From Lentimicrobium sp. L6 (lineage in GTDB: Bacteria; Bacteroidota; Bacteroidia; Bacteroidales; UBA12170), in NCBI RefSeq assembly GCF_013166655.1, contig NZ_JABKCA010000059.1, forward strand, positions 1 through 34,719: a stretch of 34,719 nt of DNA. Reading direction: 5' to 3'. Numbering within the stretch: position 1 is the stretch's first letter; each line of letters begins with the position of its first letter. This document shows, piece by piece, positions 1 to 34,719 of this stretch. Position numbers and translations under genes: made by a program. Under the pieces are notes generated by a model. It did not search any database, was not told the DNA's origin, and saw only the letters and a list, made by a program, of their open reading frames with translations.

Positions 1-136
1 GATTGCTTACGCTTCGATTAAATTACACGAGACTTAAATGGGTAACCCTATTTTACAATATGAATTAGTGAATATCTTTTGCACCCTTTAGTGCTAGAAA
101 TTATTATTTATTCGACATTTGCCAAAAATTTTTAAT

Positions 137-739
137 ATGATTGAAATTATAGGATATTTAGGCTCTTTGCTCGTTGCAATGGCCATGATTTTCAACTCTA
201 TTGTTCGCCTTCGTTGGTTTAGCTTGTTTGGAAGCACCTTATTTACCATTTATGGCTTTACTATAGGTGCTTATCCTGTTGGAGTTTTAAATGGCTTTAT
301 CGCATTAACCAATATTTATTATCTAATAAAAATGTACTCTACAAAAGAGTATTTTAGAACTTTAGAAATTAAAGCCAATAATTATTATTTAAAAGAATTT
401 CTGGACTTCAATTTATCTGACATCCAAAAATTCTTCCCTGATTTCGAAATTAAAAATCATGATATCTCATTATTAGTATTGAGAAATATGCAGGTTGCGG
501 GTGTATTCTTAGCCGATAAAAAAGGGGACGAAATCCATATCAAATTAGACTATGTCACCCCAAGTTATAGAGATTTTAAATTAGGGAAATATTTCTACCA
601 ACAGGAACAGTTTAAAAAAGAAGGTTTTAAAACTTTCAAAATAGGAAGCTATAGTAAAAAGCATAATCAGTATCTTAAAAAACTTGGTTTTGAGCTAGAC
701 AGCAGTAAAAAAACAAGTACTTTTATCAAGCCGATATAA
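137..739 (+). CDS. Small membrane domain (YgjV/PQ-loop-like) fused to a GNAT-like acetyltransferase domain
   Basis: The protein is 200 residues if it starts at the ATG at 137. The frame is open from a TTG at 119, but the ATG directly precedes the hydrophobic stretch and is preferred. Residues about 3-66 form three hydrophobic helices with the GYLGS and YGFxIGAYPVGVLN pattern of small YgjV/SemiSWEET-like membrane proteins. After a linker, residues about 110-200 look like a GNAT acetyltransferase core: a beta-rich segment, then VTPSYRDFKLGKYF (140-153), which resembles the acetyl-CoA pyrophosphate-binding turn, and a final KLGFEL strand. Substrate and biological role are unknown. murB follows 31 bases downstream on the same strand. 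Fold assignments are by eye; the membrane part is firmer than the GNAT part. Confidence 0.6.
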   Translation: MIEIIGYLGSLLVAMAMIFNSIVRLRWFSLFGSTLFTIYGFTIGAYPVGVLNGFIALTNIYYLIKMYSTKEYFRTLEIKANNYYLKEFLDFNLSDIQKFFPDFEIKNHDISLLVLRNMQVAGVFLADKKGDEIHIKLDYVTPSYRDFKLGKYFYQQEQFKKEGFKTFKIGSYSKKHNQYLKKLGFELDSSKKTSTFIKPI

Positions 740-770
740 TTAATTCCTGCAAATTATAAAACACTTGTTA

Positions 771-1787
771 ATGAAGCAATATCAAAACTCATCATTAAAG
801 AATCTTCATACTTTTCACACAGAAGTATCCGCTAAAAAAGTCACTATTTTTCAAACTGAAGAAGAGGCTGTGGAGTATTTCAAACAAAATTCTAAATGCA
901 CTAAAAGATTAGTAATTGGAGAAGGAAGTAATTTGCTTTTCGTAAAAGATTTTGAAGGTGAATTATTAAAAATTGAAAACAAAGGTTTTGAAATTATTGA
1001 AACCAGAGCTCAATGGGTTTGGGTGAAAGCTGCGGCAGGTGAAAACTGGGACGATTTTGTGGCTTGGGCGGTAAAAAATGGTTTTGGAGGAGTTGAAAAC
1101 CTCTCCTATATACCAGGAACAGTTGGAGCCTCGCCAGTGCAGAATATTGGAGCTTATGGAGTGGAAGTTCAAAATGTTTTTAATAGCCTAGAAGCAATAG
1201 ATTTAAATAATGGACATAGGGTCAATTTCTATTTACATGAACTGGAGTTCGATTATCGATATAGTATTTTTAAAGGGCCACTAAAGAACAAATTCTTAGT
1301 GACATCAGTTGTTTTTAAACTCGACCGATACCCAAAAGTGAAACTGGACTATGGAAACCTCAGGGAGGAGGCTCTGAAAACAAGTAATAAGTCTTATGCA
1401 GATATTAAAAACGTAAGACAAGCTGTTATCAATATTAGAAAAAGTAAGTTACCTGAGCACAATGAGATTGGAAATGCAGGGAGTTTTTTCAAAAATCCAA
1501 TTATCTGTAATAAAGAATTCGATTCTATTAAAGCATTGTATCCAAATATTGCGCATTATCCTTTAGAGAATGAGCAAACAAAGATTGCGGCAGCTTGGTT
1601 AATTGAAAATGCAGGTTTAAAAGGGTATACTATTGGTGATGCTGGAGTTCACCCTAATCATGCTTTGATAATAATAAACAAGGATAAGGCTACAGGTATA
1701 GAAATAGCAGAGCTTTCAAATCACATACAAAAGACAGTTTTTACAAAGTTCAAGGTACAATTAGAGCCAGAAGTGATAATCCTCTAG
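771..1787 (+). CDS. murB: UDP-N-acetylenolpyruvoylglucosamine reductase MurB
   Basis: MurB reduces UDP-GlcNAc-enolpyruvate to UDP-MurNAc with NADPH and FAD, the second committed step of peptidoglycan precursor synthesis in the cytoplasm. The start is the ATG at 771; a TTG at 765 would add only two residues. The 338-residue protein has the FAD-binding GEGSN motif (about residue 50), the IPGTVGASPVQNIGAYG segment (about 115-130), YRYSIFK carrying the substrate-binding Arg, NAGSFFKNP with the catalytic Ser (about 238), HPNHAL, and a C-terminal LEPEV with the catalytic Glu. The YRYS loop and length match type I MurB, as in E. coli. It may be co-transcribed with the upstream fusion gene and converges on the gene ending at 1816. 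Confidence 0.97.
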   Translation: MKQYQNSSLKNLHTFHTEVSAKKVTIFQTEEEAVEYFKQNSKCTKRLVIGEGSNLLFVKDFEGELLKIENKGFEIIETRAQWVWVKAAAGENWDDFVAWAVKNGFGGVENLSYIPGTVGASPVQNIGAYGVEVQNVFNSLEAIDLNNGHRVNFYLHELEFDYRYSIFKGPLKNKFLVTSVVFKLDRYPKVKLDYGNLREEALKTSNKSYADIKNVRQAVINIRKSKLPEHNEIGNAGSFFKNPIICNKEFDSIKALYPNIAHYPLENEQTKIAAAWLIENAGLKGYTIGDAGVHPNHALIIINKDKATGIEIAELSNHIQKTVFTKFKVQLEPEVIIL

Positions 1788-1815
1788 CTCTAGAATTCTT
1801 TTGTCAATCTTTTAT

Positions 1816-2436
1816 TTAGAACCCTACACTTACCCCAACACTATAGAAAGGAGCCCAATCTGAATATGGTGAATTTCTATCCTGTAATACATCAAATAAT
1901 ATTTGACCATAAGCAAAAGTATTACGACCTATTCTTTGTGCAAACCCTCCTCCAAGGAAAATAAAAGGAACACCCTGTCTGTATTTTTCATTGTTTAATC
2001 TTGAGAGTTCGTAATTGATATAACTAAATTCGGCATGCAGATAAGCCATAGGTACAAAGCGAAACCTACTAAAAACACTACCCCCATAATTACTATAACT
2101 CTGACGACCATAACCATAATAATCGTAGCTGTTATATTCATACAAACCCGTAACACCAGTTGTAAGCTTAGGAGTGAGTTTATATCCTAACAATGGATTT
2201 ATTCTAACCGAAGTAACAGAACCAAAACTAAACCCCAAACTACCTCCAATAATCACTTTATTCATTTTAAATGAAGACTTTTCCTTAGGTTTCTCTGCTT
2301 TATTTTTAGGCTGAACTTGGTGTTGATTCGCTTGCTCATGCTGAGCAGACTCATCTTTTACAAGAGTATCAGACTGTTGAGCCAGCACTGACAAACCAAA
2401 AGTAGCTAGTAAAATAATTATTAATAAGTTCTTCAT
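1816..2436 (-). CDS. Predicted outer-membrane beta-barrel protein of unknown function
   Basis: The 206-residue protein begins with a signal peptide (MKNLLIIILLATFGLSVLAQ, cleavage near residue 19-20). A charged, Gln/Lys/Glu-rich linker follows (about 21-55). The rest (about 58-206) is made of alternating amphipathic strands rich in Gly, Tyr and Phe, ending in VGVSVGF with a terminal Phe, as in small outer-membrane beta-barrels assembled by Bam. No enzyme motif is visible. The start lies only 20 bases after the stop of the BFD-like gene on the same strand, with no terminator between them, so the two may share a transcript. Function unknown. Confidence 0.7.
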   Translation of the reverse strand: MKNLLIIILLATFGLSVLAQQSDTLVKDESAQHEQANQHQVQPKNKAEKPKEKSSFKMNKVIIGGSLGFSFGSVTSVRINPLLGYKLTPKLTTGVTGLYEYNSYDYYGYGRQSYSNYGGSVFSRFRFVPMAYLHAEFSYINYELSRLNNEKYRQGVPFIFLGGGFAQRIGRNTFAYGQILFDVLQDRNSPYSDWAPFYSVGVSVGF

Positions 2437-2456
2437 AATATGTGGAATTAATAGAT

Positions 2457-2636
2457 TTATTTTTCTAATTCTCTTTGTAAGATATCTTCAACCTCTTCAG
2501 TACATGAACCACAACCAGACATGGCTCCTGTTATATCCTCTATATCTTGCAGGGTCACTGCATCCTGTTTCTCTATAGCGTGAACGATTTCATGCTCGCT
2601 AACGCTCATACAATTGCAAATGATATTGTCTTCCAT
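2457..2636 (-). CDS. BFD-like [2Fe-2S]-binding protein, 59 residues
   Basis: This short gene reads from ATG (2636-2634) to TAA (2459-2457). The product contains ICNCMSVSE (Cys7, Cys9) and MSGCGSCTEE (Cys42, Cys45). The CxC-(32 residues)-CxxC spacing and surrounding helices match the BFD-like [2Fe-2S] domain of bacterioferritin-associated ferredoxins, also found in NirB, NifU and other redox proteins. A stand-alone domain of this size suggests an electron carrier, possibly one that helps release iron from ferritin-like stores; the partner is not visible here. A match to the Bacteroidota -7 element lies at 2661-2654, with a 17-base palindrome just upstream of it, which supports an independent promoter between aroK and this gene. 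Confidence 0.88.
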   Translation of the reverse strand: MEDNIICNCMSVSEHEIVHAIEKQDAVTLQDIEDITGAMSGCGSCTEEVEDILQRELEK

Positions 2637-2653
2637 ATTTTTTTAATTTTCGG

Positions 2654-2661
2654 CAAAGTTA
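2654..2661 (-). promoter_or_regulatory. -7 promoter element (TAACTTTG) of the BFD-like gene
   Basis: On the minus strand TAACTTTG fits the Bacteroidota -7 consensus TAnnTTTG exactly and lies 17 bases before the start codon. No good TTG-type -33 element is seen at the expected distance. The palindrome at 2666-2682 occupies the spacer position. Confidence 0.55.
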
Positions 2662-2665
2662 ATCA

Positions 2666-2682
2666 TTTAGAATAATTCTAAA
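2666..2682. promoter_or_regulatory. Fur/PerR-box-like palindrome upstream of the BFD-like gene
   Basis: TTTAGAAT-A-ATTCTAAA is a perfect 8-1-8 palindrome centred on A2674. Its inner 7-1-7 arrangement resembles the boxes bound by Fur-family repressors such as Fur, PerR and Zur. It sits immediately upstream of the -7 element and overlaps the aroK stop codon (2678-2680), so a bound repressor would block polymerase. Which regulator binds it, if any, is inference; an iron- or peroxide-responsive regulator would suit a [2Fe-2S] ferredoxin target. Confidence 0.5.
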
Positions 2683-3193
2683 AGGATAATCCTTTAGACA
2701 AAAACAATTCTAAAACATCACTTACCTTCAAATCTTTACTGGGAATAATGTGCTTTGCTTGCTCATAAAAAGGATTTCTTTTTTTTAATAAAGCATCCAC
2801 AAAACCGGGAAGTTCTTCATCAACTAACTCTGCAATTAGAGGTCGACCAGCTTTCCCTTGTTTTAAGCGACTGGCCAAAAAAGCACTATCTGCATATAGA
2901 AAAAGTGTCTCGCCTAGCTGATTCATTAAACTCATATTATCATGATAACATGCCAAACCACCACCTGTACTAATTACACCATTCTCAAGTTTACCAATCT
3001 TTTTTAGATGAGAATGTTCTTGAATACGAAACTCTTCCTCTCCCCATATATCAAACAGTTCGCTAATGGTCTTTCCTTCTTCACTTTCGATGGTTTCATC
3101 AATATCAATAAAATCATAATCCAGCTGACGAGCTAGTTTTTTTCCTAAGCTCGTCTTACCGCTCCCCATCATTCCAATTATAAAAATCAACAT
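2678..3193 (-). CDS. aroK: Shikimate kinase
   Basis: The enzyme phosphorylates shikimate at O3 with ATP, the fifth step of the chorismate pathway. The 171-residue protein has the normal length and motif order: Walker A GMMGSGKT at 7-14, the shikimate-binding DIDE (Asp32) and FR (Arg56), STGGGL (Gly77-79), and GRPL (Arg117) in the lid. The start at 3193 places the Walker A motif at the usual distance. The gene is divergent from the rpsF operon and is followed by the BFD-like gene, whose predicted regulatory palindrome overlaps the aroK stop. Confidence 0.95.
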   Translation of the reverse strand: MLIFIIGMMGSGKTSLGKKLARQLDYDFIDIDETIESEEGKTISELFDIWGEEEFRIQEHSHLKKIGKLENGVISTGGGLACYHDNMSLMNQLGETLFLYADSAFLASRLKQGKAGRPLIAELVDEELPGFVDALLKKRNPFYEQAKHIIPSKDLKVSDVLELFLSKGLSF

Positions 3194-3318
3194 ATAACAA
3201 AATTAGGAATTAATCTTTAGTTTAAAAAACCAAAAACAAGCAATTTTACTTTTCAAACCAGATATGATAAAGTATTAATAGCTAGCGGATAAAAGCAATA
3301 TATTTTGTCTTAAAACAC

Positions 3319-3347
3319 TTGGATTTCAGAAATATTTTGTAAATTTG
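3319..3347 (+). promoter_or_regulatory. Promoter of the rpsF-rpsR-rplI operon
   Basis: TTG at 3319-3321 and TAAATTTG at 3340-3347 fit the Bacteroidota -33 TTG and -7 TAnnTTTG elements, with an 18-base spacer. Transcription should start a few bases downstream, near 3353, giving a leader of about 70 bases before rpsF. Confidence 0.7.
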
Positions 3348-3352
3348 CAGCC

Positions 3353-3379
3353 CGAAAGAGATATCAAATATCTATTTCG
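3353..3379 (+). promoter_or_regulatory. Hairpin at the 5' end of the rpsF leader, candidate autoregulatory element
   Basis: The leader can fold as CGAAA-g-AGATA, loop TCAAA, TATCT-a-TTTCG: two 5-bp stems separated by a G/A mismatch. It starts almost at the predicted transcription start. S6:S18 is known to bind a structured leader of its own mRNA in several bacteria. This hairpin occupies the right place, but I cannot show that it matches that motif. It may instead simply protect the 5' end. Confidence 0.4.
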
Positions 3380-3422
3380 CTTATAATCAATACATTAAAA
3401 TAATAATTTAAAATTTAACACG

Positions 3423-3779
3423 ATGTTAAAACAGTACGAAACCGTTTTCATTATGACTCCCGTTTTATCTGAAGAACAGATGAAGGAAGCGGTAAACAAG
3501 TATCGTGACTTACTAAAAAGCCTAGGAGCTGATGTAGTACACGAAGAAAAATGGGGCTTGAAAAAGTTAGCCTATCCTATTCAAAAGAAATCAACAGGTT
3601 TCTATCACCTTTTCGAATATGTAGTAGAAGGTTCTCAAATTCGCGAATTCGAAATTGCTACAAAGCGCGACGAGAAAATGTTAAGATTCTTAACTGTATC
3701 TCTCGACAAACATGCTATTGCATATAATGAGAAGAAAAGAGCTCAGAAAAAAGAAAAGGCAACTGAAGCAGCTAGCTAA
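3423..3779 (+). CDS. rpsF: 30S ribosomal protein bS6
   Basis: bS6 pairs with bS18 on the platform of the 30S subunit. The 118-residue protein shows the family's N-terminal YETVFIMTPVLSEEQ strand and helix, the EEKWGLKKLAYPIQKKSTGFY segment in the middle, and KRDEKMLRFLTV near residue 82-93. A Lys/Glu-rich tail follows. It is the first gene of the rpsF-rpsR-rplI operon, behind a good promoter. The region before the ATG is AT-rich without a Shine-Dalgarno sequence, as is usual in this phylum. Confidence 0.97.
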   Translation: MLKQYETVFIMTPVLSEEQMKEAVNKYRDLLKSLGADVVHEEKWGLKKLAYPIQKKSTGFYHLFEYVVEGSQIREFEIATKRDEKMLRFLTVSLDKHAIAYNEKKRAQKKEKATEAAS

Positions 3780-3816
3780 ATTTTATTAATGGCTAAACGC
3801 CCCAAAAACTTTAAAA

Positions 3817-4083
3817 ATGGCACAAAATAGTGAAATAAAATATTTGACCCCAATAGCGGTTGATACAAAGAAGAAAAAATACTGTCGTTTCAAGAAAAGC
3901 GGTATTAAGTATATCGATTACAAAGACGCCAACTTCCTTTTGAAATTTGTGAATGAACAAGGAAAAATTCTTCCTCGTCGTTTAACAGGTACTTCAACTA
4001 AATATCAAAAGAAAGTAGCTCAAGCAGTGAAAAGAGCTCGTCATTTGGCTTTAATGCCTTACGTAGGTGATTTATTAAAATAA
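3817..4083 (+). CDS. rpsR: 30S ribosomal protein bS18
   Basis: bS18 forms a heterodimer with bS6 near the 3' end of 16S rRNA. The 88-residue protein has the family signature: [57 protein letters not shown] in overview, and PYVGDLLK at the end. It has a single Cys in the N-terminal region rather than the four-Cys zinc form. The gap from rpsF is 37 bases. Its stop codon TAA (4081-4083) overlaps the start of the strong ribosome-binding site of rplI. Confidence 0.97.
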
Positions 4084-4088
4084 GGAGG
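4082..4088 (+). promoter_or_regulatory. Perfect Shine-Dalgarno (AAGGAGG) in front of rplI
   Basis: AAGGAGG begins inside the rpsR stop codon and ends 7 bases before the rplI ATG, at ideal spacing. The other starts I inspected in the window (rpsF, rpsR, lpxA, efp, purD, tal) have AT-rich upstream regions with no such sequence. The site is therefore exceptional and may be regulatory. Confidence 0.8.
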
Positions 4089-4095
4089 CAGTATT

Positions 4096-4545
4096 ATGGA
4101 TATTATATTAAAGAAAGACGTTACTAACTTGGGTTATACCAACGACATAGTAACTGTTAAATCAGGATACGCAAGAAACTATTTAATTCCTCAGGGATTT
4201 GCAATAGCTGCTAATGATAGCAATAGAAAAGTACTTGCCGAGAACTTAAAGCAAAAAGCATATAAAGAAGAGAAAATCAGAACAGTAGCTAGTGATAAAG
4301 CTAAGTTAGTGGAAGGTTTAACTGTTAAGATTGGAGCTAAGGCTGCAACAACAGGTAAAATCTTTGGTTCTGTTAATGACATTCAATTGGCTGATGCTAT
4401 CAAAGAACAGCACAATCAAGAAATCGATCGTAAGATGATTACTATTGAAGGTGATGCTGTTAAAGAAGTTGGAACATACAAAGCCACTGTGAAATTCTAT
4501 AAGGATATCACAGCTGAAATTAGTTTCGAAGTGATTGCAGAGTAA
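4096..4545 (+). CDS. rplI: 50S ribosomal protein bL9
   Basis: bL9 binds the base of the L1 stalk on the 50S subunit and helps maintain the reading frame. The 149-residue protein has the complete family layout: the N-terminal rRNA-binding domain with MDIILKKDVTNLGYTNDIV and KSGYARNYLIPQG, a central charged helix (about 45-75), and the C-terminal domain with TGKIFGSVNDIQLADAI and a final TAEISFEVIAE. It is the last gene of the operon and is followed by a strong terminator. A perfect Shine-Dalgarno lies directly upstream, unlike its neighbours. Confidence 0.97.
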   Translation: MDIILKKDVTNLGYTNDIVTVKSGYARNYLIPQGFAIAANDSNRKVLAENLKQKAYKEEKIRTVASDKAKLVEGLTVKIGAKAATTGKIFGSVNDIQLADAIKEQHNQEIDRKMITIEGDAVKEVGTYKATVKFYKDITAEISFEVIAE

Positions 4546-4569
4546 ATCTGTTCAAGTTAAGTTATTCAG

Positions 4570-4598
4570 ACCCGTTTCTATTGAGACGGGTTTTTTTT
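4570..4598 (+). terminator. Rho-independent terminator of the rpsF-rpsR-rplI operon
   Basis: ACCCGTTTC (4570-4578) pairs with GAGACGGGT (4583-4591) through nine base pairs including one U-G wobble. The loop is TATT, and a run of eight T follows. It ends the ribosomal operon just before the methyltransferase gene at 4612. Confidence 0.92.
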
Positions 4599-4611
4599 AT
4601 AATTTAGTGTT

Positions 4612-5358
4612 ATGGAAATAAGTAAATCTGAGATAAAACTCATCAACGCTATTAAAACAAGTCATGGTAGAAAAAAACATGGCGTATTCTTAGTTGAGGG
4701 TCCAAAGATGATTGAGGAGCTTCTGCAATCAAATTTTGACATAAAACTGTTAATTGCTACTGATAATTGGTATCTTGAAAACAATAAAATAGTTAACGAG
4801 CCTTTTGCACGAGTGGTGAAGAGTAAAGACTTAGAAAGAGTGAGTCAATTATCTACTGCAAACCAAGTTTTGGCTGTCGTCAACTCTCCTATGAGTAACG
4901 AACTACATATACCAAATGACGAGCTGATTCTTGTACTTGATACCATACAAGATCCTGGTAATTTAGGTACAATAATCCGCACGGCAGACTGGTTCGGCAT
5001 CAATACTATCCTTTGTTCAAAAGAAACAACAGATGCATACAGCCCCAAGGTAGTTCAGTCATCCATGGGTTCTGTATTTAGAAAAAAAATTTACTATACT
5101 GAATTAAAAACGGCATTATCATCCAACTCACATCAGCTACCAATTTATGGAAGCCTCCTTCAAGGTGAAAATATCTATGAATTATCTTTGAATAAAAAAG
5201 GATTTATCGTTATTGGAAACGAATCAAAAGGAATCTCCAAAGAAATTCAAAAGCTGATTACTCAAGCTATTTATATACCACAAGCCGATAATTCCAAAGC
5301 AGAATCACTAAATGCTTCTATTGCAACTGGCATCATTTTATCCATCTTTTCTAAATAA
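4612..5358 (+). CDS. SpoU (TrmH) family RNA 2'-O-methyltransferase
   Basis: Members of this SPOUT family transfer a methyl group from S-adenosylmethionine to a ribose 2'-OH in rRNA or tRNA. The 248-residue protein has an N-terminal substrate-binding part (GVFLVEGPKMIEE, about 24-36). The knotted catalytic domain carries all three SpoU motifs: DTIQDPGNLGTIIRTADWFG (motif 1, about 104-123), IGNESKGIS (motif 2), and IPQADNSKAESLNASIATG (motif 3). The architecture fits the 23S rRNA-acting RlmB/TsnR-like group, but the target nucleotide cannot be read from the sequence. It starts just after the rplI terminator. Confidence 0.9.
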   Translation: MEISKSEIKLINAIKTSHGRKKHGVFLVEGPKMIEELLQSNFDIKLLIATDNWYLENNKIVNEPFARVVKSKDLERVSQLSTANQVLAVVNSPMSNELHIPNDELILVLDTIQDPGNLGTIIRTADWFGINTILCSKETTDAYSPKVVQSSMGSVFRKKIYYTELKTALSSNSHQLPIYGSLLQGENIYELSLNKKGFIVIGNESKGISKEIQKLITQAIYIPQADNSKAESLNASIATGIILSIFSK

Positions 5359-5400
5359 GTTAAAAATAGTATCATTTTCAGCTCAAAAGTAGAAAAGCTT

Positions 5401-5408
5401 TATCTTTG
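5401..5408 (+). promoter_or_regulatory. -7 promoter element (TATCTTTG) of the small Cys/His-rich gene
   Basis: TATCTTTG is an exact TAnnTTTG match 14 bases before the ATG at 5423. No clear TTG is visible at the -33 position. Confidence 0.5.
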
Positions 5409-5422
5409 TAAAAAAATAAATC

Positions 5423-5653
5423 ATGATTCTTAAGTTAATATTAATCACCGTAGTTTTAATGGCTGTTGCCTTTGCTTTAATTGGAATAAAAATGTTTTTC
5501 GTTAAAGGAGCTGTATTTACAAAAACCTGTAGTTCAGATTTAGAAACGAGCCAAGGTAAAAAGATGAGCTGTATGTGTGAAAAGGATCCTGATTATGTAT
5601 GTGAAAATTACGAATCACATCATGGTGCTGGAGCAAAAGCGCATTCTCATTAA
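5423..5653 (+). CDS. Small single-pass membrane protein with four Cys and a His-rich tail, NqrM-like
   Basis: The 76-residue protein has one transmembrane helix (about 3-25), then four cysteines (36, 50, 52, 60) and a His-rich C-terminus (His66, 67, 74, 76). One membrane helix followed by a short domain with four Cys is the layout of NqrM (DUF539), the maturation factor that helps deliver iron to the sodium-pumping NADH:quinone oxidoreductase. The resemblance is one of layout, not a strong sequence match, and no nqr genes lie in the window. A metal-binding role is likely whatever the family. It has its own -7 element and is followed by a terminator that serves the opposite strand. Confidence 0.6.
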   Translation: MILKLILITVVLMAVAFALIGIKMFFVKGAVFTKTCSSDLETSQGKKMSCMCEKDPDYVCENYESHHGAGAKAHSH

Positions 5654-5662
5654 AAAAAAAGC

Positions 5663-5692
5663 ATAAAAAAAGCCTACTCGAACTGTAGGCTT
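5663..5692 (-). terminator. Terminator of the sigma factor/TPR operon
   Basis: AAGCCTAC and GTAGGCTT (5670-5677 and 5685-5692) form a perfect 8-bp stem with a 7-base loop. Read on the minus strand the hairpin is followed directly by a run of T, so it terminates the operon that ends at 5716. On the plus strand there is no T-run after it. Confidence 0.88.
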
Positions 5693-5715
5693 AAGACTTA
5701 TTCACTTCTCGAAAC

Positions 5716-6453
5716 TTATTTCATTTGCTTTGTTAATTCTAAAGCTTGTTCTTTATAATAACTATTTGATTGCGAAATCATGGTAAATATCACATTGGCC
5801 TCCTGTTTCTTATTTTGTTTTACCAAGCACAAGCCTTTATACCATTGCGCTTGGTCATAAAACACATTTAAATAATTTGATATGACCTGATCAAACTTAA
5901 ACTCAGCAACCTCGTACTCTCCTATTTCCATATGTGCCACCCCACTATAATATAAAGCGGTAACACTGGTAGGTAGCTGTTCAAAATAATCTATTGACTC
6001 CTCAAATTTATTATCTTCAAACAATACCAAGCCTTGTTCTAAAACACTATTACTATGCGTAGAACCACTACGAGTATTTAAAAACACTTCATCAGTATTA
6101 TAATATTGATCAAATAATTTATCGGATGCTGAATTCTCATTTAGAAATACATAGCTGCCAAATAAAATGAGGGCAACAGCAGCAACTGATGCCACATAGG
6201 ACCAGTGTCTTCTTAAACTAATCAACCTTTTATTGGAGTTTTTGCTTTTATGCGATTTACTAACTTTTTCTAATTGCCCCCTGAAAACTAACAATTCTTC
6301 ATTACCAACATAAGTCATCAACTCTTTAGCCATCGCATATTCCTTTGCGAAATCAGAGTCTGATTCTATTAACCGATTAAAGTCAGTCAGTTCAAACTCC
6401 GAAAGTTCATTCAGGACTTTCTTTTGGATTAAATTTGTTTTTGACGCTTTCAT
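5716..6453 (-). CDS. Membrane-anchored TPR protein, probable partner of the upstream ECF sigma factor
   Basis: The 245-residue protein has a cytoplasmic N-terminal part (1-83) with a basic stretch just before a single transmembrane helix (about 84-104). Its periplasmic part carries tetratricopeptide-like helices (about 138-240, e.g. GLVLFEDNKFEESIDYF and ALYYSGVAHMEIGEYEVAEF). The start codon overlaps the stop of the sigma factor gene in ATGA, so the two are translationally coupled. An ECF sigma followed by a membrane protein is the usual sigma/anti-sigma arrangement. I see no zinc-binding anti-sigma motif, so an anti-sigma role rests on context alone. The TPR part may sense or bind an envelope partner. 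Confidence 0.7.
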   Translation of the reverse strand: MKASKTNLIQKKVLNELSEFELTDFNRLIESDSDFAKEYAMAKELMTYVGNEELLVFRGQLEKVSKSHKSKNSNKRLISLRRHWSYVASVAAVALILFGSYVFLNENSASDKLFDQYYNTDEVFLNTRSGSTHSNSVLEQGLVLFEDNKFEESIDYFEQLPTSVTALYYSGVAHMEIGEYEVAEFKFDQVISNYLNVFYDQAQWYKGLCLVKQNKKQEANVIFTMISQSNSYYKEQALELTKQMK

Positions 6454-7037
6454 AATAATTCTCTTGATTTAGGATCTTTTTTAATCATTTCAATCAGAGT
6501 CTCGAGACAGATCTTCTTTCTTTTTCTTATATAAGCATCGCTGGATAAATTTAGTTTATTGGCAATTTCAGCAGCTTTAAATCCGGCCATTACCAATTTG
6601 AGTATTTTCATACAAGAGTCAGGAATTAGATCGATATATTTTTGGAATAATTGCTCTTTTATTCCTTCAACCGCCAACCTTTCCTCTTCTTCAAAATCAC
6701 TAGAAATAAATTCCAAATCTTTTAAATTATCTGCAAGAGGCAATGCATCTTTCGAACCTGTAGAGTAGTACTTAAATAGCGTAATTCTACAAACCGAATA
6801 GAAATAAGTAAAGAAAGAACTTTTTAATATTTGAAACTCTTCAGTTTTTAGTTTCTTGTAGATAACTACAAGAGAATCTTGAAAAATATCATAAGCAAGA
6901 TCTTCATTCCCTCTTTTCGACAAAACCAAGGTTTTAATCGAATCGAAATAACTTTGATAGATAAATTGAAGTATAATATTATTACCACTTTTTATTCCAT
7001 CTAGGATCTCATTTGTTGTATATTTCTCTTTCTTCAC
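6450..7037 (-). CDS. ECF-type RNA polymerase sigma factor
   Basis: The 195-residue protein fits extracytoplasmic-function sigma factors. Region 2 spans about residues 20-95, with the core-binding and -10-recognition helix in YDIFQDSLVVIYKKL and SFFTYFYSVCRITLFKYY. An acidic linker (FEEEERLAVEG) leads to a region-4-like helix-turn-helix at about 140-185 (GFKAAEIANKLNLSSDAYIRKRKKI). It probably directs core polymerase to envelope-related promoters under control of the overlapping downstream gene. Region 4 is divergent, so its target promoter cannot be guessed. No autoregulatory promoter is recognisable upstream. Confidence 0.85.
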   Translation of the reverse strand: MKKEKYTTNEILDGIKSGNNIILQFIYQSYFDSIKTLVLSKRGNEDLAYDIFQDSLVVIYKKLKTEEFQILKSSFFTYFYSVCRITLFKYYSTGSKDALPLADNLKDLEFISSDFEEEERLAVEGIKEQLFQKYIDLIPDSCMKILKLVMAGFKAAEIANKLNLSSDAYIRKRKKICLETLIEMIKKDPKSRELL

Positions 7038-7123
7038 TTATTAATACTATTTTTTGTAAAAACGTACCCCTAAATTATTGATTATTTTTAATCTTTTTTT
7101 AAAAACTTTTACAAACGCCTGGA

Positions 7124-8179
7124 TTACTGCATCTTATACAGATCCAAAAATATAGGCAAATGATCACTAAATCCTCCATGATATTTATACCCTATAAAAG
7201 TTCGATTCGGTTTTAATCCTAAAAACTTTTCATCTTTTTCTAAAAGATATGGCTCAGCAAAAATGGGATTTTGATGGAGGTTAATTTGTAATTGGTTATT
7301 GGACAAAAGTAAGAACTTTGAGACAATAAATTGATCTAAAATTCCCCAATTGGCTTGATATTTATGAGTTCCTTTTGATTTATCATTTACTAAAGGCAAC
7401 ATTACATTCACCATTCTTGAAGAACCCTCAGGGCTACCAGCCTCTAAATGAAGCCTTAAACTTTCATCTTCAGGTTCATCATTAAAATCCCCCATCACAA
7501 AAATAGAAGGTGTTAATTCTTCATTAAATATGGAATCTATTTTCACCCTTAAGATATCGGCCACATAATTTCGTTTTGGAGCCGATGCCATTTGACCTCC
7601 CCATCTACTAGGCCAGTGATTAACAAAAATATGAATTGTATCTTCATTAAATATTCTAAGCTTAACATAAAGAATATCACGAGTCTTTGTTTGTGGAGAA
7701 AAATGAAAATCAATCCGAACGGCTTCATGATAAATCAATTCTGCACGCTTAGGATCGAATAATAAACCAACATCAATACCTCTTCTATCAGGGCTTTCTT
7801 CATGAACAATTCTATAATCAAATTTTGAAAACGGAGTCTTGTAAACCAATTGGTTCAATACAAACCGATTTTCTATCTCGCATAAGCCGATAATTGCAGG
7901 CGGGTATGGATTTCCAACAGCTACTATTGTTTTATAAATATTACTGAGTTTATCTTGATACTTATACCAAGACCAATGCTTCGCCCCTTCCTCTGTAAAC
8001 TCTTCATCACTCGTTAAACTATCGTCAAAAGGGTCGAATAGATTCTCAACATTATAAAACATCATTCTTAAACTATCTTGAGGATGCCTATCTAATTCCT
8101 CTTGAGAAAATACAAAGCCATTTAAAAAAATAGCCTGGATAAAAAGTATTATCCTTATTATTTGTTTTATATTTGACAT
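7124..8179 (-). CDS. Secreted endonuclease/exonuclease/phosphatase (EEP) family protein
   Basis: The 351-residue protein starts with a signal peptide (about 1-25, ending GFVFSQ). The EEP fold follows, with the family's metal and catalytic motifs in order: MFYNVENLFD (Asn, about 40-49), IGLCEIEN (metal-binding Glu), RRGIDVGLLF, VNHWPSRWGG (catalytic His), VMGDFNDEP (Asp and Asn), and a final GFSDHLPIFL (Asp-His). EEP enzymes cleave phosphodiester or phosphomonoester bonds in DNA, RNA, phosphoinositides or sphingolipids. This exported version would act in the periplasm or outside the cell, perhaps scavenging phosphate or nucleotides; the substrate is unknown. It lies 8 bases after the alanine-dehydrogenase homologue and should share its transcript. 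Confidence 0.88.
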   Translation of the reverse strand: MSNIKQIIRIILFIQAIFLNGFVFSQEELDRHPQDSLRMMFYNVENLFDPFDDSLTSDEEFTEEGAKHWSWYKYQDKLSNIYKTIVAVGNPYPPAIIGLCEIENRFVLNQLVYKTPFSKFDYRIVHEESPDRRGIDVGLLFDPKRAELIYHEAVRIDFHFSPQTKTRDILYVKLRIFNEDTIHIFVNHWPSRWGGQMASAPKRNYVADILRVKIDSIFNEELTPSIFVMGDFNDEPEDESLRLHLEAGSPEGSSRMVNVMLPLVNDKSKGTHKYQANWGILDQFIVSKFLLLSNNQLQINLHQNPIFAEPYLLEKDEKFLGLKPNRTFIGYKYHGGFSDHLPIFLDLYKMQ

Positions 8180-8187
8180 AGTTTCTA

Positions 8188-9402
8188 CTAATGTAATACT
8201 GCCAATAATAAATCTAAATCGCGGTAATTAAAGCCAAATTTTTTCCCAACCCTATTATTAGTTATAATACCATTAAAGACATAAACACCATTTCTAATTC
8301 CTGCATTTCGCTTTAAATACTGGGAAACCCCTCCTGCATCAGCCATTTCTAGTAATAAAGGAGTAAAAAAGTTAGAGAGGGCATTAGAAGCTGTATAGGC
8401 CACACGAGAGGCAATATTTGGTACTCCATAATGTGTAACTCCAAACTTTTGATAAACGGGATCTTTGTGACAAGTTGGACGAGAAGTTTCGAAAGCCCCA
8501 CCTTGGTCTATACTAATATCCATTATGACAGAGCCTTTTCTCATATTCTCTACCATATAGCTTGGAACCATATAATGACTTCCAGTCTCTTTTACACGTA
8601 GTGCTCCTATGGCTACATCCGCATCCTTTAAAGCCTTCATTAAAACCTGAGGCTGTATAGTTGATGTAAATATATTCTGCTTTAGATTGTTCTGAATCCT
8701 CCGAAGTTTATAAATGGAATTATCAAAAATCTTTACCTGAGCCCCCATTCCAATGGCGGAACGAGCGGCATATTCACTAACAGTTCCTGCACCAATAATA
8801 ACGATTTCGGCAGGTTTTAAACCAGGAACCCCCCCAAGCATAGTACCATTTCCATAATCTGGATGAGATAAATAATGAGCTGCAATTTGAACTCCAGCAC
8901 TTCCTACAATTTCGCTCATGGAACGAATGAGAGGATACGCCTTGGTGCTGTCTTTTATTCTCTCAAAGGCAATAGCTGTAGCTTTTTTCTCAATAAAATC
9001 GGCAAAATACTCTCTTTTCTGATTAAATAATTGAAGGGATGTAACCAATAATTGATTCTTTCGAATCAGGCTTCTCTCTTTTGGGGATAATGGACTTACT
9101 TTTAGAAGAATTTGAGCCTCCATTACCTCTTCTGTTGTTTCTATAATTTCGGCTCCCTGCTCAGAATAATCCACGTTAGAATGGCCTGATTTAAGACCAG
9201 CATTGGATTGAACCAGTACTTTATGACCTAGTTCCACCAATAGACCTACTGATTCTGGTGTCAGACAAACTCTATTCTCACCCTCCTCTGTTTCGCTAAG
9301 CACGCCAATACTAATATTTGATTTTTGGTGCCCAACTTCTAGCATCTCTTCTTTGGGTAGTAATTGCGATGAAATATTTATCAATCCTTCTTCAGAAACC
9401 AT
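8188..9402 (-). CDS. Alanine dehydrogenase / transhydrogenase-alpha-like NAD(P)-binding protein
   Basis: Alanine dehydrogenases convert L-alanine and NAD+ to pyruvate, ammonia and NADH. The 404-residue protein has a long N-terminal extension (about 1-28) relative to the roughly 370-residue classical enzyme. It keeps the substrate Arg (ENRVCLTP, Arg44), the catalytic Lys (LLKVSP, Lys101), the Rossmann motif GAGTVSEYAARSAIGMGA (204-221) with Asp227, and the active-site Asp (SIDQGG, Asp299). At the position of the active-site His of Mycobacterium Ald (FTYLHLA), however, it has Gln124 (VTSLQLF). Alanine dehydrogenase is therefore a family call, not a proven activity. The gene lies 27 bases after tsaE and 8 before the EEP gene. 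Confidence 0.8.
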   Translation of the reverse strand: MVSEEGLINISSQLLPKEEMLEVGHQKSNISIGVLSETEEGENRVCLTPESVGLLVELGHKVLVQSNAGLKSGHSNVDYSEQGAEIIETTEEVMEAQILLKVSPLSPKERSLIRKNQLLVTSLQLFNQKREYFADFIEKKATAIAFERIKDSTKAYPLIRSMSEIVGSAGVQIAAHYLSHPDYGNGTMLGGVPGLKPAEIVIIGAGTVSEYAARSAIGMGAQVKIFDNSIYKLRRIQNNLKQNIFTSTIQPQVLMKALKDADVAIGALRVKETGSHYMVPSYMVENMRKGSVIMDISIDQGGAFETSRPTCHKDPVYQKFGVTHYGVPNIASRVAYTASNALSNFFTPLLLEMADAGGVSQYLKRNAGIRNGVYVFNGIITNNRVGKKFGFNYRDLDLLLAVLH

Positions 9403-9429
9403 ATACGATATTTTGAGAGCTATTTTTTT

Positions 9430-9858
9430 TTAAACTTCCCATTTAATTATTCTATCTCCGGTTAGCTCATCTTCCTTAATTTTCAAATATACGCATTCTT
9501 CAGGTAAAAGTTTCTCCACTTTTTCCGGCCACTCCATCAAACATAGATTTCCGCTCTCCAAATAATCGTAAATACCAATATCTAGGGCCTCCTGATAAGT
9601 TTCCAAACGATAAAAATCAAAATGAAAAACAATATCCCCTTTTAAGGTATCATATTGATTAATAATAGAAAATGTTGGACTATTAACGATCCCATCTACT
9701 TGTAAGAACTCACAAATGGCTTTGATGAATGTGGTTTTTCCCGCTCCCATTTCGCCTTTAAAAGCAACTATCTTATGCTCTCCAAGCGATTTTATTAGGC
9801 TTTGAGCTATCTTTGAAAGATCCGAAGGACCTTCAGCTTTGAATTCATATTTTGACAT
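9430..9858 (-). CDS. tsaE: tRNA threonylcarbamoyladenosine biosynthesis ATPase TsaE
   Basis: TsaE is the ATPase that works with TsaB, TsaD and TsaC/Sua5 to place N6-threonylcarbamoyl on A37 of ANN-decoding tRNAs. The 142-residue protein has Walker A GEMGAGKTT (35-43), SPTFSIINQY (60-69), HFDFYRL (79-85) and EWPEKVE (109-115), all diagnostic. The start is the ATG at 9858: the frame is open to 9930, but that extension would run through the porX terminator (9906-9938) and matches nothing in the family. It is the first gene of a likely tsaE / alanine-dehydrogenase-like / EEP operon. Confidence 0.95.
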   Translation of the reverse strand: MSKYEFKAEGPSDLSKIAQSLIKSLGEHKIVAFKGEMGAGKTTFIKAICEFLQVDGIVNSPTFSIINQYDTLKGDIVFHFDFYRLETYQEALDIGIYDYLESGNLCLMEWPEKVEKLLPEECVYLKIKEDELTGDRIIKWEV

Positions 9859-9905
9859 GGGGCAAATTAAATAAAAAAAGCAAAGGGATATCCAGTTTTT
9901 GACAC

Positions 9906-9938
9906 AAAAAAAAGGAAATGAATAACTCATTCCCTTTT
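9906..9938 (-). terminator. Terminator downstream of porX
   Basis: The arms 9910-9921 and 9927-9938 pair through 12 positions with one A/C mismatch around a 5-base loop. Reading on the minus strand a run of eight T follows. It ends the porX transcript between porX and tsaE. Confidence 0.82.
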
Positions 9939-9957
9939 CTTTATTTTATTGTGCCAA

Positions 9958-11508
9958 TTATTTGCTTCGCAAACGAATAATAGGAATCAATAACTCCTCC
10001 ATGGATATACCACCATGCTGGAAGGTATTCTTATAGTAATTAGCATAATGATTGAAATTATTACGATACGCAAAGAAATCATTTGTCTTTGCAAAAATGT
10101 ATCCATCATTAATATGTGTCTTTGGGAGAAATACATCCTTGGGTTCTCTAACTTCATAAACATCTTTGGCTTTGTAATTTAGACTTTTTCCAACTTTATA
10201 TCTCAAATTGGTATTGGTTAGTTTATCTCCAATGACTTGTACCGGGTTCTGAACCCTAATACTACCATGATCTGTTGTTATGACCACATTTACATCTTTT
10301 TTGGATAAGTATTTAAACATATCATATAATGGAGAATGTTCAAACCAACTCACCGTTAAAGATCGGTAAGCTGCTTCATCATCGGCAAGTTCTCTGATGA
10401 TTTCCATTTCGGTTCGAGCATGTGAAAGCATGTCTACAAAATTATAGACAATCACATTCAAGTCATTATTCATTAAGTTTGGAAGTGAATCGACCACTTT
10501 TCGACCAAAACTCATATTGAGAACTTTGTGATAAGAGTATTTGTCCTGTCTACCAAAACGCTTCAGCAACTCGCCCATTAGTTGAGATTCGAATTGGTTT
10601 TTCGATCCCTCATCGTGCTCTCCTAACCAATATTGAGGATATTTCTTTTCTATTTCTGAAGGTAATAACCCAGAGAACAAAGCATTACGAGCATATTGAG
10701 TCGTACTTGGGAGAATACTATAATACAGTTCCTCTTCTTCAATTCGGAAAAGTTCCTCAAAAAAGGGCTGAATGGTTTTCCATTGATCATATCTTAAATT
10801 ATCAATGATAAATAAGAAAGTAGGTTTATCATCTTTAACAGCTGGTAATACTTTCTTCTTCATCAAAGTATGCGACAATACAGGTGCGTCTGAACTATTC
10901 CCACTTAACCAACCTTCATATTCACTCATCACAAATTTTGAGAACTGATTATTGGCGTCGTCCTTTTGCATTTTCAGCACTTCATCCATACCATTATCTC
11001 TCGATTTACTCAAACTCAGCTCCCAATGAACCAATTTCTTGTAAATCTCAATCCACTCCTTATGATTTAAACGATTACCTATTTCCATACTCAAAGCCTG
11101 AAACTGCTGCTGATAAGCCATGGTGGTTTTCTCCGAAACAATTTTTCTATTATCGAGGTTCTTTTTTAAGCAAAGAAGAATTTGATTAGGCTTAACGGGC
11201 TTTATCAAATAATCAGCGATATTTGATCCTATAGCCTCCTCCATGATAGATTCTTCTTCACTTTTTGTAATCATCACAATTGGTAAAGAAGGTGACTTTA
11301 TTTTCAATCTCTCTAAAGTTTCAATACCACTTAACCCTGGCATATTTTCATCCAAAAATACAATATCGAAATCCGTTTCATCAACCAAATCAAGCGCTTC
11401 ACTCCCATCATTAGCAGTACCAACCTCATAACCTTTTTGTTCCAAGAACATAATGTGGGGTTTCAAAAGATCTATCTCATCATCAACCCATAATATTTTA
11501 GTGCCCAT
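9958..11508 (-). CDS. porX: PorX-type response regulator with C-terminal PglZ (alkaline-phosphatase-fold) domain
   Basis: PorX is a cytoplasmic response regulator that, in Porphyromonas, works with the kinase PorY and the sigma factor SigP to control type IX secretion; its PglZ domain cleaves oligonucleotides. The 516-residue protein has a receiver domain (1-120) with Asp9/Asp10, phospho-acceptor Asp53 (FLDENMPG), Thr81 and Lys103 (IKP). A helical linker follows, then the PglZ domain (about 225-516) with Asp236 (FIIDNLRYD), Thr269-270 (PSTTQYARN), DMLSHARTEM, TTDHGS and a late QHGG, all likely metal ligands or catalytic residues. The start at 11508 (MGTKILWVDDE) gives the usual length; the frame is open to 11532. 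It is divergent from the HD gene and has its own terminator. No porY is present. Confidence 0.93.
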   Translation of the reverse strand: MGTKILWVDDEIDLLKPHIMFLEQKGYEVGTANDGSEALDLVDETDFDIVFLDENMPGLSGIETLERLKIKSPSLPIVMITKSEEESIMEEAIGSNIADYLIKPVKPNQILLCLKKNLDNRKIVSEKTTMAYQQQFQALSMEIGNRLNHKEWIEIYKKLVHWELSLSKSRDNGMDEVLKMQKDDANNQFSKFVMSEYEGWLSGNSSDAPVLSHTLMKKKVLPAVKDDKPTFLFIIDNLRYDQWKTIQPFFEELFRIEEEELYYSILPSTTQYARNALFSGLLPSEIEKKYPQYWLGEHDEGSKNQFESQLMGELLKRFGRQDKYSYHKVLNMSFGRKVVDSLPNLMNNDLNVIVYNFVDMLSHARTEMEIIRELADDEAAYRSLTVSWFEHSPLYDMFKYLSKKDVNVVITTDHGSIRVQNPVQVIGDKLTNTNLRYKVGKSLNYKAKDVYEVREPKDVFLPKTHINDGYIFAKTNDFFAYRNNFNHYANYYKNTFQHGGISMEELLIPIIRLRSK

Positions 11509-11703
11509 ATTTTTTCTTTCTATTAAAAACATAAAATTAGCGATTTATTGCATGGATTTTACTCAACAAAAACAACAATCATATATAGAGCTGAATTACA
11601 GATACTTGATCCTTGTTAAGATTTGTTAATGCTTCTTATCAATTCTCTATTATTCGTTTATAAGAACAAAGAAATACGTAATTTGCAGATTCATTCGAAA
11701 ACT

Positions 11704-12951
11704 ATGAATACAAACAAGCTTAAAATATTTAACGATCCAATATATGGCTTTATCCAAATAAGTGATGAATCTATTTATGATATTATAGAGCACCCCTATT
11801 TTCAAAGGTTAAGAAGAATAAATCAGTTGGGATTAACTTATATGGTCTACCCTGGTGCAATTCATACTCGTTTCCAGCATAGTATGGGAGCAATGAATCT
11901 GATGAAAAGCACCTTACTAAGTTTGAAAGATAAAGGAATCAACATTAGCACCGAGGAGGTGTTAGCTGCTCAACAAGCCATTCTTCTGCATGATATTGGT
12001 CATGGGCCTTTCTCCCATACTCTAGAGCGCCACCTATTATACCGAACCAGCCACGAAAAAGTAGGTTCCTTGTTATTAGAAGCCATTAATAAGGATCTCG
12101 GTGGCATATTAGATACGGCCATCGCTATTAATAAAAACTCCTATCATAAGAAGTTCCTTCATCAATTGGTCAGTAGTCAATTAGATATGGATAGGCTCGA
12201 CTATTTAAAAAGAGATAGTTATTTCACTGGTGTAAGTGAAGGAGTTATTGGAACCGATAGGCTAATCAAAATGCTCAATGTTATAGATGACCAATTAGTG
12301 GTAGAGGCCAAAGGGATATATTCTGTAGAAAAGTTCTTGGTCGCTAGAAGAATCATGTATTGGCAAGTATACTTACATAAAACTGTTCTCAGTGCTGAAC
12401 AACTGTTGATTGAAATAATTAAAAGAGCAAGAGTTTTATCAAAAACCGATTCTAGAATCAGTTCTAGTCCAGAATTAAATCTTTTTCTTAGAAATAAGAT
12501 AGATGCTGAACAATTAATAGAAAAGGATTTATTATCCAAATTTGCCAGCATTGATGACTTTGATATTATGTTCGCCATTAAAGAATGGTCCAAACATAAA
12601 GATAAAACACTAAGTTTATTATGTAAAAACATTTTAGAAAGACATATTCCAAAGGTTATTATCCAGAAAGAAAAATTCGACCAAAATGCTATTCAAAAGT
12701 TAAAGAAAAAAGTAGCTAAAACTTATGAAATAAGCATAGATGAGGCCGCTCATTTCGTATATAGCGGTATTGCTAGCAATAGAGCTTACAACCAAAAGGC
12801 GGATAAAATTTTCATTCAAGAAAAAAACAGAACACTGGTAGACATCACAACAGCCTCTGACAACTTCAATATCAGAAGCTTATCGGCTCCTGTTAGTAAG
12901 TTCTATTTATGCTATCCCAAAGAATTCCATATTGGAGACACTAAGATTTAG
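11704..12951 (+). CDS. HD-domain phosphohydrolase, dNTPase/SAMHD1-like
   Basis: The 415-residue protein begins at the ATG at 11704 (MNTNKLKIFNDPIYGFI); the frame is open further upstream but the extension is not family-like. It has the H...HD...D metal site of HD hydrolases: TRFQHSMG (His59), LLHDIGHGPFSH (His96-Asp97) and QLDMDRLDYLKRDS (Asp161 or Asp163). The order and the DPIYGFI opening match the SAMHD1/EF1143-like group, which hydrolyses dNTPs to the nucleoside and triphosphate. The substrate here is not proven. The gene lies between porX (divergent) and lpxD, a neighbourhood I recall as common in Bacteroidota. lpxD has its own promoter downstream. Confidence 0.9.
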   Translation: MNTNKLKIFNDPIYGFIQISDESIYDIIEHPYFQRLRRINQLGLTYMVYPGAIHTRFQHSMGAMNLMKSTLLSLKDKGINISTEEVLAAQQAILLHDIGHGPFSHTLERHLLYRTSHEKVGSLLLEAINKDLGGILDTAIAINKNSYHKKFLHQLVSSQLDMDRLDYLKRDSYFTGVSEGVIGTDRLIKMLNVIDDQLVVEAKGIYSVEKFLVARRIMYWQVYLHKTVLSAEQLLIEIIKRARVLSKTDSRISSSPELNLFLRNKIDAEQLIEKDLLSKFASIDDFDIMFAIKEWSKHKDKTLSLLCKNILERHIPKVIIQKEKFDQNAIQKLKKKVAKTYEISIDEAAHFVYSGIASNRAYNQKADKIFIQEKNRTLVDITTASDNFNIRSLSAPVSKFYLCYPKEFHIGDTKI

Positions 12952-12978
12952 CATTTTTTTAGTTTAGGCAATTTTGAA

Positions 12979-12986
12979 TATATTTG
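12979..12986 (+). promoter_or_regulatory. -7 promoter element (TATATTTG) of lpxD
   Basis: TATATTTG is an exact TAnnTTTG match 24 bases before the lpxD ATG at 13011. It also argues against a TTG start at 12984, which would lie within the promoter. The -33 region is T-rich without a clear TTG. Confidence 0.6.
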
Positions 12987-13010
12987 CCCCAAATTCGAAA
13001 ACTAACACAT

Positions 13011-14045
13011 ATGAAGTTTACTGCCGCGCAGATCGCAGGTGTATTAGAAGGCAAAGTGGTTGGAGATGAAAACATAGAGGTGCATGACTTATCAAAAATA
13101 GAAGATGGTCAGCCAGGAACCCTTAGTTTTTTAGCTAATCCTAAATATACAAAGCATGTTTATACCACTAAAGCAAGCATTATCATCGTAAATGAAGATT
13201 TTATTGCAGAAAAGGAAGTCCCTTGTGCTTTAATTAAGGTTAAAAATGCATATGTTGCATTTTCTACATTATTAGATCTGTACAAAGAAGCTACTAATCA
13301 AAAAACAGGAATTTCGTCTCAAGCCTTTATTGCTGAATCTGCCCAAATTGGAAAAAACGTATATATTGGCGAATATGCTGTTATTTCTGAAAATTGTGTT
13401 ATTGGGGATGGAAGCAAAATATATCCACAAGCTTATATTGGAGACAACACTAAATTGGGTAAAGATTGTATTTTATTTGCGGGAGCCAAGGTATATAATG
13501 ATTGCAAAATTGGAGATTCTTGTACCTTCCATTCTGGTGTTATCATAGGAAGTGATGGCTTTGGATTTGCCCCACAAGATGATAAAAATTACAAAAAAGT
13601 AGCCCAGATAGGCAATGTTATTATAGAAGATTTCGTTGAGGTAGGAAGTAACACTACTATCGATAGGGCCACCCTAGGATCTACTGTAATAAGAAAAGGT
13701 GTAAAATTAGATAATCTAATTCAGATTGCTCATAATGTAGAAATCGGAGAAAACACTGTAATTGCAGCTCAAACAGGAGTATCGGGAAGTACTAGAATAG
13801 GTAAAAACTGTATGATAGGCGGTCAAGTTGGTATAACAGGCCATTTAGTTATTGGAGATGGAGTGATGATAGCTGCTCAAAGTGGAGTGAGCTCAAATGT
13901 TAAAGATGGTAAAGTCATTCAAGGTTCCCCAGCTTATGATATTGCTCCATATAGAAAATCATATGTATATTATAAGAGACTTCCAGATATTGTGAAGCGT
14001 ATTGATGAGCTAGAAAAGCAGCTTAAAAATTCAAAAAACTCGTAA
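13011..14045 (+). CDS. lpxD: UDP-3-O-acylglucosamine N-acyltransferase LpxD
   Basis: LpxD transfers a 3-hydroxyacyl chain from acyl-ACP to the 2-amino group of UDP-3-O-acyl-glucosamine, the third step of lipid A synthesis. The 344-residue protein has the N-terminal uridine-binding domain (about 1-100, with GTLSFLANPKY) and a left-handed beta-helix of hexapeptide repeats (about 100-310). It contains IQIAHN with the catalytic His241 and GITGHLVIG with His278, equivalent to E. coli His239 and His276. GSPA and a C-terminal helix close the protein. The start is the ATG at 13011, downstream of its own -7 element. It precedes lpxC-fabZ by 91 bases. Confidence 0.96.
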   Translation: MKFTAAQIAGVLEGKVVGDENIEVHDLSKIEDGQPGTLSFLANPKYTKHVYTTKASIIIVNEDFIAEKEVPCALIKVKNAYVAFSTLLDLYKEATNQKTGISSQAFIAESAQIGKNVYIGEYAVISENCVIGDGSKIYPQAYIGDNTKLGKDCILFAGAKVYNDCKIGDSCTFHSGVIIGSDGFGFAPQDDKNYKKVAQIGNVIIEDFVEVGSNTTIDRATLGSTVIRKGVKLDNLIQIAHNVEIGENTVIAAQTGVSGSTRIGKNCMIGGQVGITGHLVIGDGVMIAAQSGVSSNVKDGKVIQGSPAYDIAPYRKSYVYYKRLPDIVKRIDELEKQLKNSKNS

Positions 14046-14058
14046 AGAGATTTTTTCT

Positions 14059-14066
14059 TAAATTTG
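14059..14066 (+). promoter_or_regulatory. -7 promoter element (TAAATTTG) in front of lpxC-fabZ
   Basis: TAAATTTG in the lpxD/lpxC gap fits TAnnTTTG exactly and lies 70 bases before the ATG at 14137. It suggests lpxC-fabZ, lpxA, efp and the second lpxD have their own promoter as well as any read-through from lpxD. No clear -33 TTG is seen. Confidence 0.5.
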
Positions 14067-14136
14067 CGGCTATTTTAATTGAAAACCAGAATGTTTTCAT
14101 CAAATAGCTTGATATAAAAATTAGCATAAAGTATTT

Positions 14137-15528
14137 ATGGAAAAACAACGTACCATTAAAAGAGAAGTAAGCATCTCTGGAACCGGATTGCATACCGGAC
14201 AAGAAGTAACCATAGCATTCAAGCCAGCAGCAGAAGGTTATGGTTATCGATTTGTAAGAACAGATGTGAACGAAGATATCGAAATTAAAGCCTTAGTTGA
14301 CTATGTAGTAGATACTTCTAGAGGAACTACTTTAGAATACAAAGGTTCTAAAGTTTATACCATCGAACATGTTTTAGCTGCTTTGGTAGGATTGCAGATA
14401 GATAATGTTAGAATTGAAATGAATGGTGCAGAAACTCCAATTCTTGATGGAAGCTCAAGATTATATATTGAGAAATTAGAAGATGCTGGAATAGAAGAAC
14501 AAGAAGCCGAAAGAGAATATTACGAGCTCACCGAGAATATTAGCTATCAGAATGCTGATGAAAAAGTTGAATATATCGCCATTCCAAGCGACGAATTCAA
14601 AGTTTCAGTGATGATAGATTACGAAAGTGAAGTTTTAGGAACTCAACATGCCAATATGTATCATATTGGAGAATTTAAAAAAGAGATATCCAAAGCAAGA
14701 ACCTTCGTATTTCTCCATGAACTAGAGTTTCTATTAAAAAACAACTTGATAAAAGGTGGTGATCTTGCTAATGCTATTGTTTATGTAGAAAAACAAGTAG
14801 AACAAGATGAACTCAACCGCTTGGCTGAATTATTTAACAAACCTGTTGTTAATGTAACTGAAAAAGGATACTTAAACAACCTGGAACTTTTTGCAAATAA
14901 TGAGCCAGCCCGTCACAAATTATTAGATGTAATAGGTGATCTTGCATTAATCGGAAAACCTATTAAAGCACATATCATTGCCACTCGACCTGGACATAAG
15001 AACAATACTGCTTTTGCCAAAATCCTTAAAAAAAGACAGAAAGATGAAGAGAGCAAGAAAAACATGCCCACTTTCTCATCTGATGTAAAACCACTTTTCG
15101 ATATCAATGATATCATGAAAAAGCTTCCTCATCGTCCTCCATTCTTACTTATTGACAAGATTATGGAGATGAGCGATACTCATGTTATTGGAAGTAAGAA
15201 TGTGACCATGAACGAGGATTTTTTCGTAGGTCACTTTCCTGGAAACCCAGTAATGCCGGGTGTATTGCAAATTGAAGCGATGGCCCAAACTGGGGGAATC
15301 TTAGTTTTAAGCACGGTTCCCGATCCTGAAAACTATATCACTTTATTTATGAAAATTGATAAAGTAAAATTTCGTAATCAAGTTGTGCCAGGTGATACTC
15401 TAAATTTCAGTTTAAAATTACTAACCCCTATCAGAAGAGGACTTTGCCACATGGGTGGAATAGCTTATGTAGGAAATAAAGTAGTAATGGAAGCCGAAAT
15501 GTTAGCGCAAATAGTGAAGATAAAATAA
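14137..15528 (+). CDS. lpxC-fabZ: Bifunctional UDP-3-O-acyl-N-acetylglucosamine deacetylase / 3-hydroxyacyl-ACP dehydratase
   Basis: The N-terminal LpxC (about 1-310) is the zinc deacetylase that commits UDP-GlcNAc to lipid A. The C-terminal FabZ (about 320-463) dehydrates 3-hydroxyacyl-ACP in fatty acid synthesis. LpxC zinc ligands are visible as IEHVLAA (His78) and ARHKLLDVIGD (His260, Asp264), and RPGHKNN (His287) matches the catalytic His. FabZ shows LPHRPPFLLID, GHFPGNPVMPGVLQIEAMAQ in part (His366, Glu380) and the following hot-dog strands. The fusion is a hallmark of Bacteroidota and couples two enzymes that compete for the same hydroxyacyl-ACP pool. lpxA follows after 12 bases. Confidence 0.98.
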   Translation: MEKQRTIKREVSISGTGLHTGQEVTIAFKPAAEGYGYRFVRTDVNEDIEIKALVDYVVDTSRGTTLEYKGSKVYTIEHVLAALVGLQIDNVRIEMNGAETPILDGSSRLYIEKLEDAGIEEQEAEREYYELTENISYQNADEKVEYIAIPSDEFKVSVMIDYESEVLGTQHANMYHIGEFKKEISKARTFVFLHELEFLLKNNLIKGGDLANAIVYVEKQVEQDELNRLAELFNKPVVNVTEKGYLNNLELFANNEPARHKLLDVIGDLALIGKPIKAHIIATRPGHKNNTAFAKILKKRQKDEESKKNMPTFSSDVKPLFDINDIMKKLPHRPPFLLIDKIMEMSDTHVIGSKNVTMNEDFFVGHFPGNPVMPGVLQIEAMAQTGGILVLSTVPDPENYITLFMKIDKVKFRNQVVPGDTLNFSLKLLTPIRRGLCHMGGIAYVGNKVVMEAEMLAQIVKIK

Positions 15529-15540
15529 AAATACAAGATA

Positions 15541-16326
15541 ATGAATCAACCCTTAGCATACGTTCATCCTCAGGCAAAACTTGCAAGTAATGTAGTGATA
15601 GAGCCTTTTGTAAATATTGAAAAGAATGTAATCATTGGAGAAGGCACATGGATTGGATCGAATGTTACTATCATGGAAGGAGCACGAATTGGGAAAAATT
15701 GTAAGATTTTTCCTGGTGCAGTGATTTCTGCTATCCCTCAGGATTTAAAATACGATGGTGAAGAGACCCTAGTAAAAATAGGTGACAACACCACCATTAG
15801 AGAATTTGTGACCGTAAATAGAGGTACTAAAGCCAATATGGAAACCATAGTTGGAAATAACTGTCTGCTTATGGCTTATGTGCATATTGCTCATGATTGT
15901 ATCGTTGGCGACAATGTAATCCTAGCTAATGGAGCAACTTTGGCAGGCCACATAGATATTCACGATTGGGCTATCATTGGTGGCCTAGCAGCTGTACACC
16001 AATTTGTACAAGTAGGAAAACACGCCATGATTAGTGGTGGTGGAATGGCTCGTAAAGATGTTCCTCCTTATACTAAAGCAGGTCGCGAACCTCTTTCATA
16101 CGTTGGTATCAACTCCGTTGGTTTACGCAGAAGAGGATTTACACCAGAACAAATTCAGCAGATTCAAGAAATCTACAGAATTATTTATTTAAAGAATAAA
16201 AATGTATCTCAGGCTGTCAATTATATTGAAGCAACTATTCCTGCAACACCTGAGAGAGACGAAATATTAACTTTTATTGCAAAATCAACTCGTGGTATCA
16301 TGAGGGGATATTCAAGATTTTTATAA
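15541..16326 (+). CDS. lpxA: UDP-N-acetylglucosamine O-acyltransferase LpxA
   Basis: LpxA puts a 3-hydroxyacyl chain from acyl-ACP on the 3-OH of UDP-GlcNAc, the first and reversible lipid A step. The 261-residue protein has the normal length. It has a left-handed beta-helix of hexapeptide repeats (about 1-185) with the catalytic HIAHD (His115 and His118, the latter equivalent to E. coli His125), GATLAGH and IIGGLAAVHQFV. A C-terminal helical domain contains GLRRRGFTPEQI. It lies between lpxC-fabZ (12 bases) and efp (9 bases), so it is clearly in the same operon. Confidence 0.97.
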   Translation: MNQPLAYVHPQAKLASNVVIEPFVNIEKNVIIGEGTWIGSNVTIMEGARIGKNCKIFPGAVISAIPQDLKYDGEETLVKIGDNTTIREFVTVNRGTKANMETIVGNNCLLMAYVHIAHDCIVGDNVILANGATLAGHIDIHDWAIIGGLAAVHQFVQVGKHAMISGGGMARKDVPPYTKAGREPLSYVGINSVGLRRRGFTPEQIQQIQEIYRIIYLKNKNVSQAVNYIEATIPATPERDEILTFIAKSTRGIMRGYSRFL

Positions 16327-16335
16327 AATACAATT

Positions 16336-16905
16336 ATGGCAAACACTTCAGATTTCAAAAACGGATTAGTTATTGAATTTAATGGAAACTTATTCTCTAT
16401 TGTTGAATTTCAACATGTAAAACCTGGTAAAGGACCAGCTTTTGTGAGAACAAAACTAAAAAATCTAAAAACTGGGAAAGTTATTCCTAATACTTTTACA
16501 TCTGGTGTTAAAATTAATATCCAAAGAGTAGAAAGAAGAAGCTACCAATACCTTTACAAAGAAGGTCAAGATATGCACTTCATGAATAATGAAACTTTTG
16601 AACAAACATTTTTAGATGAAGCTCTTGTTGGAGCTCCAGGAGCGTTTTTGAAAGAAGGTCAGAATGTTGAGATTTTAATTCATGCAGAAACTGAATCACC
16701 CCTCACTGTAGACCTTCCACCTTATGTAACTCTTGAAATTACCTATACTGAACCAGGAGAAAGAGGGAATACAGCTACCAACACTTTAAAAGATGCTACA
16801 GTTGAAACTGGAGCTACCGTTAGAGTTCCTCTATTCATCAATACTGGTGAATTGATCAAAGTAGATACCAGAAATGGTGAGTATTCTGAAAGAGTTAAAG
16901 CTTAG
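16336..16905 (+). CDS. efp: Translation elongation factor P
   Basis: EF-P relieves ribosome stalling at polyproline stretches. The 189-residue protein has the three-domain length and motifs: N-terminal KOW-like domain with EFQHVKPGKGPAFVRTKL (Lys32 at the loop tip that is modified in many bacteria), a central OB domain, and a C-terminal OB domain with VDLPPYVTLEITYTEPG and GATVRVPLFINTGELIKVDT. Whether Lys32 is modified cannot be told; no epmA/epmB or other modifier is in the window. Its place inside the lipid A operon, 9 bases after lpxA and 3 before the lpxD paralogue, ties its expression to envelope synthesis. Confidence 0.97.
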   Translation: MANTSDFKNGLVIEFNGNLFSIVEFQHVKPGKGPAFVRTKLKNLKTGKVIPNTFTSGVKINIQRVERRSYQYLYKEGQDMHFMNNETFEQTFLDEALVGAPGAFLKEGQNVEILIHAETESPLTVDLPPYVTLEITYTEPGERGNTATNTLKDATVETGATVRVPLFINTGELIKVDTRNGEYSERVKA

Positions 16906-16908
16906 TGA

Positions 16909-17832
16909 ATGAGATTTCCTAGAAATTACAGCTTAAAAGAAGTCAGTAAACTCATTGGAGTTAACAAATATGTTGGTGCTGACGATTATGTAGTAAGTGG
17001 AATTAATGAAATACATATGGTAGAAGCGGGTGATCTAACTTTTGTTGATCACCCAAAATACTATAGTAAAGCATTAAACAGCGCTGCTACAACTATATTA
17101 ATTAACAAAGAAGTAGATTGTCCTGAAGGCAAGGCTTTAATCATTTCGGACACCCCATTTGACGACTACATGAAACTCGTTAAACATTTCCGACCTTTTG
17201 AAGCTTCCACCTCCTCTATCAGTCCTAAAGCAGAAATTGGAGAAGGAACTATTATCCAACCAGGAGCATTTATTGGAAATTATGTAAAAATTGGAAAGAA
17301 TTGTATTATTCACGCCAATGCATGTATTTACGACCATTGCATTCTTGGTAATGATGTGATCGTACATTCTGGTGCTATCATTGGTGCTGATGCTTATTAT
17401 TTCCAAAAGAGAGCAGATGGCTTTAAAAAGTTTGAATCTTGTGGTAGAGTTATTCTAGAAGATAAAGTTGAAGTTGGTGCATTATGTGCCATCGACAAAG
17501 GAGTAAGTGGCGATACCATCATTGGTGAAGATACCAAAATGGATAACCACAGTCAGATTGGACATGACACCCAAATTGGTAAAAGATGTTTGATAGGAGC
17601 TCATGCTGCTATTGCAGGAGTAACAAAAATTGAGGATGATGTTATTATCTGGGGTAGAGTAGCCATAAACAAAGATATTGTTATTGGTAAAGGAGCAGTC
17701 ATATTAGCCACATCAGCTATTGACAAGTCAGTAGAAGGTGGCAAAACCTATTTTGGTAGCCCAGCTATTGAAGCTAGAGAGAAGTGGAAAGAGATGGCAA
17801 CCTTAAGGCGTTTAGCTAGAGAAAATAGATAA
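16909..17832 (+). CDS. Second LpxD-like hexapeptide acyltransferase, divergent paralogue
   Basis: The 307-residue protein has the LpxD layout: an N-terminal uridine-binding-like domain (1-100, with GDLTFVDHPKYYSKA), a left-handed beta-helix (about 103-285) and a C-terminal helix after FGSPAIEAR. It keeps the catalytic His in NHSQIGHDTQ (His219), but the second LpxD His, in GITGHLVIG of the neighbouring lpxD, is replaced by Asp (AINKDIVIG, Asp256). The DG(F)GFA segment of LpxD is changed to DAYYFQ. It is therefore probably an acyltransferase with a different acyl donor or sugar nucleotide, not a simple duplicate. It lies 3 bases after efp and ends the lipid A operon. Confidence 0.85.
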   Translation: MRFPRNYSLKEVSKLIGVNKYVGADDYVVSGINEIHMVEAGDLTFVDHPKYYSKALNSAATTILINKEVDCPEGKALIISDTPFDDYMKLVKHFRPFEASTSSISPKAEIGEGTIIQPGAFIGNYVKIGKNCIIHANACIYDHCILGNDVIVHSGAIIGADAYYFQKRADGFKKFESCGRVILEDKVEVGALCAIDKGVSGDTIIGEDTKMDNHSQIGHDTQIGKRCLIGAHAAIAGVTKIEDDVIIWGRVAINKDIVIGKGAVILATSAIDKSVEGGKTYFGSPAIEAREKWKEMATLRRLARENR

Positions 17833-17833
17833 T

Positions 17834-17865
17834 AAAAAGGACTGCTTATTTAGCGGTCTTTTTTT
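17834..17865. terminator. Bidirectional terminator between the lipid A operon and the ligase gene
   Basis: A 12-bp stem with two G-U wobbles (17834-17845 with 17853-17865, approximate ends) has an A-run on the left and a T-run on the right, so it can stop transcripts from both directions. The stop codon of the minus-strand ligase (17848-17846) lies in the loop, and its last codons form one arm. Confidence 0.85.
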
Positions 17866-19288
17866 GGCTTAGGGCTTCTTTATTTCTAATATCCAATATT
17901 ACTAATATGGCCGCAAAGCCCCAGAAAGGCACAGCAGCTTTATCAGAATCTAAGAAATTATTAAGCAGGCCATGAATGAAATAGGTAACAAAAGCTACCA
18001 ATATCCCCATAACCATGACTCTATTAGAGCGATTAGCATCTTGCTTATAAACACGAACTCCAGTAGAAATAATTGCGATCCCAATTAAAAGGAAGGTCAC
18101 TAAACCAAGAACACCTTTATCAGCCAATGGACCCAAATATTCACTATGTGCATTTCCTCCATCACCAAAATCGGTACTAATTATAGTTTTTTCACTTGCT
18201 CTTTGCATTGGAGCATACACAAACTGATAAGTACCAGGTCCCCATCCTACTATGGGTCTTTCTTCGAAAAGACGAAGTGCACAAGCCCATCTATTAATAC
18301 GTTCTAAGTTTGAAGCATCTGTAGCAATATTACTTGCGGAAGATACATGCTCCATAAAATTTGCAGAGGAATCTTGATCATTCTTTGATAATTTATCTAA
18401 AATTTGATTTTGAAAAGTAAAGAATAAGCCTACAACGCTAATAATTGTTAATGCTACATATCGTAATTTTATCTTATAATATATTAAAACAAAAACGCCT
18501 ATTCCACCAATAACAGATAACCATGCTGCACGACTGTAAGATAAATACAATGCAAACAGAATGATTAAAGTAGCAATAATAGAATACATTTTCAGACTCT
18601 TAGAATAATCATCTGTAAATATTAAAGCCAAACCAATAGGCAAATAAAACGCAAGGATCATTCCATAGGCTGTATGATCATTATAGAAAGGAGACATCAC
18701 CCAGTGTCCTGCTTTAGTTTCAAATCCCCACATAGAATGATGAATAGTGGTATAGATAATCACAATGATTAATGGGATAATATAAAGCCAAGCAAACTTT
18801 CTGATATCAGAATCTTTCTTGATGATTTTACTAAAAATGAAGTAAAAAGGAACGACAAACCATAGTTGTGAAACAAAGTACTTTAATGATACAATAGGTA
18901 ATTCACTCGTAAAGGTAGTAAACAAAGTCCAAGTCAAACTAAGAGCTAATGCAATGGTTATCGGGTGTTTTAGAAACCTTTTATCAAAGCTCCAATCAAA
19001 AAATATTTTTATAATAAACAATAATAATACCCCAGCCATCAATGGTTCTGTCGGCAGAGACACCCCTACTCCAAAGTCATTATCTTTAAGAATTATTGCT
19101 AAAGGAGTAAAGAAAACAATCAACCAGATCAGTTTATCTAAAGCAAAAAAGTAAAGAAGAATAAAGAATAAACCAAATGGAATGGCAAAAGCATAATATT
19201 GATTTTTAGCCACAAAGTACATGTTGGCCAAAACAAATAAAATGCTGAGCAAGTAAATAATTCCTATTTTTACTTTGGAGGAGAACAA
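17846..19288 (-). CDS. O-antigen ligase/polymerase (Wzy_C, WaaL-like) membrane protein
   Basis: This is a polytopic membrane protein with about 10-12 hydrophobic helices. It has the Wzy_C-type signature: YLSYSRAAWLSVIGGIGVF, then a large periplasmic loop with RLFEERPIVGWGPGTYQF and GNAHSEYLGPLADKGVLG (conserved His). Such proteins join undecaprenyl-linked glycan to lipid A core (ligase) or polymerise repeat units (Wzy); sequence alone does not separate the two. The start is uncertain. There is no ATG before the first helix. A TTG at 19288, directly after the stop of the upstream gene (19290), gives MFSSKVKIGIIYLL and is chosen here; a TTG at 19330 would overlap by 41 bases. It ends the flippase/Wzz/ligase cluster. 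Confidence 0.85.
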   Translation of the reverse strand: MFSSKVKIGIIYLLSILFVLANMYFVAKNQYYAFAIPFGLFFILLYFFALDKLIWLIVFFTPLAIILKDNDFGVGVSLPTEPLMAGVLLLFIIKIFFDWSFDKRFLKHPITIALALSLTWTLFTTFTSELPIVSLKYFVSQLWFVVPFYFIFSKIIKKDSDIRKFAWLYIIPLIIVIIYTTIHHSMWGFETKAGHWVMSPFYNDHTAYGMILAFYLPIGLALIFTDDYSKSLKMYSIIATLIILFALYLSYSRAAWLSVIGGIGVFVLIYYKIKLRYVALTIISVVGLFFTFQNQILDKLSKNDQDSSANFMEHVSSASNIATDASNLERINRWACALRLFEERPIVGWGPGTYQFVYAPMQRASEKTIISTDFGDGGNAHSEYLGPLADKGVLGLVTFLLIGIAIISTGVRVYKQDANRSNRVMVMGILVAFVTYFIHGLLNNFLDSDKAAVPFWGFAAILVILDIRNKEALSQKKTAK

Positions 19289-19289
19289 A

Positions 19290-20246
19290 TTAAATCGCCT
19301 TTCTAATTCGTAAATTCTCAATAACACCAATCACAATAACTGAGAGTAATAATGTTGTAAACATCGTTAAGGCCACAATTAACCATCTCACTGGATATGA
19401 TTTCTTATCAGCAGCAAAAGGCTCTTCAATAACGTTAGTATATGAAAACTGTCTATCATAATTGGCATCGGCCTTATCTAATTCACTAGTTATTTCTCTT
19501 AATAATAAAGCTTGATGCTTTAAAGTCTCAAGACTAAGCAATAAGTCTCCACCTTTAGCCTCCATACTTTTTCTCAATCTACTAACTTCGTCTTTATTAA
19601 TTCGTGTGGAACCTCCTTCTACTGTACCCAACAAACCTTTCATTACTTCAGAAGATTGAGCACCATATTCTATTAACCCATCTTCAGCTGCCAATACATG
19701 CAATACACTTTTTATGGAATCAATAGATTGAATTTTTCTTTGTTTAGCTCTTTCCCACATCCCCACAACTTCGCCAAACTTTTCTTCATGCAGCATTTTA
19801 ATTTTCTCATTATAAGCAAGAATAACCATTTCAACCATTTCTTTGGCTATTTCTGGATCTCTATCTAAAACTTCAATTCTTAGAGCTTCACCAGGGGTCT
19901 TTCCAATCTTCACACTCTCTTTATATTCATTTATCAGAGCAGTAGTAAAATACTCATAATCAGGAGATATCTCATAATGCTCAGCAAGATTAAATTCCTC
20001 AATAACACGATCTCTCACATAACTAGCTTGAAGAATTTGATACATTTGCTCAGTTTCACTTTCTTCAGAATATGGTGAAATATTAGATGGATATATTACC
20101 GCCCAAGATTTAAATTTGGGAGTAATTAACCAAGAGCCTGAAAATACTGCTGAGCCTACAAAAGCTATAAGCAATATGACAGCCAAATGAACCCTCCATC
20201 TTAAAAGGGTATTAATGACGTTCAGATTATTAAAATTGCTTTCCAT
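19290..20246 (-). CDS. Wzz-like polysaccharide chain-length/co-polymerase protein (second of two)
   Basis: The 318-residue protein has the Wzz topology: an N-terminal transmembrane helix (about 19-42), a long periplasmic part with helical coiled-coil segments (about 130-270), and a C-terminal helix (about 288-310) preceded by KKSYPVRWLIV, the Pro-containing motif typical of Wzz. It has no cytoplasmic tyrosine-kinase domain. Such proteins set polysaccharide chain length by acting with the Wzy polymerase in the inner membrane. It resembles the protein encoded just upstream (20363-21388) and precedes the ligase/polymerase gene. Confidence 0.85.
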   Translation of the reverse strand: MESNFNNLNVINTLLRWRVHLAVILLIAFVGSAVFSGSWLITPKFKSWAVIYPSNISPYSEESETEQMYQILQASYVRDRVIEEFNLAEHYEISPDYEYFTTALINEYKESVKIGKTPGEALRIEVLDRDPEIAKEMVEMVILAYNEKIKMLHEEKFGEVVGMWERAKQRKIQSIDSIKSVLHVLAAEDGLIEYGAQSSEVMKGLLGTVEGGSTRINKDEVSRLRKSMEAKGGDLLLSLETLKHQALLLREITSELDKADANYDRQFSYTNVIEEPFAADKKSYPVRWLIVALTMFTTLLLSVIVIGVIENLRIRKAI

Positions 20247-20362
20247 TATAATATGATTTATTCTTATTCTATGCTTATTAAAAACTAATTTCTTATCAAT
20301 TGAGCTTAACTCTTTATTATTATCTTTTCCATAATACCTAATTTGATTTAGGATTAATTGAA

Positions 20363-21388
20363 TTATGCTTTTTTTTTTATTTGTAACTTTTCTAGTTGCT
20401 CAAAAGTAATAATAACTAAAACTGTAAGAAATAATGAACCAAAAATTGATAATATTACAATCAACCATCTTATTGGATATGATTTCTTTTCTGCTTTATA
20501 TGCATTATTTACAATAAATTTTTGAGGTAAATCTTGTTCAGCGTCTACTTTTGCTTCCTCATATTTAGCTCTAATTTCACTCAGTTGTTTTTTATCATGT
20601 TCTAATGCATCTCTAATGGATACATAAGGACCGCCATAATTTGCTAAAATATCTAGTTTACCTTCTAAACGCTGAATATTTGCATTATTGCCCTTGGCTA
20701 TTTCCATGGCCAACTGACGGTTGATCATCTCTGATTGTGATTCATAATCATGCACTCCTAATTTACGCAATACTGTTAAGGAATCCTCTTTGAGCTTAAT
20801 TTCTAATCTAAGCTTAAAGTACTCTCTTTCAACTATCTTGAAAGCCTTATTTGCACGTATACGTTTCATATTATTCTTCACTACATCGTATAACAAAGCA
20901 ATTTCATTAGCTATATCAGCAGCAAATTGAGCGTCTTTATCGTAAACAATAATTTTTACAGCACTATTTTCAGTTCGTTTAAACTTTATATTTGATTCAT
21001 ATAACCTATACAATTTCGTGAAATGATAAGAATCATCATCATTAATCCCATAATGAGAAGAAAGATGATACTTCTGAATGATACTATCACGAATGATATT
21101 GGAATTTAGAATCTGTAACATTTGTTCTATTTGCTCATCCTCTCCAAATTCCAATATATCTTCTTTGGCCGCATAGTTGGTGCTCAATAAAGCTTTGGAT
21201 ATAGCATTGGTGGAAGTTGGGAACAATACCACTTGACTTTTATAAAGTGGTGTTATAAAGTAGGGTGTTGAGAATATTACAGACAATATTGCAGCCAACA
21301 AACCTACAAGGAGAAATGTTCGTCTCCATTGAAATAAAAACGTAATAAAATTTGAGGAATCAAATCCTTCGTAAGTATTATTATTCAT
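20363..21388 (-). CDS. Wzz-like polysaccharide chain-length/co-polymerase protein (first of two)
   Basis: The 341-residue protein has transmembrane helices at about 24-46 and 312-332, and a periplasmic region with predicted coiled coil (about 165-290). KKSYPIRWLIV stands before the last helix, almost identical to the motif in the downstream paralogue. The N-terminal part (NFITFLFQWRRTFLLVGLL, ITPLYKSQVVLFPTS) also parallels the second copy, so the pair arose by duplication, although the periplasmic parts have diverged. It lacks a kinase domain. It lies 92 bases after the flippase gene and 116 before the second copy. Confidence 0.85.
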   Translation of the reverse strand: MNNNTYEGFDSSNFITFLFQWRRTFLLVGLLAAILSVIFSTPYFITPLYKSQVVLFPTSTNAISKALLSTNYAAKEDILEFGEDEQIEQMLQILNSNIIRDSIIQKYHLSSHYGINDDDSYHFTKLYRLYESNIKFKRTENSAVKIIVYDKDAQFAADIANEIALLYDVVKNNMKRIRANKAFKIVEREYFKLRLEIKLKEDSLTVLRKLGVHDYESQSEMINRQLAMEIAKGNNANIQRLEGKLDILANYGGPYVSIRDALEHDKKQLSEIRAKYEEAKVDAEQDLPQKFIVNNAYKAEKKSYPIRWLIVILSIFGSLFLTVLVIITFEQLEKLQIKKKA

Positions 21389-21480
21389 AATCGATATGAA
21401 CCTTTTAGAAAGCCCAAAAATAGAACTATTTTCTAAATAAGAAAATATAAATATGTAATTAGATCGGAATTAATAAAAAG

Positions 21481-22938
21481 CTATTTTAATTGGTCGTTTT
21501 TTATAATTTCAACAAACTCTTTTATACTCAAGAGCTTCATCAAAACAGCTATTAATAAGGAAGATAGAGAAACAAAAACCAATTTAAGAACCCAGTTATA
21601 CGTAATTACGAAAGTAGATGTATAACTAATAATTAAAGTAAAAATAATAAAGCCAAATAATCTAATGATAAAATTATTATCAATTTTAAAATTAAATTTA
21701 CTTTTCACAACATACAATTGGGCGATGGAAGAAAATGACAATGCAGATAAATTTGCAACTGCAGAACCAAAAGCATGATATTTCGGTACTAAAACCAGAT
21801 TTAAGGTCACACTAATTATAAGACTAATAGCAGCAATAGTATTAAGTTCTTTTAAACTTCCATTAGCAGTTAGTAAAGTACCAAAGATATAGGAGGTTCC
21901 CATGGCCATCACACCAAAAATAATAACACTGTAGACCGAGGATGATTCACTTATATGCTCATCGTATAATAATTCCATTATTTCGTAACTATAAAAGAAA
22001 GTGCATATTGCCAAAATACTGGTAGCCACAAACAATAAAGAAAAGGATACTCTAACAATATTGATTAAACTCTCTTTTGCCTTGATTAGGTGAGAAAAGA
22101 GGGGTAATAACAAAATAGCAAACAAAAAGCTGATTTGATTTGTTGCTTCTAATATTCTATAAGCATGTGCGTATACTCCAGATTGGATATTACCTATTTC
22201 ATTTGGTAATAATTTGTCAATCATCACCGTATCAATTCTATTATAAAAAGTCATTAATAGAGTAAGTAAGGCAAATGGCATGCTCTTTCGTAAAATCATT
22301 AAGAAGAATGGAATATTCCAATTTATGGCTAAAGACTTACTTTTAATGACGACTACTGAATAACCAATAATTGCAGCAATAATATAAGCTGAGGTCTGGG
22401 CATAAACAAACCATTCTATTTGAAATTCACCAGAAATAACATGACCCCACAGCAAAACTGCCATGATTATAATCATCAGACTCCTATCTAAGACCGACAT
22501 AAAACTCTCCGTCCTAAACATGAGCATTCCAGAAATATTAGATCTTATATATAATATAAATGATAGTAAAAATTGATTAAAACCTACTAAAGCCAATAAA
22601 CTCAGCTGAGAACCCCTATAACCCCAAAGTAAGCCTATCCCTATTGTGACAATAAAATAAAGGAAACCCAAAATTAGTTTTAAGCTCACTATTCCAGAAA
22701 AATGTTTAGCTAATAATTGAGTATTCTGAGCAATATTGCGATTATTGAAATTGGTAACTCCTAAATCCAATAAAATATTGAAAAGGAAACTAAAGTTGAG
22801 GATGGTATAATAAAAGCCGAATTCCTCTGCTCCCACTACGTTTTGTACTGTCCTATCTATACCAAAAACCCAAAATGGCTTAATCAGCAAATTGAGTAAA
22901 AGCAGTAATCCTAGATTAGTTATAAACTTTCTCTGCAT
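21481..22938 (-). CDS. Polysaccharide flippase (Wzx-like, MOP superfamily)
   Basis: The 485-residue protein has about 12-14 hydrophobic helices and the N-terminal pattern of the RfbX/polysaccharide-export group of the MOP superfamily (GAEEFGFYYTILNFSFLFNILLDLG in overview). Such proteins flip undecaprenyl-diphosphate-linked repeat units across the inner membrane. It is followed by two Wzz-like genes and the ligase/polymerase gene, which completes a minimal Wzx/Wzz/Wzy set. No sugar-nucleotide genes are in the window and only one glycosyltransferase, so repeat-unit assembly must be encoded elsewhere. Confidence 0.88.
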   Translation of the reverse strand: MQRKFITNLGLLLLLNLLIKPFWVFGIDRTVQNVVGAEEFGFYYTILNFSFLFNILLDLGVTNFNNRNIAQNTQLLAKHFSGIVSLKLILGFLYFIVTIGIGLLWGYRGSQLSLLALVGFNQFLLSFILYIRSNISGMLMFRTESFMSVLDRSLMIIIMAVLLWGHVISGEFQIEWFVYAQTSAYIIAAIIGYSVVVIKSKSLAINWNIPFFLMILRKSMPFALLTLLMTFYNRIDTVMIDKLLPNEIGNIQSGVYAHAYRILEATNQISFLFAILLLPLFSHLIKAKESLINIVRVSFSLLFVATSILAICTFFYSYEIMELLYDEHISESSSVYSVIIFGVMAMGTSYIFGTLLTANGSLKELNTIAAISLIISVTLNLVLVPKYHAFGSAVANLSALSFSSIAQLYVVKSKFNFKIDNNFIIRLFGFIIFTLIISYTSTFVITYNWVLKLVFVSLSSLLIAVLMKLLSIKEFVEIIKNDQLK

Positions 22939-22976
22939 AAATTTATAGATCGGCAGTTAAATAATAGTCATTCTTG

Positions 22977-22984
22977 TATCTTTG
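22977..22984 (+). promoter_or_regulatory. -7 promoter element (TATCTTTG) of the glycosyltransferase gene
   Basis: TATCTTTG is an exact TAnnTTTG match, 42 bases before the GTG start at 23027, in the gap between the divergent flippase and glycosyltransferase genes. A clear -33 TTG is not seen. Confidence 0.55.
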
Positions 22985-23026
22985 CGGCAAATTTAAGGAT
23001 TAGAATTGGTAATTAATAGTTTCTAA

Positions 23027-24154
23027 GTGAAAATAGCTGTCAATACAAGATTATTACTCAAAAACAAATTGGAAGGCATAGGTTGGTTTACCTTTGAAAG
23101 CCTGAAAAGAATAACTCAACAACATAAGGAACATGAGTTTATCTTCATTTTCGATCGCCCCTATAGCGACGATTTTATTTTTGGAGATAATATCACCCCA
23201 GTGGTAACTGGCCCTCCTGCTCGTCATCCCATTCTTTATTATATTTGGTTCAATTATAGTGTTCCCAAAGTATTGTCGACCCATAAAGTCGATCTTTTCT
23301 TATCTCCAGATGGATATATCCCTCTGAATTGCAAAGTCAAAACTCTTGCAGTTTTCCATGATTTGAATTTTGAACACTACCCAAAAGATCTGCCATCTAG
23401 CGAGCGCTACTACTATAGGAAGTATTTTCCTCGATTTGCTAAGAATGCAACGCGAATAGCTACTGTATCTGAATATTCAAAAAAAGATATTTGTGAACTC
23501 TATAAAGTTGATGAAGGTAAAGTAGATGTGGTATATAATGGAGCCAATGAAAAATTCACTCCCCTACCTGCTAATATCAAAAAATTAGTCGTAGAAAAGC
23601 ACACTGGTGGTAAACCTTATTTCATTTTTATTGGAGCTTTAAATCCTCGAAAGAATTTGGTCAACTTGATGAAGGCTTTCGATTTATTCAAAAAGAATGA
23701 CCGTTCAAGTGTTCAATTACTGATAGTGGGTGAAAAGATGTTTAAAACAGATGAAATTTTTGAAACATACGAACAAATGTCATATAAAGCCGATGTTGTT
23801 TTTAGTGGCAGATTGAATGCCTTAGAATTACATAAAGCCCTGGCCTCAGCACTGGCTCTCACCTATGTTTCTTATTTCGAAGGATTTGGAATTCCAATAG
23901 TTGAAGCTTTTTATACAGGAACCCCGGTTATCACCTCCAATGTTACATCTATGCCTGAAGTTGCTGGTGATGCAGCTTTATTGGTAGATCCTTTTTCACC
24001 TGAAGATATTTCATTGGCTTTAAAGAAGGTATCGGAAAATGCCGATTTAAGAGCTGAACTTATAGAGAAAGGAAATCAAAGAAAACTTAAATTCCATTGG
24101 CAAAATACAGCGGACAACCTCTGGAAATCCATTAATAAAACTGTGAATCAATAA
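23027..24154 (+). CDS. GT4-family glycosyltransferase
   Basis: The 375-residue protein is a GT-B-fold retaining glycosyltransferase of family 4. The C-terminal half has FIGALNPRKNLVNLMKAF (donor-site loop, about 200-217) and EGFGIPIVEAF (the E-x7-E motif, about 285-295), followed by GTPVITSNVTSMPEVAGDAALLVDP. The N-terminal half has LAVFHDLNFEHYPKDLP and RIATVSEYSKKDI, typical of this family. The start is a GTG at 23027 (KIAVNTRLL follows), with no ATG nearby. It is divergent from the polysaccharide cluster and probably adds a sugar to the same surface glycan; donor and acceptor are unknown. purD follows after 10 bases. Confidence 0.9.
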   Translation: MKIAVNTRLLLKNKLEGIGWFTFESLKRITQQHKEHEFIFIFDRPYSDDFIFGDNITPVVTGPPARHPILYYIWFNYSVPKVLSTHKVDLFLSPDGYIPLNCKVKTLAVFHDLNFEHYPKDLPSSERYYYRKYFPRFAKNATRIATVSEYSKKDICELYKVDEGKVDVVYNGANEKFTPLPANIKKLVVEKHTGGKPYFIFIGALNPRKNLVNLMKAFDLFKKNDRSSVQLLIVGEKMFKTDEIFETYEQMSYKADVVFSGRLNALELHKALASALALTYVSYFEGFGIPIVEAFYTGTPVITSNVTSMPEVAGDAALLVDPFSPEDISLALKKVSENADLRAELIEKGNQRKLKFHWQNTADNLWKSINKTVNQ

Positions 24155-24164
24155 AACCTATAAT

Positions 24165-25436
24165 ATGAATATTTTACTTTTAGGATCTGGCGGAAGAGAA
24201 CATACCATGGCTTGGAAAATGAGCCAAAGCCCCTTATTAAAACAATTATTCATTTGCCCTGGAAATGCAGGCACTTCTAAATACGGAACCAATGTTTCTG
24301 TTAATATTGATGACCATCAGTCATTGACAAATTTTCTTCTTACCGAGAAGGTAGATATGATAGTTGTTGGCCCTGAGCAACCTTTAGTAGAGGGTATTCA
24401 TGATAGAATTGTTGCTGATGAAAAATTAAAACACATCTCAGTTATTGGTCCTAAAAAAGAAGCTGCGGAATTAGAAGGCAGTAAAGATTTTGCTAAACAG
24501 TTCATGCAAAGACATCATATTCCGACTGCTGCCTATCAAACTTTTGATAAATACAGTTTGGAAGCTGGAATTGAATATTTAAAAAACACCAAGGCTCCTT
24601 ACGTTTTAAAAGCCGATGGTCTTGCTGCTGGAAAAGGAGTTATTATCCTCACTGATTTAGAGGAGGCCATTAAGGTGTTTACAGAAATGATCACTGAAGA
24701 CAAATTTGGTTCTGCAGGTCACCAAGTAGTGATTGAAGAGTTTTTAACGGGTGTTGAACTTTCTGTTTTCGTTCTTACTGATGGGGATTCCTATGTTTTA
24801 TTGCCTGAAGCCAAAGACTATAAGAGAATTGGTGAAGGTGACACCGGCCCTAATACGGGTGGAATGGGAAGTATTTCCCCTGTACCTTTTGCCGATGAAG
24901 CCTATATGAAGTTGGTGAAAGAAAGAATCGTAGAACCTACTGTTTCTGGACTTAAAAAAGATAAACTAGACTACCAGGGTTTTATATTTATTGGTTTGAT
25001 AAATGTTAATGGAAATCCTTATGTGATTGAATATAATGTGAGAATGGGTGATCCAGAAACAGAAAGTGTTCTTCCTCGACTTGAAACTGATTTAGTAGAA
25101 CTATTCAATGGAGTTGCAAACAGAAATCTTGGAGAAATGACAACTACTTTCTTAGCTAAAGTAGCAGCTTCGGTAATGTTGGTTTCTGGAGGATATCCAG
25201 ATGCTTATGAGAAAGGGAAAGTGATCACGGGTTTGGAGGAATCTGATGAAAACATATTATTCCATGCAGGAACAAAAGTAGACGAGCAAAATATAGTAAG
25301 CAATGGCGGACGAGTATTAGCCATTACAAGTTTAGCTGATACTATGGAAGATGCCCTAAAAGCCTCTTATAAAAAAGCAGAGAAAGTCGATTTCGAAGGC
25401 AAGTATTACCGCAAAGATTTAGGCTTCGATTTATAA
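24165..25436 (+). CDS. purD: Phosphoribosylamine-glycine ligase
   Basis: PurD joins glycine to 5-phosphoribosylamine with ATP, the second step of purine synthesis. The 423-residue protein has the normal length. It has N-terminal GSGGREHTMAWK (7-18) and CPGNAGT, and the ATP-grasp domain with YVLKADGLAAGKGVII. The DYKRIGEGDTGPNTGGMG loop and VIEYNVRMGDPETE, with metal ligands, are diagnostic. It starts 10 bases after the glycosyltransferase gene and is probably transcribed with it, though the two functions are unrelated. Confidence 0.97.
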   Translation: MNILLLGSGGREHTMAWKMSQSPLLKQLFICPGNAGTSKYGTNVSVNIDDHQSLTNFLLTEKVDMIVVGPEQPLVEGIHDRIVADEKLKHISVIGPKKEAAELEGSKDFAKQFMQRHHIPTAAYQTFDKYSLEAGIEYLKNTKAPYVLKADGLAAGKGVIILTDLEEAIKVFTEMITEDKFGSAGHQVVIEEFLTGVELSVFVLTDGDSYVLLPEAKDYKRIGEGDTGPNTGGMGSISPVPFADEAYMKLVKERIVEPTVSGLKKDKLDYQGFIFIGLINVNGNPYVIEYNVRMGDPETESVLPRLETDLVELFNGVANRNLGEMTTTFLAKVAASVMLVSGGYPDAYEKGKVITGLEESDENILFHAGTKVDEQNIVSNGGRVLAITSLADTMEDALKASYKKAEKVDFEGKYYRKDLGFDL

Positions 25437-25503
25437 AAGATAATTAATATAAAGAGCCTAATCTGCCAATAGCGAAAAGCGAAGTACTAAAAGCCAAATA
25501 CAA

Positions 25504-26508
25504 ATGTTATTAAGCCTATTTAAAAAAACCTATTTTGTTCAAATTAGTGGAATTATAATTTTCGCTATAGTGATGGCCATACCAGGTTTTTTTCAGGACA
25601 AAACTGCTTTTTGGCCCGATAATACACTGTTTTTAAAAGTGAGTTGCTTACACCCTAGCCTACAAATCAATTGGCTATATCAAGGTTTGCAATTTGCTCT
25701 ATTATTAACTCTTGCATTTTTTGTTAAATTGCTCTTCACCAGGCACCAACTGGTTCATCACCTCAATTTTATCCCTTCCCTATTAATTATTGCTTTATTT
25801 AGCTTTCAACAGCCTTTTGAATATCAGCTCATTAATACCATCAGTTTATTTCTTTTAGCCTTTGCTTTTAGCTTTCTTTTGAATGGTTTTGATGATGATA
25901 AACCTGATAATAGCTTATTCACTGCCTCCTTATTCATCTCATTATCTAGCTTTTTAAGCTATTCAAATGTATACTTTATTATTTTAGTATGGTTGAGTTT
26001 CTTTGTATTTCAAATTTATAGCTGGAGGTATTTCCCTATCACACTCGTTGGACTAATTACCCCTTATCTCTTCTTTTTCACCTGGTTATATTGGAATGAC
26101 AAACTCCATCTTGTTTTGATAGAATGGGATCAAATATTAGATCAACTTATAGTATTGCCGAAAATTGATAGTCTAGTCCATATTTTCATCTTTAGCATCC
26201 TCGGATTTTTAATCTTATTAAGCTTAGCTAAGATTATTCCTGAAGCTCCAGGTAAAATCATTGCCATTAGGAAAAAGATATCTATTAGCCTTTGGTTTCT
26301 ATTTATCAGCTTATTTCCATTTATATGGAGCCCAGATATCATCTCAAGAAATATCATTCTCATTCCTGTTGCAGGATTAGTGGGTTATTATTTAAAGACA
26401 GTGAAAACAAGAAAGTTTTGGGTAGATTTAGTATTTACTATTTTTATCCTCCTCTTAATTTTCAATAAATACTATTTGGCTTATGCTGAAAGAATATTTC
26501 TCAACTAA
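25504..26508 (+). CDS. DUF6427-like polytopic membrane protein, unknown function
   Basis: The 334-residue protein is almost entirely hydrophobic, with about nine or ten transmembrane helices and only short loops. It has no recognisable catalytic motif. Length, topology and the opening (LLSLFKKTYFVQISGIIIF) fit my recollection of the DUF6427 family of Bacteroidota, which has no known function; that name is not verified. Its end overlaps the rnhB start by 26 bases, so the two are co-transcribed and probably coupled. Many Trp and Phe residues are grouped in the central helices. Confidence 0.75.
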   Translation: MLLSLFKKTYFVQISGIIIFAIVMAIPGFFQDKTAFWPDNTLFLKVSCLHPSLQINWLYQGLQFALLLTLAFFVKLLFTRHQLVHHLNFIPSLLIIALFSFQQPFEYQLINTISLFLLAFAFSFLLNGFDDDKPDNSLFTASLFISLSSFLSYSNVYFIILVWLSFFVFQIYSWRYFPITLVGLITPYLFFFTWLYWNDKLHLVLIEWDQILDQLIVLPKIDSLVHIFIFSILGFLILLSLAKIIPEAPGKIIAIRKKISISLWFLFISLFPFIWSPDIISRNIILIPVAGLVGYYLKTVKTRKFWVDLVFTIFILLLIFNKYYLAYAERIFLN

Positions 26509-27082
26509 AGTTACTATAGAGGCCGGTTGCGACGAAGCTGGAAGAGGTTGTTTGGCTGGTCCTGTATTTGCTGCTGCAGTCATATTACCACCGAACTTTA
26601 AGAATGAGCTCTTAGATGATTCCAAAAAAATAAATGAAAAGAACAGAAATATTCTGAGAGAAATTATTGAAAAAGAAGCTTTGTATTGGGCAGTAGGGAC
26701 CTGTAGTCCACTTGAGATAGACAAAATTAATATATTAAATGCGAGCATCTTAAGCATGCATAGAGCATTAGATGGTTTAAAACAAAAGCCTGAACTCATC
26801 TTAGTGGATGGCAATAAATTCAAACCCTATCATGATATTCCTTATGAAACCATTATTAAAGGAGACGGAAAAATGATGTCCATTGCTGCTGCATCTATTC
26901 TTGCCAAAACTCATCGTGATGAATATATGCAGAAAATCCATTTAGAAACACCTTATTACGACTGGAATAAGAACAAGGGATATCCAACCAAATTTCATAA
27001 GAAAGCCATTGCCGAACATGGAACAACAATTCATCATCGAATGACTTTTAATATGACGGAACAATTGAAATTAAAAGTTTAA
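26483..27082 (+). CDS. rnhB: Ribonuclease HII
   Basis: RNase HII cuts the RNA strand of RNA-DNA hybrids and starts removal of single ribonucleotides from DNA. The 199-residue protein has the active-site carboxylates in family positions: GCDEAGRG (Asp17, Glu18), ILVDGN (Asp109) and AKTHRDEYM (Asp146). It also shows the C-terminal KGYPTKFHKKAI segment. The ATG at 26483 lies inside the end of the upstream membrane-protein gene (26-base overlap). The next ATG would remove the first catalytic residues, so this start is well supported. Confidence 0.96.
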   Translation: MLKEYFSTKVTIEAGCDEAGRGCLAGPVFAAAVILPPNFKNELLDDSKKINEKNRNILREIIEKEALYWAVGTCSPLEIDKINILNASILSMHRALDGLKQKPELILVDGNKFKPYHDIPYETIIKGDGKMMSIAAASILAKTHRDEYMQKIHLETPYYDWNKNKGYPTKFHKKAIAEHGTTIHHRMTFNMTEQLKLKV

Positions 27083-27152
27083 ACCTGATACCTTCATAAT
27101 AAAATGATTGCTAATTATCCATTATTTTCTATCCTAATTCATTAGAAACCTT

Positions 27153-27160
27153 TATTTTTG
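27153..27160 (+). promoter_or_regulatory. -7 promoter element (TATTTTTG) of the DUF4268 gene
   Basis: TATTTTTG fits TAnnTTTG and ends 8 bases before the TTG start codon at 27169. If it is used, the transcript has almost no leader. Confidence 0.5.
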
Positions 27161-27168
27161 CAAGCGAT

Positions 27169-27636
27169 TTGTACAAGAAAGAAGAAATAAAAAACACAAG
27201 GATTGAATTTTGGGATGAATTCCAAAAATTCTCCGCTCCCAAGAGGCGTAAATTAGGGAAACCTAAAACATGGACCATGCAATATACTGGTGTAAAAGCC
27301 TTAGACCTCAAGTTTCATATAGATAGAAAACTGGCCTCTGTTGGCATCGATGTGGTTTCAAAATCGCTTGAAAGCAAGGTGGCATACTGGAATAAACTAC
27401 TCGGTTTAAAAGTTTTATTAAACGAACTTTTTGAGCAAGAAGTGGTTTGGGATGATATGTTTACGCTTGATAGTGGAAAAGATATCATTAGAATAGCTGT
27501 TTACAAACACAATGTCAATATCATGAATAAGGAATGCTGGCCTGAGGTTTATGAATTCTTTTTTGAAAATATGATTAAGTTTGAAGATTGGCTGGAGGAG
27601 TATAAGGATATTTTAAAGGTACAGAGAGAAATTTAG
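27169..27636 (+). CDS. DUF4268 family protein
   Basis: The 155-residue protein begins with a TTG codon (TTG TAC AAG AAA GAA GAA). The resulting MYKKEE opening resembles the MYxxEE opening of DUF4268 proteins, which supports this unusual start; the next in-frame Met is far inside. Other family-like parts are IEFWDEFQKF, KALDLKFHIDRKLASVGIDV and the acidic-aromatic C-terminal half (WPEVYEFFFENMIKFEDWLEEYKDIL in overview). DUF4268 domains also occur in restriction- and nuclease-associated proteins, but this short form has no obvious catalytic residues. Function unknown. It follows rnhB by 86 bases and is followed by a repeat-rich gap. Confidence 0.8.
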   Translation: MYKKEEIKNTRIEFWDEFQKFSAPKRRKLGKPKTWTMQYTGVKALDLKFHIDRKLASVGIDVVSKSLESKVAYWNKLLGLKVLLNELFEQEVVWDDMFTLDSGKDIIRIAVYKHNVNIMNKECWPEVYEFFFENMIKFEDWLEEYKDILKVQREI

Positions 27637-27854
27637 TTAACAGTTGATAGTGAACAACTAACAGTTAACAGTGAATAGTTAGGTTTGAAACAGTTAATCT
27701 AAGTTGCCTGAGTCTACCTAGTCGTTAAACAGGCATGTCGAAGGTGATGCAACAAAAGAGAGCTAACAAGTGATAGTTAATAGTTAAAACTAAATGTCTA
27801 TTACGGAGAAAGTGCTCATCAGGCTCCCTTTAGGGTTGGGGCAAAACTGATGAG
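27635..27854. repeat. Repeat mosaic upstream of transaldolase
   Basis: The gap of 255 bases before tal is made of short repeats. Two imperfect tandem copies of a unit of about 22 bases built on AACAGTTAACAGTGAATAGTT lie at 27635-27683, and a third, weaker one at about 27764-27790. Between them is a palindromic stretch (about 27697-27752) with GTTGC/GCAAC and GCCTG/CAGGC complementary segments. At 27815-27854 lies a copy of the core-and-arm element described separately. No gene is visible. Confidence 0.6.
27815..27854. repeat. Core-and-arm palindromic element, copy 1
   Basis: Perfect 8-bp arms CTCATCAG (27815-27822) and CTGATGAG (27847-27854) enclose a 24-base core containing CCCTTTAGGGTTGGGGCAAA, itself able to form a CCC/GGG hairpin. 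The element ends 37 bases before the tal ATG. Copies 2 to 4 share the core but have different arms. Confidence 0.75.
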
Positions 27855-27891
27855 ATAAAAGCTATTAAAAAACAACAAAAAACAACATATA

Positions 27892-28848
27892 ATGAACAGC
27901 TTAGAACAATTAAAGAAATTCACAAAAGTAGTGGCAGACACTGGAGATTTCGAGTCTATTAATCAGTTTAAACCATTAGATTCAACTACCAATCCATCAT
28001 TAATTTATATGGCGGCACAGGATAGTAAATATGCTCACCTGGTAGATCTAGCTTTAGAAGCTGCTAAAAAATATAGCGATGATAAGGCTCAACAATTGGA
28101 GCATGCATTAGATGTTTTGGCTGTAAACTTTGGATTAGAAATTTTGAAAATCGTTCCCGGTCGTGTGAGTACAGAGGTGGATGCTCGTCTTTCTTTTGAT
28201 ACTCAAAAAACCATTGCAAAAGCTCATCAATTGATTGAACTTTATGCTGCCGCAGGAATTGATAAAGAAAGAATCCTCATAAAAATAGCTGCTACTTGGG
28301 AAGGAATTAGAGCAGCAGAAATACTTGAAAAAGAAGGCATCCATACTAATCTTACTTTATTATTTAGCAAGGTTCAGGCTGTTGCTTGTGCTGAGTCTGG
28401 TGTTCAGTTGATTTCTCCATTTGTAGGTCGTATTCTCGATTGGTATAAAAAAGATAGAGGAGTCAGTCATATTGCAGCTCCTGAAGACCCAGGCGTTTTA
28501 TCTGTTACTGAAATTTTCAATTATTATAAGAAATTTGGCCATAGCACTGAGATTATGGGTGCTAGTTTCCGTAATAAAGAAGAAATTATTGAATTAGCAG
28601 GTTGTGATTTATTAACTATTTCTCCTAATTTATTAGCTGAATTGGAGCAAAACGAAATTGAAATCACACAAAAATTAAATCCTGAAACAGCTAAAGATTT
28701 AGAAATTGAGAAGATATCAACTGATGAAGCTTCTTTCCGTTGGCAGATGAATGAGGATGCCATGGCCACTGAAAAGCTCTCCGAAGGTATTCGTAAATTT
28801 AGCGTTGATTTAGTGAAACTAGAAGTATTTATAGCCGCTAAGATGTAA
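27892..28848 (+). CDS. tal: Transaldolase (TalB type)
   Basis: Transaldolase moves a dihydroxyacetone unit between sedoheptulose-7-phosphate and glyceraldehyde-3-phosphate in the pentose phosphate pathway. The 318-residue protein matches the long TalB/class I form. It has VVADTGDF (Asp16), [21 protein letters not shown] (Glu95), the Schiff-base lysine in [12 protein letters not shown] (Lys131), NLTLLFS, and [11 protein letters not shown]. The start gives the usual length. It is preceded by a repeat-rich gap rather than a recognisable promoter and followed by a strong terminator. Confidence 0.97.
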
Positions 28849-28868
28849 GATATATTAAATTTAGAAAG

Positions 28869-28901
28869 AAGGATTTGTTTTCTCAAACAAGTCCTTTTTT
28901 T
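28869..28901 (+). terminator. Terminator of transaldolase
   Basis: AAGGATTTGTTT (28869-28880) pairs with AAACAAGTCCTT (28885-28896) with one G-U wobble, loop TCTC, followed by a T-run to 28901. The convergent histidine kinase gene ends inside the T-run. Confidence 0.9.
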
Positions 28902-30858
28902 ATACCCTAGAATAAGGGATGCTAAAGTAAAAGGCGGAACCTTTACCAAATTCACTTTCAGCCCAAATTCTTCCCTCTAACATCTCCACATAGGCTTTAC
29001 AAATAGTCAAACCTAGGCCTGCTCCTTGTCGCGCTGAAACATCAATGACTTCTGCCTGAATAAACCTTTCAAAAATAGCTTCTAATCTATCCTGTTTCAC
29101 CCCTATCCCCGTATCTTTTACAAAGAACTCTAACAACTCTCCTCTTAATTCATAGCCAAACTCTATCTGGCCTACATCGGTATATTTCAGCGCATTTTTA
29201 ATCAGGTTAGCAAGAATGGCATCTAGTTTATGACCATCTGTAGAAATTATGACTTCATTATCTTTCAAACTTCTACAAGATTTTAAAATAAGTCCTTTTA
29301 AATCAGCCTCAGGCTTAAAAAAGGCATAAATATCATCTAGACTTGCGTTTACACTTATCTTGGATTTATTTAACGACATTAATCCAGATTCAATTTTAGA
29401 AATATCAACAATATCGTTGATGATATTCAACATGCGCATCCCGCTCCTCTCTATCACCTTGATATACTCCTTTTGCTCTTCGCCGCTGATATCTGGATCC
29501 TTCAATAGTTCTGAGAATCCTAATATTCCATTCATGGGAGTTCTGATTTCATGGGACATATTAGCTAAAAAGGCAGACTTTAATCTATCACTCTCCTCTG
29601 CCTTTTCCTTAGCTTCAAATAACTCACTTTCTATTTCTTTTTCCTTAGAAATATCAAATGAGATTCCTCCTATAGAAGGTTCCTCATCTGGAAAATTTAA
29701 TACAAATTTAAAATCATGAAGCCAAACTTTTTTCTCATTAATCACACATGGATATCTTAAATCGACCCTAGTCATGGCCCCATCCAAAAGGTTTTTTTCA
29801 TATCTATCGATTTGAGCTGCAACACTAGAATCAAAAACTGGTTTTAATAGGCTGCCATTCTTGGATTGCTTTAATCCTGAGATATTATTAACCATATCGT
29901 TCATATAAACTAGATTTTGATCATGGTCTTTTATATAAACAAAAGCAGGAGTATGATCCATAAAACTTTTAAAAACAGACTCGCTCTTTAAAACTTTTTG
30001 TGTGATTTGCTTTACTCTATACCTTAATAAGGCAATAAAGATAACTAATGCTAAAATCACAAGAATGATAAAAATGATTAATTGTTGCAACCATTCCGGA
30101 AATACAACTAAAGTCCCAATTTCCCCATGAGCCCATTTCTGACGAGCTACATTATAAATGGAATTTCTATCATGCTGCCATTTTAATAAATAGGTATTGA
30201 GTGTATTGATTAAGTCTTCATTCTCACCTTTCTTCACAGCAAAGAAGATATCAAAGGGATTAAAAACAATTCCAGTGGACATGAGGCCATATTGCCTGTG
30301 ATTTGGAGCTCCATAGGTATTGTTAACAACACCAGCATCCACATCTCCCGATGCAATGAGCTGAAATACAGAGGGAGAATCTGCTGTTTCGAAAAAGGTA
30401 CAAGATATGGAGAGCTTACTTACTAGCTCTTTTAAATGCGCTCCATTTTGGTCAGACTTCATTACTGCAATCACCTTTCCTTCCAAATCTAAAACACCTT
30501 GAATTTCGCTATGTGGATCCACATAGACTTCGCTCCAAACCGTAAGTAAAGGAACAGAAGAATAATCTAGGAACTCGGCTCTATCTTCGGTATAAGCAAC
30601 GCTGGTTAATAAATCGACCTCCCCATTTCTAATTCGTGTTAAACCTTCGTTCCAGGTTCCAAACACATAAACGAATTGGATATTTTCTTTGGTAGCAATC
30701 TCGTTTAATGCATCCACATAGAATCCCTTTATTTCACCATCCTCATCTTGAAATATACCAGGATGAAAACTAAAAGCTCCTACCTTTACTATTCTTTGGG
30801 CATCAACATTCCATGTGACTAATATCAATAAAGCTAATATGGTAAGTACTCTTTTCAA
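28900..30858 (-). CDS. Membrane sensor histidine kinase with periplasmic solute-binding domain and PAS domain
   Basis: The 652-residue protein has a signal peptide (1-20) and a periplasmic family 3 solute-binding domain (about 22-250, e.g. GAFSFHPGIFQDEDGEIKGF and GEVDLLTSVAYTEDRAEFLDYS). One transmembrane helix (about 257-279) precedes a PAS domain (about 292-405), a HisKA dimerisation domain with MSHEIRTPMNGILGF (phospho-acceptor His436), and an HATPase_c domain with NALKY, DTGIGV and GAGLGL. It presumably senses a small ligand such as an amino acid in the periplasm and phosphorylates a separate response regulator. It carries no receiver domain itself, and no regulator gene lies next to it. 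Confidence 0.92.
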   Translation of the reverse strand: MKRVLTILALLILVTWNVDAQRIVKVGAFSFHPGIFQDEDGEIKGFYVDALNEIATKENIQFVYVFGTWNEGLTRIRNGEVDLLTSVAYTEDRAEFLDYSSVPLLTVWSEVYVDPHSEIQGVLDLEGKVIAVMKSDQNGAHLKELVSKLSISCTFFETADSPSVFQLIASGDVDAGVVNNTYGAPNHRQYGLMSTGIVFNPFDIFFAVKKGENEDLINTLNTYLLKWQHDRNSIYNVARQKWAHGEIGTLVVFPEWLQQLIIFIILVILALVIFIALLRYRVKQITQKVLKSESVFKSFMDHTPAFVYIKDHDQNLVYMNDMVNNISGLKQSKNGSLLKPVFDSSVAAQIDRYEKNLLDGAMTRVDLRYPCVINEKKVWLHDFKFVLNFPDEEPSIGGISFDISKEKEIESELFEAKEKAEESDRLKSAFLANMSHEIRTPMNGILGFSELLKDPDISGEEQKEYIKVIERSGMRMLNIINDIVDISKIESGLMSLNKSKISVNASLDDIYAFFKPEADLKGLILKSCRSLKDNEVIISTDGHKLDAILANLIKNALKYTDVGQIEFGYELRGELLEFFVKDTGIGVKQDRLEAIFERFIQAEVIDVSARQGAGLGLTICKAYVEMLEGRIWAESEFGKGSAFYFSIPYSRV

Positions 30859-31012
30859 TTATTTTAGTTTATAGATAAATGAGCATTCTATTATTCAAAA
30901 TATTAAAATTGGTATTCAAATATAATGAAAAATATTCAGAACTCTTAATTTAAAATCATTCAAAATAAACAATTCACACGAAAAAAGAGGTTAAAAAGCA
31001 GCTATAAAACAC

Positions 31013-31393
31013 CTACCACGTACCTGCTGGAGCAAAAAGAAAATCAATTGGGTTATCAATATCATAAAGAAGCTGATGAGCTTTAGTTTCCTTTTCACAG
31101 AAAGGTTGAATAAGCTTTACCATATTTTGGTATGTTTCTTTGGTCAGAATACAAAAGAAGGTTTCATTGTCTTTAGTAAGAATGCCATCATCTTCTTTAC
31201 CAATGCCCATAATCATATTACAATTACGTGGCTCTATAAAATCTATCGCAGCTAAATTCATCTTTTTATTCTGTTTAATGATAAGCTCCTCTATTAACTC
31301 CTTAAAAAGTAGGGATTCCGAACTATCAAAATCATAGAGACGGATTAGACTCTCTCCAAACTCATTAATATTTTCTATAAAATCTAGCTGCAT
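31013..31393 (-). CDS. Conserved protein of unknown function
   Basis: The 126-residue protein starts at the ATG at 31393 (MQLDFIENINEFG). The frame is open to 31426, but those codons overlap the -7 element at 31431-31424 and cannot be translated from that promoter. It is a soluble mixed alpha/beta protein with no signal peptide or membrane helix. Recognisable segments are IRLYDFDSSES, DFIEPRNCNMI, FCILTKETYQNMV and a striking C-terminus, YDIDNPIDFLFAPAGTW. I recall this as a conserved Bacteroidota family without known function. It has its own promoter and sits between the kinase and the T9SS cargo gene. Confidence 0.75.
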   Translation of the reverse strand: MQLDFIENINEFGESLIRLYDFDSSESLLFKELIEELIIKQNKKMNLAAIDFIEPRNCNMIMGIGKEDDGILTKDNETFFCILTKETYQNMVKLIQPFCEKETKAHQLLYDIDNPIDFLFAPAGTW

Positions 31394-31423
31394 AGTATTT
31401 CTTGCTTTATGGTTGAGATTTTG

Positions 31424-31431
31424 CAAAGGTA
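31424..31431 (-). promoter_or_regulatory. -7 promoter element (TACCTTTG) of the gene starting at 31393
   Basis: On the minus strand TACCTTTG fits TAnnTTTG exactly and lies 30 bases before the ATG at 31393. This decides the start of that gene. Confidence 0.6.
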
Positions 31432-31450
31432 ATAAGTATGCAATAGCTCA

Positions 31451-31483
31451 ATTAAAAAGCCCAATAAAAAATACTGGACTTTT
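31451..31483 (-). terminator. Terminator of the T9SS cargo gene
   Basis: Segments 31455-31466 and 31472-31483 pair through 12 positions (two G-U wobbles on the minus strand). The hairpin is followed by a T-run on the minus strand, 26 bases after the stop of the cargo gene. Confidence 0.75.
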
Positions 31484-31508
31484 AAAGAATCTTCTAAACA
31501 CTACTTGA

Positions 31509-32510
31509 CTACTTTTTGACAAAGATCTCTCCAGCAATTTCATTCTTCGATTTCACTTGGATATAATAATAGCCAGGAAGTAAATCTTGCACAACAATAC
31601 TTTCAGGGAGCTGTTCAAAACTTTGAATAGTCTGCCCCAGCGAATTGAGGAGGTTAAGTTCTAAAACTTTTTCTGGATTTTGTAAATCAAGTTTTATATA
31701 GCTCTGAGCTGGGTTCGGATACAGTGACAAGCCTTTGAGTTCAACAAGTTCTTGGAGTCCTGTTTGTGAACCATTGGCTTTACTTCCAAAAATGATGTAA
31801 TTATTTGGACTACCATTATATTTCACTTCTAACAAGGGAATTTCACCACCTTGTTTATACCATAAATAGGATATATAGGTAATGGAACTTTGAGTAACAA
31901 AGGTGGTATCTTTTTCTACTCGTTTTACTCTAAACACATTGTTATGAGTTTTATTATCGGGCATTTTTAAGGTTCCGAAACCATCATATTTTACCTGTGC
32001 CCTCCTCTCACCTGTAGCCAAATCACCATAGTAAAAAGTAGAAGTAATATCTGAAGTTTCACCATACTCTAGTGGGAAAGCCATTAATGCAATAGGAGGA
32101 AACCAACCTGATGCTGATGGTGGACGATAACGATACATCATCAAAGTATCATTCTGAAAATCATAATAGCCCAAGAGTTCTCCACTCACTCCATTGGTAT
32201 GTCGTTCGAAAGCTGCATCAGGAAAGTATTCTGCCATATCGTGTTGTTTCTCTCTATATGAATCCACATTCACAAAGCTGGCATAGCTTTCAAATGGCAA
32301 ATAAGAAAAATCCCAAGTATAATCAGGTCCAGTTTCCAATTCTAAATCATGCTGAAAATTACTCTCTGGAATAAAAATAATAGAGTCACTATCTCCAATA
32401 TTAGGCATATCAGAACTTGTGAAAGCAGGCTGTGCATAGGAATCGCCAATGATAAAAAAAGCCATTGAAAGCAAAAGCATTCTCAAATGAGTAAAATAGA
32501 TTTTCTTCAT
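31509..32510 (-). CDS. Secreted protein with T9SS type A C-terminal sorting domain
   Basis: The 333-residue protein has a signal peptide (about 1-26, ending DSYAQ) and a beta-rich central domain (about 30-250) of unknown function. It ends with a type A sorting domain (about 260-333) showing the classical LYPNPAQ (263-269), LNLLNSLGQTI, LLPGYYYIQVKS and a terminal VKK. The sorting domain directs export across the outer membrane by the type IX secretion system and usually attachment to the surface. It is consistent with the porX gene in this window. No catalytic motif is seen in the central domain. Confidence 0.88.
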   Translation of the reverse strand: MKKIYFTHLRMLLLSMAFFIIGDSYAQPAFTSSDMPNIGDSDSIIFIPESNFQHDLELETGPDYTWDFSYLPFESYASFVNVDSYREKQHDMAEYFPDAAFERHTNGVSGELLGYYDFQNDTLMMYRYRPPSASGWFPPIALMAFPLEYGETSDITSTFYYGDLATGERRAQVKYDGFGTLKMPDNKTHNNVFRVKRVEKDTTFVTQSSITYISYLWYKQGGEIPLLEVKYNGSPNNYIIFGSKANGSQTGLQELVELKGLSLYPNPAQSYIKLDLQNPEKVLELNLLNSLGQTIQSFEQLPESIVVQDLLPGYYYIQVKSKNEIAGEIFVKK

Positions 32511-32539
32511 AATTTTTGTTTTAGGATGAATAATAAAAC

Positions 32540-32598
32540 AAAAGAAGAAAAAATGAAGAGCCCAAACAATACGACAGATGTCGTATTATTTGGGCTCT
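32540..32598 (-). terminator. Long-stem terminator of the membrane-protein gene ending at 32619
   Basis: Arms 32557-32575 and 32580-32598 form a 19-bp stem with one mismatch and the loop AGAT, an unusually stable hairpin. On the minus strand it is followed by a T-rich tract (interrupted by C). It lies just downstream of the gene ending at 32619 and upstream of the T9SS cargo gene. Confidence 0.85.
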
Positions 32599-32618
32599 AA
32601 ATAATTATACTTGATAGT

Positions 32619-33032
32619 TTAAGCCTTATTCGTTGTCATTTTACCAGCAAAATAAGCCATTGGAATATAGGCTAGAACCAAATCAACCACGATAAACCAA
32701 GTTGGAGAAGGGACCGATAAAACCATCATAATCCCACCTATTAAAAAAACAAGTCCAATAGACAATGCAAAGGTCATTTTATGAGTCGCTGCAATAAGTC
32801 CTGCTATTAAAGCTCCAACAAATGCACCCAAAGCATGTGCTAAAAATGGCATTAAATAATGAATGGGTTGCAATAAGTCTGCTGCAGCTATCAAACCCTC
32901 TGTTGTAGTCATATCAGTCCCTTCAGGGGGAGGAATGATAGAGCCACTGTATGTAATAATAGTTATATTGACAAATCCGCCTACCACTATCCCTATTAAA
33001 ACAGCTAAAATATTTCTTAGAATTGATTTCAT
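32619..33032 (-). CDS. Small conserved membrane protein, unknown function
   Basis: The 137-residue protein starts at the ATG at 33032 (MKSILRNILAVLIG). The frame is open to 33056, but that part overlaps the -7 element (33061-33054). It has four transmembrane helices (about 5-28, 58-80, 85-106 and 110-130). A short loop has SIIPPPEGTDMTTTEGL, and later parts show LAHALGAFVGALIAG, LPIY-like PSPTWF and YIPMAYFAGK. The pattern is of a conserved Bacteroidota family without assigned function. It has its own promoter and terminator. Confidence 0.75.
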   Translation of the reverse strand: MKSILRNILAVLIGIVVGGFVNITIITYSGSIIPPPEGTDMTTTEGLIAAADLLQPIHYLMPFLAHALGAFVGALIAGLIAATHKMTFALSIGLVFLIGGIMMVLSVPSPTWFIVVDLVLAYIPMAYFAGKMTTNKA

Positions 33033-33053
33033 AATTTTGAATTTGATTATTTT

Positions 33054-33061
33054 CAAAACTA
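33054..33061 (-). promoter_or_regulatory. -7 promoter element (TAGTTTTG) of the small membrane-protein gene
   Basis: On the minus strand TAGTTTTG fits TAnnTTTG exactly, 21 bases before the ATG at 33032, and rules out a start further upstream. Confidence 0.55.
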
Positions 33062-33331
33062 ATAAATATTAGGATTATCTCAGCAAATTGGTGATAATTT
33101 ATTAATCCAGAAAGACTCATTACTTTAATAAAAGGAATTATTCCATTTTTCTTTGTCCACTTATTATCACTAAATAAGACTATTTTAAATTGATGATTAG
33201 CTTTACAAAGCATCGATTTTAATTAATCCGTTGAAATCAGTGTAATTAGTGGATCTCTTTTTTTAAAGATTGAAGTGTTTAGATAAGTACTTATTCAAAT
33301 CTAGAATAAAAACACATAATACAATGATATT

Positions 33332-33379
33332 CAGTCTTTTTACATTTTCCCCAACCCCAAGGGGAGCGAAAAAAGTATG
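33332..33379. repeat. Core-and-arm palindromic element, copy 4 (degenerate)
   Basis: The core (33345-33366) contains CCCCAACCCCAAGGGGAG, the reverse orientation of copies 1 and 2. The flanking segments 33332-33344 and 33367-33379 are complementary at 9 of 13 positions, so the arms are degraded but still recognisable. Confidence 0.55.
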
Positions 33380-33496
33380 CTCCAAAACAATTAGCTCTAC
33401 AGTTTAGTAAAAAAAAACTTATAGCATACTGAATCAGACACTATTAAGCTATTAAGTAATTGAACACCTCAATTTAAAAACAATAGCGTCCTAATA

Positions 33497-33668
33497 ATTA
33501 TTAAAGATTCCTCGCTACGCATCGGAATGACAGGTGTTTTGACAACTCTTAGGAAGAAGGGCTTTGCTTTTTTCAATGCCAAAAGCAAAGCCCTTCTTCC
33601 TTCCTGTCAAACTCTAACACCCTGTCATTCTGAACGTAATGAAATGAAGTGAAGAATCTTTTTTAATA
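33497..33668. repeat. Composite inverted repeat of about 170 bp with a perfect 20-bp central hairpin
   Basis: The centre is a perfect 20-bp stem (33552-33571 with 33581-33600) around the loop TTCAATGCC. Further out, GTTTTGACA pairs with TGTCAAAC and ATGACAGGTGTT pairs with AACACCCTGTCAT with one base gap. The outermost TTAAAGATTC pairs with GAATCTTT...TTAAT. The outer arms end in the familiar AATGACA/TGTCATT and GATTC/GAATC type of dispersed intergenic repeat. It looks like a small non-autonomous palindromic element; no transposase is nearby. Confidence 0.8.
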
Positions 33669-33724
33669 TGGAACTCTTCTTTTGGACAGTATTGATTTAA
33701 AAATTATGTTTGTTAGCCTTATAT

Positions 33725-34312
33725 TTACTTCATCCGAGTTTTTAACACAGCCTCAACCTCTTCATATTTAAAACCTTTTGCTTTTAATAGAATGAGATAA
33801 TGATATAATAAATCCGCTGCTTCATTCAAGAATAAATCGTCATTGTCATCTTTAGACTCAATCACTAATTCTACAGCCTCCTCTCCTACTTTCTGGGCTA
33901 CTTTATTAATACCTCTTTTATATAACTTATTGGTATATGATTGTTGGTCATCCTCCTCTATTCTTTGGTTAATAACACTTTCCAACTGATAAATGAATCC
34001 TTTAGCCGTTTTATCTTTAAAACAAGATGTACTACCCGTATGACAAGTTGGGCCTATAGGATTGGCTTTGATAAGAAGTGTATCTTGATCACAATCTAAT
34101 TTGATATCTGTTACATAAAGGCAATTCCCAGATTCCTCTCCTTTTGTCCATAATCGGTTTTCCGATCTGCTAAAGAAGGTAACTTTATTCTCTTTCTGTG
34201 TCTTCTCAAAGGCTTCTTTATTCATATAGCCTAGCATCAACACTTGTAATGTTTTATCATTTTGAATGATTACTGGAACTAATCCATCACCCTTATTAAA
34301 ATCTATATTCAT
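33725..34312 (-). CDS. hisIE: Bifunctional phosphoribosyl-AMP cyclohydrolase / phosphoribosyl-ATP pyrophosphatase
   Basis: The fused enzyme carries out the second and third steps of histidine synthesis. The HisI part (about 1-105) has FFSRSENRLWTKGEESGN, the metal-binding DCDQD (Cys74 region) and PTCHTGSTSCF (Cys90, Cys97). The HisE part (about 106-195) has YTNKLYKRGINKVAQKVGEE and EAADLLYHYLILL with the acidic magnesium-binding residues. The 195-residue length is normal. Upstream (34313-34719) there is no other histidine gene, although hisIE is commonly the last gene of a his operon, so here it appears detached or the operon lies beyond the window. Confidence 0.97.
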   Translation of the reverse strand: MNIDFNKGDGLVPVIIQNDKTLQVLMLGYMNKEAFEKTQKENKVTFFSRSENRLWTKGEESGNCLYVTDIKLDCDQDTLLIKANPIGPTCHTGSTSCFKDKTAKGFIYQLESVINQRIEEDDQQSYTNKLYKRGINKVAQKVGEEAVELVIESKDDNDDLFLNEAADLLYHYLILLKAKGFKYEEVEAVLKTRMK

Positions 34313-34407
34313 TGTGTTTTTGTTTATTGTTTATTATTTTTTTGAGGTAGACAAATAAAACTTAAAGTCAATCGAAGTCATTTATGAAAACATCATAAAA
34401 ATTATTT

Positions 34408-34443
34408 TTTTTTGTTTGCCCCGACCCTAAAGGGTGCAAAAAA
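34408..34443. repeat. Core-and-arm palindromic element, copy 3
   Basis: Perfect 7-bp arms TTTTTTG (34408-34414) and CAAAAAA (34437-34443) enclose a 22-base core (34415-34436) with GCCCCGACCCTAAAGGGTG, in the opposite orientation to copies 1 and 2. Confidence 0.65.
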
Positions 34444-34462
34444 TTATCAAGTTTAATTAAGT

Positions 34463-34600
34463 TCACTTTTTTAAATTTAAACAATCAATTTCTAACTTAT
34501 CCCTCACCAAAGCAACATGGAAAGTATGTAATTTTACACCTCTATTAATTTCAACATCTGTTGTGACTGGAATCAAATCCTCTTCCTTTACCACTTGCTC
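34463..34600 (-). pseudogene. Possible 3' remnant of a protein gene
   Basis: A frame of 45 codons runs from just after a TAA to a TGA at 34465-34463. Its translation (e.g. DLIPVTTDVEINRG, KLHTFHVALVRDKLEID) looks protein-like in composition but has no ATG, and the element at 34617-34654 lies just upstream. I do not recognise the family. It could be the end of a gene cut by rearrangement, a short gene starting at an internal GTG, or chance. Confidence 0.3.
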
Positions 34601-34616
34601 TTAGAGTCGCAAGACC

Positions 34617-34654
34617 ATCAATCACTCCCTTAAGGGTTGGGGCAAATGATTGAT
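34617..34654. repeat. Core-and-arm palindromic element, copy 2
   Basis: Perfect 8-bp arms ATCAATCA (34617-34624) and TGATTGAT (34647-34654) enclose a 22-base core (34625-34646) with CCCTTAAGGGTTGGGGCAAA, almost identical to copy 1 although the arms are unrelated to those of copy 1. Confidence 0.75.
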
Positions 34655-34719
34655 TTTCGTCTTTATAACCTGAGTTCGGTTTTTAACTATCTGAAATTCA
34701 GTTGTTAATGGTGATATTT

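Follow-up and report, generated by a model that had tools for sequence, protein, structure and literature searches.

The region under study lies in a 34,719-nt stretch of DNA that was analysed as a whole and is called the window here. Its source genome is labelled G000; other genomes carry labels of the form G### and loci labels of the form L###. The region contains the gene for a short BFD-like [2Fe-2S] protein, the end of aroK upstream of it, a gene for an outer-membrane-protein-like product downstream of it, and a set of short elements between aroK and the BFD gene. These features, together with a second predicted site elsewhere in the window, are as follows:

1816–2436, minus strand, 206-aa outer-membrane-protein-like gene with no Pfam match
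2457–2636, minus strand, BFD-like [2Fe-2S] protein gene (ATG start, 59 aa, Fer2_BFD)
2651–2695, minus strand, 45-nt conserved block, from the alignment with the sister genome
2654–2661, minus strand, −7 promoter element TAACTTTG, an exact TAnnTTTG, from the sequence
2666–2682, no strand, predicted Fur operator TTTAGAATAATTCTAAA, a perfect 8-1-8 palindrome, from the sequence and the PWM score
2678–3193, minus strand, aroK, shikimate kinase (SKI profile, 125.7 bits)
2681–2687/2689–2695, no strand, second inverted repeat AAAGGAT-A-ATCCTTT (7-1-7) in the last aroK codons
30947–30967, no strand, further predicted site of the Fur type (20.8 bits)

The promoter elements named in the original prediction were found in place. 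The exact −7 element of the BFD gene reads from 2661 to 2654 on the minus strand, and the perfect palindrome lies 4 nt upstream of it and therefore covers the −33/−7 spacer. The consensus promoter given in PMC7366714 has TAnnTTTG at −7 and TTTG near −33. The stop codon of aroK (2678–2680) sits within the palindrome, whose edge is overlapped by the second inverted repeat (2681–2695), which is kept in the sister genome. An aroK terminator formed by the two inverted repeats was considered and rejected, since their predicted RNA fold is weak (z about −1.5). The outer-membrane-protein-type ORF begins 20 nt past the BFD stop codon, the distance originally noted. The gene order aroK-BFD-OMP is shared by four genomes, those of the window and of loci L050, L051, and L052; the amino acid identity of the outer-membrane protein is 82% in L050, and 47% is given for L051 and L052. 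The two genes probably form one operon. That the downstream gene shares the regulation of the BFD gene is plausible, given the gap of 20 nt and a gene order kept in four genomes. Identity of its product with the type IX secretion protein PorT was rejected on a profile score of 19.8 bits against a cut-off of 125. The second predicted site in the window (30947–30967) is located upstream of a sensor-kinase-like gene (28900–30858, minus strand), named by reading its translation, and is followed by a TATATTTG −7 element.

The 59-residue product is of the BFD type, as its CxC...CxxC signature had suggested. Four cysteines are arranged as C7-x-C9...C42-x2-C45, and the Fer2_BFD profile (PF04324) matches with 57.2 bits against a cut-off of 26. 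The AF2 model (pLDDT 88.3) has Bfd proteins as its top four PDB matches, with TM scores of 0.85–0.87 and Foldseek E-values of 0.014–0.063, none of them under 0.001; the best match was P. aeruginosa Bfd 4E6K (TM 0.87, rmsd 0.8 Å, E 0.014). The proposed connection with bacterioferritin was not borne out. The Bfd equivalog NF007803 (NCBIfam) scored 25.7 bits against a cut-off of 75. According to PMC12363616, Bfd is marked by Leu5 (or Ile/Val), which contacts Bfr; the equivalent residue here is Asn8, invariant in six aligned relatives. A PF00210 search of G000 (assembly 96.5% complete) revealed no Bfr or Ftn, its two matches being read as Dps and rubrerythrin. Because of the missed equivalog cut-off, the Asn in place of Leu5, and this search result, a role as a general [2Fe-2S] carrier or donor appears likelier for the 59-aa protein than bacterioferritin reduction.

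Homologues of the BFD protein were also seen in Rrf2 – 4Fe-4S ferredoxin – Hcp clusters of five genomes from other families (L168, L169, L170, L171, and L172). Cupin-like genes occur in several of these clusters, and NorB- and RIC-like genes in L171. The gene names, assigned by reading, place the clusters in a nitrosative-stress context.

The symmetry of the palindrome alone is weak evidence in AT-rich DNA, because 1.6 perfect 8-1-8 palindromes are expected per dinucleotide-shuffled window and two were observed; for one such palindrome within 2637–2800, the shuffled sequences gave P = 0.022. The palindrome at 2666–2682 scores 18.0 bits with a position weight matrix (PWM) made without any BFD site, a score with a background frequency of 2.9e-5 per position. 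The block at 2651–2695 is identical at 44 of 45 positions to sister locus L050; across the 1.4-kb alignment, where identity averages 77%, no other stretch of 45 columns is as well conserved. The palindrome itself is identical at 17 of 17 positions, the third codon positions of aroK at 47%, and the BFD proteins of the two loci are 98% identical. In the more distant loci L051 and L052 of the same genus, the BFD gene lies within a few tens of nucleotides of aroK, and both the palindrome and TAnnTTTG are absent from the aroK–BFD spacer. The operator is thus constrained where present but lineage-restricted. Sites were found at 4 of the 33 distinct BFD loci scored (the 28 best of a gene-order search plus six, 34 rows in which L022 and L054 are one locus), namely at the window locus, at L050, and at L031 and L032, two BFD genes of another family with sites of 20.6 and 19.9 bits.

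The original prediction proposed scanning for the palindrome near iron and oxidative-stress genes, and it proved to be enriched at other promoters of this kind. The sequence TTAGAATNATTCTAA has a single exact copy in G000 (5.14 Mb), and eight more sites differ by one mismatch, giving nine sites against six for the reversed control; with up to two mismatches, the counts were 118 and 85. The excess within G000 alone is therefore modest. About 50 of the 118 sites were listed, and 48 of them plus that of the window were examined, C2:79393 being left out. Across 11 genomes of the same genus, 71 sites with up to one mismatch were found against 32 for the reversed control, and 56 of the 71 are intergenic, though ORFs make up 82% of those loci. 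The aligned sites lengthen to the consensus AATTTAGAATNATTCTAAATT. Orthologous sites in the genus precede RnfB together with its divergent 102-aa neighbour, E1, E2, HemA (glutamyl-tRNA reductase), and superoxide reductase; single sites precede hemerythrin, cytochrome c, and an Rrf2 regulator. The PWM was built from 54 sites, none from BFD loci, picked partly by gene function, so that scores over 12 bits at such genes are partly circular, which does not apply to the mismatch counts. With this reservation, sites above 12 bits in G000 precede E1, E2, E3, a KorD-like ferredoxin, a NuoE-like subunit, and RnfB; 13 of the 15 are intergenic and two lie inside ORFs. Rubrerythrin of G000 is preceded by an 11.4-bit site. 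High-scoring sites in G000 also lie upstream of genes not clearly linked to iron, namely those of a porin, a response regulator, and a phosphofructokinase/kinase pair, as well as a 141-aa ORF. FeoAB is a textbook Fur target; in the genus, 1 of 11 FeoAB promoters exceeded 8 bits, hardly above the 1 of 17 for paralogous GTPases, and that of G000 reached 6.0 bits.

Several neighbours of these sites were also recorded. The 102-aa conserved protein is encoded divergently from rnfB across the Fur-type site (L092, L071, and other RnfB loci), and its L092 copy has no Pfam match. In both G000 and G002, a conserved Fur-type site precedes the gene for a 60-aa CxxC protein (L005:1599–1778 and L080), whose L005 copy has no NCBIfam match. 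The second exact copy of the motif in G002 (L066, G002:C147:1435) is flanked on one side by a reductive dehalogenase-like gene (TIGR02486, 182.7 bits) and on the other by the gene of a MarR-type regulator.

In six motif-rich genomes of other families, sites were located before the fur orthologue (L207, exact, and L242), rubrerythrin (L209 and L245), SodB (L214), FeoAB (L211), and flavodoxins (L231 and L247), and in two further genomes before SufB (L199) and a cbb3 oxidase (L193), these gene names coming mostly from reading translated starts and not from profile searches. The recurrence in this or related genomes also includes PFOR, and the FeoAB site in G224 scores 26.3 bits. In total, 58 distinct sites were annotated, comprising all those of G066, G224, G072, G176, and G034 and part of those of others (3 of 17 in G095, plus eight hand-picked sites of five other genomes); five further exact sites were also looked at outside the 58. 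Six identical sites TTTAGAACTATTCTAAA were observed on six contigs of G095, three of them within 110 bp of the contig start, a distribution that would suit a repeated element carrying the site.

A tally of sites against the match to the Fur orthologue took in all 247 genomes, split at an E-value of 1e-42 chosen by the analyst. The 150 genomes with a Fur orthologue at E ≤ 1e-42 contain 393 sites against 51 in the control, and the other 97 contain 59 against 20 (49 against 20 without G066). The excess is thus weaker, but not absent, in genomes with a weak or no Fur match. The contrast has a P of about 1e-15, a value that overstates independence because the genomes share ancestry. G066, with ten sites against none in the control, has a poor Fur match only, perhaps owing to a gap in this metagenome-assembled genome.

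A PF01475 search of G000 identified two FUR-family genes, one Fur-like (G000:C29:5224–5685) and one Zur-like by its neighbours. The best solved relatives of the Fur-like protein are the Fur chains 2w57 (1.9e-18) and 8j6w (6.7e-18), and its VLEF motif shares the Glu of VIEF in Fur chains. As is expected of a Fur operator, a site recurs upstream of fur itself as well as at iron-related promoters. The fur promoter of G000 has a 19.0-bit site upstream of its −7 element, and among 30 fur orthologue promoters, that of G000 included, 15 score over 8 bits, as do 43 of 1720 windows chosen at random. In 18 of the 30 promoters, the best site starts with [TA]ATTTTTATT. In the 200 nt upstream of the Zur-like gene, no site was found (best score −6.9), which does not fit a Zur operator. 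The palindrome had been called Fur/PerR-like. The Fur half of that guess is supported by the conservation of the block, the recurrence at iron-related genes, and the co-occurrence with one Fur orthologue; the peroxide half found no support, with no site above 6.8 bits at the dps-peroxiredoxin pair of G000. Judged from sequence comparison, the palindrome is quite likely a Fur operator ahead of the BFD-like ferredoxin gene. Several results speak against this reading: the small share of BFD loci with a site, the mostly weak or missing sites at FeoAB promoters of the genus, the modest excess within G000, the remaining excess in genomes that lack a strong Fur match, and the scores of Rrf2 promoters.

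In an alternative reading, the palindrome is the operator of an Rrf2-family Fe-S/NO-type regulator (NsrR/IscR-like) with a related site at its own gene. The Rrf2 gene of G004 does have a site 63–77 bp upstream of its ATG, several orthologues in the genus have partial sites, 8 of 27 Rrf2 promoters elsewhere exceed 8 bits, and the Rrf2-ferredoxin-Hcp clusters described above contain BFD homologues. Fur is preferred because the sites in other families precede the fur orthologue, FeoAB, rubrerythrin, SodB, and flavodoxins, and on the 247-genome tally. In that tally, the excess persists where a strong Fur match occurs without an Rrf2 of this kind (137 against 26 sites, n = 61), it is absent where Rrf2 occurs with a weak or no Fur match (5 against 9 sites, n = 11), and the effect of Rrf2 among Fur-positive genomes is not significant (P = 0.18). 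Moreover, Rrf2 promoters of the genus keep just one half-site. Ownership by Rrf2 seems improbable; its promoter matches could reflect control of rrf2 by Fur or a PWM that is too permissive. The retained half-site is TCTAAAT-like in the rrf2 promoters L124–L126 and L128–L133, and several rrf2 promoters carry a second, AGTAATT...AATTGCT-like inverted repeat, perhaps the operator of Rrf2 itself.

A PerR-type peroxide operator would share the core AATNATT, which is common to PerR boxes, and would suit superoxide reductase and hemA among the targets in the genus and rubrerythrin elsewhere. The FUR-family genes found in G000, however, are one Fur-like and one Zur-like, and the Fur-like protein aligns best with Fur chains, keeping the Glu where PerR has Asp. 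The targets FeoAB, flavodoxin, and SufB fit iron, and the dps-peroxiredoxin pair of G000, beside a LysR/OxyR-type gene (L326, G000:C13), has no site above 6.8 bits. With neither a PerR protein nor sites at peroxide genes found in G000, we give this reading little chance, and peroxide defence at L326 appears to be under separate control. Hardly more credit is due to a chance palindrome, with the BFD gene transcribed from the −7 element or by read-through from aroK. The 1.6 palindromes expected per shuffled window and the BFD genes of L051 and L052, near aroK without palindrome or TAnnTTTG in the spacer, would agree with it; the 17/17 conservation in the sister locus, the fit to a PWM free of BFD sites, and the intergenic bias of the motif argue against it. 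Control by Fur is the reading followed below.

In the proposed mechanism, Fur charged with Fe(II) would occupy the BFD promoter between its −33 and −7 regions and thereby keep RNA polymerase out. At low iron, Fur would leave and the 59-aa [2Fe-2S] protein would be made, probably together with the product of the outer-membrane protein gene 20 nt downstream. In general terms, the 59-aa protein may then serve as a [2Fe-2S] electron carrier or as a cluster donor that cells short of iron require. The sequences show the site and its place in the promoter, its conservation, its recurrence at iron-related genes and at fur, and its co-occurrence with the Fur orthologue; that Fur binds there and represses, with iron as its signal, is inferred. 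The centre of the BFD site lies upstream of the −7 element by 13 bp in both genomes of the genus (window and L050) and by 15 bp in L031; in L032 it lies 19 bp downstream of the element. All these positions are consistent with repression by occlusion.

A wider and more speculative proposal, which we consider possible but rather less than even, is that in this branch of Bacteroidales a single type of Fur site acts as a switch of iron economy that works in two directions, with the BFD gene in the repressed class and serving a low-iron role independent of bacterioferritin. The repressed class, with the site over the core promoter, would include BFD, flavodoxin, FeoAB, SufB, fur, and the iron-free 2-oxoacid dehydrogenase E1/E2/E3. 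In a second class, activated by Fe-Fur, the same site would lie 33–56 bp upstream of the −7 element of genes for iron-rich enzymes: superoxide reductase, rubrerythrin, hemerythrin, PFOR, NuoE, SdhC, and the gene divergent from Rnf. A site within 28 bp of the −7 element was found in 14 of 15 iron-sparing or iron-acquiring gene groups and in 2 of 9 iron-rich ones (Fisher P 0.0007), in a contrast that was post hoc and grouped by hand, with the 102-aa gene standing for Rnf. It left out genes without an exact −7 element (E1b L228, KorD, L004, cytochrome c, L209, and L005), RnfB and HemA, whose sites lie >140 bp from the −7 element, and Rrf2; SdhC and two E1 promoters each offer a choice of two −7 elements.

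A Fur box defined by its sequence, together with a regulon predicted in many families, would give direct targets for gel-shift and RNA-seq experiments. It also suggests that the choice between iron-free dehydrogenases and ferredoxin-linked Fe-S oxidoreductases may depend on iron. BFD-like ferredoxins are here set apart from bacterioferritin, so that their usual annotation could be misleading.

Compared with known systems, the predicted operator resembles the Fur box of the E. coli and B. subtilis type in its odd-centred palindrome, its AATNATT core, and its overlap with promoters. It differs in consensus, which is AATTTAGAATNATTCTAAATT here and GATAATGATAATCATTATC in E. coli. The predicted regulon, like other Fur regulons, has sites before fur, iron uptake, flavodoxin, Suf, SOD, and rubrerythrin genes, and differs in that many targets are central-metabolism enzymes (E1/E2/E3, Kor, PFOR, and Rnf). 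With Bfd (E. coli bfd and P. aeruginosa Bfd 4E6K), the 59-aa protein shares the CxC...CxxC signature, the size, the fold, and apparent Fur control; it departs from Bfd in Asn8 for Leu5, the equivalog score (25.7 against 75), and the failure to find Bfr/Ftn in G000. The BFD-like domains of NirB and NifU gave the best NCBIfam scores (38.3 and 37.5 bits), whereas the protein here is a stand-alone one of 59 aa, far under the whole-protein cut-offs of those families. Fur operators are best known from Proteobacteria and Firmicutes, and no operator consensus for a Bacteroidetes Fur was found in the literature searched. Porphyromonas gingivalis PgFur/Har and Bacteroides fragilis Fur are, like the G000 protein, FUR-family proteins of Bacteroidetes. 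BfFur is called iron-responsive in PMC4222909, and PgFur is described in PMC6613475 as a separate subfamily that lacks the regulatory histidine motif and does not bind the E. coli Fur box. Unlike PgFur, the Fur-like protein of G000 keeps HDHF. As far as the literature searched shows, the predicted BFD operator is ordinary in its logic and new in its sequence and lineage.
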